Source of the DNA: Mermis nigrescens
Lineage: Eukaryota > Nematoda > Enoplea > Mermithida > Mermithidae
Direction of reading: 5' to 3'
Assembly: GCA_036768485.1 (NCBI GenBank)
Contig: JAVLUZ010000341.1
Coordinates: 2,101,658-2,165,657 of the forward strand
Length of the DNA stretch: 64,000 nt
Below are positions 1 through 64,000 of this stretch, piece by piece. A model generated the notes under the pieces. That model did no database searches. It was not told where the DNA came from and was given only the letters and a program-made list of their open reading frames with translations. Position 1 is the first letter of the stretch. Every line of letters begins with the position of its first letter. A program made the translations under genes and the position numbers.

Positions 1-237
1 GCCAATTTTCTTTTTCATTATTTGATGTCAACTTTTGCATTCTTTGATGTAAAGATTGTTAGCCTCAAAGACCGTTCATCCAGACTATCTTTGTATTTCT
101 TCGTAGGTACCACAAAATTTTATTACTACCATGTTATTTTTTGCCCAAAGTATCATAAAGAAATTGAAGGCAGGGTCAATTTTTTTCAATCTGTAGGGTA
201 TGGACAATGGCCAAGTATAATTTGGGATTATTTAATC

Positions 238-498
238 AATAAGTGGGCAGCAGCAAAATTCTGGGGGTGCAAGATTTTTCTAGGGGTCAAAAAATGGCCT
301 TAAAAACGGTGGTATGGTGAAAAAACACAATTTTTCAATGTTTCTTATCGAGCACTATTGGCATCCAAAAATTGCAACAAAAAAAGCAAAAAAATTATTA
401 AAAATTGAATTCTTGGAGGGGGTATTTTGATTTCTGGGGGAAGGGGGTACTTTGGTTTCTGGTGGGTGCATACTTCAATTCCCCCACGCCCAGGTGTG
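238..498 (+). mobile_element. hAT-type MITE (family A copy)
   Basis: A copy of the commonest short repeat in the window. It starts near 'gtgggcagcagcaaaatt', has an A-rich middle ending in 'ttgaattc', then runs of g with 'tattttgatttctggggg', and ends 'cgcccaggtgtg'. The flanks 230-237 (atttaatc) and 499-506 (atttaacc) match at 7 of 8 bases, which fits the 8-bp duplications seen at cleaner copies. Confidence 0.7.
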
Positions 499-929
499 AT
501 TTAACCTGCCCAAGATCATTTTATATGTAACTTTAGCAGATTACTGACTTATTTTTAAGTAATGCTGTCATTTCTATGTGGTTATGCATGCTTGCAATAT
601 TTTGTATCCTCCTTCATCATGAATGCAAAATCTAACACCGTTTTGGCTCGGGGATTAAGGGATGTGCATTCCACAGATGGCCAAATACCCCCAAAAAATT
701 GAAATACCCCCAAAATTCGATTTTTGAAAGTTTCTTGTTTTTTTCTGCAAAATTTTTATGCTAATCAATAGAGATAAATGTGGAACGTCAATAATGTTTT
801 TTACATCACTTCAAAGTTTTCTATATCTAACCATTATCCTGCATTAATTTGCAATTGCTGTTATATCTGTGCTGGATGAACTGCAGCAGGCATCCCTAAA
901 GAAGTGTCTTGGTGTAAAATTCTGTGTCC

Positions 930-1530
930 ATGTTTTCAAATATACAAATTTTTGTTTTTCCATGACACAAAATTCCGGCCCAAACCATTAAGCTAATGGG
1001 GTGCTTATGGCGCCCCTTCACCTTAATGGGTTGACCAAGATGCTGATAGCTCTTCTTTGCGTGTGTCCTGCTCTCAATTTTTGACTTATATATAAAAACA
1101 ACATCCTCAAATCAATATCCCGCTCATTTCCCTTTCATCATCTTCTGCGCCCATTTGTATTGAGCAGCGACATTCTTCTCGCGGATTTGCTGGCAATATT
1201 GAGAGGCACAAAAGACCCAGCCTAGCAGACAAGCACAATGAATGTTAGAGAGCAATAAGCAGAACTTGCGTTTCGTCAGAATATCTTGTAGATTCCTCAT
1301 TGATGTCTCATCATCCTCTTTGTATGCAGTCTGAATGATGCTCAAAACTTTGTTAGTGGCCATTTTCTCCCAAGGCCAATATGGTACTCAGGAAGTTGAG
1401 CATGTCGCGAGATCCTTCTTGATAATCCCGTGCACTGTTGTCATGTGCACCTTGTATCCAATGTCCCTAGTAATTGTGCTTCCTTGCTTCTTCGATTATT
1501 CTGTCCTTGAGATAATCAGATTTGTGCGAA
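930..1530 (-). pseudogene. Tc1/mariner-type transposase relic
   Basis: On the minus strand the open stretch 1363-1124 reads like the middle of a Tc1-family transposase. It has a helix-turn-helix-like part, then 'GWVFCASQYCQQIREKN' and 'KWAQKM'. Past a stop the same frame continues with 'FEDVVF' and 'HPISLMVWAGI', which are the blocks around the DDE catalytic core of Tc1-like proteins. The aspartate expected in 'FTDES' is lost (the frame reads 'FIYKS'), and at least three stops interrupt it. No terminal inverted repeats were found. The family call rests on recognised motifs; the exact subfamily is not known. It is clearly non-functional. Confidence 0.6.
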
Positions 1531-3230
1531 ATCTAGAAAATTTGAAATTTGAAGGTTTCATTGTAAAGTTTTCCTGTAAACTTTTATGAATTCCTAATTA
1601 TTAGATGAAAAATTATCACACTGCATAAATGAAGCAAATTTCAGCAAAAAACAATAAATACATTGGAAATTTTATTTTTCTCTTTTGGTTTTCTCTACAG
1701 TGCACAGGACTTGAACAATTGAGGAGCTCTAAAAATGCTCTCCCAAATGCCTACCACATTATATTTATTCAAAATAATCAAATTGCATTATTTGTCATAC
1801 AAATAATTGAAAAATTTTTTTTAATCAGCATTGATTTTTCTGTTGCTCCACCCACTGTGCTATAAGCCGACCAATCAGACGCCAGATACTACTGTGTACT
1901 GAGCATATGCTGCATGCATTTCAAAAGTGTGTGCATACTGCAGGTCCAGTCCGAGAAAAACATGTAAAAATAGATGAGTATTTTCATGCATATCATTATA
2001 ATTCTCGTTTCTTCCATTGGAATCTCATCTAATAGACAATGGGCATAAAAATGAAAGAAAATAGTATTTCCTTTGTGCGATCAATAGCATATTGCTTTGC
2101 AGCAAAAGAGCATTTTAAAATCAATTTCAGGCTGAGAGCTTTCCGTGTTTTAGAACAAATTCATGCTTAATAAAGAGCATAAGATTTAAGAATCATATAG
2201 GCCCAAAATTTATTTTGCCATTAGTAATATGATTTTAAAAAGCACATCATTTTGACTAAATTGAAATCAGAAATAAAATCAAAGCAAATTGCTCTTGTCT
2301 TTTGAAGGAAAAGGCTTTTTAAAAAGGTATTATCTTCTTCTACAAACCACATTTTTCACTATTATATTGCAAAATTGGGAAGAGAGAATGAATAGTGACT
2401 GTAAGGTCTAAGCTGAATAGAAAATTTACATAATAGTGAAATACAGATGACGAATAGTTTTGCAATTTAATTGTACATCATGCATAGTGCGCTGTTATTT
2501 TGGTTGCAATATTTTGATTTATTTGCAGTCAACTCAAGTCAAAATAAAATGAACAATTAGTACACTTTCTACACAGGAGATTCAACTTTTACGCACAGCC
2601 TGCTGCATAAGCGAGCCAATTTGCCATCTAATTATCATAATTAATGCATCCTCAGTCAAACAGAGAGCTAAGAAGCGAGCAAAATCTTTGTGATCTTGTG
2701 TATTAAAATATCAGGAGGTAAAAATTTGTTGTCCTGTTTTCAAGTCTTGCATTGAATATGTGTGTAGGCGTACGTCCGCTGAATAAAATAAATACAAAAT
2801 GGTAGATACGGATATACATATATGTAAGTACTTCAATTGATCAAAAAATCGCAAAGGAAGCTTGCTGGTCAAAATAAAATTTGCGCGAAATAATAGAGCG
2901 GGCAATATTTTTATGATCTATAAGCTTGCCTGAGGAGACAGACACCATATGATGTATTCCACTTCTGAACTGAAATATTATTGATGTATGTATTGTAAAT
3001 AATTGAAAAATGCAAAGATACAAAATATTTTTGAAAGCGCATGATCAGGAGCTTTTTATCAATTTCGTATTTTAAAAGCATTATGATAGTAATTAGTTAC
3101 AAAAATTATAAATATGCAGCACCCAAATTCTAGAGGGTCTGGTTTGAATTGCCAGAAATATTACTAAAAATAGAATTCTGGGGCCTACAGTAATCTGCCA
3201 GGTATTTCAATTTTTGGGGTCACAAGCCCT
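1531..3230. other. No gene seen
   Basis: AT-rich sequence with short open frames that have no family resemblance. I see no repeat with clear ends and no splice-framed exon in it. Confidence 0.5.
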
Positions 3231-3231
3231 C

Positions 3232-3656
3232 CAGGCACGTAGCTGTGGAAGTAATGGGAGTCCAGACCATACATGGGCAGCAAGAAAATTCTGGGGGGGT
3301 GCAAGATTTTTTTGAAGGTCGAAAAATGGCCTTAAAAATGGTGGTATAGCAATAAAAACACCATTTTTCGACGTTTCTCATCAAACACTATCCATTGGCA
3401 TCAAAAAATTGCAAAAAAAAACAAAAAAATTCCAAAAATTGAATTCTGGGGGGTATTTTGATTTCTGTGGAGGTATTTTGGTTTCTGGAGGGTGCATACC
3501 GCCCCAAACCCCCCACACCCAGGTGTGGTCCGGACTCCCAGAATTCAGAATAAACCGGAAAAATAGAACGTTTTACATGTTATTCTGAGCTATTTTTGGC
3601 TTAGACCCCAAAACTGGTATTGGTCCACCTAAATAGGAGGGCCAGATATGTGCCTG
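3232..3656 (+). mobile_element. hAT-type MITE (family C) split by a family A MITE
   Basis: Starts 'caggcacgtagct' and ends 'agatatgtgcctg', giving short inverted ends like the intact copy at 7084-7250. The internal 'ccggaaaaataga' and 'ttggcttagacccc' blocks are shared with that copy. A family A MITE occupies 3268-3527 inside it, so this is a nested pair. Confidence 0.65.
3268..3527 (+). mobile_element. hAT-type MITE (family A), nested
   Basis: A full-length family A copy, starting CATACATGGGC and ending CCCAGGTGTG. Its flanks gtccagac and gtccggac match at 7 of 8 bases, so it is an 8-bp target-site duplication inside a family C element. Confidence 0.75.
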
Positions 3657-3659
3657 AAG

Positions 3660-5290
3660 CTCCTAGGGCCATGTGTGGCTCAAAGGAAGGAGCATCAACA
3701 GTATTTTATTGCAAAATTTTTTAGGTTTTATCCCTCTAGAATCCCCATGCTGTGCATGCATGACAGATGATTAGTCTTATTATTGTTCTTTTCAGCATTT
3801 GTAAAAGAATCAAATACAAATTTATAATTAATTAATTCATTTATTTTAAAATTTCAAATATAAATTTCCTAATTTCTGTCTAGTCGTATTCCATATCAGT
3901 TACCCCTAATATTATTAATTGTATCATTATATAAATATTAGTATAAAATTATGCGACAAAAGTATAATTATTTTTTCCAATCACTTCAGATGCTTATTTA
4001 GTTCAATTTTTTCAATAAAATAAATTTCCGTTCTTCCATGCCTCTGTCAAAAGAACAGCTAGTCTGGCTATTTTTATCTTTACGATTCACGCTGCATACA
4101 GCAGGCACAAATCACGTACTTAGGTGCACAAGGAATCTTCCACGCTGCATGCTGCATGCGTTAAACATACAACTTGCATAGAACGGTCATCAATCGATTA
4201 AGGGTGTGGTCGTATTACTGTCCAATTATTTAAAGAAATCTTTCTTACAAAAAAGAAAACTATCCCCACCTATTTCATCTGATTCAAAATTCTATTGGCT
4301 ATCAGAATCTGTTCCAACCTCCGCAAGTTGTGCATTCTATAAGATGTTATAATCGATTTACTAAACCCACCGATTTTAGCTGCCTATCTTTTGTACATGA
4401 GAAATTGAAATTTTCAGTTGAATAGTTACTGTAACAAAAGTTATACTAGATAAGCGAAGTAAACATATTTGGATAGAAAAAAGAATGAGCTTTCATATTC
4501 TGTTCTAACCTGAGCAGTATGTTCAAAATTCGCAGCGCTATGTGCAAAAAACCAACAAATTTTTCGTTTTTTCCACGTTTTTCGCCTGTTCTCACCTATT
4601 GTCCGATTGGCTCTGCATGACAAATAACGCAATATGCAAGTTTAAAATTAACGCCCCTGATATAGGTCTGGTAGGTCTCGTGTTCGCCAAATTCTGGAGG
4701 CCAGCTATAAGCTAAAAAAAGATAATTTTCTGACGAAATTATTACCAAAGAATGGACTAAAGTCGAACTTTCTTTGCAAATTGTTGATATCAATTAGGAA
4801 TTGTCAATTAATTTACTTTGTAATCTAGTTTTGTGGTTTCAGATAATTTTAGACAATTTTAGGGCTATTTTGCCAAAAAAACTAAAAAATAAACCGTTTT
4901 AGATCCTTTTGTCCCCAGGCGCCTAGATTTGCAAAGTGTGCATCTATAGTCTAGACATGACTCCCGATACGCAGAATGTACAACTTCCCTGGCAAGACTA
5001 AGGCCACTGAGGCCAAAATGGTCACAACTCCCGCTGTGTGACTCGATTCTCCAATTAATAGGAAAGGGTGACAAGCATGGGAAACAAGTGAATTAATTTG
5101 TTATGCATTGCGTACGACTGCATTGCATACACCTACAAAGTACACAGCATGCATATGTACATAAGTGTGTTTTGCGAGTCAAAGAATAACTAGTATTTCC
5201 TTTCCCCCTTGAACATATTTTGTAGCCATGTACCTAGTGTAACGTATAGTATGTTTGCGCTAAAACGAGATGCTTTGGCGGTCTATGTAC
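3660..5290. other. No gene seen
   Basis: AT-rich non-coding DNA. Short open frames near 4441-5074 on the minus strand show no recognisable domain. Local 'gctgcatgctgcatgc' palindromes occur near 4140. Confidence 0.5.
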
Positions 5291-5291
5291 T

Positions 5292-5913
5292 CAGTGGCGG
5301 ATCTAGGATTTCCCTAAAGAGGGAGGGGCCGTATCCCAACTTTTCCAAAAACAGTCAAAAATAGGTCCAAGATTTTGCCCTTAATGCACGAAACAGCAAT
5401 TTTTTGGTATTCTAAATTGTATACTTCAACATAAAATCACTTTTGACCACACCTGGGCGTGGGGGGGGTGGGGGTATGCACCCCCCAGAAACCAAAATAC
5501 CCCCCCCCCAGAAATCAAAATACCCCCCCCCCCAGAATTCAATTTTTGAAAATTTTTTCGTGTTTTTCGCAATTTTTTGATGCCAATGGATAGTGCTTGA
5601 TGAGAAACGTCGAAAAATGGTGTTTTTATTGCCATACCACCATTTTTAAGGTCATTTTCCGACCTTCAAAAAAATCTTGCACCCCCCCCGCCAGAATTTT
5701 CTTGCTGCCCACGTATGCTTTTGACACAATATTTTTTCTGAAAATTTTAATTTTAACTTGACCAAAAATCTGGCGCATAGTGCTGGAAAAATTTGAGAAA
5801 TTATGGTCACTGACGACCAAAAATCAATTCAAATTGCATATTCAGCTTTATCTCGCCAAATATTTTTGGCCAAGGGGATGGTGGCCGCCCCCTGCCCCCC
5901 TTAAATCCGCCCT
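5292..5913. mobile_element. MITE with CAGTGGCGGATC termini, split by a family A MITE
   Basis: Begins 'cagtggcggatctagga' and ends 'ttaaatccgccctg', an imperfect inverted pair. The flanks tatgtact and tattaact share 6 of 8 bases. A family A MITE lies at 5448-5717 within it. The same termini bound the element at 12751-12927. Confidence 0.65.
5448..5717 (-). mobile_element. hAT-type MITE (family A), perfect 8-bp duplication
   Basis: Minus-orientation copy with ends CACACCTGGGC and GCCCACGTATG. It is flanked on both sides by cttttgac (5440-5447 and 5718-5725), an exact 8-bp target-site duplication. That is the size made by hAT transposases. Confidence 0.85.
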
Positions 5914-6043
5914 GTATTAACTATATACATAGATGAATAAATTTGTCATGCCCTGATTATTTTTTCTGCATGTAAAGAAAGAGGACTTGTAAATTTAATG
6001 GAAGATGCAATAATAGAAACGAATCCTTTCAGGCTTTAAAATA

Positions 6044-6295
6044 ATGTCTGTATTAGTAGGTTGGTACGACACCAATTATCATTGGGATAACAAGGAGACT
6101 AAGATTGCCGTAAAACACATTGAACATCCATCTGATTGGTGGCTGTCGCTGCCTGGCACGCATGTTACCTTGAAGGCATGGAATAAGACTAGGAAGACGC
6201 TACAAGGCCATAATCCTTTGTGCACTCAAAAAGCCAGTCATAAAAACTGCAAAAGCAGCTTTAAAAGCGGCCATAACTCTTTAATCATGCTATGA
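6044..6295 (+). other. Unrecognised 83-codon open frame
   Basis: Opens with ATG after a pyrimidine/AG stretch and is rich in Trp, His and Lys, with 'WYDTNYHWDNKETK' near its start. I recognise no family. No repeat boundaries, promoter or second exon support it, so it may be chance or an exon remnant. Confidence 0.15.
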
Positions 6296-6600
6296 AATAT
6301 AATAAATGAGATGCATTGATCAAGTGGAACTGTTTTTAAAGTTTTCTTCTTGGTGTTTCTTCCTTGGTAATATGTTATTATTGCAGTTTCTTCTATTCCC
6401 TTTTATTCTTTGTGGTGTGGCAGGTATCTAAGTCTTGGAATCTAGGAACATGGCTGTGAATCAATTAAGTTTGCTTGGCATATTATATATAGCCATAGGT
6501 GTATGATCTTGTGAATGTTTTTCCAGCTAAAATATAGAATAACTTAAAATAAGGACAAATTACATATATCTATGTACGTGAAGGGTTTGATGGTCATGAC

Positions 6601-6690
6601 CACATGTGGGCATGGGGAAGGGTTGGAGGTATGCACCCCTCAGAAGTTGAAATACCCTCTACCCCAGAATTTTGGTGCTGCCCACCTATG
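6601..6690 (-). mobile_element. Short internally deleted family A MITE
   Basis: Only 90 bp long, but both ends are kept (CACATGTGGGC and GCCCACCTATG). It is flanked by an exact 8-bp duplication gtcatgac at 6593-6600 and 6691-6698. The A-rich middle of the longer copies is missing. Confidence 0.85.
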
Positions 6691-7083
6691 GTCATGACCA
6701 TAGATGCACTTCATGGCCAATTTGGGGAGGTCAGCAGGTGCCATAAGATTGATATTTTTTGTTTTTTCAGGACCAAAACCTACTTGAAAACTGCTAGAAA
6801 TGTCAAATTAGCGTTAATTATACCACAATTTATACCTAATTTTTGCCCCATTTCCCGCAGAAAAATCAATAAAGTTAAAGTTGGTGATAGCTATAAGTTC
6901 TGTAAAAAACGATTTTACATGAAAAAACGTTGTATAACTTTTAAAATATCGCATTTGAGCATTTCTAGCAAAGCTATACATGGTTTGAAATATAATATTG
7001 AAAGAAAATAATAAATTTTTTGTCAAATGAATTAAAAAGTAGCTATATAGCAATGTTTTCTTTAGCTAAAGTAGCTACACAGC

Positions 7084-7250
7084 CAGGCACTTAGCTCTGG
7101 GGGTATGGGGGGTCCAGACCCTTAAAATTCGAAAAAACCGGAAAAATAGGACTTTTTAAACTTTATTTTGTGCTACTTTGCTTTTTTTGGGCTCAGTCCC
7201 CCCGAAATTGGTGTTGGTCCCCTAAAATAGGACGGCCAGCTACATTCCTG
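7084..7250 (+). mobile_element. hAT-type MITE (family C)
   Basis: Begins 'caggcacttagctctggg' and ends 'ggccagctacattcctg'. Its flanks tacacagc and tacatagc match at 7 of 8 bases. It shares internal sequence with the element at 3232-3656. Confidence 0.75.
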
Positions 7251-7527
7251 TACATAGCTATTTCTCTAATTCCAAAAAGACAATACTACTATCTTTACGA
7301 GCCCCAAAATAGGCTATATAGCAATGTTTTTTTTCTTTTAAAAAGATTATATGTAAATCTGTCAGTTTTTTGAAGCTCGGAGGATAATTCACCTCTCACT
7401 GCCATGCCATGTATGCGCCCATGTATTATGCTTCTGAGTCTCACTACCTTATAACAATCTCTTTGTGCATGTGTGATGACGATTATGTTATTTATAAATT
7501 ATTTTCAAGAAAGACAAAAAATTTTTA

Positions 7528-8032
7528 TTGACGGTCCATTGGGCACGCCAAAATGTTCCTGCTTCCCTAGTTGCATTAGGTACAGGAGACAAATCTAGCT
7601 TTGACAGAGACAGCGCCCCAATCTTCCAACATGAAATTGACCATTGTGTGTCATTGGTATCATCAAAAAACAATGCGCCAACCAATTTTACAGTTCTCAA
7701 ATGCATGGCTGCGGCGCCACCGCCGCCGCCCCCAGCTACAACCAATGCGCAAGGTTTTTATGCTCCTGTGATATCGCAACTGTCTCCAGATATCTCCCCT
7801 GCGTACAACATTGCTCCGACTGCAGTCCCCGTTCTCTGCTGATTCAAATTGTGGTTCTTTTTTGGCTCAAGGCAGATCTGGTCCCACAGACATTACTCCT
7901 ATCATGCAGCCGCCTTCTTCTACTCATTCAAATTGTGGATTGTTTTTAACTCAAGGCAGATCTACATTTCATTTACCTCATCATGAGCAGCAAGGTGCAC
8001 TCAGTAACATTAATGTACCCATTCTTAGCTAA
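7528..8032 (+). pseudogene. Possible degraded coding stretch, unknown
   Basis: Two overlapping frames (7528-7842 and 7811-8032) have base use more like coding DNA than the surroundings. They contain a short poly-proline run, and 'SNCGSFLAQGRS' is followed 29 residues later by a near copy, 'SNCGLFLTQGRS'. This suggests one repeat-bearing protein with a frameshift near 7820. I recognise no domain. It could be a low-complexity part of a gag-like or host protein. Confidence 0.3.
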
Positions 8033-8039
8033 GTAAATA

Positions 8040-8360
8040 TTGTGCAGCTGTGTGCATATATGTACAAAATTTTTTTCTTTTTTCTGAAGTACCTTTTTGG
8101 GCTTAAAAACAAAAAGTACACGTAAAAACCACTGTTTTTTTACATTTCTCATGATGCTCTATCTCGCCAATTCTTTTTGGCGCAAAGCACCAAAAAAACT
8201 GGGGATTTTGATGCTAAAGACTGCTAAAAACGCTCAAAGCAAGACAATTTCTAACGTTTTTGCAAAAAAGTGCTAGTTGTGGGGGTGAAAAATTTTTTGC
8301 GGGTGTGAAAGGTTTTTGCAGGAGGTGAACCACCCCTCCAACTCCCCAAGTTTATGTATG
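8040..8360. repeat. Dispersed repeat resembling 43590-43965
   Basis: The block 'gggggtgaaaaattttttgcg...ggtgaa...ctcccc' with an ending close to 'tcatgtatg' recurs near 43860-43960 and, more loosely, near 14710-14820. The boundaries are not clear. Confidence 0.4.
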
Positions 8361-8715
8361 ACTGTGTGTACTAGAATGTTTACATCTTCCAGGAATACTG
8401 CTCATATTGCAAATACAGTCCATTAGCTTTATTTTCTATTTTTTTACATGTTTCTTCTGCTTATATATTTTAATATTTTTATGCTTTAATTTATTTTTGC
8501 TGCATATGCTGTGCATGCGTTTTTTAATCTACAATTATTTTTTAGATACCTAGGCATTCATTACACCTGGCAACAACAATCTGATTCATCCACCACATAA
8601 AACTTTCCAAGAATTTTGGCAAGAAAATAAATCCAGTCAATTTCAATTGTTATTATTGCCGGTCGTTTGGAATATAGACAAATAGCTCAATGCCCTACTG
8701 CAAGGCACGCAAAAA

Positions 8716-8961
8716 ATGAACAAAAATCAGAGCAAAATCATTGAGCTTTTTTGTCTTTGTTGTTTCAACAACAATGATCACAAAATACTTGTTGGCATCA
8801 AAGTGCTGGTACCACTTGAAACTGTCTTGAATGAGCTTCAATGGGACAAGTGGGCCAGACGTGGGCCAGCGCGGCTCAATGACTACATGCGTACTTTGGC
8901 TGTAGATTTAGCCAAAAGAGTTTACTTCGGCGACGACGTTAAACGATGTGATGGCAAATAG
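8716..8961 (+). other. Open frame with an exon-like 3' half, unknown
   Basis: The second half (about 8830-8950) has balanced codon use and reads 'LNDYMRTLAVDLAKRVYFGDD', unlike its AT-rich neighbours. It faintly recalls the first helix of BEN domains, but too little is present to claim that. No partner exon was found. Confidence 0.15.
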
Positions 8962-9257
8962 TTTTGTCTATCGTTTATAAGCATGCATATTCAGAGATGG
9001 AGGCAGGCAGAGCCAGATAATTTCAGTAATTTTAGATTTGAAATTTCACCTTATAATCTCTCTACTTTGTATAATCTCAAGATTTCAATGATTTCTCAAC
9101 ACGCAGTTCAATTGCTAATAGAAATACTCATTATTATTCTTAATAACGGTTGGAGATGCATATAATCAAAAAAGCAGCAATCAGTATTTTACGACAGACA
9201 AAAAGTTAATTTTTCAATGTGACCAGCAAGTTTTTATAGGCTAACAATGTTCCCAAC

Positions 9258-9478
9258 CATACATGGGCAGTACACAAGCTCTAGGGGTGTGGGATATGCT
9301 AGATTTTACAAATGTCAAAAAAAGTATCTCTAAAATGGTGGGAGGGCTAAAAAGCACCATTTTTTGACATCCCTAATTGAGCATTATCCTTTGACATCCA
9401 AAAAATCGTTATTTTTGATTTTAGGGAGTATTTGGTCTTCTGGGGTACATACCCCCAAGCCCCTCACGCCCACATGTG
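9258..9478 (+). mobile_element. Diverged family A MITE
   Basis: Ends CATACATGGGC and GCCCACATGTG, with the internal order seen in the other copies. The flanks ttcccaac and tttctgac share only 5 of 8 bases, so this is an old insertion. Confidence 0.6.
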
Positions 9479-9479
9479 T

Positions 9480-11030
9480 TTCTGACTTTCAAAGTCTTCA
9501 TGAAATTCTACATCCCCTTTGATTTATATTACTCTTTTTGATTAAAATCTTTCATAATCAGCAGATCGATTGTATTCTCTTATTGTCAGTGTCGTTGCAC
9601 AAAAGGCGTTCAGAAGATAGCGTCATGCACAGTAGATTTGATTTGGGGGTCAGCCAGTCTGGGGGTCAAAAGTTGAGTTTTTTTGGCAAAAATGCTGTGA
9701 AAACGGGTATAAATGTTGAAATAGCTTCCAAACAATGTAAATTCATTGATTCTGATCATTTTTAAGTATTTCTGAAAAAACTTCAATTTTTATACAATTT
9801 CAGGTTGGATCTATAAATCCATTTAGCCTCATTTTCCCCAAAAAAGGTCAGTTTGAGGTTAGGTTGATACCCCCAAACCCCCCCCCACTTGCATCTTTGG
9901 TATCTAATTGTACCTCTGCTGCTCTATGTTAATGTTCACTTTTCGTTTTAGTTTAAGTTTTAGTTGGTCAGGTGGCCAGTGGTCGCATGAGCATGCTTGG
10001 CAAGCTGGGGTCAGGGAGAGTCAATTTCGGACATTTTTGGCAAAAGTGTGCTCAAATAAGCTATAAAGTATAGAAGAGTAGTAAATCTGTTAATCTAATA
10101 GAGGTTTTACTTTTGCTTCAAGCGCTTTTGCCAAAAAATGTGCTTTTTGTTGCTTCCCACTCCAATTTTGCCATACTATTTATTGCCTGAAAAAATTTTC
10201 CTCTACCTTCTGGTGATACTTTCATCTACGTGCGTGTCTGGTTGTTCACATATGCATTTCAATGCAATGCAGGTCGGATCTGTCAATCCAAATTACTTCT
10301 AGACTGATTCATACTTGTGAGTATAAAAAGTTAAGGCAGGAGTAAATTTGTATGGCTTTTGCATTGTTTTTGCTCCGTCTTAAGCAGTTTTGCATAAAAT
10401 TTAGATTTTCATGGATTCTTTGCCACCTTGTCACCCTAGTTTTCTTGCAAAATTTTTTTCCTTTACCTCTGGGTAGCAAAGTAAAAATCACATTATTCAA
10501 GCATACATATATCCAATCAAAATGAAGAATTATGTAGTAAAATGCGAGTAAGTTAACTCATCAAATAAAGTAACCAGAAAAGTATTTCAAAATTAAATTT
10601 CTTCAGGATGTATATCCCAGAGGTTATAAAACACAAGTAAGTTTACTCATCATGATGTGGTCAATGCAACATGTGCACAACTAGACTATGAATGATACTC
10701 ACCTTCATACTTTGCATGTGATGTCTTAGAGTCAATATCTATCTGTACAATTTCAAGTTGTAATTTCTTAATGTACTTACTCAGATACAATCAGCTCAAA
10801 TGGAAGGAGACAGAAAATCTTAGATCCGCTGAAGATGCACAAATTGAAGCATGTGGTCAAAAACAAGGCTGCCCCCAGCATGCCTGACAAAACATTTGAA
10901 GAGAAATGGTGGAAACTGTTTATTTTGATTCAGAATTGATGCCACAATCTCTGCACTCACTCCTGCAAAGCAATAACATTGTCTGAGCTATTATTAGAGA
11001 TTGATGAATAAAAATTGTTTCTTCATTCTG
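9480..11030. other. No gene seen
   Basis: Non-coding. It contains diverged repeat pieces such as 'caggttggatctataaatcc' near 9801, related to 'caggtcggatctgtcaatcc' near 10270. I see no coding exon with splice context. Confidence 0.4.
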
Positions 11031-12351
11031 TTCAGGTGCAGATCCAGAGGGTGAGGGTGGAGGCAACCGCCCCAAAACCTTTTCTGTTGAGGGTACCTCT
11101 TTGCTATCCTTTTTGCTTCATTGATCCATCATGTCTGGTTTGTAGTCCACATTGCGTTTCTCAAATAAAAAACTTAGCATAGTTGTTCGTTTGTTATCCA
11201 TACATATGAAGAGCTCTAATTGTATGCACACACATGCAGTCATATAAGGGGCCGTCACATAAGGAAATCCAAAATTTTTCTTCAAATGGACAATGGAAAA
11301 TTCTAAAATACATATTTATGTCAGTGATGCATGCATGGACTGCACGACCTTTCTTTTGACTTAAAAACTAAGAGCTATCCAATAATTTTATGTAGGAAAA
11401 AAGTTTGCTTCCCAAACATGAGGAACCAGCCAGAACCTTTTCTGTCAAGGGCACCTCTTTGCTACCCTTTTGCTTTGTTGGTCCATCATGTCTTGTTCAT
11501 AGTCCGCATTGTGTTTTTCAAATAAAAAAAATTTAGCATGTTTGTTCATTTGTTATCCATACATATGAAGAGCTCTAACTGTACATACACACACACACAC
11601 ACGCGCTGGTCATGGAAGGGGCTGTCACATAAGGAAATCCAAAATTTTTCTTCGAACGGACAAAGGAAAATTCTAAAATACATATTTATGTCAGTGATGC
11701 ATGCATGGACTGCGCGACCTTTCTTTTGACTTAAAAACTAAGAGCTATCAAAAATTTTATGTAGGAGAAAAGTTTGCTTCCCAATCTTGAGGGATCAGCC
11801 AGAACCTTTTCTGTCAAGGGCACCTCTTTACTATCCTTTCTGCTTTGTTAATCCATCATGTCTGGTTTGTAGTCCGCATCGCATTTTTTAAATAAAAAAA
11901 ACTCGGCATGTTCGTTTATTTTATTATCCATACATATGAAGAGCTCTAACTGTACGTCACACACACACATGGTCATGGAAGGGGCCGTCACATGAGGAAA
12001 TCCAAAATTTTTCTCTAAACAGACAATGGCAAATTCTAAAATACATATTTATGTCAGCAATGCATGCATGGACTGGGCAAGCATTCTTTTGGTTTTCAAA
12101 AACTGAAGGCTATCAATAATTTTATGTGGAAAAAAAGTTTGCTTCCCAAACTTGAGGGACTAGCCAGAAGCTTTTCTGTCAAGGGCACCTCTTTGCTATT
12201 CTTTTTGCTTTGTTGATCCATCATGTCTGGTTCATAGTCCGCGTCATTTTTTTCAAATAAAAAAACTTTAGCATTTTTGTTCATTTGTTATCCACACATA
12301 TGAAGTCATGGAAGGGGCCGTCACAAAAGGAAATCCGAGATTTTTCTTTAA
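11030..12351. repeat. Tandem repeat, unit about 370 bp
   Basis: The unit includes 'cttttctgtcaagggcacctctttgct', 'tacatatgaagagctctaa', a short (ca)n tract, 'ggggccgtcacat' and 'tcagtgatgcatgcatgga'. The last marker falls at about 11321, 11691 and 12054, giving spacings of 370 and 363. The first marker recurs near 11433, 11801 and 12168. A further partial unit resumes at 13414 after an insertion. Confidence 0.85.
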
Positions 12352-13409
12352 CCCTTTATTAACGGCACTTTGTGTAGGGTAGTTCATTCAAAATCTCATT
12401 CATATTCAAAATCCCCATCCTTCAAAAAGTCTCCCAGATTTTTTCGTGACTCTAGCTACAGTAGGACGTGAGAAAAAAAGTTCAACTTTTGGGATGGTTG
12501 TTAATAAGTGTATGTCCCATTTTTAAACGGTTGTTAATAAATTTACATGCAGGACGCTCGTCAATAGGTGTACATCCCATTTTTGCCGTCATTTTTGCAT
12601 GGAAAATTTTTGGGATTGACGTTCTCTATATAGTCTGATGTTGTTCCAAGGCGATTCTCTAGTTTAGATACATATAAGGTACATATAGGTAGGTATAGGT
12701 ACCTATGTACCTAATTGGACTGTAAAGCAGCTGGTTTACAAAAGTAGTATCAGGGACGGATGAGGGGGCAACTGCCCCCATTGGCCCAAAGTAGTGCGCA
12801 AATTAACTATTTTTGAGCAATATTTGGGTAAAAACAGGCAATTTTTCCGCATAAATACATAAGGGTCCCACCCCCACCCCTTAGGAATACCACCCCTCCC
12901 CTTAGGAAAATCCTGGATCCGCCACTGGGTAGTATGTATGTACATACAATTCTAAGAGAGAATTTGAGCAGTTTCTGAAGGTAATAAAGGTCATGAAGAC
13001 ATCAAGAGAAAAACAGAGTCGCTTTTTCATGCTGTCACTTATGAGTGCGCATCCCAAAAATGGGACTTTATTTTTTGATTTAAATTTCTCAAAGGGTATA
13101 AGCCGCATTTTAATTATTGAGATACTGTTAGAAAGCCCTGAATGAGCTCCACAGCTCGTCAAAATTCCTGACCAGAGAAACAAAAAATTGTGGAACCCGA
13201 GATGACCAATACGGCGGACAAAAAGTGAGTTATTTCAATACAGTATATTCCAAATTTCACACTACTAACATAAAAGAAAATGTACATAAACTTGCAGATC
13301 TTGGACAATGCTTTCGAATGAACACTCGCACGCTTTATAAGATTCCATCTTTCTTGAGTTATTTTGCAGCAAATTTGTGGAGGAAAATGGGACGGGCGTT
13401 AATTAAGGG
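12352..13409. mobile_element. piggyBac-like non-autonomous element (TTAA target)
   Basis: Begins CCCTTTATTAACGGC and ends GGGCGTTAATTAAGGG, an inverted pair. TTAA flanks it on both sides (12348-12351 and 13410-13413). The tandem-repeat unit before it continues after it once one TTAA is removed. TTAA duplications with ends starting CCC are the mark of piggyBac-type transposition. It is about 1.06 kb and has no transposase-like open frame, so it is non-autonomous. A smaller MITE lies inside at 12751-12927. Confidence 0.8.
12751..12927 (-). mobile_element. MITE with CAGTGGCGGATCC terminus
   Basis: The right end, read on the minus strand, is CAGTGGCGGATCCAGGATT, and the left end is 'cagggacggatgagg'. 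The flanks agtagtat and ggtagtat match at 7 of 8 bases. It sits inside the piggyBac-like element, so it is younger than that insertion. Confidence 0.7.
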
Positions 13410-13413
13410 TTAA

Positions 13414-13570
13414 ATAAACAATGGAAAATTTAAAAATACATATTTATGTCAGTGATGCATGCATGAACTGTGCAAGCATTCTTTAGACTTAAAAACTAAA
13501 AGCTATCAATAATTTTATGTAGGAAAAAAGTTTGCTTATCGAACTTGAGGGACCAGCCAGACCTCAATTT
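13414..13570. repeat. Last partial unit of the 370-bp tandem repeat
   Basis: Picks up the unit where 12351 left off ('aaacaatggaaaattt', 'tcagtgatgcatgcatg', 'ttatgtaggaaaaaagtttgctt'). It ends at 'gggaccagccag'. Confidence 0.8.
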
Positions 13571-14237
13571 GATAGTCAAATGTGGACCAAAAAAGAAGAT
13601 ACACTTCTAAACATTCTATCTCAAGAAATTGGATTAACCATGTGAACGTGTATGTACTTGACTCTGAAGCACTGCAAGGGAAAACAAAACAGAAAACAGG
13701 AAAATTTAATACACTATATGCCGTTTCTAGTCTTGTTTTACTGAAATCTGTGCAACTAATTACCATGCATGTATAGCAGGAAAGTTCTGCATTTTGAGCC
13801 CAAAAATATTTTGAAAAGGATTTTTTATAGGCTAGAAACAATGGATGCATGTAAAAAACGGTTTTTCTAAGTTTCAGACGAATTAAAAAAAAATTTTTAA
13901 AAATGAAAATTTGGGTAGATTGAACAAATAGAGTCAAAATCGGATACATAACGCTAAGTGCCAAAAATTTGACAGTCTTTGGCCAAAAAACGCTTAAAAA
14001 TCAACTTTTTATTATTTCAAAAATTCAACAATTCTGGGGGCTTGCAGCCATTCTGCTCGGGCTTAGTTGCTATTCTGAGGGGGTCAAGACCCCCAAGAAT
14101 ATTCACGACCATTACATAATTACTTTTCAAGCAAATGAGTAGATTTCTGAAATAAACTGATGGAAAACTGAATGCTCTACATCTAATAGGCTGAAAATTG
14201 AAACACCACTAGCACTAGTTTATCAGGGCAGAGCAGG

Positions 14238-14375
14238 CACACCTGGGCGTGGTATTTTGAGGTGGGCCACCATTATTTAAAAGACATTGAAAAATTGTAT
14301 TTTTTTTGCCATACCACTATTTTTCAACGTTTGAAAAATCTTGCACTCCTAGAATTTTGCTGCTGCCCACGTACA
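14238..14375 (-). mobile_element. Short family A MITE, no clear duplication
   Basis: Starts CACACCTGGGCGTGG and ends 'gctgcccacgtaca'. About half of the usual middle is missing. The flanking 8-mers do not match. Confidence 0.55.
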
Positions 14376-14394
14376 TATGAGAAAATACTGATAT

Positions 14395-14720
14395 CTTTTA
14401 ATAGACAGAGCACATTCCACATTATAGTACATTAAATAGTGGTCTCAGCAATTTGGAAAGACAAAAATGACATTGAGTTAGTAGGAACTATCAATATACT
14501 TGATTTTTTTTCTGTTGAAAAGTGGTTTCAGAGACCCTGAAAAGGTAGAAATGACATCAAGTTAGTAGGAATTATTAATATACTCCAAAGTGGTTCCAGA
14601 GACCATGAAAAGATAGAAATGACATTGAATTAGTAGGAACTATCAATATACTCAATTTTTTGTGAAAAGTGGTTCAGAGACCTGGAAAGATAGAAATAGC
14701 ATTGAATTAGTAGGAACCAG
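14395..14720. repeat. Minisatellite, about four imperfect units of 75-110 bp
   Basis: The core 'agaaatgacattgaattagtaggaactatcaatatact' with 'aaagtggttcagagacc' repeats four times, with variable AT-rich spacers between units. Confidence 0.75.
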
Positions 14721-15246
14721 ACATGATCTTGGGTGGGGGGTTTAGGGGGTTTTCATCCCCAAGAATGATTTTTCATACCCCCCCCCACAGAAAATTTTTC
14801 ACCCCTGCCAAATTTTCATTTTTTTTCGAACAAAAAATATAAGAAAAATAGTTAGAAATATAGACAAATGCGAACTATGTATTATTTTAATTCTAGTACC
14901 TACCTATGCATCATATAATTAGATTTATATCTTCAGCTAACATGGAATCTATAAAGCTTGTTCTGAACTCATACTTCTAGTGCTTTTGCATGTCTTTCAT
15001 TACATTTAATCCTTATTGTAAATTAATTTAATTGCTCATTTCTATGATAAAATGCCAAGTTTATCTTCAGCTAGCAAAGAATCTATAAAACTTTTTCTTA
15101 ACTTCCTTAGGCCACTTGTTGCTTTTTCATGCTGATATTATTAAATTTTTGATGTAGATTAACTTGAGTGCACGTATCTATTACAAAATATAAACTACTA
15201 CACAGCAAAGCGCAAGAAAGATAATAAGCAATCAAATATTCATTCA

Positions 15247-15610
15247 CTATCCAATGTTGTAGAAGATGTTGCTTTGCTTCAAATATTCTTTCCCTTCATC
15301 ACTAAACTCTTCAGAGTATTCAACTGAATTGGCTAGTTGCTTTTCTTTGTCAATAAGATTTTTTTGTGGGAAAATTTGTTCCTTTGAATCTGTTAATATA
15401 TGCCCAGTTTTTTGCCACAGACATGCTAGTGGCAAAGCATTTAGCTTTTCTATTGGTGGTCCATTGAGTCTAATTTGAAGGAGACTATTCAATCTAGGGG
15501 TTTGCATGCGGGATCCTCTGTGGTACTTCATGTGTTTTAATGTAGAAAATCCACGCTCTGCATCGGCAGACCCTATAAGCATAACTAGTATTGATTGCAC
15601 AAGCTTCTTA
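15247..15610 (-). pseudogene. hAT transposase C-terminal (dimerisation) fragment
   Basis: The minus-strand frame contains 'SADAERGFSTLKHMKYHRGS' followed by 'LNSLLQIRLNGPP', which is the conserved core of the hAT C-terminal dimerisation domain (the usual order is S-x-x-x-E-R-x-F-S). About 60 residues of lysine- and glutamate-rich tail follow. A plausible splice acceptor (ttattctaag) precedes the frame, which fits a last exon. No upstream transposase exons or ends were found, and the 5' part seems lost. The relation is closer to the KRAB/ZMYM-associated hAT type than to the element at 42.6-52.6 kb, but that is a judgement from motif style. Confidence 0.6.
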
Positions 15611-16175
15611 GAATAAGTGTGCCATGGTATTATCTGTAACCAGCATTAGGTTACAATTTATGCTGGTTACTGCATTTACCTTTTATTACAGAAAAGCTTT
15701 GTTTTGTACAGTTGACCTTGTTGCAAAACCTGGGTCTCTTAATTTAACAATAATCTCTCATTCAAATTTCTCAGTCTGAACCATGACAAAACATGCACAT
15801 ATGACGTGCCATATAAAAAATAGGCAGTACGTTTTTTTGTTTCTTCTGGCCTGGTTTTTTCCAGCATCGTTTTGTTGCTTGCAATTCAGCGTACAGTGTA
15901 AAAGCGTTTGGTAATTAAACTATTCCAATTTCTTTAATTCGCTTGTTTGATGCCAATTTGGCTTCCAGCTGTTACAGCTAAGTTTAATTTTACAGTTATT
16001 ACATCACAGTGCAAAAGCATCGGAATTCTAGTGGGTCATAAACAGCCTGATATTTAATTATCACTTTCTGTAATATTTTCATATTATCAAAGCGTTCAAA
16101 ATTAATTGCATTAAAGGGGAATTGGACCAGTCAGGCATTGCTTTCTTATCTTGGCATTGGATGGTTTGAACTCGT

Positions 16176-18140
16176 TTGCTACAATCTTTCAGGTTTTGTT
16201 TAGTGACCGGAACAAAGCTGAAAACGTCAAATTTATATAAAACCAAGCAGATCACAAGTGGAGGTTCTACTGAGATCCAATACCAAACGAGAAGCAAAGG
16301 TCCTGCCTGGTCAGCAGTTCCTTTAGACATACTTCTCAGGCAAAACAAATGCAAAAAGACAGTAAAATTTTTGCAAAAAAGTTCTCCTAGGATAGCTCAT
16401 GAGCCTGTTGTAACGTTTGATTTGAATCTGGACGATTTTAGCAAAAATTTTTTGGATCCGGAAAGCAAGCTTTCAACAGATTTGCAGCAAAAAGGGGAAA
16501 AATTAAGTGAAATGTGCAGATTTAGCAAGTCACCTTCAACTACTCCCAAGACTCCACTTCAATTTGTGCCACCTACCGCAGACCAGCTTCAATCCCAAAA
16601 AATGAGATTGAAATGTGTAAGAAATTCATCAACAAAAGAAGAGCAAAACTTTTCTCCACACATTGACCAACCTTGTACATCAAGTGGGGTTGAATCAGTC
16701 CATTCACAATTTTCTCGAGCTTCAGATTTTGGTTTTTCACAGTTTTTGAAATCTCAAACACCAGCTCCACCAGTTGTTGTCTTGAGTCCACACATCACGC
16801 CATTTAATTATTTGCAAACAGCTAATACATGGTCGGCATATCCAGGGTACCCTCCACAGGTTCCATCCTGGCAGCATCCTATGGCTGTTTTCCAACCAGC
16901 AGCACCTCAGTTCTACGGACCCCAGTTTCAAGCTCATGAAGCGGTGCCAAATCAGTTCAGTTGGGTTAATTATGCACAATTGGGGCAGGGAGCAGCTGAG
17001 GAGCAACAGCCTAGGATGCAGCCTCAGGAAACTTGGGAAGGGAGCTATAGTAAATTTATTAGCATTTTGACCAAAAGGTACAGAGAATTCATGGAGACAG
17101 ATGCAAAAAGTGTGCTTGATTTTTTTCAGCACTTTTGACAATTTGGCTGGCTGCAGTTTACCACTTAAATGCTCAGCAAAAATTGACAGCTTTTCAAGTT
17201 ATTTTAGGTGGCTTAGCCCTTAGAACATATCAGTCATTGCCTACCCACATTAAGAATAATTTTAATTTATTGAAACAGAAGTTCATATCAAATTTTACAG
17301 ATTTTAGTTGACCAGACAAGACGCGCCAGCGATATGAAAGTCGTTGGCAGAACATAGGCAAAACGGTGGAAAAAAAATATTACACGGAATTGTGGTCACT
17401 CGATTGTCTAGCTTATCCTGAATGAAGTGACCAAATACTGTGTGAGGATATGGTCTACAGATTTGTCTATGGCCTGACCGATGAAATTCAGGAGCGAGTG
17501 CATTTATTTGGTATGCCATTGACTTTGGATGAAGCGCAAGAGAGGGCGCTGAATGCGGAAATTTTGATGGCGGCCAGAAAATCGAAGAATCCGATTTTGG
17601 TCAATGCAGCATGGCCAATCCACAGCAATTGGACTTTTAAGCCAGATGGACCAGCGCCCGACAAGCGAATAGATCATTTGGAGGCGGAAAATTGGAATTT
17701 GATGAAGGAGCTGGACGATGGTGAGAAAAAATATGCAATGTTTTTTTCTAATGCGTCTAATAATATATCTGGGAAATCAGTTAATCCAAGAAATTTTGGT
17801 GAAACTCCTAATAATAACTTGCAGAGTAACCAAAAATTATATCCTTATTGGCAAAATCAGAACTTTAATTTTGAGCCATCTTGTCAAAATTTTCAGAGAA
17901 CGTGTTTTGATAGCTTTCCACATTATTTTACGGCTCGGAACCGGAATCAAAGTCTTTGGCCACCTCAGCCAAGTGCGAATTTTAGGTATGCTAGGCCCGA
18001 AATTCAAATTTGTGGTGTTCTGAATATCAGATGTATGGACATTCTACGGAAAATTGTAGATGGAAACTGAAAAAAGACCAAAATGTTTTTCAGCAGGAAC
18101 GGAATGGAAACCAACATAATGAATTTGTAAATTCACATCA
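16176..18140 (+). pseudogene. Retrotransposon gag, decayed, ends at the Polinton
   Basis: The first frame (16176-17138) is a proline- and glutamine-rich N-terminal region. After frameshifts near 17135 and a stop near 17310 the reading continues through 'RYESRWQNIGKTVEKKYYTELWSL' and then 17450-18070, with 'VYRFVYGLTDEIQERV' and 'EAQERALNAEILM'. These are typical of the capsid-like domain of Ty3/gypsy-type Gag in invertebrates. Near 18000-18060 a third frame holds a CCHC-like knuckle ('CSEYQMYGHSTENC') with its second cysteine changed to tyrosine. The gag stops being readable about 30 bp before the left Polinton end. An intron-like acceptor (atctttcag) lies just after the nominal start, so the true start is uncertain. 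Env-like sequence appears on the far side of the Polinton in the same orientation. Confidence 0.65.
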
Positions 18141-18165
18141 GTAGTATGCCCTGCAACCCTGGCGT

Positions 18166-18218
18166 GTTCCTGAACTAGTAGTTCCAGAACTAATAGTTCG
18201 GGAACTAGGTTCAGGAAC
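18166..18218. repeat. Terminal palindrome in the left TIR
   Basis: The arms GTTCCTGAACTAG and CTAGGTTCAGGAAC pair with one bulged base around a centre that is itself near-palindromic (agttccagaact). A related, less perfect block is at 28185-28228. Such a segment could fold into a hairpin at the element tip. Confidence 0.6.
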
Positions 18219-18715
18219 TTTTTTCCCATGTTATAGTATAGGCGGCTGTGGAAGGCAGTTGGAAAATGGGGGTTGAAATGTGCGCCCTGGCTCTGAGAAT
18301 GTGCACCCTGAGGGGGTTCCCTGTGTTATAATATAGGCAGGGGTTTGGGTTGCGCCCTGAGTGCACCCTGGGTATTTTGCCAAAAAAATAGTTGTCCCTG
18401 GGGGATGAGGTAGTTCCGGAACTTTCAAAAACTTATCCCTGGGGGAAGGGGGTAGTTTGGGAATTTTCTAAAGTCCCTAGGGAAGGATATAGTTTATGAA
18501 CTTTCAAGAAGTTGTCCATAGGGATGGGGGTAGTTTGGGAACTTTTGTCCTTGGGGGGTAGGGAGTTTGGGAAATTTCAAAAATTGTCCCAGGGGGAGGG
18601 GCCACCAACAAGGGTTAATTAGCGCCTTCTCTTTACACTTAGGATAAGAGGGGGCGAAGGAGGGTAGTATAAGGTAGGCCTATGATAGGAATAGGATAAG
18701 AATGGGATGGTGAAC

Positions 18716-18845
18716 CACTTTACACCACTTTACATTTTACACTAGTTTACACTTTAAACTACTTTACACAAGTTTACACTTTACACTTCTTTACACTTTA
18801 CACCACTTTACACTTTACACGACTTTACACCTCTTTACACTGTAT
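18716..18845. repeat. 'ctttacac' minisatellite in the left TIR
   Basis: Short units such as 'tttacaccac' and 'tttacacttta' repeat about a dozen times. The reverse-complement array is at 27550-27685 in the right TIR. Confidence 0.8.
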
Positions 18846-18942
18846 GTTACATTTTTTTGCTGCTTTTAAGCATGAGCATAGAATGAGAGGATTTGCGCGG
18901 GTCACAAGCACCACCAAAGCGCTGTTTTTGGAGGAAAAAAAC

Positions 18943-19735
18943 TTACTTCACTTGAGGCATTTTTGTAATCAGATCATAATGATGATTATTAGCAGCATGT
19001 AAATCAAGCACCTTATCAGCCACAGGTCCTTGAAAAAACAAAATATTATTATAATATACTTTTATTTGGTAGTCGGGCACTAGAACTTTTTGTATTTTTT
19101 CAACAGCCTCAAGACCATATTTATCTTCACTGATGTTAATATTAGCCTTATGCATTAAATCTAAAGCTAGCTGTTTTTGCAAGAGTGTGACGTGCCCTGT
19201 CACCTTTCCGAATAGATTCCCATTTTGGGCTACTGTCCAGCTTCGCTATTCCTGTTACAATAGCTCTTGGTAGCAATAAATTATCATTTGATGTAATTTT
19301 AATAAATGCTCCTCCATTTTTGCAGAACTCACTCACATCAAATTCCAGACCACAACCTATTTGTGGTCTTCTATCGATGAGTACTACCTTAAATTCCATG
19401 TCTTTGTTGAAGCAAAGCTCATTCTTCAATTGAGCCACATTTTCAATAATACTCAAAACCTTATCAGCATTAATATACTTGCGCTCAGTAAATGGAACTA
19501 ACACAGGCGTATTAAGGCTTGGCTGTCTAATTTCAATGCCTGCCATACTGTCGGAAGAGCAGCCATGTAACATCTTGTTAATAGCTTCCTCAAAAATCTG
19601 TTCAAAAATCTCAAAGAGATTAAGGCATTCATAAAGGTTCTTAAAACGCAACAAAAATGCCTTGGCGGTTGTCCTAAACCCAAGAACAGAAATGCTTAGG
19701 GGTTTATGTATTTCAAAGTACTCATTCAGATCCAT
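18943..19735 (-). pseudogene. POLB: Polinton DNA polymerase B, N-terminal fragment only
   Basis: The minus-strand frame from 19735 and its frameshifted continuation (19203-18943) resemble the region before the exonuclease domain of Polinton protein-primed PolB. Landmarks are 'GCGLEFDVSEFCKNGGAFIKI', 'LLLPRAIVTGIAKLD', then 'YGLEAVEKIQKVL', 'DYQIKVYYNN' and 'NNHHYDLITKMPQV'. In intact relatives the ITKMP block is followed by a cysteine-rich 'YYCxxC' stretch and then the exonuclease and palm domains. Here the frame ends just after ITKMPQV, where a good splice donor (GTAAGT, 18946-18941) lies. About two thirds of the protein is absent. One frameshift near 19190 disrupts what is left. The last 150 bp lie within the TIR and so are duplicated at 27294-27450. 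Confidence 0.75.
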
Positions 19736-19765
19736 TTTTGAGTAAAATTATATGTATGTATATCC

Positions 19766-19777
19766 ATATTTATAGAC
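19766..19777 (-). promoter_or_regulatory. TATA box for the PolB fragment
   Basis: Minus-strand GTCTATAAATAT ends 31 bp before the ATG at 19735. It is one of a pair of divergent, near-identical TATA modules in the 88-bp intergenic gap. Confidence 0.7.
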
Positions 19778-19782
19778 AAAAA

Positions 19783-19797
19783 TCTATAAATACTAAT
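19783..19797 (+). promoter_or_regulatory. TATA box for the gene at 19824
   Basis: TCTATAAATACTAAT, with the ATG 27 bp further on. It has the same 15-base form as the boxes at 23240 and 24594. Confidence 0.75.
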
Positions 19798-19823
19798 ATT
19801 TTGTTACTTAAAAAATAATAAAA

Positions 19824-20165
19824 ATGGAGGAAATTCAGGAAATAAAAAAGCGTTCATTCGTGGACATGGAAAGGAAACCATATGGGAGGTCAATAAAGCC
19901 GCCCATTGAGATATGTGGTCGTAATATGGAGAGGCCCATGTACCCTTTGATGATTCAACTTTCTTATTTTTGCCAAAAAGCATCGTGTGAACAGGAATTT
20001 TTTGAAACTAACGGGGGTCTATGGTACATTATTATTCAGATGTGCCCTAGATGTGGGGAATATAATAGAGCAGCGCAGGAGGCTGGAACAAAAGTGCTCA
20101 AACGGTATGCATCAGAAGCAGCCAAAGAACTAAAAGCTAAAATTGCTCAAGAAAAAAGTCTATAA
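19824..20165 (+). CDS. Polinton accessory protein with possible zinc site
   Basis: An intact 113-codon gene. The N-terminal 45 residues are basic. The middle holds C-x4-C ('CQKASC') and, about 23 residues on, 'CPRC', four cysteines that could bind one zinc ion in a ribbon-like fold. The C-terminal third is an alanine- and lysine-rich helix. I do not recognise the family. The start is set by an ATG 27 bp after a strong TATA module, giving a very short leader. Its stop (within 'agtctataa') overlaps the TATA box of the next gene. That it lacks lesions, unlike most neighbours, may just reflect its small size. A DNA- or transcription-related role is possible but is only a guess. Confidence 0.6.
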   Translation: MEEIQEIKKRSFVDMERKPYGRSIKPPIEICGRNMERPMYPLMIQLSYFCQKASCEQEFFETNGGLWYIIIQMCPRCGEYNRAAQEAGTKVLKRYASEAAKELKAKIAQEKSL

Positions 20166-20168
20166 ATA
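20158..20168 (+). promoter_or_regulatory. TATA box overlapping a stop codon
   Basis: GTCTATAAATA precedes the ATG at 20207 by 38 bp. The 'taa' inside it is the stop of the upstream gene. Confidence 0.7.
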
Positions 20169-20206
20169 TGAACCCACTAGCGTAATTTCAATAATCTCTT
20201 AAAAAC

Positions 20207-20533
20207 ATGGCTTCCCCCAGAGAGCTTACCTACCAGCAATTTATCCTTAAGCTTGTTGAGAAAGCATGTAAACGGTTTGTGACAAATCGTGATGTTCATA
20301 GTATAGGTGCGTTTTTCTGGAGAATTGTTAATGATGAGTTTAAGGAGCAAAGAAAAGAAGAGCTCAAATGCGACGCATTTTGGCAGTTTGCGTTGGACTT
20401 GAAAGATTGTATTCTGGAAAAGAAAATGGAACAGCTGTTCAGCCTATGGCAACAGTTCAATTCAAATGGGAAGAACCTGTTTGAAAATATGTACGATAAT
20501 TGTATTTGGTACAACGTAAATTGTCTTATATAG
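20207..20533 (+). CDS. Polinton accessory protein, unknown
   Basis: An intact 108-codon gene, predicted mainly helical, with many aromatic residues (FFWRIVNDEF, DAFWQFALDL, FSLWQQF) and no signal peptide, cysteine pair or nucleotide-binding motif. I do not recognise it. It lies between the zinc-site gene and the integrase, on the same strand, with its own TATA box. The ATG chosen is the first after that box ('aaaaacatgg'). It could be a small nucleic-acid-binding or scaffold protein, but no direct evidence shows this. Confidence 0.55.
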   Translation: MASPRELTYQQFILKLVEKACKRFVTNRDVHSIGAFFWRIVNDEFKEQRKEELKCDAFWQFALDLKDCILEKKMEQLFSLWQQFNSNGKNLFENMYDNCIWYNVNCLI

Positions 20534-20542
20534 CTCTCCCAT

Positions 20543-20550
20543 TATAAATA
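20543..20550 (+). promoter_or_regulatory. TATA box for the integrase
   Basis: TATAAATA with a following 'ttaaac'; the ATG at 20574 is 23 bp further on. Confidence 0.6.
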
Positions 20551-20573
20551 TTAAACTAGTTTTCTCATAAAAA

Positions 20574-21617
20574 ATGGACAAAAAATTGAATAATTTGTAT
20601 CACAATACTAAATCGGGGTACTCTGGTGTAAACCAGCTGTACCTCAGAGCCAAAAAAGTATTTCCAAAATCAAAAACAAAACAATGGTTAGAAAAGCAAC
20701 CATCATATACTTTGCACAAACCTGCATTAAGAAAATATTTGCGGAACAGGGTTTTAGTAAGCAGTATTGATGAACAGTGACAAGCTGGTCTGGTTGATCT
20801 CCAATCACTATCTCAGCATAATGATGGGTACAAGTCTTTATTGAACTGTATAGATATTTTCTCAAAATACTCATGGTCTATACCCTTAAAAAGCAAATTT
20901 TTTTAATGATATTGTTGAAGCTTTCCAGAAAATCTTTAAAGATCGAAAACCGTATAAATTACAGACTGATGCAGGTAAAGAATTCGTGAACAAAGAGTTT
21001 CAGAAATGTTTAAAATCTGAATCTGTCAACTTTTTTGTTACTAAAAGCGAAATAAAAGCATCGGTAGTAGAACAATTTAATCGCACATTAAAAGAGAAAA
21101 TGTGGCGGTACTTTACTAAAAAGAATACGTACAGGTACATTGACGTCTTAGACAATCTCATGCATAATTATAATCATTCTATGCATAGAACTATAGGTAC
21201 ATTTCCAGCAAACGTTACGCCAAAAAACGAGCAAGAAATTTTAAATAAAGCCTTTTGCATTACAAAAAAGATGCAGTATTTAAGTTCAATGTTAGTAATA
21301 AGATACGTCTAAGTAAAGTTAAGCGCACTTTTGAAAAAGGATACTGGCCCAATTGGACTGAAGAATTTTATATCGTTAAAGAGAGATACGCTAGAACACC
21401 ACCAGTGTATAGTTTAGAAGACCAAATGGGTGAAAAATTAGAAGGCATTTTCTATGAACCAGAACTGCAAAAAATTGACAGTTCAACTGAAGATTTATTC
21501 ATTGTCGAAAAAATTCTAAAAACTCAAAAACGCGGCAACAAAACTGATTATTTTGTTTGATGGAGAGGTTACCCGCCCAAATTTGATTCTTGGGTCCCTG
21601 ATCTGATAAATGTATAA
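20574..21617 (+). pseudogene. INT: Polinton integrase with chromodomain, decayed
   Basis: Encodes a retroviral-type (rve) DDE integrase. The N-terminal segment has the 'LYLRAKKVFP' and 'WLEKQPSYTLHKP' blocks common upstream of the core in Polinton integrases. The core shows 'GLVDLQSLS' (first Asp), 'LQTDAGKEF' (second Asp) and 'VVEQFNRTLKEKMWRYF' (Glu). Near the C-terminus a chromodomain is visible ('FIVEKILKT' and 'WRGYPPKFDSWVPD'). In life the protein would join element ends to target DNA, with the chromodomain aiding target choice. Lesions are a TGA at 20778-20780 where Trp is usual in 'QWQ', frameshifts near 20900 and 21250, and a TGA at 21558-21560 inside the chromodomain. The final stop is TAA at 21615-21617. 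Confidence 0.85.
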
Positions 21618-22080
21618 ATGGTAATTTTGAATCTGATTTTGAAACAGGAAAAAATGGAGTCTGGTCATTGTTTCTTCAAGCAAATTGCAAAATGTCTACT
21701 TTTCTGACACGCTATTTTAGTCTTTTCAAGCTTCATTAGGAAATGCTTAGAAAAAGGCAACGTGTGCACCCTGTCCAAGTTATGCCGGTATTTAAGCCCC
21801 AAGACTGAATTTTATTCTGCTAATCTTTATGCAAAAAGCTTCATTATGATCACATTTCTTCATCTAAAAAGCGCAAATTTTTTGTAAAGTTTGGAAAATT
21901 CCTTGCAAAGTTTTGGAAAATTTTTGTAGAGTTTGAAAAATTTCTTGCAGAGTTTGGAATCAATTTTATATGCTTAAGGATAGCAAATTTGTAGACATTA
22001 GAAAATTTCTTGTAAAGCTTGAAAAATTTCTTGCTGGAATTGAAAAATTTTTGCAATGAATGAAACTTTAGTTCCTTCAA
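21618..22080. other. Gap between integrase and TBP-like gene
   Basis: Non-coding 460 bp. The right half (21880-22060) is built of loosely repeated 'gtaaagtttggaaaattt' units. No further gene is visible. Confidence 0.5.
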
Positions 22081-22081
22081 T

Positions 22082-22591
22082 TTAGCATTGCTCAAGCATT
22101 GATTCAACTATTTTATGTGCTATATGCAATTCATGCTCTCTTTTTGCACCAGTGAGAATCATTTTTCCGCTTGTAAACAGTAAAAACGTTACATTTCTGA
22201 ATTAATATATTAAGCCAGGAAAGAGTTCTACTTCATACATGCATTTTCTTTTAATCAACTCATAAAATTTGCAAAGATTTATGCAAAATCCTAAATCAGC
22301 AGAGCCTACAAACAGCTGAGGCTGTATTTTTAGGTAACAGGCTTGTGCATTTATTAGCTCTATAAAATGTTTTATTGTATTTTCGCCATCTTTAACTTTT
22401 TTAGCTCCTACACATACCATTTTACCTGACTTGAATATCAATAACGTAGCATGAGGTGGTTGATATATGATACCTGGAAATTTCTGAGGGTTATATTGAG
22501 CAGTATTTGGTAATTTTGCATATATCTCATCTAGATCAAGTGTGTCTTTAAGTGCTGCAGTAAGCACTATGTTCTGAATAGTAACCGTTTT
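22082..22591 (-). pseudogene. TATA-binding protein (TBP) homologue carried by the Polinton
   Basis: Read on the minus strand, 170 codons match the two-repeat saddle core of eukaryotic/archaeal TBP (about 180 residues). Repeat 1 has 'TIQNIV', 'QYNPQKFPGIIY' and 'FKSGKMVCVGAK'. Repeat 2 has 'VGSADLGFCINL', 'ELFPGLIY' and, after the stop, 'FTSGKMILTGAK'. All four phenylalanines that kink the TATA DNA in TBP are present (in KFPG, LLIFKSG, ELFPG and FLLFTSG). The Asn of 'IQNIV' in repeat 1 is kept; its repeat-2 partner is not. One in-frame TAA at 22202-22204 interrupts repeat 2, and about three residues are missing beside it. There is no frameshift. No in-frame ATG precedes 'KTVTIQN', so the start is lost or unusual. 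A minus-strand TATA box lies 29 bp upstream. The neighbouring gene on the other side is the ATPase, divergently oriented. Confidence 0.85.
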
Positions 22592-22600
22592 CTATATATA
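22592..22600 (+). promoter_or_regulatory. Possible TATA element for the ATPase
   Basis: CTATATATA, 32 bp before the ATG at 22633. It is a weaker match than the other boxes in the element. Confidence 0.45.
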
Positions 22601-22620
22601 CCCACCTGTTTCTTAATACA

Positions 22621-22628
22621 TATTTATA
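22621..22628 (-). promoter_or_regulatory. TATA box for the TBP-like gene
   Basis: Minus-strand TATAAATA followed by 'tg', 29 bp before the first TBP-like codon. It lies in the same short divergent spacer as the ATPase promoter. Confidence 0.6.
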
Positions 22629-22632
22629 AACC

Positions 22633-23284
22633 ATGATTTTTCAACACCCTTTTACTTGCCTTGTTTCTGGGCCAACAAAGTCTGGCAAGACAACTTTTGT
22701 CAGGCAATTATTAGAAAATAGAGCACACTTGATTGATACAAAACTTAAAAAGATTTGGTGGTGCTTTGCCAAAAATCAGCCGCTGTATAAGGAAATGCAA
22801 GATGTTTCATTTATAGAAGGGCTTCCTGATTTTAGTTATTTAAAAAAGTTTAGTCCAATGCCACAACTTTTGATATTAGATGATCTAATGCAAGAGAGCA
22901 AGGGTAATGTTCAAATTGTACAGCTTTTCACAAGATGTCATCATTGGAATATTAGCATCATTCACATTGTTCAAAATGTGTTCTTTGAAGGCCTCAGAAC
23001 TTCACGCATAAACTTTGATTATATAGTCTTATTTAAAAACCCTGCCGATCAATTACAGTCACAAATTTTGTCTCGGCCAACTTTATCCAACAAATTCCAA
23101 ATATTTCCTAGAAGCTTATTCTGATGCTACCTCTCAGCCACATGGCTATCTCTTGATAGATCTCACCCAAAATGCTAGAGATGAATTAAGACTTAAAACA
23201 AACATATTTAGCAAGCATCTGACTGTTTATGTAAAAAAATCTATAAATACTAATAATGACGGTGTAACCAATAAAAATGGGTAA
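22633..23284 (+). pseudogene. ATP: Polinton packaging ATPase (FtsK/HerA type)
   Basis: The ORF begins 'MIFQHPFTCLVSGPTKSGKTTFV', with Walker A at GPTKSGKTT (residues 14-22). Walker B is LLILDDLM near residue 80. A following 'QLFTRCHHWNISIIHIVQNVF' block matches the sensor region of A32-like genome-packaging ATPases. In viruses of this lineage the enzyme pumps DNA into the capsid. A frameshift near 23095 moves the rest into another frame, whose last block ('PHGYLLIDLTQNARDELRLK') is the usual C-terminus of the family. That frame ends at 23284, overlapping the next start codon by 8 bp and covering its TATA box. All key ATPase motifs remain, so the frameshift is the main damage. Confidence 0.85.
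23240..23254 (+). promoter_or_regulatory. TATA box for the pX-like gene
   Basis: TCTATAAATACTAAT lies inside the end of the ATPase reading frame. The ATG at 23277 follows 23 bp later. Confidence 0.75.
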
Positions 23285-23627
23285 AGAACGATTAAAACGC
23301 AATATTGTGTGCTTACACCTTCTGAGTCGAGCAAGAAAACCTCAAAGGGAGTCAATTATAAATACTGCCAGTAAAGATCAAATACTTTGTCTTTGTGACT
23401 GTGCAAGCAATTTTTTAAATGGTAATATTCCTTTTTCCGAAAAATATATAAACAAACTTTGGAGATATCAAAATCAAATAAGACGTCTGGCAAATAATAA
23501 ACAAATCAGTTCAAAAGACAGAAAAAATATTATAGTACAGGATGGTGGTTTTCTTCCTCTTTTGTTAACTCCAATACTTACAATTGCAGGCAGTCTTTTA
23601 GCTGATGCAATAACAGGTAGAAAATGA
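23277..23627 (+). CDS. Polinton small virion-core protein, adenovirus pX-like
   Basis: An intact 116-codon gene. The first 75 residues are basic and helical. Near residue 93 a 'GGFLPLLLTPILTIAGSLL' hydrophobic segment follows a short acidic/Gly hinge, then 'ADAITGRK' ends the protein. A 'GG-(I/F)-LP-x-L' segment near the C-terminus is characteristic of adenovirus core protein X and of the corresponding small proteins in Polintons and adintoviruses. The likely role is DNA condensation or membrane interaction inside the particle. Its stop overlaps the next start (aaATGA). No lesion is visible. Confidence 0.6.
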   Translation: MGKERLKRNIVCLHLLSRARKPQRESIINTASKDQILCLCDCASNFLNGNIPFSEKYINKLWRYQNQIRRLANNKQISSKDRKNIIVQDGGFLPLLLTPILTIAGSLLADAITGRK

Positions 23628-24191
23628 AATATACTGAAAAAATGATTCTTATACCCACTGAAATCAGCGAGCGGACTAAGCCTATTGATGTTAGTGCTAG
23701 AGTCCTTGGATAATGAGATGCAGAAAGTGTTGAACAGCAAAAATATACCATCTTATTTAAAACTTATAAAATATAATCAGATACTTGGCAAATTTAAGCG
23801 ATTGCATGAACAGAAACAGGAACCGTACAAAGCCAATATAATTGAATATACAAGTGATGTACTTAGCAATGATGAAATACTAACTGCTATGCCAAAAAAT
23901 CAAATTCCTAAGGCTAAAATGCTTCTCCACTATATTTGTACAAACCCTTTTATTGAAATAGAGTCTGATGGTGAGCTTGTTATATATGGGCAAAAAATTG
24001 AAGGCTCAAACATTACAGATTTAGTTAATGATTTAGCACGTGAGCGTAAGAAAATAAGCAGACATCCTGGTACAAAGGAATTGCTGAAAGTGTTGAACCG
24101 CACAAATGTCCCACTAGCAAGTATTGGTAATAGACAAGGTAGGGAAATTTTTGCCGCAGGTGATGACTTTGACTGGGACAAAAGTCTATAA
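23624..24191 (+). pseudogene. Conserved Polinton protein of unknown function
   Basis: The ATG at 23624 overlaps the stop of the pX-like gene and opens 'MKYTEKMILIPTEI'. A frameshift near 23690 leads into 'MLVLESLDNEMQKVL', and the frame then runs to 24191. The middle 'ILTAMPKNQIPKAKMLLHYI' and 'GELVIYGQKIEGSNITDLVNDLARERKK' are typical of an uncharacterised protein found in many invertebrate Polintons, usually just before the small virion-like genes. No catalytic motif is visible. It has no TATA box of its own, so it probably shared the pX transcript. Its last codons ('DKSL' and stop) overlap the next TATA box. Confidence 0.6.
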
Positions 24192-24194
24192 ATA
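24184..24194 (+). promoter_or_regulatory. TATA box overlapping a stop codon
   Basis: GTCTATAAATA, with the ATG at 24232 downstream by 37 bp. The 'taa' is the stop of the preceding gene, the same arrangement as at 20158. Confidence 0.75.
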
Positions 24195-24231
24195 CCTTGT
24201 GTGTTTCAATTTTTGTGAAATAATCACAAAA

Positions 24232-24647
24232 ATGCATGTTCAATTTACTCCCAACAATTACAACATTTGGCTGGAATATTATACAGGGCAGGCTGCCCAA
24301 ACTGGTTATGGATTGGATGGGTTTAAGGGCATCCCATACCAGCGGGGCGTTGGTCTTGGCAACTTTTTCCGCTCCCTATTCAGAATGGCCATCCCTGTTT
24401 TGCAATCAATTGGTAAGCAAGTTGGAAAGCATGCTTTAGTTGCAGGTTCAAATATAGCATCCGATTTGGCCCAGGGAAAACCTCTTTTTAGTCTACTAAA
24501 AAGCATTCAAAGCGAGAAGCTGCCCAACTTTTTGATGAAGTATCTCATGCCCTAGAACATCAGCAAGGAGAGGGTCTTGGTAGTCACCCAAAGTCTATAA
24601 ATACTAATGCACTTGATGCGTTTTCTAAAAAAACATGGCTCTCATAG
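24232..24647 (+). pseudogene. Polinton amphipathic virion protein, adenovirus pVI-like
   Basis: Begins 'MHVQFTPNNYNIWLEYYTGQA'; after 'GFKGIPYQRGVGLGNFFRSLFR' it carries 'AIPVLQSIGKQVGKHALVAG'. A Gly-rich run followed by an amphipathic helix is the pattern of the membrane-active pVI-like proteins of Polintons and adintoviruses; this assignment is by pattern, not by a tested match. A frameshift near 24510 shifts the C-terminal part ('LFDEVSHALEHQQGEGLG') into a second frame that would end at 24647, overlapping the capsid gene start. The TATA box of the capsid gene lies within that tail. Confidence 0.55.
24593..24608 (+). promoter_or_regulatory. TATA box for the major capsid gene
   Basis: GTCTATAAATACTAAT, with the ATG 27 bp later at 24635. 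It sits inside the C-terminal part of the pVI-like gene. Confidence 0.75.
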
Positions 24648-25928
24648 ACGTAAAATCTATTCCGAGTACTAAAACTGAGTTAGACCTTTTCACGGTCCCT
24701 CCTACCCAAGTGGTAGTAAAGCGTGGCTTTTGGCATGAAATACAACCAACGCATCCCATAACTAATGAGGGACCATATGAATTTAGAATACCTCCTGATC
24801 CTCATTATATTCAGCTGAACAAAAATTACATTTATATGCTACTAAGAATTAAAAAAACCAACAGTTGCTGCAGGATCAGTAGTACCTGACTATGCACTTA
24901 TCAATCTTATTGGTAAAACTTTTTTCAAGCAAGTAAAATGTTTTCTAGGAGGCCGTTTAGTTTTTGACAGCTCCGATAAATAAGCATATAGATCTTATTT
25001 TGAAACTGAATTAAATTATGGATTTGATGCAAAGCATTCACACTTACAGGCAGCATTATATTTTCATGATGGCAGCATTAATGTTGACACAAAAGATAGT
25101 GAATCATTCAAAAAGCGAGCTGCTATGTTTAAAGATGAAAATTTTGTAGAAGTTGTGGCTCCACTGCATATTGATATATTCTTGCAAGATAGGTATTTAG
25201 TCAATTTTACCAATTTTTGCTTAGAATTACACAGAAATAGTAATGCATTTACTTTACAGTGCTTTGAAGATGTTAACTTAGATTTGAAAGTCACTCAAAT
25301 GAAATTTTTTATTCAAAAAGTTGAGGGTTTGGACACAGTAAATTTAGCTCTAGAGCAAACAATGCTTTCATACACAGCCAAATATCCTATAACGCGTGTA
25401 GCTATCACTAACTTGCATATATCAAACCCTGCTAGGGAAACGCCAAATTATACATTGTTCACTGGTCAGCTACCTAGACGTATTGTATTTGCTTGTGTTG
25501 AAGGCAGCGCTTATCGAGGCAATCTAGCAAAATCGCCTTTCAACTTCAAACCTTTCAGCATATATGATGCAAAAGTAACGTGTGGGGGTATAACCTACCC
25601 TGCTTACCCACTTGGCATTGCATTCAAACACGATAGGTACTTGCAAGCCTATAATCAAATGTATGATGCACTCGATATAGGCCGTGAAGGTAATTTCATT
25701 AGCAGAGATAAGTTTAAGACAAGTCACTGCTTTTTTGTATTCGACTTGACACCTGATGCAGATGATGAGGGGTATTGGGATCTAGCACATGAAGGAACAA
25801 CAAGCATAAATGTAAGGTTTGCTGATAATTTGCCTGATTCTGGCATAGAAATCATTATAAATGCTGAATTTGATAATTTAATAATGATTGATAAAAATCG
25901 AAATACATTTCATGACTATAGTGCATAA
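24635..25928 (+). pseudogene. MCP: Polinton major capsid protein (double jelly roll)
   Basis: The N-terminal piece (24635-24889) has the family opening: 'KTELDLFTVPPTQ', then 'FWHEIQP' and 'YIQLNKNYIYMLLRIKK'. After a frameshift near 24880 the frame continues to 25928, with 'NLIGKTFFKQVKCFLGG', 'PLHIDIFLQDRYLVNF', 'RIVFACVEGSAYRGN' and 'GYWDLAHEGTTSINVRF'. These blocks are typical of the Polinton major capsid protein, which forms trimeric hexons. Total length is near 430 codons, in the usual range. Besides the frameshift there is one TAA at 24981-24983. The remainder is well preserved, and the stop is 2 bp before the protease ATG. Confidence 0.8.
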
Positions 25929-25930
25929 AC

Positions 25931-26356
25931 ATGAATACTATGGAAGTATTTAAAATTCTTGAACGTAATATCAAAATGGATATGTTCTTTGGGCATTTTT
26001 CCATTAGACCGCGTACCACCTATAAAAACTATCCTGCAGCTATAGTGGTTAATTTGGATGCTAGCAATGAGCCTGGTTCACACTGGGTTGCTTTGTATTT
26101 TGTAAGCAAGAAACGCTGTGACTATTTTGATAGCTATGGCTTAGAGCCACCTGTGCAATTGAAGCATTATATTTCTGATAATGTGCTTTCATTTACATAC
26201 AATAATGTCCAAACACAAGAGCTTTTTTCCATTAGTTGTGGACATATGTCCATCTACTTCCTCTTATGCAGGAGTAATGATGTTCCCTTCAAAAATATTG
26301 TTCTATCTACGCTGAGCAAAAAAATTTATAAATACTTTGATAAGCTTAAATTGTAA
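25931..26356 (+). CDS. PRO: Adenain-like maturation protease
   Basis: An intact 141-codon gene. The catalytic order expected for adenovirus-type (C5/Ulp1-like) cysteine proteases is visible: His in 'GSHWVALYF', Asp in 'YFDSYG' about 20 residues on, and Cys in 'SISCGHMSIYFL' near residue 102. Such enzymes cleave capsid and core precursors inside the particle. The N-terminus is short but normal for the family. The ATG comes 2 bp after the capsid stop, and no TATA module lies directly upstream, so co-expression with the capsid gene is likely. This is the only full-length enzyme gene of the element without a lesion. Confidence 0.85.
   Translation: MNTMEVFKILERNIKMDMFFGHFSIRPRTTYKNYPAAIVVNLDASNEPGSHWVALYFVSKKRCDYFDSYGLEPPVQLKHYISDNVLSFTYNNVQTQELFSISCGHMSIYFLLCRSNDVPFKNIVLSTLSKKIYKYFDKLKL
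26327..26334 (+). promoter_or_regulatory. TATA box for the minor capsid gene
   Basis: TATAAATA followed by 'ctttg', inside the protease C-terminus. The ATG at 26359 is 24 bp downstream. Confidence 0.65.
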
Positions 26357-26358
26357 AA

Positions 26359-27137
26359 ATGGATACTAAACAATTCTATTTAACGCTTCCGAGCAATTCA
26401 CAGGAAGCCAATACTGCGGCTACATTTGTAACTGGCCTGCCAAGGCAAATTAGATTATCTGGCGATTGGGAAGTTGGTTTAGCTGAGATAATTTATGCTA
26501 ATACATGGCACAATGTTGCTGAGGATCAGAATATGATACAATTTTATGATTTAAAAAATAATGTACGAGTAAAATTGCCTTATTCCTAGAGCTAGATACC
26601 AAAATATACACGATCTTATTAAAACAATCAGTTAGGGAATGAAAATGGTTAGTCAAAATGAAAAATTTGAATATACTGAGTACCTGACTTTCAAGTATCA
26701 TGAAAATAAGAAATTTTGTCATATAGTAATTAACACTGCATACATTAAAAGCTTAAAGCTAACAAATCATTTGATGTATATGTTAGGCTTTTTAGATAGT
26801 CAGCTTAAAAATGTAAATTATACTCTTGCACAAGAAGTGACCATAGCTGCCCATCAACTCTCCTAACATGCTAGGCGGAATGCACAATTTTTATGTTTAT
26901 TGTGATATAATTGAGCCTCTGATTGTTGGAAACATTTTTGCACAACTTTTGCAGGTTGTAAACATTGAAGGAAAATACATGGATATTGTAAACCATGCAT
27001 ATATTAGCCCACACTATATACCCATGCTGAAGAAATCATTTAACACAATTGAAATAAATATCAAAACGGATCAAAATCAGCTTGTACCATTTGAATTCGG
27101 CAAAACTATCGTAAAATTGCATTTTAGACACCAATAG
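26359..27137 (+). pseudogene. mCP: Polinton minor capsid (penton-like) protein, broken
   Basis: Three frames carry successive parts: 26359-26589 ('FYLTLPSNSQ', 'GLPRQIRLSGDWEVGLAEI'), 26639-26866 (internal part) and 26868-27137 ('NFYVYCDIIEPLIVGN', 'FNTIEINIKTDQNQLVPFEFG' and 'IVKLHFRHQ' at the end). The opening TLPSN and the closing FYVYCDIIEP/PFEFGK pattern are characteristic of the single-jelly-roll minor capsid protein of Polintons, which forms pentons at the vertices. A stop at 26587-26589 and two frame changes make it inactive. It is the last capsid gene before the right end. Confidence 0.75.
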
Positions 27138-27139
27138 AC

Positions 27140-27147
27140 TATAAATA
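27140..27147 (+). promoter_or_regulatory. TATA box for the last Polinton gene
   Basis: TATAAATA, starting 3 bp after the minor capsid stop, with an ATG 30 bp further on at 27178. Confidence 0.65.
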
Positions 27148-27177
27148 AAACCTATGTAGGTTACATATAATACAAAA

Positions 27178-27293
27178 ATGATTTTCTTGTTGGTGCTCTT
27201 ACATTCCACATATGGGGTTGATCCATGTATATGACAATGAGTTATGGTAATTTGCCATAATTTAGCAGACTATAGTAGCATGTCACACTCTGC
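27178..27293 (+). pseudogene. 5' end of a secreted/membrane protein gene, cut by the TIR
   Basis: The ATG opens 'MIFLLVLLHSTYGVDPC', a short typical signal peptide. A stop follows, then in a shifted frame 'VMVICHNLADYSS'. At about 27293 the sequence passes into the right TIR and the gene ends. The downstream part of the same protein is recognisable outside the element at 29748-30153 ('MVVCHNLADCSTLPRS'). So the last gene of the element was probably an extracellular cysteine-containing protein, removed when the TIR reached its present extent. Confidence 0.5.
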
Positions 27294-28239
27294 AAAAATA
27301 CAAAAAGTTCTAGTGCCCAACTACCAAATAAAAGTATATTATAATAATATTTTGTTTTTTCAAGGACCTGTGGCTGATAAGGTGCTTGATTTACATGCTG
27401 CTAATAATCATCATTATGATCTGATTACAAAAATGCCTCAAGTGCTGTAAGTTTTTTTCCTCCAAAAACAGTGCTTTGGTGGTGCATGTGACCCGTGCAA
27501 ATCCTCTCATTCTATGCTCATGCTTAAAAAGCAGCAAAAAAATGTAATGTACAGTGTAAAGAGGAGTAAAGTTGTGTGAAGTGTAAAGTAGTGTAAAGTG
27601 TAAACTTGCATAAAGTAGTGTAAAGTGTAAAGTGGTGTAAAGTAGTGTGAAGTGTAAAGCAGTGTAAAGTGTAAAGTGGTTAACCATTCCATTCTTATCC
27701 TATTCCTATCATAGGCCTACCTTATACTACCCTCCTTTGCCCCCTCTTATCCTAAGTGTAAAGAGAAGGCGCTAAGGAACCCTTGTTGGTGGCCCCTCCC
27801 CTGGGACAATTTTTTTGAAAGTTCCCAAACTCCCTCCCCCAAGGACCAAAATTCCCAAACTACCCCCATCCCTATAAACAACTTTTTGAAAGTTCCCAAA
27901 CTACCTCCACTTCCCTAGGGACTTTAGAAAATTCCCAAACTACCCCCTTCCCCCAGGGATAAGTTTTTGAAAGTTCCGGAACTACCTCATCCCCCAGGGA
28001 CAACTATTTTTTTTGGCAAAATACCCAGGGCGCATTCAGGGCACAACCCAAACCCCCGCCTATATTATAACACAGGGAACCCCCTCAGGGCGCACATTCT
28101 CAGAGCCAGGGGGCACATTTCAACCCCCATTTTCCAACTGCCTACCACAGCCGCCTATACTATAACACAGGAAGAAATTTCCCGAACCTAGTTCCCAAAC
28201 TATTAGTTCCGGAACTACTAGTTCCGAACACGCCAGGGT
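27294..28239. repeat. Right Polinton terminal inverted repeat
   Basis: Inverted match to 18156-19098. From inside out it holds the copy of the PolB-fragment end (plus strand, 27294-27450, ending at a GTAAGT donor at 27447-27452), the 'gtgtaaagt' minisatellite (27550-27685), the 55-bp unit array, and the palindromic tip ending 'gaacacgccagggt'. Confidence 0.9.
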
Positions 28240-28245
28240 CACAGG

Positions 28246-28511
28246 CATATGTGGGCAGCAAGAAAATTCTGGGGGGGGGGTGCAAGATTTTTTGAAGGTC
28301 AAAAAATGGCCTTAAAAATGGTGGTATGGCGATAAAAACACCATTTTTCGACGTTTCTCATCAAGCACTATCCATTGGCATCAAAAAATTGCAGAAAAAA
28401 ACGAAAAAAATTTTCAAAAATTGAATTCTGGGGGGGGGGTATTTTTGATTTCTGGGGGGGTATTTTGGTTTCTGGGGGTGCATACCCCCCAAACCCCCAC
28501 GCCCAGGTGTG
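28246..28511 (+). mobile_element. hAT-type MITE (family A) next to the Polinton end
   Basis: Full copy, CATATGTGGGC to CCCAGGTGTG, starting 7 bp after the right Polinton terminus. A second copy follows after one base. No matching 8-mer flanks were found for either. Confidence 0.7.
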
Positions 28512-28512
28512 C

Positions 28513-28778
28513 CATAGGTGGGCAGCACCGAAATTCTGGGGGGGGTAAAAAATTGTTAAAGGTCAAAAAAAGGTCCTAAAAGTGGTTGTAAGGAAAAAAA
28601 ACACCATTTTTTGACATTTCTTGTCAAGCAATATTCAATGGCATCAAAAAATAGCCAAAAAAGCAAAAAAAAATTTCAAAATTTGAATTCTGGGGGGGGT
28701 ATTTTGATTTCTGTAGGGAGTATTTCAATTTCTGAGGGGTGCATACCCCCCAAACCCCCTCCCCCAAGCCTACGTGTG
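28513..28778 (+). mobile_element. hAT-type MITE (family A), second copy in tandem
   Basis: CATAGGTGGGC to 'cctacgtgtg', more diverged than the first. It contains the 'tggcatcaaaaaatagc' middle and the g-rich 3' part. Confidence 0.65.
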
Positions 28779-28856
28779 GATGTCACCCTAAGACCAAAAC
28801 ATGCTTGACTGATGACTCATTGTAACATAGGATTGGTATTATCTTCAAGAATCGTG

Positions 28857-29470
28857 CAAATATACGATGCTTGGAACGTATGAATCTTCTTTAAATTATC
28901 CATATCTAATTATAAAAGACTTACAGAGTAGTTTTACTATTATTTGTTGTATTCATGACTGTAAACTTATAGCAGCATATATGACCCTTCAAGGCATTGT
29001 GATAAAAATAATTCATAATAAGGATAATCTAGTAATGGTACGTCTATATGATAAAGTGCACATAAATTACACGTATCCTGTAAGTAAGGCAAAGGAAGCA
29101 GAACAACCCAACCCCAAAGACCCAAAACTTCAATATCTTGAGCAACGTTTACTCAAAATTGAGCAGAAAAGCTTCCAAATTGTATGGATCAAAATTTGTA
29201 GAGCAACTGATTGGCCTTTGATACAACATTAGGAGCTCGAGCTCTGCTCGGACATCAGGATATTCATGCTAGTTTTGCTGGAGACGTTCCTATGATATGT
29301 GAATGCCAGAAAATTAATAGCACTAAGATTTTTTTGGGATTAAAAAGTAAAAGACATGTGTTACAAAGATCTTCTGGTCGAGACAGAAAAAGGCTTATAT
29401 TTCGTTTCTCCAGGAACATCTGATTTAGTCCAAAATTCTATTGAAATTCCATGTAATACTCGGATACATG
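28857..29470 (+). pseudogene. Env-like glycoprotein, C-terminal half
   Basis: The frame from about 28866 reads 'YPYLIIKDLQSSFTIIC', then 'DPKLQYLEQRLLKIEQKSFQIVWIKIC', and after a frame change 'LGARALLGHQDIHASFAGDVPMICECQ'. Past another shift, 'SPGTSDLVQNSIEIPCNTR' is visible near 29415-29460. This block order is that of the ectodomain of an envelope-like glycoprotein found next to gag in invertebrate retroelements. The N-terminal half of the same family appears separately at 52640-53517. Several frameshifts make this copy non-functional. The Polinton and two MITEs lie between it and the gag at 16-18 kb, which has the same orientation, so both may belong to one disrupted retroelement. Confidence 0.5.
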
Positions 29471-29747
29471 GCATATATAAGCAGGAGCACACAGGAAAAT
29501 ATATGGGAGTAGCAGGAGTGCTACTACATGGCTAGAAGTGCCTACTTTGAAGTTCAACCCATGACATTGATGTTTCATTGTTTGTCAATATTATTATTCA
29601 ATATTTTCCACAGTTGTGAGCAATAGCCCGAGTAGTTGATTAGTACTACACACACAAAACAGAGCGGAAGATCTGGGAAACCGATGTGGGTAAAATTTTG
29701 CTCACGTAATGGTGGAAGGCAGCATTCCCATTACACAGGGTTGATGC

Positions 29748-30153
29748 ATACTGTTATCATTATGCAAATGAGTCTATGGTAGTGTGTCATAATTTAGCAG
29801 ATTGTAGTACACTTCCAAGATCAGTCCAAAACATAGTTTTGATAGACAACTGTGATGTTCAAGTTTCTGATTGGAAAAATTTGACAACATTCTTACCAAA
29901 ACTTGAGTCTATGAAATTTGTGCCTAAATGTAAAAGCTGTTTGAAAATTGATGAGCATTTTAATGGAATAAAAATTGAAGGCAGGTGTTTGGAAAGCGAC
30001 ATGAAATACAGGCATAAAGACAATTTGAATATCATTTTAAATGAGATTTTGAGTTGTATTGCGATGTTATGCACTCTAACCATCCTCTACATTATACGCT
30101 TTATTAAAAATGATATCTTAAAGCATCATGTGACAGTCAAAATAGCAATATAG
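29748..30153 (+). CDS. Cysteine-containing membrane protein exon, unknown
   Basis: The open frame reads 'GVDAYCYHYANESMVVCHNLADC' in pieces (the first part precedes the ATG at 29776), then a run with cysteines at 'LIDNCDVQ', 'VPKCKSCLKI' and 'IEGRCLES'. Near the end a hydrophobic segment ('EILSCIAMLCTLTILYIIRFI') would span the membrane and is followed by a short basic tail, giving a type I topology if a signal peptide is supplied upstream. A splice acceptor (cattacacag) lies exactly where similarity to the truncated Polinton gene begins, so this may be a downstream exon. I do not recognise the family; the spacing recalls leucine-rich-repeat caps, but weakly. Confidence 0.45.
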
Positions 30154-30362
30154 TCATTGCATATTTGAGCCAAGTAGTGCTAGTGACCCTCCCCCAAGGC
30201 TGGACGCATTCAAAAAAAAATTTGGGCAAAATCCATCCATCCTGGCGCAAGCATTGTCAATTTAATGCTATTGCTTCAGCAGTCAACAAAATGCATCAAT
30301 CATAAAAAATGCTTCGCCAATGCGCGATATTACTTGTCTCTTCATTAGTGGTGGGCAGCCAC

Positions 30363-30627
30363 CACACCTGGGCGTGAGGGGGGTTTGGGGGTATGCACCC
30401 CCCAGAAACCAAAATACCCCCCCCAGAAATCAAAGTACCCCCCAGAATTCAATTTTTGAAAATTTTTTTTGTGTTTTTCGCAATTTTTTGATGCCAATGG
30501 ATAGTGCTTGATGAGAAACGTCGAAAAATGGTGTTTTTATCGCCATACCACCATTTTTAAGGTCATTTTTCGACCTTCAAAAAAATCTTGCACCCCCTTC
30601 CCCGAATTTTCTTGCTGCCCACGTATG
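30363..30627 (-). mobile_element. hAT-type MITE (family A), perfect 8-bp duplication
   Basis: Ends CACACCTGGGC and GCCCACGTATG, flanked by gcagccac at 30355-30362 and 30628-30635 (8 of 8). Confidence 0.85.
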
Positions 30628-30639
30628 GCAGCCACCATT

Positions 30640-30990
30640 CTTTTTCTATATTAAGTGTGCGCCTCAGAATTATCAATTTAATGCTATTGTTGCTTCGCCA
30701 GTCAACAATATGCGCTTATTAAAAATTCCAAACAGGCTGCCAAAGCACTTATTATAAATTTGCTGCCAATGCACAATATTATATTCATCATGTTTCAGTC
30801 TATGTTGCTTCACCAATGCATGATAGCATATGTTTATTCCTCGGCTTGCACTTCCCTGCCCCCCCCCCACGCCTCATCATTGTGCCCTGAGAGAAAAGCC
30901 AGGGTGCTAGCAGGGTGCTCCTCCGCCTATGCTATAACACAGGAGAGGCTGCTTCTCTGTGATTGGGTGGGCGGGGCCTATAACACAAAA
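30640..30990. repeat. Diverged repeat with a Polinton-TIR-like motif
   Basis: 'ccgcctatgctataacacagga' near 30931 closely matches 'ccgcctatactataacacagga' in the right TIR (about 28151-28172). 'gccagggtgctagcagggtgc' precedes it. 'tcaatttaatgctattg' near 30255 recurs near 30675. It may be a relic of another Polinton end. Confidence 0.3.
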
Positions 30991-31139
30991 CATAGCTGTA
31001 TATACTTTGTGTTGCATGCTAGGGAACCAGGCTTTACTACTGCTGAGCATAGTATACAAATTACAGGAAAAATTAAAGAGGAAAATGCTTCGGGGAAAAA
31101 TTGTTACTTGTTTGTGCACAAAGTTTTGAATGAATGACC

Positions 31140-34100
31140 GGCCTTGTCACACAAAAGTATGGTTAGTTAATAGGTTATTCTTAGTATGGATAACCAGTTA
31201 GCAATAAATGCTCTCAATACTAGACTTCACAAACACAAAAATGTGTATTATCAGGCCTGAATTCAAAGAAGGGCAAGGGGGCTGCCTCTCCTGTGATGAA
31301 AAAATTTTTTGTTTCTCCCAAGAATCCTACAAAGGGAAAAATGGAAAATTGGCAAAATGTGTCTAAAACACTGGCAAAACAGGTTTTTAGCGTACTTTTT
31401 AATTAGCAAACTCAAATTTTTCTGATGCTCTGCACTGAATTCATTGTTGATGTATATTTTTGTCTTCTAAACCGCTGAAAATTGCTCAAATTTGAGTTAG
31501 ACATAAGGAGCATGTGACTTTCTTACCAGCGCTGTGCAGTGGCTTCTTTGTTCAGCTATAGTTTTTGCCTTCTAGCTCACTCAAAACAGGTCAAATTTAA
31601 CTTAATGACATGGAAACCATGAAATTTTTCCAGCGCTTTGCACCGGATTGATATTTATACACTTTTTGTCTTCTAGCCCACTCAAAATTGCTCATATTTG
31701 AACCTGACATGCAGAATATGTCAATTCTTTTGCACTTGGTGCCAAATTATTTAAAAGTTGTATTATTTTTCTCTGTAATGTATATTGAATAAATACAATG
31801 ACAGGAGATCAGAAATTACTTGTGAATTGAATGATGAGAAATTGGTTGTGCAATAGCTTAAACAATAAATTTACTGTATATCATTTTTGAATATAGTGTA
31901 AAATTTCTGAAATTTTATTTTGAAATTTTTTTTTCTATTGGATGGTGTTAGCTAGTATACACTCAAGAATGCTTTTATTTTTGCTATCTGCTAATTGTTC
32001 TTGAGACATCTGACCTCAAAATTTTTTGTTCCCTTCCCCCTTCCTACCAAACAAATAAGATCCTGGATACAGACATGGGTGTTATTATATGTGAATGCTG
32101 AATAACTCAGATACCTATATGTGGAAGGGCGGAATCTCTTGTATAACACTGGATAATTGATGCCCCTCATTTTTAGTTAATGTCATCAAAAATTGTAAAA
32201 AATGTTCTTTTTATCAGAAAGTAGACAACACTTCAATTTAAAACTGAATTCATGCTTTGTTCCTGTCTGTCAATAAAAATGCGCACTATTTACATACATG
32301 CTTAAAGTTGTATCTTAGTGAAAATACAAGTATCTAATAAATTAAATTAAATTGTCAATCACTTCTGTTGTATGTATCTTAAATTCACTCAAAATACTGA
32401 TGTTTCATGGTCGAGTTTTATTGCTTTGATATCCTTGGCTTGATGAAGTGGTACCCACAATTCTCTGTGTGGAACAACAGATAGCAATAGAAGAACCAAA
32501 CTTGGAATCACACAAGTCTCTGTAATGGCTCAATTCAAGACATGCATAGCATGAGAATTTTCAGAAGGGATAAAATTTTTAAGTGTCTTTTTTGCTCACA
32601 AAAATGGGTAATTCGCATCAAAAATATCTTTAGGTGTTTCTGACAATGCTCAATCTTTCAAGAGCATAAAAAATTCAAAAAATTTAAAAAGAATCAAAAA
32701 GTCAAAGAGATAAAAAAAATATAATAAAACCATAAATGGGGGGCAAGGCCACATTGTTTTTGCCATAACATGAAGATTTGCTGCTAAAATGTTGACTAGT
32801 CTGAGAAAGGGCATTCACGCAAATCAGGAGTTTATAGTGCAATATATATTGTAGGTAGCAGTAAAAGAGTTACTGCTCTGCTGCAATGCCAGTGAAGCTG
32901 ATATGCTGCCATGCCTTCTGTTGTGTATCTCTGGGGGAGGAAGGATAGGGGGATTGGGAGGATTTCAGGTTTTTGAGATCATTTCACAAGGGTTTTTAAA
33001 GGAGAAAAATTGAAATTTCTCAATGCTTGCCCAAAAGACCGCTTATTTCACTTTACTCTTCAACTAAGTAAGCATAAATTTATGCCATTTTTGTCTTTCT
33101 ATGACACTACAGAGTTGCTGAGATACATACCTATTTGTATTCAAAATCTTTGACCCCTATCCTAATTTCAGAAGGCCAGCTACGCTCCTGCTGATTAATA
33201 CCTATATAATAAGAACTTGATGTTAGGCATGCCTGGTTGAAGAGCTTTGTGCATGCTTTTGGTGTTTGATTCAATTTTGTTATTCCAATTTCTCAGAAAT
33301 TGAAATACTTGAGTGATTTTGCAAAGCAGTACTTACTCAGCTACAAAATTTTTGAATATGATTCAAAGCCAAAATGACCAAAAATCCCTAAGGATTGAAG
33401 CCTGTACTGAAAACATACTCTCTGAATAGTTAGCCTCAAAACAGTTCGGAAAATATAGGTACTTCTGATTAATGACACTATTTATTATTCCCCAGAAAAC
33501 TTATTTGTTAACTTACTTAAAAATTTTTGAGCAATCTTTGCAAATAATGAGAATGAGGGTTGGCGTTTGGGGACCTATCTTTTCTACATGTAAAGTATAG
33601 TGAGCGACCAAGGACAACAGCCACCATGCTATTCATTTAGTATTTGTTTTTGTGCAGCATACACATATAAATAAGACAAAATTATAGACCAGCAACTTAT
33701 TCAAAATTATGCAATGACCGGCTTAAAATTAATTTTTTGCACAAGTTATGCATAAAACTGAGCAGCAAAGATTAGACATTAATTAGAATGCTTTTACGAT
33801 AGGAACATCAATGAGATAATTTTTGTTTACAATAAGGCCAAACTGTGATTGGATGGAGAGACAGACATAAGCATATAAATGAGGCAAAAATGATATCTTT
33901 TTTTGCTAAAAGAATCCCACAAAAATTTCTTCACCTCCTCTCAAGAATATGCGATTTATTAAAACTTCCCTAAAGTTGTCTGATAATATGTAGGAAAGAT
34001 TCTTTTGGAAGCATTGTTAGCTATCTATTTGCCAAAAAGTTCCAAATTTTTGGCGCTTTGCACCATTATACTCATGTTTTGACTATATTTTGTTCAATTT

Positions 34101-35760
34101 GTTCTTAAGTTTTTTAAAAATTCCTAATATTATTTTTTTGACCCTGCTTCATGTAAGAAAAAGCCCCAAAAGCCATTACATATGGAAAAATGGCTAATTT
34201 TTGTGCCGCCAAAAAATTTTACATATGGCTTAGTTAGTGTTTGAGATTAAATCCTCAGATTTCCAAGACATGTATCTTCAAGGTTTGATAATATGATTCT
34301 ATTGAAGATTATGAATTTTTATTCAGCTAGCAAATAAAGATGATGGCAAAGATTATATTCATCCAATATATCAGAAAATTTCATGTTGTGCACAAAGCCC
34401 AGGGCAACTATGTTGTGGTTTTGTTGAAATGTACATAATAGGTAGATGCTGGCCGGCTAGCCACACTTACTGGCTATTTGCTGTACAAATAATATTCATA
34501 TAATAATCATATGAGCACTCTTAGACTAACAAAATGGAGTTTAATTGAAATAGAGCTCAAATCTTGTGAAACAGTACTAGGATCAGCCCAAATTTTTAAC
34601 CGTAGGAAAATTTGACAGTAAAATAAATAGTAAATAAAGCTACAAATGAACAGCATAAAGTGATTAGGTTCCCATCACTGAAATTGTTGAAATGTAATAG
34701 TCAAACATGGGCAGGGGCAACATACTCCTTTAAGCAGACAATAAAATCTTTTTTGAAATTTTGCTTGATCAAATGTCAAAGTTTTAAGGGATCTTGAGGT
34801 GGGAAGGGTCTACCAAGTGGCTAAAAACAATGTAGAACATAATTGGCATGTAGAAATAAATACTCTTAAGCAGCAAAGCATAAAGCTACAGGATATTTCA
34901 TGAAAAATTCTATCATTCAGACCTAAAACTAGTGGTCATTCTTGTAACTACATTCTCTATGGATACCTGGGCAATAGCCAAAAGTTCAAAGCCATCAAAC
35001 TATGGTCTCTCGAAAATTGATTGGTCTCTCATTTGGCTGAAAATATATTTAAAAAAACAATTTTTTTGATTTCCCACTGTTTTTGCACATTTTTCGAAAT
35101 CAGCCCATCCAAATGGAGCCTGCGGCCCAATCCCGTTTTCTGTCAGCCATTCCATAGACAAGCTGGGATGGGCTATTGCCTTGGTGTGTCTCTATTTACA
35201 TATGTTCCAAAGTCTTTTTATGTTAGTTACATTATGTGAAATAGACTTTTCTGACCAGGAAAACCCTGTAGCAAGATTTAGACTGGAGGGGAAGCATACA
35301 AACACTAATATATGTACACTATTATCCATGATTTTCTGTCAGAGGGAGGCAGTACATAAAATTTCCCTCAAAGTGTTAAAATTTATTTAAAAAAGCGACT
35401 ATTATGCTCAAAATAGTGATTTTTGATGTCTTTCAACTGCCAAAACTATTTCTGATTTTAAAAAAAAATTACAAATGATTGGAAGTTTTTGTGGGAAATG
35501 AAAGGAATTAATTCAGAAATGTTAGGGCACAAAAGCACTAACATATACTCAAGAAATCATTCTAAGAACTAAAATTCCTTGGCTTGTATATGTACACAGG
35601 TACTCTACTGACGAAAAAATAAAGGTTTCAGAGCACCAAGAAAGTCAATAAGAACTACAAAGCACAAAGCGCCATACAAATTCACAAAATTGTCATAAAA
35701 CATGATAAAAATAAATACATATTTATCTCTATTGCAATTTGCATACCATCTTTTATGACA
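31140..35760. other. Long non-coding stretch, no gene seen
   Basis: AT-rich throughout. It includes loosely repeated paragraphs of 'caaatttgagtt...gcgctttgcaccg' type near 31400-31740, but no family with clear ends. Only short open frames occur and none shows a domain. Confidence 0.5.
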
Positions 35761-35772
35761 TGGGGTCCTACT

Positions 35773-36006
35773 CATAAGCATGCAGTAAAGAAATCCTGGG
35801 GGGGGTGTGTGCAAGATTTTTTGAAGGTCGAATAATGGCCTTTTTAATGGTAGTGTGGCAAAAAACACCATTTTTTGACATTTTTCATCAAGCACTTTCC
35901 ATTGGCATCAAAAAATTGCAAAAAACAAAAAAATTTCAAAAATTGAATTTGGGGGTATTTTGATTTCTAGGGGTGCATACCCCCAAACCCCGCATGCCCA
36001 GGTGTG
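35773..36006 (+). mobile_element. Diverged family A MITE
   Basis: CATAAGCATGC to GCCCAGGTGTG. The flanks gtcctact and atcctact match at 7 of 8 bases. Confidence 0.7.
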
Positions 36007-36009
36007 ATC

Positions 36010-37500
36010 CTACTCTACTTAGTCTGCTCCCCTTAATCCTCTGTTTACAGTGTCCTATACCAGAGGCATAAGGAATCACTTTTGCGGCATTTTTTTCTGT
36101 TCAACCTTATCCAAGTGCCCAAAACTTTGTCTAGCCTCGTTTTGGCTTCAGTTACATTGTTTTTAATGGTTTAGCTCAAAGAGAGAGAGAGATGATATAG
36201 AGTAGTAAGACATAGGCCTTTTTTGACCTACTTACAGTGATATCACAAAAACTCAAGAAGGGAAAGTGAGGATCTAATAAGGAAATTCAGTGATTAATTC
36301 CTCTCCAGCTATTTAAATGGATCCCCTGGATGTGTTGAACACAGCAGAAATCTACTTTTTTCTTGTTTTTGCCTATTCTTCTGCATTGTGATAGTGTTTT
36401 AATCATACCTCTTTCAAAAATAATTTTCACAGAAAAAAATTGATATTCAGAAAGAGCATAAAAATTTAATTAAATGAAAGTAATAGCTGTCAGAGAATTT
36501 TAAGAAGGCATAGCTTAACCCTCACATTCCCATGAATTAGGACCCTGTCCTAGCCAATCACTTCTTTTTTGATTTTTAGTTGTTGTATTGTATTACTACA
36601 AAACTTTGTCTAGCCTCATTTTAGCCCTAGTTACATCATTTGAAATGTTCAAGCTAGTAAATAAAATTATACATCCTAAAACATTAGCACATTATCAATA
36701 TTATCACATAAAAACTTAAATTACAAAGAATGCTCTGGCCAATTATTAGTACAAGATTTGTAGGCATCTACTCTCTAATCAGCTACTATAGTCCAAAATA
36801 ATATTTCAGTCAACTAGAATATACTATTAGTATTTACTATATACATGTCCACATCATGCCTATGCTTGAGCATAAAAGCAGTTTTTTTACTTATAACTCC
36901 TTACAAAGTAACTTTAGCAAAAAATGACAAACATATCCCTAAAGAGCTCAAAAAATTGCACAGAATGCTAACATTTGCTATGTTGAGTAAGACTAATTAC
37001 ATTTTAACCTAGCTAGGCCAACATCCCAGCAGGGGAACCTTTGACTTCAAAAACACATGGGATTGTGAGGATGAATATGCATTAGTATTTTATGCAAAAA
37101 CAAAAAAAACATCTGCAAAAACATGATGGTAAACTATACTTTATTGATTTAAGAAAATCTACCCTTTCCAGTTCAGATTTAGTGGTGTATATTATCTATA
37201 CATTTGTCAATCACAGCAAGGTCAACATACCACATGATGTTATGCAGCCCAATGTATAACACATGCAATGCAAGGGCATTTCCCTATAGATACCTATACA
37301 AATTTAAGCCAGCTTTTCAAATATGTTGTTCCATAACAAACACATTTTCTGCATGACAAAGAGACTCGGTCTAGAAGTATTTGGTTATAATGAGCATACT
37401 GCTAAATATTTTTTTGCATCACTTAACTTTAAAAGAGCAGTGAATTTAAAAGAAATCAGCTGATTGAGTGCAAATGGATTGCAAAAAAAGCAACTGTATA
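36010..37500. other. No gene seen
   Basis: AT-rich non-coding DNA. 'aaaactttgtctagcctc' recurs at about 36123 and 36600 within similar paragraphs, suggesting an old duplication. Confidence 0.45.
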
Positions 37501-37503
37501 TAA

Positions 37504-37621
<118 letters not shown>

Positions 37622-38039
37622 GATAATAACTTTGGACCAGTCATCTTTTCACACAAATGAAAAGAACGGATGGTGTCTTACAAAGGCATCTATTCATAAG
37701 TTACATAATGTTACCACAAAATAAGCTGTAAATTAGTTACTGTATCCACATTGCATGATATAAAAAAGCACAATTGAGAATGCTAGCTTTCTAGAAAACA
37801 GCACCCCCATTGATCATTATTAAAGCTTCAGTATTAGCTGTTCAGAGATCCAACTTTGTTCAATATTTCCAGTACAATTTTTTTATTGTCATTGTGAAAT
37901 ATTTAGTAAAATATTGATGATTTTGGTGTTTCTTAGGATCAAGCCAATACATCTACCACCTGAGTGTACAACTGTTATCAATGAAATCAATACTAGTTTT
38001 TATGAAGGTACACATGATTTCATTGATTTGAAGACAGTT

Positions 38040-38690
38040 GGTTGTCATGGAAAAACTTGACTAATTATGCAAAATTACATGATTCTGCAAATTACATCAT
38101 CAATAAGACTCAATGAAATTGCATCTTCTTGTTGGCCTGAAGACCATCACTTGGAAATTGATATGACAATCAACTTATATCATCAGAAGTTCAGGACAAA
38201 TAGCAATTACTTCATGATTGGATCACCTAACCTTGCTGTTAACAACAAAATCATGGATATGCTCTTCTAGTACAATGCTCTCAGCAGCATGGAAAAGAAA
38301 ATAGGCGCTGGAAAGCAAACTAGCCTATCAGAAATTTTTAGCTGACTAACAAAAGGGTTTGAAAAGGTATTGTTTGACAATAGGACTAAAAACTTTATTG
38401 CAATTCTGTTAACAAATGCACATAGCTCGATGGAGCTACCAAAATTTGCTTTTAGGCAACTAAGGAACCTCAAGAATAATTCAAGCCATTATTAAATATT
38501 GAAAACATATGTGCATGATATTGTTATTGTCTTATATGACCTGAAATGGATAGCTCTTGGGCCGAACAGTGATGATGTAAGAATTTTGTCACTGAGTGGT
38601 ATGCTGTATGTAGATATTGTTGAAAAATGGAGGCAGAAAAGACTGAATGAATTTATTTTTACACTAAAGTGACAATTGGAAAAAAGGTAC
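38040..38690 (+). pseudogene. Degenerate reading frame of unknown family
   Basis: One frame stays readable for about 210 codons with only four stops, although the sequence is AT-rich. Pieces such as 'ELPKFAFRQLRNLKNNSS', 'YVHDIVIVLYDLKWIALGPNSDD' and 'LSLSGMLYVDIVEKWRQKR' look like real protein. I do not recognise it, and no repeat ends are visible. It may be an exon or transposon gene that lost function. Confidence 0.4.
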
Positions 38691-39069
38691 TCATGATTGT
38701 CTGAATTGTTGCCCTCTTGTTGAATACCAAAAAATATATTTTAATATGCAATCTTCAAGCATGATACACTCACTCCAAAATTACCTCATGACTGTTGTAA
38801 TCCAGTGTTTCTTATTGAACAAAGTGAGTGACTACAATAAGTGCACAGCATGGCCAATCTGGCGGGTCAACTGTTCTACTTGGAGGGGGTCAAGAACTGA
38901 GCCTCTAAGGGCCAAAGTGACCACAAAATTGAGCAAATGCACTAAAATAGCATCAAAACTGCATCATTACAGTTTTGGATCAATTTTAAGCACATTGGCA
39001 GAAAATCTTTAGGTTTTTGCCTCATTTTTTCTAGAAATTTATCCATTTAAAAATTCTAAGGGTGAAGAT

Positions 39070-39331
39070 CATACGTGGGCAGCAAGAAAATTCTAGGGGG
39101 GATGCAAGATTTTTTGAAGGTAAAAAAATGGCCTTGAAAGTTGTGGTATGGCAAATAAAACACCATTTTTTTTATGTTTCATATCAAGCACCATTGGCAA
39201 CAAAAAATTGAAAAAAAAAAACAAAAAAAAATTTCAAAAATTGAATTCTGGGGTTGGGGTATTTTGATTTCTGGGCGGGGGGGGGGGTATTTTGGTTTCT
39301 GGGGTGGTGCATACCCCCACGCCCAGTTGTA
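39070..39331 (+). mobile_element. hAT-type MITE (family A)
   Basis: CATACGTGGGC to 'gcccagttgta', with the usual internal order. It is followed after eight bases by another copy. Confidence 0.65.
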
Positions 39332-39339
39332 GTATAGAC

Positions 39340-39607
39340 CAAATGTTGAGCAGCAAGAAAATCTTGGGGGGAATAAATGCAAGATATTATAAAGGTCAAA
39401 AAATGACCTAATAATGATGGTATGGCAAAAAAACCATTTTTATACATTTCTCATTGAGCACTATCCATTAATATCAAAAATTGTGAAGAAACAAAAAAAT
39501 TTAAAAATTTAATTCTGGGAAAGGGTATTTTAATTTCTGGGAGGGGTATTTTGGTATCTGGGGGAAGGTTGCGTATATCCTTCTCACAAACCCCAAGCCC
39601 AGGTGTG
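39340..39607 (+). mobile_element. Diverged family A MITE, second of a pair
   Basis: Starts 'caaatgttgagcagcaag' and ends 'aagcccaggtgtg'. The middle and the g-rich parts are as in the other copies. Confidence 0.6.
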
Positions 39608-39619
39608 GTAGACTGAAGA

Positions 39620-40740
39620 TGGCAGTAGCATGGTTAATCTGGGGAGGTTATTCAATGTGAGGATCAATAATTGGACTCTCCAATCACAACCCCAATTACA
39701 GGAGTGGTTGTTGTGGACTTTGTTAAGCCTAAACCACAGTTCACACCTACAATGGAAAAATGCATTTGTTGAAGTGTAGTGACTATTCTTTTATTTATAC
39801 TTGTAGTAACTAATCAACGTTTTTGCATAGCTAAGCATTGGATGTTGCCAGTTAGGCACTAAATGTTCAACTTTTATAGATTCTGCTTGGATCATTGCTA
39901 TATCAGCAATGATATTCAAAGAACAGCTGAAGCCACAGTACTTTTGACAGAAAGTCGAGAGGAATTGAGAAGATCTGTCTTGATGTGAAGAGGGTGCTTC
40001 TGCAATTACAGCATCTACATATAATTCTGCACTGCCATTATGTGCAGCTCCTGAAATACACAGTGACAGTTTCTGAGGAGTTAGACTAATAACACTCACT
40101 GTGCATGTATGTCTATGTAGTATTATGTTCATCTAGATTTTGCAGTGAGCAATGTATTATTAAATTTTGCAGATCATGCAAGATGTAGGCATATTTCATA
40201 TGCTTATCTTATCAGCACTCAGCTCAAAATGAATATGCGACCTAGATATTTCATGGCTTAATTCCACTGGCAGGTCAATTTTGCTATGTACAAGTGAGTA
40301 GATGTACCTATGTGTATATACTGCACATTCATGTATCAGGATGCTTTGAAATGTTAATCTTTTATCAGTTTAATTTAAATAGTCCAGACTAGACAAGTGA
40401 AAGCTCAAAATTTTAGAAAGGAGGTGACCAAAATTGATCCTGGGTTACAAAAAAGGATAGATGAACCTAAATTTTAGGTCATTGATTGCAAAAAAGTAAA
40501 AATGACCTGAAAACAGAATTTCCTTCTAAAACTGATCAGGGGTTGAGAAATCCAGCATTTTAGAGACAACCTACTTTGGTTGTAGATCCTTAACCTCACT
40601 TGCATCTCTGTGTATTCCTAGATGACTTTGAAATTCATTTATTTTTGGCAAGTAAACTAGTGATATTTGTGGATTTGTGGTTTATGGTTCTTTACTCAGC
40701 CCCGCAAAAGGTTTCCACCTTCCCAAACCCCTAACTGTGA
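39620..40740. other. No convincing gene; one minus-strand open frame
   Basis: A 113-codon minus-strand frame (40132-39791) has fairly protein-like content ('AAHNGSAELYVDAVIAEAPSSH', in pieces) and six cysteines, but no recognised domain, splice context or neighbours to support it. The rest is non-coding. Confidence 0.3.
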
Positions 40741-40754
40741 TTCTTCTAAATGAG

Positions 40755-41773
<1,019 letters not shown>

Positions 41774-42031
41774 CATAGGCGGGCGGCACCAAAATTCTGA
41801 AGAGGGGGGTGAAAACATTTTCAAAGGTCAAAAAATGATCTTAAAAGTGGTCGTATGGCAGAAAATACCATTTTTTGACGTTTTTTATTGCTCACTATTC
41901 AATGGCATCAAAAAATTGCTGAAAAAGCAAAAAAAAATTTCAAAATTCGAATTCAGGGGGGATTTTGATTTCTGTGGAGGATATTTCAACTTCTGGGGTG
42001 CATACCCCCAAACCCTCCACGCCCACGTGTG
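41774..42031 (+). mobile_element. hAT-type MITE (family A), perfect 8-bp duplication
   Basis: CATAGGCGGGC to GCCCACGTGTG, flanked by gttacaag on both sides (41766-41773 and 42032-42039). Confidence 0.85.
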
Positions 42032-42039
42032 GTTACAAG

Positions 42040-42658
42040 TCCTACAAGTGTAGTACTAGTCATACAAGTTAGCGTTGCATAAAATATTGTCAGCGCCTTG
42101 CAGTAAAAAAGTCATCAACTCTTTTTGAGTTGCTAAAATGCCATTATTGGAAGGAGAAACATAGGCCTTATTCCAAGAAAGTTCTATGTGGATCATTTTC
42201 AACATTGATTTCTAAGGGAGAAAAATGCAAAGCGTGAAAAAAGATCATGATAATTGCATCACTCAACATGGTTTTAAGCCGCTTCAAAGGATCAGGATTG
42301 CTCTTACATAAGAGACACAATTTGGCCAAATTTCAGGAAAATTGCTGTAGCAAAATGGGATTCTAATATTGCTACAGGTGCGGCCAGTAGTACAAAGTCA
42401 AAAAATTTCCAAGGTGGAGGAAATTGTCCATGATATCATTGGCCGAAAATCCATTGTGTTAGAAGGAATAAATGTTGTGGAAACATGGAAAGATTCTATG
42501 CCAAATTGTTAGCAGCTGATGGGCATTTTATGTTTTTACTGCAGAGAAAGGCAAAAGTTTTCCAGGAAGATGTACACTTTTTGATTTAAGTTAAAGGATA
42601 ATCTCAATATCAACTTTTCTTGCATTGTATACCTGCAAATACACATAAGGGTGTTCAC
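42040..42658. other. No gene seen
   Basis: Non-coding sequence to the left of the large hAT. No continuation of the env-like gene that the hAT cuts on its right side was recognised here. Confidence 0.4.
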
Positions 42659-43589
42659 TAGTGATTGACCGGGGCCCCGGCCCCGGCCCCGGCAATCCCC
42701 GGCCATTTTTAAGCATCCCCAGCCCCGGCCGGGGCAATGTCAAAAAATGGCCGGGGCGGGAAAAAATTTAGTGTAATTCGTATTTGTACAAGGATGTGAT
42801 ACTGCCACTTATTTATCAATGGGCAAGTGTTAATTTTTTGAGAACTGCACTGATTCGACCATATGTATGCATAGTCCTTGTTATATCTTTGCTACTGTGT
42901 ATGAATGAGCTTTTACTGAATAAATGTTCAGGAAAATCTGCATCTTTTTGATTCCTTCACTTAACTCATTAAACCAAATGCTGCTTTTATCTCATTTATT
43001 CGTAGCTAGTGGTTAAAAGATTTAGAGTTGACAAATACGTTCCATTTCTAGTTAGAAATTGTACGTTTTCAAAAAGACAATTTTTACAAAAAAAACACTT
43101 ACATTTAATTGAATGGGAACCGCCTGCTTTAAAACGCGTTTCTTGTGTAATAGTTGGAAGTTAATTGTAATCAAATGTAAACTGCGCTGCAGAATCGCGT
43201 CCGATCCGATAAACTATATATGTTTACATCCAATACCTATTACGCCCAATCGCGCTACATCTCTGTGATTCCACTATACCGCGTTTCTTGCGTAATATTT
43301 ATTGCAGCAGAAGTGAATAATAGGCGGAAGTAAACTACACTGCAGTATTGCGACCGATACGATAAGCTAAATATTTCTAATTTATTACGTCCAATACCTA
43401 TTCCGTCCAATCGCTACATCTTTGTGATCCACTACTTCTGTTTCTGGTTTTGTTAGTGACGATTATTACTTCTATTTTTCATCAGAGCTTTCTCTTTTAT
43501 ATTCAGTGTCTTTGTTTCTTATTTTAACTTGCTTGGAAAATTTATGCTCTGTTAGGTAATTGTTTGTGTGCTATCATTTCTACTCGCTT

Positions 43590-43965
43590 CCAGATAAGCA
43601 CAGTGAAAAATTTCTGGGGAGGGGGAGGTGGATGCAATCCAAATAAATTTTTTAAAGTGCCTTTCTTACCGTAAAAACGCTTTAAATGCGTAACACGAAA
43701 AAATTTTAATAAATTGCATTGAATTGACCAAAATATAGTCAGAAAGAGACTAATTATTGACAATTTGGCGCGAAGCGCCAAAAATTGACAATTTTGAGCC
43801 ATTTAAACGCTAAAAACTCTTAAATCTAGACATTCCCTATGATTTTTCTAAAAAAGTGTGAATTCTGGGAGGGGTGACAAATTTTTTGCGTTAGGTGAAA
43901 ATTTTTTTTTCGTGTGAGGGGGGTTGAAAACTCCCCGAGCCCCCATGATCATGTATGCTCGCTTC
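43590..43965. repeat. Dispersed repeat within the hAT 5' region
   Basis: 'cacagtgaaaaatttctgggg' at the left and 'ctccccgagcccccatgatcatgtatgc' at the right. The inside recalls the repeat at 8040-8360. Ends are not sharply defined. Confidence 0.4.
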
Positions 43966-44074
43966 TATAAGTTAGCTCTCACTGAAATTTTCCATTTAGA
44001 TTACATCAAATCGCAATTATATTCAGTTACTGTTTTTAGGATTTATAACAAATTTATTTTTGTTTGCTATATGA

Positions 44075-44992
44075 ATGACTAGCAGCCAGGAGTCCGTAGT
44101 TTGGCAATTTTTTGAAATTGACCCTACAGATCAGACGACAGCGAAGTGCATCAAATGTGAAAAAATATACAGTCGAGGAAAAACGCCTAAAACATATTCA
44201 ACAAAAAGCTTGCACGATCATCTGAAGAAGAAACATAAACACGAATATGAAGCAGCTCAGGAAAAGAAGGATGAAGAGCGAACAAATGATTGTGCATCGC
44301 GTGCCGAATCCGTCAAACGCATGAAAAGCTTGAAAGATGTCGAAGGAGAAAGAACGAATCCTAAGCAGCTCAAAGTTGATGAGCTGTTTCAATCGCGCCA
44401 AAAATACAACGCAACTCACCAGGATCAGATTAAGCTAAAATTCAAGCTGATGGAGTGGTTGGCAGATGCGGGACTGCCTTATACAGTGGTTAAGAACGAT
44501 CAATTTAGATTATTCATTGATATGTTGAATGGCCGATTCAATATTCCTACTGAAAAATACCTTAGATCAGCATTGATGCCTGAAATGTACGTACGTGTAA
44601 AGCAAGAAGTGCGGCGCTTAGTTCAAGAAAAGGCAGAATTTTGTTCAATTACGACGGATATTTGGAGTTCTGCCGCTATGGACGCATACTTAGCAATCAC
44701 GGTCCACTTTATTGAAAATGAGACTTGGGAGCGTAAGGCAGTTGTGGTCGAATGCTTGCCTTTTTCGGATACACATTCAGGAGAACACATAGCCGCAGCT
44801 TTAAAGAAGGTTCTTAAAGAATTTGGCATTCTGGATAAATTACATATTGTGGTCAGGGATAACGGAGCCAATGTCGTAAAAGCTATGGAAGTAGGAAATT
44901 TCAAAAGTATTGGATGCTTTTTGCATAGCCTCCATTTAGTTGTGCAAAATAGCCTATCAAGCCAGCAAGCCGTTGTTAATTTACTATCAAAA
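44075..44992 (+). CDS. hAT transposase exon 1 (BED finger, catalytic start)
   Basis: 306 codons from ATG to a GTAAGC donor at 44993. Residues 8-55 form a BED zinc finger (CIKC then a histidine pair in 'HDHLKKKH'). Farther on come 'YTVVKNDQFRLFIDMLN', the first catalytic-region block 'SITTDIWSSAAMDAYLAITVHFI', 'HIVVRDNGANVVKAME' and 'GCFLHSLHLVVQN', all characteristic of hAT transposases such as the ZBED group. The exon ends in phase 0 and joins smoothly to the exon at 45804. No lesion is visible. In an active element the protein binds the ends and performs cut-and-paste transposition. Confidence 0.85.
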
Positions 44993-45002
44993 GTAAGCTA
45001 AC

Positions 45003-45185
45003 CATACCTGGGTGTAAGGGTCTTAGGGGAATTATGCACCCCCCCCCGAGATCTGCTGGACCCCCGGAATTTGGCGGACCCCCTAAATCGATATTTGTTG
45101 CTATAACCCCAGAATTGCTAGTTTTGCACTTTTTTGCCACTTGACCCTATTCGGACCCCCATAATTTTTTTGCTGCCCACGTATG
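45003..45185 (-). mobile_element. MITE related to family A, just after the exon 1 donor
   Basis: Starts CATACCTGGGT and ends 'gctgcccacgtatg', with a different middle ('ctggacccccggaatttggcggacccc'). It lies 10 bp after the exon boundary. No matching flanks were found. Confidence 0.5.
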
Positions 45186-45803
45186 CACCCAGTAAGTCTG
45201 AAAAAATAGTAAACTAATGTACTATGCAATAAAATATGTACTAAATTGTCCGGCATTGTTCAGAGGGGAAAGCAAAAAGTGTAATTTATCATTTCATAGT
45301 CTGCTGCTGGATATAAATCAATTAATGGTACCTAATCATTTAATTTAACATACTCCAAAATCGTTACAAATAAAATAACTAATTTAAAAAAGGAAAATAA
45401 TGGATTTTCAGATTTTCTCTTTTATATTTTACATTTCATTAAACATTGTTCTTACAAAGGAAAACAGAAACCTTGGTGTGATCACTTATCATACTCACGT
45501 CACGATGCTCCTTAGTTTTTCATTACATATATGGGATAACCAAAGAACTTTTACTTCACATTAGGTTACATAAAATAAGCTCTCTAGGTTTTACTCATTT
45601 TGGGCTTTATTCTCTAATTTGATCGTATTCTATTTTTAATATTTATATTAAGTATACGAGTGAATAAGTTCTTATATTAAATTAAAATAGATTTTTATTT
45701 TTATTTAAATCTTCTCATATTTAAATAAAGTCAAATTTTAATTATTTTGATTATTGATTTATTTTTTTATATTTTTGACTAGCAAAGCAATCTTAAATTC
45801 CAG

Positions 45804-46049
45804 GTACGATACATAGCAAGAACTGTGCGGCACAGCACAAAAGCAAAGAATATGCTGCTATTGGCTCAAAAGAAAGAAAATCTGCCACAGCACACGATCC
45901 TCATCGACCAACCAACCAGATGGAGTAGCACTTACACAATGATCGAACGCTTTCATGAACAAAAGCAAGCAATAAAACGCGTTTGTTGCGAGATTGATAA
46001 ATTGAATGATCGCATGTTAACCAACAATGAATGGGAAATTTTGCCAACG
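45804..46049 (+). CDS. hAT transposase exon 2
   Basis: 82 codons between 'aaattccag' and a GTGAGC donor, phase 0 at both ends. It contains 'VRHSTKAKNML' and 'IDQPTRWSSTYTMIERF'; the RW-containing block is a hallmark of the hAT catalytic fold. No lesion. Confidence 0.8.
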
Positions 46050-47138
46050 GTGAGCGTGAGAATGTGATGACAATATGCTTTGTTAACATACGTGCAACCA
46101 ACAGTTCATAGTCGCGGGCCATTTTGAGGGGGTAAATGACCTCCAATTTTCGATAATAGATGGCAAAAAGGTACATAAAATGGCCTAAAAACGTTCTTTT
46201 TCACAAAAGCAGGAGGTTGACAAACAATTTTCTCACTTTAGGAAGATGATGGTCGACTTTGAGGAAGAGGGAGTCCGCCACCCCAAAAATAAATTTTTTT
46301 TACATTTTAAAATTAATTTTTAAAATAAATTCATCTTATTTTATTTCGAATGTAAAAACATCCTATTATGCGGGTATATTTACAAAAATTTTATTTCTAT
46401 AACTGCACTGATATCTGTTTTTTTCCCACAAGTATAAAACTCCAATAAGATGTGCATGCAGAAGCTGTCTTATGCAGAAAACGCATCGCTTGCGAACAGC
46501 TATGGAATCCAATTTATGCAAAATAGTGTATCTTATTTTCATGTCAGTTTGATAATGATACAAAACAGTACTTTAATCAATGTCAGATAATAAATATACA
46601 CACCCCGTATCCAGGATTCCGCCAAGGGGAACGGACCCAAAATAAATTGGTCTATATCTCGGAAAATTAGCAGGAATAGCTTGCGAAAACCGCATTTTTT
46701 GACATTTATTAACGTGCTCTATCCATTAAGACAATAAAATTCGGAATTTTCGAGAAAAAAATTCTTTTCTGTTTTTCGGTTGCGCCTGAGGCAAAATGAT
46801 AGAAAATGATTGAGATACGGTGCAAAGCGCCAAAATTTTGATGATTTCATGACTTTGCCATGCAATTTTTCCATCTCACGTCATTCCACGCTCCAAAATT
46901 TTTATTCTGACCAAGTGGGGGGGGGGCCGCCGTCCCCTAAATGGTAATCTGTATATACATACATATATACCTTTATAATGCTAGAAAATCAGAACACCTT
47001 AATTGTGATTATTTTTTCAATTTTTGTGACTGTTGATGGTTTCATTATGAAAACAAAAAATGATAATGCAGCAACTCTTGAGAAACACGTTCTATGCAAA
47101 TCTAATAAATCTTAGCATATAGTTTCTTAATCTTTCAG

Positions 47139-47227
47139 CTTACGGCGCTATTGAAAATTCTTGCACACACGGTTAAACTGCATGAAAAGGAAGGATCGTG
47201 CATCTCCGAAGAATTGATTGAAGCAAA
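47139..47227 (+). CDS. hAT transposase exon 3
   Basis: About 30 codons after the acceptor 'atctttcag', ending at 'GCAAA' before GTATAT. It reads 'LTALLKILAHTVKLHEKEGS'. It leaves two bases for the next exon. Confidence 0.65.
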
Positions 47228-47579
47228 GTATATATAATTCTTTATCTCAATAATTAATGATCAATTAGTAATTTTATCAGTCGATGTGATCTACGCACGT
47301 CATGGAAGCAGTTTAATAATTAAAGAAAAAAGACAAGAAATGCCATTAAGTTCAGAATATCATCTATAGTTATTTATTATGTATGTGTATGGTTAGTTAA
47401 TTTTTGTGAGGAGGAGACATATTAACTGAGTTGGAAGAATTTAAAAGACTTTGAAAGTTATTCAGATTTTCATGTGTTAAAGCAAAAAGAAAAATGTATG
47501 TAAACAAAGTTAAAAAATCCAGAAATCACATTAATTTCTACAATTTGTTAAGCAGTTGCGCTTACACATGTTTGTGGGG

Positions 47580-47805
47580 CATACACACGCATAGGAGGGG
47601 GTGAGAGGGGATGTATAACCCCCTCTGAAGGAGTCAAAATTTAAGGACTATCAAGCAATTTAGGCCCAAAATGGTATATTTTCAGGAAATTTTAACAGCA
47701 TATCTCAAAACTGCAGGTTGCTACATCAAAAATTTCAGATTTCACCCCTGATAACAGATTCTGGATTTTAACCCTCTCAGGCTACCCTGACCATGCACAT
47801 CTATG
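47580..47805. repeat. Dispersed repeat, family D
   Basis: Contains 'cataggagggggtgagaggg', 'ataaccccctctgaagg' and 'caagcaatttaggcccaaaa'. Similar blocks occur near 50735, 51800, 62680 and 63290. Confidence 0.6.
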
Positions 47806-48110
47806 ATGTGTGGGTCTGACTGGACCCCTCAGGATCCAGGTGACTTACCAAAATCGATATTTTTGCCAGACCCCCAGAACGGCTATTTTTGACATTTTTC
47901 GTCATTGGACAACACCTAAACCCCAGAATTTCTTTGCTGCCCATGTATGGTTGCGCTGAGTTAATACCACACATGCGTGGAAGTCTTGGGGTCAGGCTGG
48001 ACCCGCAAGAAACTGGTGGACCACCAAAAAGTGAAAATGTTTCCAATTACATGCATATGTGTAGATTAAACCGCAGGCTCGATTATCTCATCTACTTAAA
48101 TTTCTTTCAG

Positions 48111-48290
48111 ATGTCTGCTATTTAACCTCGTAAAAGGGAATTTTCCCCAACTTGGCACGCTCTTGGAGCAGATTTTGACAAAAATCGATCAATACTTTTA
48201 CGGTGGCGATAATAGGAATCACTTCGGATCCATTGAAGAAAACGAACTGTTCACTATTGCAACACTTCTTGATCCACGATTTAAAAAAAG
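48111..48290 (+). CDS. hAT transposase exon 4
   Basis: Follows 'tttctttcag' and ends at 'AAAAAAAG' before GTATGC. With one base completing the codon from exon 3 it reads 'CLLFNLVKGNFPQLGTLLEQI' and ends 'IATLLDPRFKK', a very conserved hAT block. To stay in frame with exon 5 the A-run needs one more base, so a one-base loss in this homopolymer (48282-48289), or an assembly error, is indicated. Confidence 0.75.
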
Positions 48291-48585
48291 GTATGCGTAA
48301 AAAAAGAAAAGATTAATTAGAAACGGGCTTTTATAATGTGGTTCAGAAAGTCCCCATTCACTAGACTTCAGACTGCTCATTGACTGATCAGTTTCTGCAA
48401 GGGTGATGCTGGGCTAATACTTTATACTAATTCAGCATAACATTCCGAAATGCGGGTTTGTTTCATCATCATTATTAGACTGATTACAGTTGTAAGTTTC
48501 AAATGATCCATTTTTCTTGTAATAATTCTTAAATCTCAAAAAATAATTTGACCGTTTATGCATATACATAGCTAATGATTATAAG

Positions 48586-50083
48586 TAGGGATGCACCGGA
48601 ACCAGGCCACGGCCCCGGCGCCCAGGCCCCGGCCCTGGCCCCGGCGCCCAGGCCCCGGCGCCGGGGCCCAGGCCCCGGCCCTGGCCGGGGCCAGGCCGGC
48701 AGCCCGGCCGGGGCCAAAATACGCAAATTTCAGCCTATTATTAAGAATTATCTCAACTTTTTTTGTTCGGATTTTGGCGATATTTTGAGGGTAAATCGTG
48801 CATAATCGCCTGTGCATATCATTCATGTATAACAAAACATTTGTCACAAATTTTATTTCAGAAATTTCGCTTATTCACGTTTATAGATGCAATAATTTAA
48901 TAGTCAAAACCGATAATCTTCAAGTTTTTCGCCAAATACACTAGCGTTTCTAATCGCTCAGGCAGCAAACGAGAACGGGAATCCGAGCAAATATTGCCGC
49001 TTGTACTGAACAAGCGTTCACTCGGGGTACTCGTGGGCGGGGGGCTTAGATATTTCCTTGCCAGTGATGCCAGGGCCGGGTAAGTTTCCATTTTTGTTCG
49101 CCAAAAGTCCAGTGGATCCGTTTCTGTTCCGACCTTCTCTTCTGCATGGGAAAAAGCATATGTTTAACATTTTGTGACATTCCTGTGGGTATGTTTGCCG
49201 GATGAACAGGCGCGTAGCTCTGGGAGGGAATGGGGTCCGGCTGGACCACCCAAAATGCAGATCCTTGCCTCCTCAACTTATGACTTTGTCACATGAATTG
49301 CATTTCACCTTCGATAAATCCGCTTCAGTAATATTTGAAGTAATCCCAAATCACAGCCGAAATTCCTTGCGTCATGGCTAATTAATCAAATGCGTATAAT
49401 TGTTTAAAGTTAAAATAGACGTTTCTGTAAAATAAAAAATCATTGAGTGAGAAATTACGCCTGATAACATGACTTTGAGCTAACACAAAACATGTTAAAT
49501 ACCACGATGATTGAATATTGATGTTAATTTGGCCTGTTGAAGAAAATTTCAAACAAATGGCTAGATTGTAAGGACTTATTAGTAAAAATGCGTGCAAGTC
49601 TAAAATCGTTTCATGTAATCTGATGCCGTTTAAGCGAAATAATAGTATGCTACAAGGCGTAACACTTATAAGAACACACAATAAAATGAAAACGACACTA
49701 CACATTAACATAATAAATTATGCACGCGAAATTTCTATCCTTGTTTGAGCTATTTTTAATTTGTCTGATCTAAAACATGAGCAATTCGGCTGGTAATGAT
49801 GCAAGTTACATGAATTGGGCCAAATTTTTTAAATGGCAGGAAAAAAATTTGGCCTATATAAGCTATGATGATTAATTGAACTCGGAAATACATGTGGAAC
49901 GGATGCCATGTACTTGCCCAGACGCTGTTTTGCATAAGTAACATTTTGCCTAATACATATTTATACATGGTATATCTGGAATATAGCAAAAATAGTTGGC
50001 CCCGGTTGGTCCCAGTCTCTGGTACCGGCCCCGGCGCCGGGGGCCGGGGCCCCGGTCAAAAAGGCGGCCCCGGTGCATCCCTA
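48586..50083 (-). mobile_element. Second hAT element nested in an intron, perfect duplication
   Basis: Inverted ends TAGGGATGCACCGG, followed on both sides by 'ccccggcgcc' tracts. It is flanked by an exact 8-bp duplication attataag (48578-48585 and 50084-50091). It is only 1.5 kb long and carries just the last transposase exon on the minus strand, so it is a deletion derivative needing a helper transposase. The clean duplication shows that it is one of the youngest insertions in the window. Confidence 0.9.
48897..49142 (-). pseudogene. Last exon of the nested hAT transposase
   Basis: Minus-strand exon beginning after the acceptor 'cccatgcag' at 49143. It contains 'DFWRTKMETYPALASLARKYL' in one frame and then 'STPSERLFSTSG' and 'LPERLETLVYLAKNLK', the complete hAT dimerisation domain. 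The stop is at 48897-48899. All upstream exons are missing from the element. Its sequence is clearly distinct from the host hAT exon at 52049-52357, so the two transposons are different families. Confidence 0.75.
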
Positions 50084-50206
50084 ATTATAAGGTATTTGTA
50101 TAATGTAGTTTCTGTTGTAAGTTGATGGTTGTATTTGTTATTTTTTAAATTAGTGAGCTAATTAGTATAGTACAATTCGCTGAAATGATAAATGTATGTT
50201 TTCCAG

Positions 50207-50350
50207 GCCTTTCGAAAGTCCAGCTCTTCTGATCAGGCAGAAAATACGCTGGTTCAACTCATTAAGGAGCAAATCTTGTTGCGGAGGAAGGAAACAGAAT
50301 CCGCTGCCAGTCGGAGCAGTAGTAACCCATCAAGAGGAAAATCTGTTATT
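50207..50350 (+). CDS. hAT transposase exon 5
   Basis: Follows 'gttttccag'. In the frame GCC-TTT-CGA it reads 'AFRKSSSSDQAENTLVQLIKEQ' and a serine-rich tail, as expected after the DPRFKK block. The 3' boundary is uncertain; a stop follows at 50357-50359 if no splicing occurs, and the candidate donors (for example 'tctgttatt') are weak. Confidence 0.6.
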
Positions 50351-50727
50351 GCAGAGTAATTGTAATTCAAATTATTAAGTAGTAGTGAGTAGTAGGTGAG
50401 TTAGCATAGCTTAAATTAAGATATATATTTTGTGGATGGATATTAGCCTAAATGAAATTGATAAATAATAGTTTTTATTTTTGAGAATTGGATTGTTTCA
50501 TACACATATACTTCACTGAACAGTATAACACCAAACTTTATTGAAAGAAAAGCCATCTACTAGCTTTATTTATCAAAAAAAATAAAATAATATTAATATT
50601 GAAAAATTATACCAAAAAATATAATACTATAAAATAACAAATTTTTTATTATTTTATACGTACATAATGTACATATTATAATCGCGTGTCTGTTTTCTTT
50701 ATCTCGCATTATACATAGGTACCATAT

Positions 50728-50955
50728 ATGCACACACTTAGGGAGGGGTGAGATAGGGTATTACCTCCGCTAAAGGTGTCAATATTTAGGTACTGTCAAG
50801 CAATTTAGACCCGAAATAGTATATTTTCAAGCGATTTTATTATAATATACTTCAAAACGCAGACAACTACAGCAAAATTTTAGGATTGTACCCTCCCTGA
50901 TGACATATTCTGGGTTTTAACCGTCCCAGGCGTGCGCATCCATGATAGTTAGGTG
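50728..50955. repeat. Dispersed repeat, family D
   Basis: Contains 'cacttagggaggggtgagatag', 'caagcaatttagacccgaaa' and 'gtgcgcatccatgata', as in the copy at 47580. Confidence 0.6.
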
Positions 50956-51049
50956 CAAATGAATTGCAGGTCATTAAATGATTAAAGCATGCATTTTAGA
51001 TTTGTTTAATTATAGATATATTATAAAATATATTACATTATATTATAGA

Positions 51050-51253
51050 GCCATTCAACCATTTTTTAGACACTATGCTGCTATGCTAGAAAGTTCATCA
51101 GGCGAAGATGTGTTCGATGAGATAGACCCATTATCTGCGCAACAGAGAGCAAAAGCAATAGTGGCTGACTATATGGCAGACCAGCGCATCACTGTTGAAG
51201 AATCGCCTTTGACTTACTGGAAAATCAACAGTCATAAATATCCAGAACTAGCA
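51050..51253 (+). CDS. hAT transposase exon 6
   Basis: The frame reads 'FFRHYAAMLESSSGEDVFDE', then 'DYMADQRITVEESPLTYWKI' and 'HKYPELA'. The 'PLTYWK' and 'YPELA' blocks always precede the dimerisation domain in hAT proteins. The 5' edge is uncertain by about 20 bp. The donor GTAGTAAG follows 51253. Confidence 0.75.
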
Positions 51254-51261
51254 GTAGTAAG

Positions 51262-51419
51262 CATACACGGGCACTGGGCAGCAAAAGATATTCTGGGGGT
51301 CCGGATGGAGTCAAAGAGCAAAAAAGTGGCAAAAATAGCGATTCTGTGAGGTCTAGCAACAAATATCCATTTTGGGAGTGTCCGCTGCATTCTGGGGGTC
51401 CAGCATACATCCATGTGTG
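51262..51419 (+). mobile_element. MITE at a splice donor, duplicated target
   Basis: CATACACGGGC to 'catccatgtgtg'. The flanks are gtagtaag (51254-51261) and gtagtaat (51420-51427). The target site is the exon 6 splice donor itself, so the donor is now present on both sides of the insertion. Confidence 0.75.
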
Positions 51420-51794
51420 GTAGTAATTAACCTGCTTCCTGAGGTCATTAGAAACATTCAAAATACGTCAGATCAAATGCATGACTTTATCTAAATAACA
51501 TTATATAATAAAAATAAATAATAATTATCTAAATAACATTATATAGGTACATTGTACATTATGTTTCTATAATTGCACTGGTTCAACAAATCCTAATATG
51601 ATTACTAAGAAAAATAATTTATGCAAATTGTATTGTAATGCTGAAGGATTAATATAAAGAACGAAACTTAAGAAAAATAGAAGTAATAAAATAATGAAAA
51701 TGTTTTACTAATTATAAGAAAAATCGAACTAGCAAAAAATATATAACAAATCGAATGTTTAGAACTTTCTGATCATGTGTTCCTGTTTTGCTGT

Positions 51795-52002
51795 TCACCT
51801 TACACGCACATAGGGAGGGACAAGGGAGAGGTATAACCCCCTACAGGGACCAAAATTTAAGTATTGCCGTGCAATTTATGCCTAAAATAGTGAATTTTGA
51901 AACGATTTTGACGTAAAATCCCAGATAAAAGCTACTTACTGTGGCGAAAAAACCTAGATTTCTTCACCCTCCCTGACTGCCCTGGCCATATGCATCTCAC
52001 GT
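51795..52002. repeat. Dispersed repeat, family D
   Basis: 'cgcacatagggagggacaaggg', 'gcaatttatgcctaaaatagtg' and 'ggccatatgcatctcac' mark it. Confidence 0.6.
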
Positions 52003-52048
52003 TTGCTGTTCATGTGATGCTTTCTACGCGAGTTCATCTTTATTATAG

Positions 52049-52357
52049 CTCGCCAAAGAATACCTCAGCCCGCCTATTAGTTCCGTGTCCAGTGAACGCG
52101 AATTCAAGTCAGCTCGTGATTTAGCTAATGGTTCAAGAATTCGATTGAAGCCAGAAAATCTTCAAAAGCTCTTATTTCTAGAACATAATTTGCGAGCAAT
52201 TGGATTCGATACATGGAAGCTCCCAAGCACTTTGGCTGATGAGCATGTAGAATGCGGCGCAAGCAGCAGCAGTAGTGAAGATTCAAACGATATCGAGTGT
52301 GCTAATAGCAGCGACATAGAATTTGTCAATGATTCAGACCATGAAACACTGGACTAA
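52049..52357 (+). CDS. hAT transposase exon 7 (dimerisation domain)
   Basis: Follows 'tttattatag' and reads 'LAKEYLSPPISSVSSEREF', then 'NLQKLLFLEHNLRAIGF', the hAT C-terminal dimerisation domain. A long serine- and aspartate-rich acidic tail follows, to TAA at 52355-52357. Exon 6 joins in phase 0 ('YPELA' to 'LAKEYL'). Confidence 0.8.
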   Translation, partial: LAKEYLSPPISSVSSEREFKSARDLANGSRIRLKPENLQKLLFLEHNLRAIGFDTWKLPSTLADEHVECGASSSSSEDSNDIECANSSDIEFVNDSDHETLD

Positions 52358-52639
52358 ATCTGTTTCTTGTGACATAAATAGTAATAAAACTTGATTTGAA
52401 AAGGCGCCCCTAACTTTGCATTTGCCATTTACTACTGAATGGAGCAGTCGCTCATTATTACTCTTATGCCCACCCCAAGTATGTGTCTGTTATGCAATAA
52501 TATTTTCCCAGTCTGACTCCTGCCCTGGCACAGCCCCGGCCCCGGCCGGGGATTTTTTTTCAGCCCCGGTACCACCCGGGCCCCGGCCAAAAAAGTCACC
52601 CTGGTCGATCACTAGTCCTAACCAGCGTTTTTGAAGTTT

Positions 52640-53517
52640 ATAATTATAACCGTCAGTAATAAATGGGCATGGAGCTTTAATCTGAGTGGGTTCCCATAAT
52701 AGGGTGCCATCCTCTAGATTACACCATCCCGCTTCAGGATTACAAGCAGTCAGATCTCCCAAATTAGAGCTCATATGTAAGCCATCATATGTAGCTATTT
52801 GACCCTTTTGAATTATGGCGTTATCAACACTATTACAAATATCTTTGCAACTATATTGATATTTGACATTTAAAGTTTGATTACTCCGCCAAATATTAGG
52901 TTTTACTTGATGTAAAGTTAAACCACGAAACCAATTTGTGCTTATCATCCTTAAGCATCTATGTTGGCTAATTTTATAAGGTTCCTGGGATTCTCGCACA
53001 ATTCCTCGGAACCCAAAAATCCTGTATTTGTGCATATAGTGTGTGAAAAAGCGGTGCATTTAAAAGCAGGAATTAAAAGAGCATCTAAATTAGGTGTCCA
53101 TAAATTTGCAGTAAACGTTTTCACAACATTTTCTGATGAAGGTAGCTTACAATTCAATTTTGATGGTAAAGAAAAGTGAATTCCAGTAGTATGTGGTTCG
53201 CACAGTTGATAAGCTTGAATATTTATGTTAGGCAAAGCAAAATAACAAAGCATGATAGTGATTAATATGAAAGTAATAATGATATTAAGCATTATTTCTG
53301 GAATTCTGACTGAAAAATAATTATGCTCGTAATTTATTCGTAAATTTCGTCCATGATTTCCTCTATTTTCTGGAAATTGATTTATGATCAATGGAGTTTC
53401 ATGCAAATTATCAACTTTTTCCAATTTTAATATATTTTCATTTGATATGCACGGATATTTTGATTTTTCGATGCTTTCAATAGCACAAATGATATCATGC
53501 ATTACAAGGTTACCCAT
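52640..53517 (-). pseudogene. Env-like glycoprotein, N-terminal half, cut by the hAT
   Basis: From the ATG at 53517 an unusual 75-residue hydrophilic head precedes a transmembrane/signal-anchor segment ('IIITFILITIMLCYFALP'). The ectodomain follows with 'QLCEPHTTGIHFSLPSKLNC' and 'LIPAFKCT', and, after a frameshift near 52960, 'SQHRCLRMISTNWF', 'YSCKDICNSVDNAI', 'SNLGDLTACN' and 'LLWEPTQIKAPCPF'. The cysteine and LWEP pattern is that of an env-like family in invertebrate gypsy/BEL-type retroelements. The readable part stops close to the right end of the large hAT. The ATG directly follows the gag stop and is in the same frame. Confidence 0.55.
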
Positions 53518-54642
53518 TTAAGCAGCAGCGCTGATCTTGGACTGCTCTGGATCCAGGGCCGGGTCGGAACCTTCCTGAATGGCGTATGTCTGGGCTTGAC
53601 CCTGACCATTCATAGGGTAGTTTCTGCCTCGTTGACCAGACATCAAGCGGTTTCCACCTTGGCGATTCGATGGTGGAGGGCAATGTTCCAATGAAGCTGA
53701 TGGCCACTCCCCTCTCCTAGATTCCAGGGTCCGTTCGGGCATGGGTCAATTTGATCTGTTCGGAGTTCGGGGAAAATTACGGCTTATGTGACCAAATTGT
53801 CCGCAGTTATAGCATTGTATTTGTTGCAGTTGCTGTGGCCATGGCAGCATTGTTGGTGGTTTGGATGGAAAACGTTTGCGGAAATTTTTGTTTGACTGCC
53901 GGTGGTAAACAAGCAATGATTTGCAACTGGCTTCCTGCTGCTTATTCATGGCATACAAGCTATTGGACGGCTGCCACTCGGCCTCCAGGCGCAACTGTGT
54001 TTCAGCTTGCCGCACCAGCATTTTGGCTTCCTGAAATGTTGTCGGTTTTCTATCTGAAACGAATCTACAGAAATCGGATTTAGCCCGTCCACGAAGAATC
54101 TTCGTGTAATGGCGTCCAATGTGGCTGCACCTACATTGGGATATGCTTGGATCGCAAGCTGTTGAAGATCCAAAGCATATTTAGTAACCAACTCCCCGGG
54201 GCCCCTGACGCCTTGAATGTAATTGCAAGGCTTTGAGCTCCATGTTTTCCTGGGACACAAAGCGCTGCCTTAGGCCTTCAACTAAATCATCATAAGTCAT
54301 TTCCGTGCGTTCTGCGTCCGGAATTGACTCATATGCAATTTCTGCAAAGTCTCGCAGATAGGTCGGCAACAACAACCTTTTCTTGGCGTCATTCCACCCA
54401 TTAGCTAATGCTATTCTGCCAAATCGATCCGTCCATGTATCAAAATTTTCATCTGATTTATCATGGTAGTATTCACCGATAGAAACTTGGTTTCCCGTCC
54501 CTACAGGGGCAGGTGCCATTTCAACGGGAGGTTGTAAGTTATCAATCTGTTGTTGTTGCCAATGAGTTTGTGTAGTTAATCTTTCTACTTCAGTTCTCAA
54601 CCTTTCTAAAGCATTTCCGCGAGAAATGTTACTCATTTTCAC
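53518..54642 (-). pseudogene. Retrotransposon gag
   Basis: The minus-strand frame opens 'MKMSNISRGNALERLRTEVERL', a coiled-coil-like start, then 'YYHDKSDENFDTWTDRFGRIALANGW' in pieces. The capsid-like domain follows with 'LLLPTYLRDFAEIAYESIP' and 'LVEGLRQRFVSQEN', and (one frame change between about 54190 and 54020) 'LVTKYALDLQQLAIQAYPN'. A CCHC knuckle 'CYNCGQFGHISRNF' lacks its last cysteine. A TGA at 53746-53748 and a short glycine- and proline-rich tail precede the TAA at 53518-53520. This order is normal for Ty3/gypsy-type Gag. No protease or reverse transcriptase follows; the env-like gene begins at once. Confidence 0.7.
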
Positions 54643-55001
54643 AAAAATTAGTCATGGAAAATGAATATTCGTAAATTTTGAATTCCAAAAGTCACTTTCA
54701 GAAGTCCAAATTTGATTAAAATCAAATTAATAAAGTAATCCTGAAGAAAACACGCATATATTAATTAACTGTTACTGCATTAGATCAAACACTTGGGTCA
54801 AAGATTCGAAAAATATAGGTAAAAACAATAAGTAATGATGACTGATAGAGATGTAGGTTGCAGAGCAAGTACCCATTAAAAAAACAAATACAATAAAAGT
54901 ACAAAGTTTTATTAAGGGCTAATATGAGGAAAAGTGTATAGTGAGCGAATAAATAAGGATAAACAGAGGTTTAGATTAAATAAATTGGATTAATTGTCCA
55001 A

Positions 55002-55580
55002 TTAAGTGAGAATTGTGCCAAATATTAGTCCGTTAAAATCACGAGCCGGGTCATAGGGCCGCGCCTGGCCCTCATTTGATGTATAAGCGCCATTCCCATT
55101 GTTGGCGCGCTCATTTCCGTCGTTGGTGCCTGGCGACCATCCTTGGATTTGGTTCTGTATCGGCCGACCACGTCCAACGCCGCCTGAATTGCCTAAACGG
55201 CAACTCGTCAGCATTTCTTGAGTTTCGGGGCCGCCCTCAGACCATACGGCCCAGAAAAACAATGCGTCGAGGTCGCAAACCTTGAGAAGGCAAGTAGCCG
55301 CCAACTCGTTTGGAATGACCTCTTCCGACAGTAGGTACCAAATGTACCATCTGAAATAGGCGATCGGCCCATCCTCGTTGCCTATGGCTAGGTCAAATGT
55401 GCCGGTTAAATCCCATGCGCCTGTTGTCATTTTGCGGAAAACATCCCCAACGAGACGTATTGCCTTGTCTTCGTCTATGCAAAAATGAAGAGGGGCCAGA
55501 ATGGCCCAAAATTGTATTACGTAGGTCATCAGGGAGTCTAAGGCGCGCTGTTTGACCCCTCTGGTGACGACTCGACCTTT
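55002..55580 (-). CDS. ORF between LTR and gag, unknown
   Basis: The frame starts after an acceptor-like 'tttcctaaag' at about 55583, or at the ATG at 55529. It reads 'RALDSLMTYVIQFWAILAPL', 'AWDLTGTFDLAIGNEDGPIAY', 'FRWYIWYLLSEEVIPNELAA', then a glycine- and asparagine-rich tail. It is open for about 190 codons, with more balanced base use than its neighbours. I do not recognise the protein. Its place between a primer-binding-like site (57216-57199) and gag makes it either a leader-region gene of the retroelement or an unrelated host exon. Confidence 0.4.
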   Translation of the reverse strand, partial: KGRVVTRGVKQRALDSLMTYVIQFWAILAPLHFCIDEDKAIRLVGDVFRKMTTGAWDLTGTFDLAIGNEDGPIAYFRWYIWYLLSEEVIPNELAATCLLKVCDLDALFFWAVWSEGGPETQEMLTSCRLGNSGGVGRGRPIQNQIQGWSPGTNDGNERANNGNGAYTSNEGQARPYDPARDFNGLIFGTILT

Positions 55581-55589
55581 AGGAAAAAG

Positions 55590-57190
55590 ATTTTTTTAAA
55601 GATTTTAATTTAGGAGAATTAGGCACACAAAAGCAACTCACGTAGTGAAGGGAATGTTATGACGGTATTTTTGTGTTTGAAATAATGGTAAATCCATGAC
55701 ATGTTTCTGGAATCAAGAATCGATGATAAATATTAAAATGATTTTCTTTTGTGACACCGAATCTTTTCAGAAGACCATGTTCTACTTTTTCTAAATCGCG
55801 AAAAATCTGATAAACCCATTTTTTTCGCACATTAACCCAATAACTTTATTCTTTATTTCAAGCCCCCGAGTGGTTCTTCGGTTATCCACTCTGAACTTCA
55901 GTCAATGATGACTGACAATGCAAACTATGGCACTTCCAAGCGCTGCAACACAATCGGTATCATTAAAATTATCACAGTTTTATTAGACAATCAGAATCAC
56001 TGCAGGTAATTAGGTTACAAAAATTCTTTCCAAGATTGAGGCCTCCAACCACAAAAACTTATTTTGATGCACCTTTAAGCTTTAGTGGCTCACCGACAAA
56101 ACAAAATAAACGCCCTTGCAGCAAACAACATGCGCATGTTTTACGAAAAATCACACATTTAGCTAAAATTGGAGCGAAATTCGAATGAATATCGAGAGCA
56201 CCAGGTCGCTCAAATCATTCGACATTCTTATCACCTACTAGTGATCAGAAATGGGGCAAAAATATCTCAGAATTTTCCAAATTCTGACAGAAGTTTACTG
56301 GAACACAGCATGCCAAAATCTTCAGAGCATAGTTTAAGAATTAGTTCAGATATTTTCCGATTTAATTTTTTTTCTGGCCTAGATTCGCCGTCGCCTAATT
56401 AGAACTTGCACGTAAAAATTTTGAAGCCCTTTTTCTTAACAAATGCCTCGGGGCTTCTCGCTCATGTATTTCATAATATTACAGCATATACGATAAAGCA
56501 TAAACTATGCAAAACTTTGACCCAAGGTGAGCAGTACAGTAATTATGCGTATATCAGAGGCAAAAGATGAGGAAAATTTACAAAATCCAAAAAAATGTGA
56601 GCAGAAATTCGCAAAGAAATAGAATTATTTCCGTATCAAATAAATGCTCGAAAATCAGGAAAATAATTCGGGAAGCGCCTCGGAGAAAAACACAAATATA
56701 CACTAATGCATTTAAAATAGATGCACCATCTACAGTAGTTTCGGCGCAGCATATTGCGCTTCTGCCGACAAAATCTTTTAAATAATTCGGCTTAGCATAA
56801 TGCGCTATTACCGGCTGACAAAGGTAATTAAAAAGAATAATAAAAGAATGGCACAATGCCAACACACATTCAATTCGATGAATAAGGTGAGAAATTTCAA
56901 ACACAATATTCACAGATTTTACAACAAGGAAATAATTATATACATTTTAAAGCTCACCGAATTTTTTTAGAACAGTAAAAGAAAACTCGGCTAAAATCGG
57001 TAAAAAGGCGAATAAAGTCGATTTAAATCTAAAACGACTCTAAATTGTCGTGTTTTTGATAATCCATTCTATTTAAAATATCAATGTCGGCATAATGGGC
57101 GTAATCTAATAGCTAATGGATATATCAACACGATCATCCATTCTGACCGTCGACTACTCAATCTATAAAACAAGTCGGGAGGGCCTGGGA
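55590..57190. other. Retroelement leader region, no further gene seen
   Basis: About 1.6 kb of AT-rich DNA with short open frames on both strands but no domain. In the minus direction it lies between the LTR end and the ORF at 55580. Confidence 0.4.
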
Positions 57191-57198
57191 GTCCGGAA

Positions 57199-57216
57199 TT
57201 TCCCAGATTGCCCCCA
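57199..57216 (-). other. Likely tRNA primer-binding site
   Basis: Minus-strand TGGGGGCAATCTGGGAAA lies 4 bp inside the LTR end. It starts with TGG, as primer-binding sites do. It resembles the proline-type sites of other retroelements at its first seven bases. Confidence 0.5.
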
Positions 57217-57220
57217 AAAA

Positions 57221-57600
57221 TGTAACCCGATGGTCGGTTACATTTAGAGAAATTTAATAGAATGAGAGCCCTATTTGTGAAAGAATCGAGTACTTATAGT
57301 TTCGAAATATAGAACATTCCCATCACCTATTACACATTCAAAAGATACAAAGAAACTAGTCTACAAAAACATAAATTGACCCAATTTCACAATATCAGCA
57401 GATTCAAATAAGCTACAGCGACCAAACTTTACACAAAAATTATCAAACACCTTCTGACTCGCATCAATAAAAATAGTGTTGGTCACTGTAGCTTATTTGA
57501 ATCTACAGTCTTGGTCACTGTAGCTTATTTGAATCGACTAAAAAACGGTGGCGGGTAAATTGTATACTAGATCCCACATAATGTGGGTGCAAAAAATCGA
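57221..57600 (-). repeat. Probable 5' LTR (minus strand), outer edge unknown
   Basis: Its inner edge reads, on the minus strand, 'tgtaaccgaccatcgggttaca', a short palindrome ending in CA directly before the primer-binding-like site. It contains an inverted and direct repeat set of 25 bp at 57401-57425, 57479-57503 and 57511-57535. No second LTR copy was found, because the 3' end of the retroelement is cut by the hAT. Without it the outer boundary is a guess. Confidence 0.45.
57401..57535. repeat. 25-bp inverted and direct repeats
   Basis: 'gattcaaataagctacagcgaccaa' appears once as written. Its reverse complement appears twice with one base changed (57479-57503 and 57511-57535). It could fold as a stem. 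Confidence 0.75.
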
Positions 57601-57612
57601 TAAAAAAACAAA

Positions 57613-58877
57613 ATATAGATGTTGTCTACATTGATTTTGCGAAAGCTTTGGATACAGTATGTCATGCCAAACTTTTGCATAAACTGAAAAATTTAGATAT
57701 TGGGGGTGATATCCTGCTGTGGATTTTGGTCTTTCTGTCTAACCGTAAACAATGCGTCAAAATAAACTATACATTTTCAAGGTCAATACCAGTACTAAGT
57801 GGTGTCCCGCATAGTACAATTTTGGGACCAATACTTTTCCTTGTATATATTAATGACCTTCTTGGTGCTCTTCATGAAGACTATATTACATGACCTTCAA
57901 TGCTTTTCGCAGAGGACGTGAAAATGTTCGGAGTCGTAAACAACATTATGGACTATACTAAATTACAAGATGACCTTAATCAGTTACATTTATGGTCAGA
58001 GTTGTGGTAATTAAAAATATCCACAGCAAAATGCAACACGTTACATCTAGGAAATAAAAACATGTGTGTCGGTTACCATTTAGGAACAACAGATATTCCC
58101 GAGAAAACTACATGTAATGATTTGGGCATTTTATTTTCATGGTCTCTTACGTGGTAGTTTACAAGTCACGTGCATAGCATTAAAGTAAAAGCCTCACAAC
58201 CGACTAACTTGATTTTACGTTTCTTCAGATCTAAGAATCGAGACTTACTAATCCGCGCTTTTAAAATTTACATTAGGCCCATATTGGAATACAATAGTCA
58301 AATATGGAATCCACATCTACTGAAGGATATAGATGCCTTAGAGTCTGTACAGAGATATTTTACACGGCGTCTTTTGGGTCCTAAAGTTACTTATTTAAAT
58401 AGAATTAAGGAATTTAAATTGGAATCCTTGGAATATCGGCACACCATTTTCGACCTTGTTTTTTGCTATAAAATAATCCACCAATCTGTTGGCCTAAATG
58501 TTAATGGCTTTTCAAATTGAACCATTCTGTAACAAGGAGGCATTCATTAAAACTCCAAAAACTACATACTTGTAAAAACTGACTTGGCCAAATATTTTTT
58601 TACCAGTAGGATACTTACTTTGTGGAACTCGCTTTCCGACAATGTAACAAAGCCTACTGCCGCATTATTTAAAAAAGCTATTTCCGAAATCTCATTTCCA
58701 GTAAAGGGTCACTCATTAGTGGATTTGGATTAAAAATCCCTTGTGTCCCTTTGTAGTGCGGCGTTTTTCATTACTGGACAGTTTCGTTATATATTTTGCC
58801 GTTGTACCTGTTTAAACTTTTGTGTACAGTATATTGTTTTATCGCTGGCTACAGTAAATTACATTACATTACATTAA
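57613..58877 (+). pseudogene. CR1/Jockey-type LINE reverse transcriptase, 5'-truncated
   Basis: The readable frames show the RT fingers/palm order: 'VYIDFAKALDTV', 'SGVPHSTILGPILFLVYINDL', the catalytic block as 'MLFAEDVKMF' (normally FADD, so one Asp is changed), then a thumb-like 'IRPILEYNSQIWNPHL' and a C-terminal block 'LWNSLSDNVTKP'. Stops at about 57891, 58008, 58156 and 58518 disrupt it. It ends in 'attacattacattacatta' at 58855-58876, a short 3' tail repeat of the kind left by LINE target-primed insertion. The endonuclease and 5' part are missing. A fragment of a family A MITE ('cacgcccaggtgtgg') abuts the tail. Confidence 0.75.
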
Positions 58878-59219
58878 ACCCCCCACGCCCAGGTGTGGTC
58901 GTAACAGTCTATGTAACTAGCTTTTCCAAATAAAATCAATAGATAGTTATTTCAAATCATTGAAATCTAAAATTTTCAGCACCAATATGCAATCTACATA
59001 TAGTCTGATGCTCCAAGAAACCTCGCATATGGACAACATTTATTTTAGTAAATTTACCTACCTATTTTGACTACAAAAGCAGTTCAAACGCAAATTGCCT
59101 ATATATATAGGCATAAACTTCAAGAACATTTAATCCCCAAGCTGAGAGATGTGATTAAATGCCTTCAGTTAAACTGCAATTACTGTAAACTGTCAGTTTA
59201 CTGTTGGTTGGCATTGGCA

Positions 59220-59325
59220 AAAGCGCCAGCCAGCTCCACCTTTTACCCAGCCGAGGCCAGCGTCAGCGCCACCTTTACCGACTTGGCGATGGTCATGGCC
59301 AGAACCAGCACCACGTTTTACCCAC
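59220..59325. repeat. Short GC-rich minisatellite
   Basis: 'gccagc(g)ccaccttttaccc' with 'ttggcgatggccag', two or three units, the same family as the longer array at 61428-62030. Confidence 0.7.
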
Positions 59326-59639
59326 TTGATTCATTCCTTTACAATTTTTCAATGAAAATAATAATCGACTGTCAAAAGTGGCGTAGAACCACATTATCTT
59401 CTGCATCACAAAAACTTAATTTTACGCAAAAAAACGTATGGAATAATTGATTTTTCGTAAAAAGGAACTATATTTAGCTAAAATTTTCGTTGAAATCGAA
59501 TGTTATAGTGAACCGCGTATTTTCTGCATTTTGAAAGTTAATTTTGCTCAAAAAATTACTCAAATAATTTTGAAATTTTCAGTTAAATACGTTAGTATAG
59601 TCTATTCAACATTTAAGATGCCTTCTACCTTCATTTGAA

Positions 59640-60290
59640 TAATTAATGACGGCTAAACTGGCGAATATGTGTACCGAACGAAAAGTTGCAAGCAGTACAT
59701 CACTCGATAGAGTTTCTGGAGCTGATTTCAGTAAAAAAAAATTTCGAGTGGGTCGGCATTATTGATGGATTTACTGTCGTTTAAAGATATCAGATTATCA
59801 AGGGGGACTATAGGTATGAAAAAACATCGGAAAATCGAAAAAAACGTAAGTTGCAAGCAGTACATCAATCGATAGAGATTCTGGAGCTGACTTAAGCAAA
59901 AAAAAATTAGGGCTAAACTTTACTATATGGTGTGAACGGAAAACTTGCAGTTGTACGTGGAAAGGAACGATATTGATAGAAATGAGGAGGACATGCATAA
60001 AGAGAGTGCGGAAAAAAATTTATGAAAAACGGACCAATATTGGTGAAGATAGAGTAACTCAGGATATAGCTATATTAAAGTGAGGTATTTTACAGTTTAC
60101 CGAAAATGTTCCGAATTTGGGCTGTAAACATATGTATCTGACATTTTCAAGGTCGCTGATTACGAAAAAATAACTTTTATTTCACGGAAAAAAATTTTGT
60201 TTGAAAATTTTTAAATTTGAAAAAAACAATTTTTCGCATGTTCATCCTGCCTACATAATGTGAAAATTCAAGTTTCTGCTCAAATGACGC
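59640..60290. repeat. Imperfect duplicated AT-rich blocks
   Basis: 'aagttgcaagcagtacatca(c/a)tcgatagag' occurs near 59683 and 59847. 'gggtcggcattattgatgga' near 59751 recurs near 60965. No gene is visible. Confidence 0.5.
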
Positions 60291-60450
60291 TTAGGCTTAG
60301 GCTTAGTTTATCTGAGAAGGTGTTTTCGGCTGCTTAGGTCGAGGTCGCTCCCGCTTAGGTCGAGGTCTAGATGCTTAGGTCAACGTATAGATGCTTAGGT
60401 CGATGTATAGATGCTCAGGTCGATGTCGATGTATAGATGCTCAGGTCTAA
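60290..60450. repeat. Minisatellite 'gatgcttaggtcgatgtata'
   Basis: About seven units of roughly 20 bp, preceded by 'gcttaggcttag' repeats and 'ctgcttaggtcgaggtcgctcccg'. A second, shorter block with the same start is at 61065-61182. Confidence 0.8.
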
Positions 60451-61064
60451 GTTGGGTACATGTTATTCTGCATTCCACTGTTTGAATCTTCAAAGGGTTG
60501 AAACTTTAAGATAATCCAAAAATGCCGTTCGAATCGTATTAAAGTAGAAATCTTCAACTGGATGTAAACAATGCTAAAAATAGTGAAATTAAAAAAAAAT
60601 TTACTTGAAAATTTGGGCAAAAAATTACAAAAAAATTTTTCTTCAATTTTGGTTTCCACGCAGTATAACCTAATTTTTTGTAATCTGCGACCTTGAAAAC
60701 GGCAGGAAAATATTAATTAGTAAAAATTGGAAACCTTTGATAAACTGCTAAAATTCCTTAAAGTGGCTCAAAATGGTGAATGTCGGTCGAAGTATGATGT
60801 TTGAAGTACCGTAACTCTGTGAGTTTTGTATGGATTTGGTTTATTATTTTTTTCCGCGTCTTTTAGTGACACAAAGTATCGTTTTTGCGCAATTGTACGG
60901 CAATTCTGCCGGAATGGCGCAAAATCGGTTCACACCATATTCTTCAAAAACTCCAAAATTAGGATTGGGTCGGCATTTTTGATGGAGTTACTGTCGTTTT
61001 AAGATTTCATATTACCAACTTGATAAGATATAGGAAAATCTAAGTTTTTGCTTCTAATATACTT

Positions 61065-61182
61065 AGGTTTAGGCTTAGTATATCTGTAAAGGTGTTTTAA
61101 GCTGCTTAGGTCGAGGTCGCTCCCGCTCAGGTCATTGTATAGATGCTTAGGTCGATGTATAGATGCTTAGGTCAATGTATAG
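61065..61182. repeat. Second block of the 'cttaggtcgatgtatagatg' minisatellite
   Basis: Same lead-in ('aggcttagtatatctg', 'taggtcgaggtcgctcccgc') and four units. The paired blocks suggest duplication of a larger unit of about 770 bp. Confidence 0.75.
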
Positions 61183-61427
61183 AGATTGACACTTCAAATG
61201 GCTGTAACTTTTTACTGGAATGAGACCCACGCAAAAATTTTTTTTAAAAATGATCGTCTCATTGAGGTCTACCGAAAGGTGTATCACTTGCTAAATTTGG
61301 TTAGGTACACATGTTCTGCCAAAAATTCCTTAATGACTATCATTAAGTTCAACCCTTATTTTGATGTTTCAGAAAAGTTATATAAAACATCTTTGCTAGC
61401 TTTGCTGACATCAGCTGGGGCAAATGG

Positions 61428-62030
61428 CTGGTGCTACCTTTTACCCACTTGGCTGTGGCCAAAGCCAAGCCGAGCGCCAGCACCTCCTTTTACCCAGTTG
61501 ATGAGGGCCAGCGCCAGCGCCACGCTTACCCAGTTGGCGAGGGCCAGCACCACCTTTACCCAGTTGGCGAGGGCCAGCGCTAGCGCCATCTTTTACCCAT
61601 GTGACCAGGGCCAGTGCCAGCGCCACCTTTTACCCAGTTGGTGAGGGCCAGGGCCAGTGCCACCTTTTACCCAGTTGGCAAGGGCCAGGGCCAGCACCAA
61701 CGCCACCTTTACCCAGAGGGCAATGGCAAGGGCCAGCGCCACCTTTTACCCAGTTGGCGAAGGCCAGCGCCAGCGCCACCTTTTACCTATGTGCGCCAGG
61801 GCCAGCGCCAGCGCCACCTTTTACCTATGGGCGCCAGGACTAGCGCCACCTCTTACCTATGTACGCCAGGGCCAGCGTCAGTGCCACCTTTTACCCAGTT
61901 GCCGAGGGTCAGGGCCGGCGCCAGCTCCACCTTTTACCCACTTGGCCATGGCCAAGGCCAGCGCCATTGCCATTGCCACCTTTTACCCATGTGCGCCAGC
62001 GCCACCATTTACTTATGCCCAGCATCTGAA
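61428..62030. repeat. GC-rich minisatellite, about 45-bp units
   Basis: Some 14 imperfect units of 'gccagcgccagcgccaccttttacccagttggcgaggg', with variants 'acccatgtgcgccagg' and 'acttggccatggccaa'. All three plus-strand frames stay open in parts because of the unit composition, so these are not evidence of a gene. Confidence 0.9.
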
Positions 62031-62677
62031 CCCCCTGCAAAAATTGATAACCCCAGAACTTAATGTTTGACATTTTTTATTTCCCGGTTTTGACTCCTAG
62101 AGTTTGGCTGTTGCATATGAATAGTCCTAACACCTAGGCTACTGGCGGGAAACGGCTCGTTATGCAGTCAATTTACCAAACTCAATGGGTAGGTAAGTAA
62201 GAAAGCCATTGCTTCTTTTGCTTTACACTTATTGATTAAATCGATGTTGCTTTCGAATCACTTTACTATGAAAAAGTCTTAAGAATTTTGAATCAGACTG
62301 TAAGAATAATGATAAAAACATAAAAACAGAAAAAATGCTGAACATTATTGTAAAAAATAATATTAATATCATAAATATTTTTTGGGTCGTCCGTCATGTT
62401 TGTTAACGAAATGTTATTTTTTCTGGAAGAATATTGTGAATGAAAACTAAAACAATGTCTCTTTCCACTAACGATAACAACGCTACTCCGGACCAAAATC
62501 CTGAATATGGGCCTGGTTTAGCGCACGGGCTAAGCCTGAGATAAGCGGTGAAAATTGCAGAGCAAGCAAAGCGAGCAGAACAATTTTTGCCCCATTTGTG
62601 CCTTAGGCTTAGATGTTTGGCGCCAATCGGACTCCTCAAGCGATCCCAGAAACTTACCTAATCGGTTGCTTGTGAGC

Positions 62678-63110
62678 ATACATGCACATAAGGAAGGGGT
62701 GAGGAGGGGGTATTACTCCTGCCCTGAAGGGTCAGTCGGACGGGTACTGTCCGGCGATTTTGAGCTGATGGAACGTTTTTTGCATCATTTTTGAGGTCAA
62801 AAGCAGTAAAAGCGTCAAAAATTTTCCGGCGTCTTGCGCTAAATTAGTACTTTTAAGCACTTTTTACTCCAAAAGCGCCCAAAATCGATGAAGTTTTGCA
62901 TTTTTTAATGTTAAAAGTGATATAATGCTGTCAAAATGGACTAAAAATGCTTTTAAATGCGATATTACCACGAAAAAAACTTTTATAGGCTATTTTGACC
63001 ATTTTGTATCCATAAAACAGCAAAAAAAAATCGTGAATGTATAAATTTACTGTCTTGGATTTTAGGGATTCCACCTCCCCTTGCCGGCCCTCTCCTTGTG
63101 CATCTATCCG
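62678..63110. repeat. Dispersed repeat, family D (long copy)
   Basis: 'gcacataaggaaggggtgagg', 'tattactcctgccctgaagg' and 'ccggcgattttgagc' on the left; 'cttgccggccctctccttgtgcatct' on the right. Confidence 0.55.
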
Positions 63111-63289
63111 TATAAGACAGGGTTATAACTATCTTACTTGCTCTTAGAACCAGGCGGCATCACCGACTGGTGAATGCATTGTGCAGTAGAGTAAGAGATC
63201 TGAGGATTGAAATCTGGCAACTGCAAGTTATTTTCTCTTTCTGATGAAAATCGAAACCCATAAGGTACATAAACAGGGCAGACAAGCAT

Positions 63290-63520
63290 AATGATAACTC
63301 ATACCTACCCAGGCACACGTTTTCATAGGAGGGGAGTGAGGGCGATATTACCCCCTCAGGTTCTGAGATTCGAAGCACTGTCAGACGATTTTGAGCTATC
63401 AAACATTTTCTGCCTAATTTATTGGTACAAAAAGCAGCAAAGAAAAAAATTTATTCGGCGCTTCGCACTGACTTGTATATTTCTGTTTTGTTTACCAATA
63501 AAATACTTGAGAATAAAGTT
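63290..63520. repeat. Dispersed repeat, family D
   Basis: 'cgttttcataggaggggagtgagg', 'tattaccccctcaggttctg' and 'cagacgattttgagc' match the left part of the copy at 62678. Confidence 0.55.
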
Positions 63521-64000
63521 AAAATGATCAGAAAAGTCAAAGTTTTCGGTCAGTCCTTATATTTTTTACTTACAAGAGTGACGAAACTAGTCAGAGTCAG
63601 AGGCATACCCAGGATTTTGGTTCGGGGGGGCATGAATAGAAATTTTTTAAGACTACTCTTGCATTGAATGCCAGTAACGTTATGTATAGTAAAACTGAGT
63701 TTTTCGACCTTTAGTAGTGTAGCCCAGTGCTGTTCTTTGTACAAGGTCCGTTTGTACATGTACAAAGCTGGTCCCCAAAAGTCTTTGTACATTTTGAGGA
63801 CACAAATTTTTGAGTACTATAATATGGTACGGTAGCGATTTAGTGTGGTAAAAACAATTGTTCGACTTTCGGTAGGTAGTGTATTTTAGCTAATTTCTGG
63901 GTCTCTAAGGGCAAAAATCACCAATAATCGTCTTATACCGCGCGAAGCGCGAAAATTTGACATTTTTCCTTTTGAAATGCAATTTCTGCCAGTACTCATT

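Follow-up and report, generated by a model that had tools for sequence, protein, structure and literature searches.

A TATA-binding protein gene recurrent in Polinton-type elements of the Mermis nigrescens genome

Introduction

Polintons, or Mavericks (adintovirus-like), are usually about 15–20 kb in length and are recognized by terminal inverted repeats (TIRs), an rve integrase, an A32-type packaging ATPase, a double-jelly-roll (DJR) capsid protein and an adenovirus-type protease. The elements described here share the TIRs and these genes, and polB in some copies, but differ in having a gene for a TATA-binding protein (TBP) and TATA boxes before many of their genes. No promoter-recognition factor is more conserved across archaea and eukaryotes than TBP, whose gene is usually cellular. 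Full-text searches of the open-access literature on Polintons and Mavericks gave no report of a TBP in a Polinton, and the terms TATA, TBP and transcription factor were not found in the text of the Polinton and polinton-like-virus papers examined, outside the reference lists.

Other virus lineages offer partial parallels. In mavirus-type EMALEs, the motif TCTA in an AT-rich setting precedes many genes and matches the late promoter of CroV, and the portion of that report available to us does not mention a TBP (PMC8547959); the element described here likewise has one promoter motif, TCTATAAATA, ahead of many genes, but brings a TBP with it. In one survey, TBP is encoded by 59% of mirusviruses compared to 0% of Nucleocytoviricota (PMC10132985), and it is also reported from green-alga elements of putative mirusvirus origin (PMC10675990). 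Mirusviruses are thus a eukaryotic DNA virus lineage that likewise has TBP, although they are large and have HK97-type capsids, and the likeness is one of TBP presence and not of compared sequences. TBP-like proteins of giant viruses have the same fold, several of their entries in BFVD being named TATA-box-binding protein, and the annotation of one archaeal virus, Haloarcula virus HJTV-2, includes a TBP.

We analysed 64,000 nucleotides of one contig of the nematode Mermis nigrescens (hereafter, the window), together with the host genome of 524 Mb in 860 contigs. A small virus-like element with its own TBP and matching TATA boxes would be a testable case of a transcription switch in a mobile element, and bears both on the source of viral TBPs and on how Polintons activate their genes.

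Results and Discussion

Layout and decay of the window element

The window contains a decayed Polinton of just 10.1 kb, in which all the hallmarks given above are present and the TBP gene lies between those for integrase and ATPase (Table 1), as the preliminary description had placed it. Individual genes vary in the strength of their profile matches. The ATPase matches Pox_A32 above the cut-off (4e-6); the integrase matches rve below the Pfam cut-off, and the IS481 transposase model of NCBIfam (2.5e-7) below the cut-off of that model. A piece of the capsid protein is 72% identical to a metagenomic protein (P0009), the model of which matches the DJR capsids of PBCV-1, Sputnik and mavirus; the Pfam DJR model was matched below cut-off only, and the closest named relative comes from Romanomermis culicivorax (57% identity over 64% of the query). 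The protease matches S273R of ASFV (E 2.5e-4), its Pfam match being below cut-off. No matching 6 bases, as expected of a 6-bp target-site duplication, were found at the aligned TIR ends, which may be rearranged.

Table 1. Features of the Polinton in the window (positions are those of the window).
Feature	Position	Strand	Remarks
Left TIR	18145..19102	+	958 bp, 91.5% to right TIR
Right TIR	27291..28249	-	959 bp
Presumed polB N-terminal fragment	18943..19735	-	Runs into left TIR and ends there
polB fragment TATA box	19767..19774	-	
ORFa TATA box	19785..19792	+	TATAAATA, 39 nt from ORFa start
ORFa	19824..20165	+	Small protein; CPRC zinc-ribbon-like motif by eye
ORFb TATA box	20161..20168	+	
ORFb	20207..20533	+	Conserved in other copies
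Integrase TATA box	20543..20550	+	
rve integrase	20574..21560	+	Split into several frames
TBP, two-repeat	22085..22591	-	One in-frame stop, 22202-22204; no ATG at frame opening
ATPase TATA box	22593..22600	+	TCTATATATA
TBP gene TATA box	22621..22628	-	37 nt ahead of frame opening
A32-type packaging ATPase	22633..23284	+	Frame broken near 23124
ORFc TATA box	23242..23249	+	
ORFc	23277..23627	+	Small protein, conserved among copies
ORFx	23646..24191	+	Conserved among copies; nothing above cut-off in Pfam
ORFd TATA box	24187..24194	+	
ORFd	24232..24555	+	Small protein, directly ahead of capsid gene
Capsid gene TATA box	24596..24603	+	
Major capsid protein, DJR	24635..25928	+	One frameshift, one stop
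Cysteine protease, adenovirus/ASFV type	25931..26356	+	
ORFe TATA box	26327..26334	+	
ORFe	26359..27137	+	Unnamed; split into three frames

Most of polB is missing. The remaining fragment, which we take by resemblance to be the N-terminal part, has no match in Pfam or NCBIfam, and homologous frames occur in four other copies (L120, L124, L126 and L134). The inner TIR edge lies within this presumed polB frame and the same piece is found in both arms (18943–19102 and 27291–27450), as if the catalytic part had been deleted and the new end then copied into the other TIR. To the left of the element (16170–18144) are open frames that may be a retroelement gag, the last of them showing, by eye, a motif like a zinc knuckle; directly to the right is a different repeat that recurs near 3.3, 5.7, 30.6 and 39.1 kb. 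The ORFa protein, which has no match in PDB or NCBIfam, adjoins TBP in several Polinton families of the genome and could be a partner transcription factor.

The TIR arms (91.5% identical with gaps) show 52 differences in 943 aligned bases and 10 indel events. When decay is simulated from these substitutions, assuming the TIRs were identical at insertion, a mean of 0.44 stops is expected in the TBP frame and at least one stop arises in 35% of simulations, so the frame fits an open state at insertion. The same reckoning predicts 2.6 indels in the TBP frame and none is seen by eye; either some of the TIR indels fall in tandem repeats, or the arms already differed at insertion.

The TBP frame and its predicted fold

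The frame translates into a two-repeat TBP of 169 residues. As first described, it is interrupted by a single internal stop, is free of frameshifts and does not open with an ATG. The window stop frequency would give about 9.6 stops in 169 codons, and the probability of one or none is 6e-4. Pfam profile PF00352 matches the 129-residue piece upstream of the stop in two stretches (E 1.2e-30) and the 39-residue piece downstream of it (E 1.9e-7), each match exceeding the curated cut-off, which bears out the minus-strand TBP with both repeats that had been read by eye. Among solved structures, the top match of the first piece is the TBP of Sulfolobus acidocaldarius (1mp9; E 6e-33), eukaryotic TBP structures matching more weakly (E 4e-26 or worse). 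A fold model, built with 22 relatives and with the in-frame stop read as a residue through NCBI table 6, has the saddle fold, with a mean pLDDT of 92.4 and a deviation of 1.2 Å from human TBP over 168 residues. By its sequence and this predicted fold, the frame is identified as a TBP. The window copy is dead, and frames lacking a stop are found elsewhere in the genome.

TBP genes elsewhere in the genome

Scoring the best 150 of 2555 candidates from a TBP profile search of the genome gave matches that were all above cut-off, with stops inside the match in eight. In eleven cases two of these 150 rows cover the halves of a single gene, and the host gene accounts for two rows, leaving 138 places; by hand count there are at least 137 non-host TBP places, including the window copy and its duplicate. 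Twenty-three distinct non-host places (25 loci) were read closely, and 17 have an open frame, defined as a stop-free profile match of about 140 residues or more, irrespective of a start codon; there are 19 such frames, 18 of them distinct. What had been taken for a single captured oddity proves instead to be a repeated gene of several Polinton families.

The surroundings of the gene were examined in 19 non-host stretches hand-chosen for diversity and in five hand-picked from a stepwise list of 20, four of these five falling in or close to the window subfamily. TBP is flanked by matches to integrase, polB, ATPase, capsid or protease in 13 of the 19 and in all of the five (18/24). Accessory Polinton ORFs only surround it in L117, L123, L131 and L133, and no Polinton ORF matches were found around it in L127 and L128. 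Several reference proteins for this annotation came from the same loci, the key ones being Pfam-supported: L126 has one open integrase frame with rve (2.3e-11) and chromodomain matches above cut-off, L120 a DNA_pol_B_2 match (1e-19) near TBP and L121 a Peptidase_C5 match (1.3e-6). The order integrase–TBP–ATPase recurs (window, L116, L124, L126, L134, L137, L138 and L140); elsewhere TBP lies beside ORFa, for example in L117, L118 and L120–L123. In the sampled stretches, TBP is a recurrent Polinton gene, and the TBP-bearing Polintons of this genome belong to several families.

One copy, L116 (G000:C268:1954700-1964600), is 100% identical over 9.9 kb to positions 17497–27397 of the window and therefore does not count as independent evidence. 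It is found on the same contig at a distance of about 164 kb and takes in sequence left of the TIR; either the segment was duplicated very recently or the copy is an artefact of assembly.

The 18 distinct open frames give 153 pairs, among which 23 have dS between 0.02 and 2. All 23, which are not independent of one another, have dN/dS below 1: values are 0.13–0.37 in 22 pairs, and 0.62 in one that rests on a dS of 0.043.

Some stretches have further features of their own. An F-box protein gene recurs near TBP (L119:6164-7066, PF12937 4.9e-8; also L118, L120, L121, L122 and L130). L119 and L130 each contain two TBP frames a few kb apart, and contig C51 (G000:C51:3876189-3893195) has three TBP matches at a spacing of 8.4 kb; these may be nested, neighbouring or tandem elements.

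DNA- and TFIIB-contact residues

All four DNA-kinking phenylalanines (equivalent to yeast F99, F116, F190 and F207) are retained in the window TBP, as noted previously. The set is complete in 14 of 19 Polinton rows, the fourth position being Tyr in four rows and Ser in one. The Glu-Glu of the C-terminal stirrup (yeast E186 and E188), which we take to be TFIIB contacts, is conserved in 19/19. Of the central minor-groove Asn pair, presumed to contact DNA, the equivalent of yeast N69 is conserved in the window TBP; the Asn159 position is Leu throughout the window subfamily, intact copies included, Asn in 9/19 rows, Met in L120–L123 and Thr in one L130 row. Given this Leu, the DNA preference of the window subfamily may differ. 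The second stirrup is shorter by two residues in 14/19 rows, and the first is shortened also in the five rows of the window subfamily. These changes in stirrups and Asn159 do not reflect decay of the window copy, because open-frame copies have them too. The window TBP also has Pro-Gly after the first Phe, as in the TBP of Sulfolobus acidocaldarius.

TATA boxes and the probable role of the Polinton TBP

The element has TATA boxes that its TBP could serve, in keeping with the initial proposal that it acts on the element's own promoters. The motif and gene starts of the window element were selected by eye ahead of the count, which covered every gene but the twelfth, ORFx. TATAAATA lies 31–46 nt upstream of 9 of the 11 gene starts tested in the window element. 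One more start has TATATATA, making ten with a TATA-type box; none was found at the start of the protease gene. TBP and ATPase diverge from a common region, where the box of each gene lies near the start of the other.

In 20 fetched stretches of 9.9 kb, TATAAATA occurs 25–55 nt before a Met in 39 of 94 annotated frames compared to 6 of the 145 left unannotated (Fisher p 5e-13), a p-value that is optimistic because the copies are related, L116 duplicates part of the window and the 94 include two host exons. By gene, it precedes ORFb in 8/8, ORFa in 8/10, capsid in 5/8, ORFc in 4/6, ORFd in 3/5, polB N-terminal frames in 3/5, ATPase in 2/6, TBP in 5/24 and ORFe in 1/4, and none of the integrase (0/5), protease (0/5), polB catalytic (0/3), ORFx (0/4) or F-box (0/1) frames. 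The box is therefore shared by several genes across several families, and not by every gene. The 24 TBP frames include two host exons, split pieces and a dead copy of the window type, and some of the ATPase, integrase, protease and polB frames may not contain the gene start. A looser TATAWAWR within 70 nt matched ten TBP frames, one of them at a TA repeat. When IMG/VR was searched with a promoter 18-mer, 23 contigs were found, none with a capsid or TBP match at E<=1, and the contig richest in the 18-mer (L095) resembles a tailed phage.

The gene probably belongs genuinely to Polintons and has long resided in them, encoding a minimal TBP that serves the element as its own promoter-recognition factor in conjunction with host TFIIB and RNA polymerase II. 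From promoters, residues and selection, we infer that the best-supported mechanism would be a TATA regulon driven by this TBP. After entry or reactivation, the element would make its own TBP, which would bind and bend the TCTATAAATA boxes and recruit host TFIIB, and hence RNA polymerase II, a step we propose because the stirrup Glu-Glu is conserved in every Polinton row; the element could then be turned on as one regulon, the TBP gene included. The altered minor-groove and stirrup residues may tune the protein to the element's boxes, or alternatively may free it from host regulators such as TFIIA, NC2, Mot1 or TAFs.

Host TBP could read the same boxes. This is assumed where the Polinton TBP is taken for a decoy or saboteur, competing mainly with host TBP for TFIIB and TFIIA or for promoters and so damping host transcription. 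Conserved TFIIB contacts alongside many shortened stirrups, and the replaced Asn159 of the window subfamily, would suit such a role; however, the phenylalanines, complete in most rows or with Tyr at the fourth position, argue for retained DNA bending, and TATAAATA is abundant in the element (11 copies between the TIRs where about 1.7 are expected; 8 outside the element), such that we consider a decoy rather unlikely. It is improbable that the promoters are of ordinary host type and TBP is retained for another role: host TBP also binds TATA boxes, and many TBP genes have no box in the tested range, but CTATAAATA occurs seven times between the TIRs and not once in the 53.9 kb outside the element. 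Ranked just below is an architectural role, in which TBP, a DNA bender whose gene adjoins that of the packaging ATPase, would act not in transcription but in replication, integration or packaging, such as at the TIRs; against this, the TATAWAWR sites listed for the window element are all between the TIRs and none is within them, and most TATAAATA sites precede gene starts.

Relationship to cellular and viral TBPs

The preliminary description had the TBP captured from host or virus. It is not from the host: host TBP is an ordinary eukaryotic gene (split into exons, 81% identical to yeast), and Polinton TBPs branch outside the eukaryotic TBPs sampled. Polinton TBPs are 30–43% identical to host TBP, and the window TBP is 35% identical to it and 35–46% identical to host, yeast and Sulfolobus TBPs. 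A processed pseudogene or recent capture of host TBP, which the stop and missing opening ATG of the window copy might suggest, is excluded as a processed copy, and very nearly so as a recent capture, by this low identity to an exon-split gene, by the tree, by the open frames beside Polinton genes in many sampled stretches (other copies do not lack the gene), and by rejection of groupings of the window TBP with rotifer TBP (p-AU 0.0046) and with P0134 (p-AU 0.020).

A tree of 59 rows was built from hand-picked archaeal (21) and eukaryotic (18) rows, the host TBP and the 18 distinct Polinton frames. The 18 eukaryotic TBPs and host TBP fall on one side of a branch (96/83), and archaeal TBPs on their own side of another (99/99). 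A third group (91/85) takes in 18 of the 19 Polinton rows. The L125 copy stands beside, not within, eukaryotic TBPs on a long branch. Only 4% of 200 bootstrap trees unite all 19 Polinton rows, but a constraint that does so is not rejected (p-AU 0.37). Polinton TBPs therefore branch outside the sampled eukaryotic and archaeal TBPs, and nesting within eukaryotic TBPs, the mark of a host paralogue, was not seen in this tree without metazoan TRF/TLF. Earlier trees, with the window TBP alone, also put it beside and not inside eukaryotic TBPs; the first was built without L082 and P0155 and, beyond the tenth, with alternate archaeal rows only, and the AU-test set was also without archaeal viruses. 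Given the long branches, we are unsure of the exact position of Polinton TBPs.

Archaeal capture was suggested by first searches, and 1mp9 is the best structure match, yet archaea group apart once Polinton copies are added. A grouping of the window TBP with two Desulfurococcales rows is not rejected (p-AU 0.102). Origin from a giant-virus TBP is unsupported, the 50 listed BFVD matches being 6–22% identical to the window TBP in Foldseek alignments. Two protein searches (17 and 59 candidates) gave no relative above 41% identity; the clade may thus be uncommon in those data, or their word filter may have missed it. IMG/VR searches with TBP, capsid and mixed alignments gave no relative; three TBP-encoding contigs were found there, archaeal-viral judging by their ORFs. 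A search of phage records gave one archaeal virus, in two records, and a second gave none.

More tentatively, Polinton TBPs may be a third deep TBP lineage, dating from about the archaeal/eukaryotic split, retained ever since by virus-like elements and equipped with a self-contained TATA regulon, a possibility to which we give less than even weight. Were it true, a basal transcription factor of its own would have accompanied a Polinton-type virus throughout the evolution of eukaryotes. At 17 sites that discriminate eukaryotes from archaea, the window TBP is archaeal at seven, eukaryotic at two and neither at eight.
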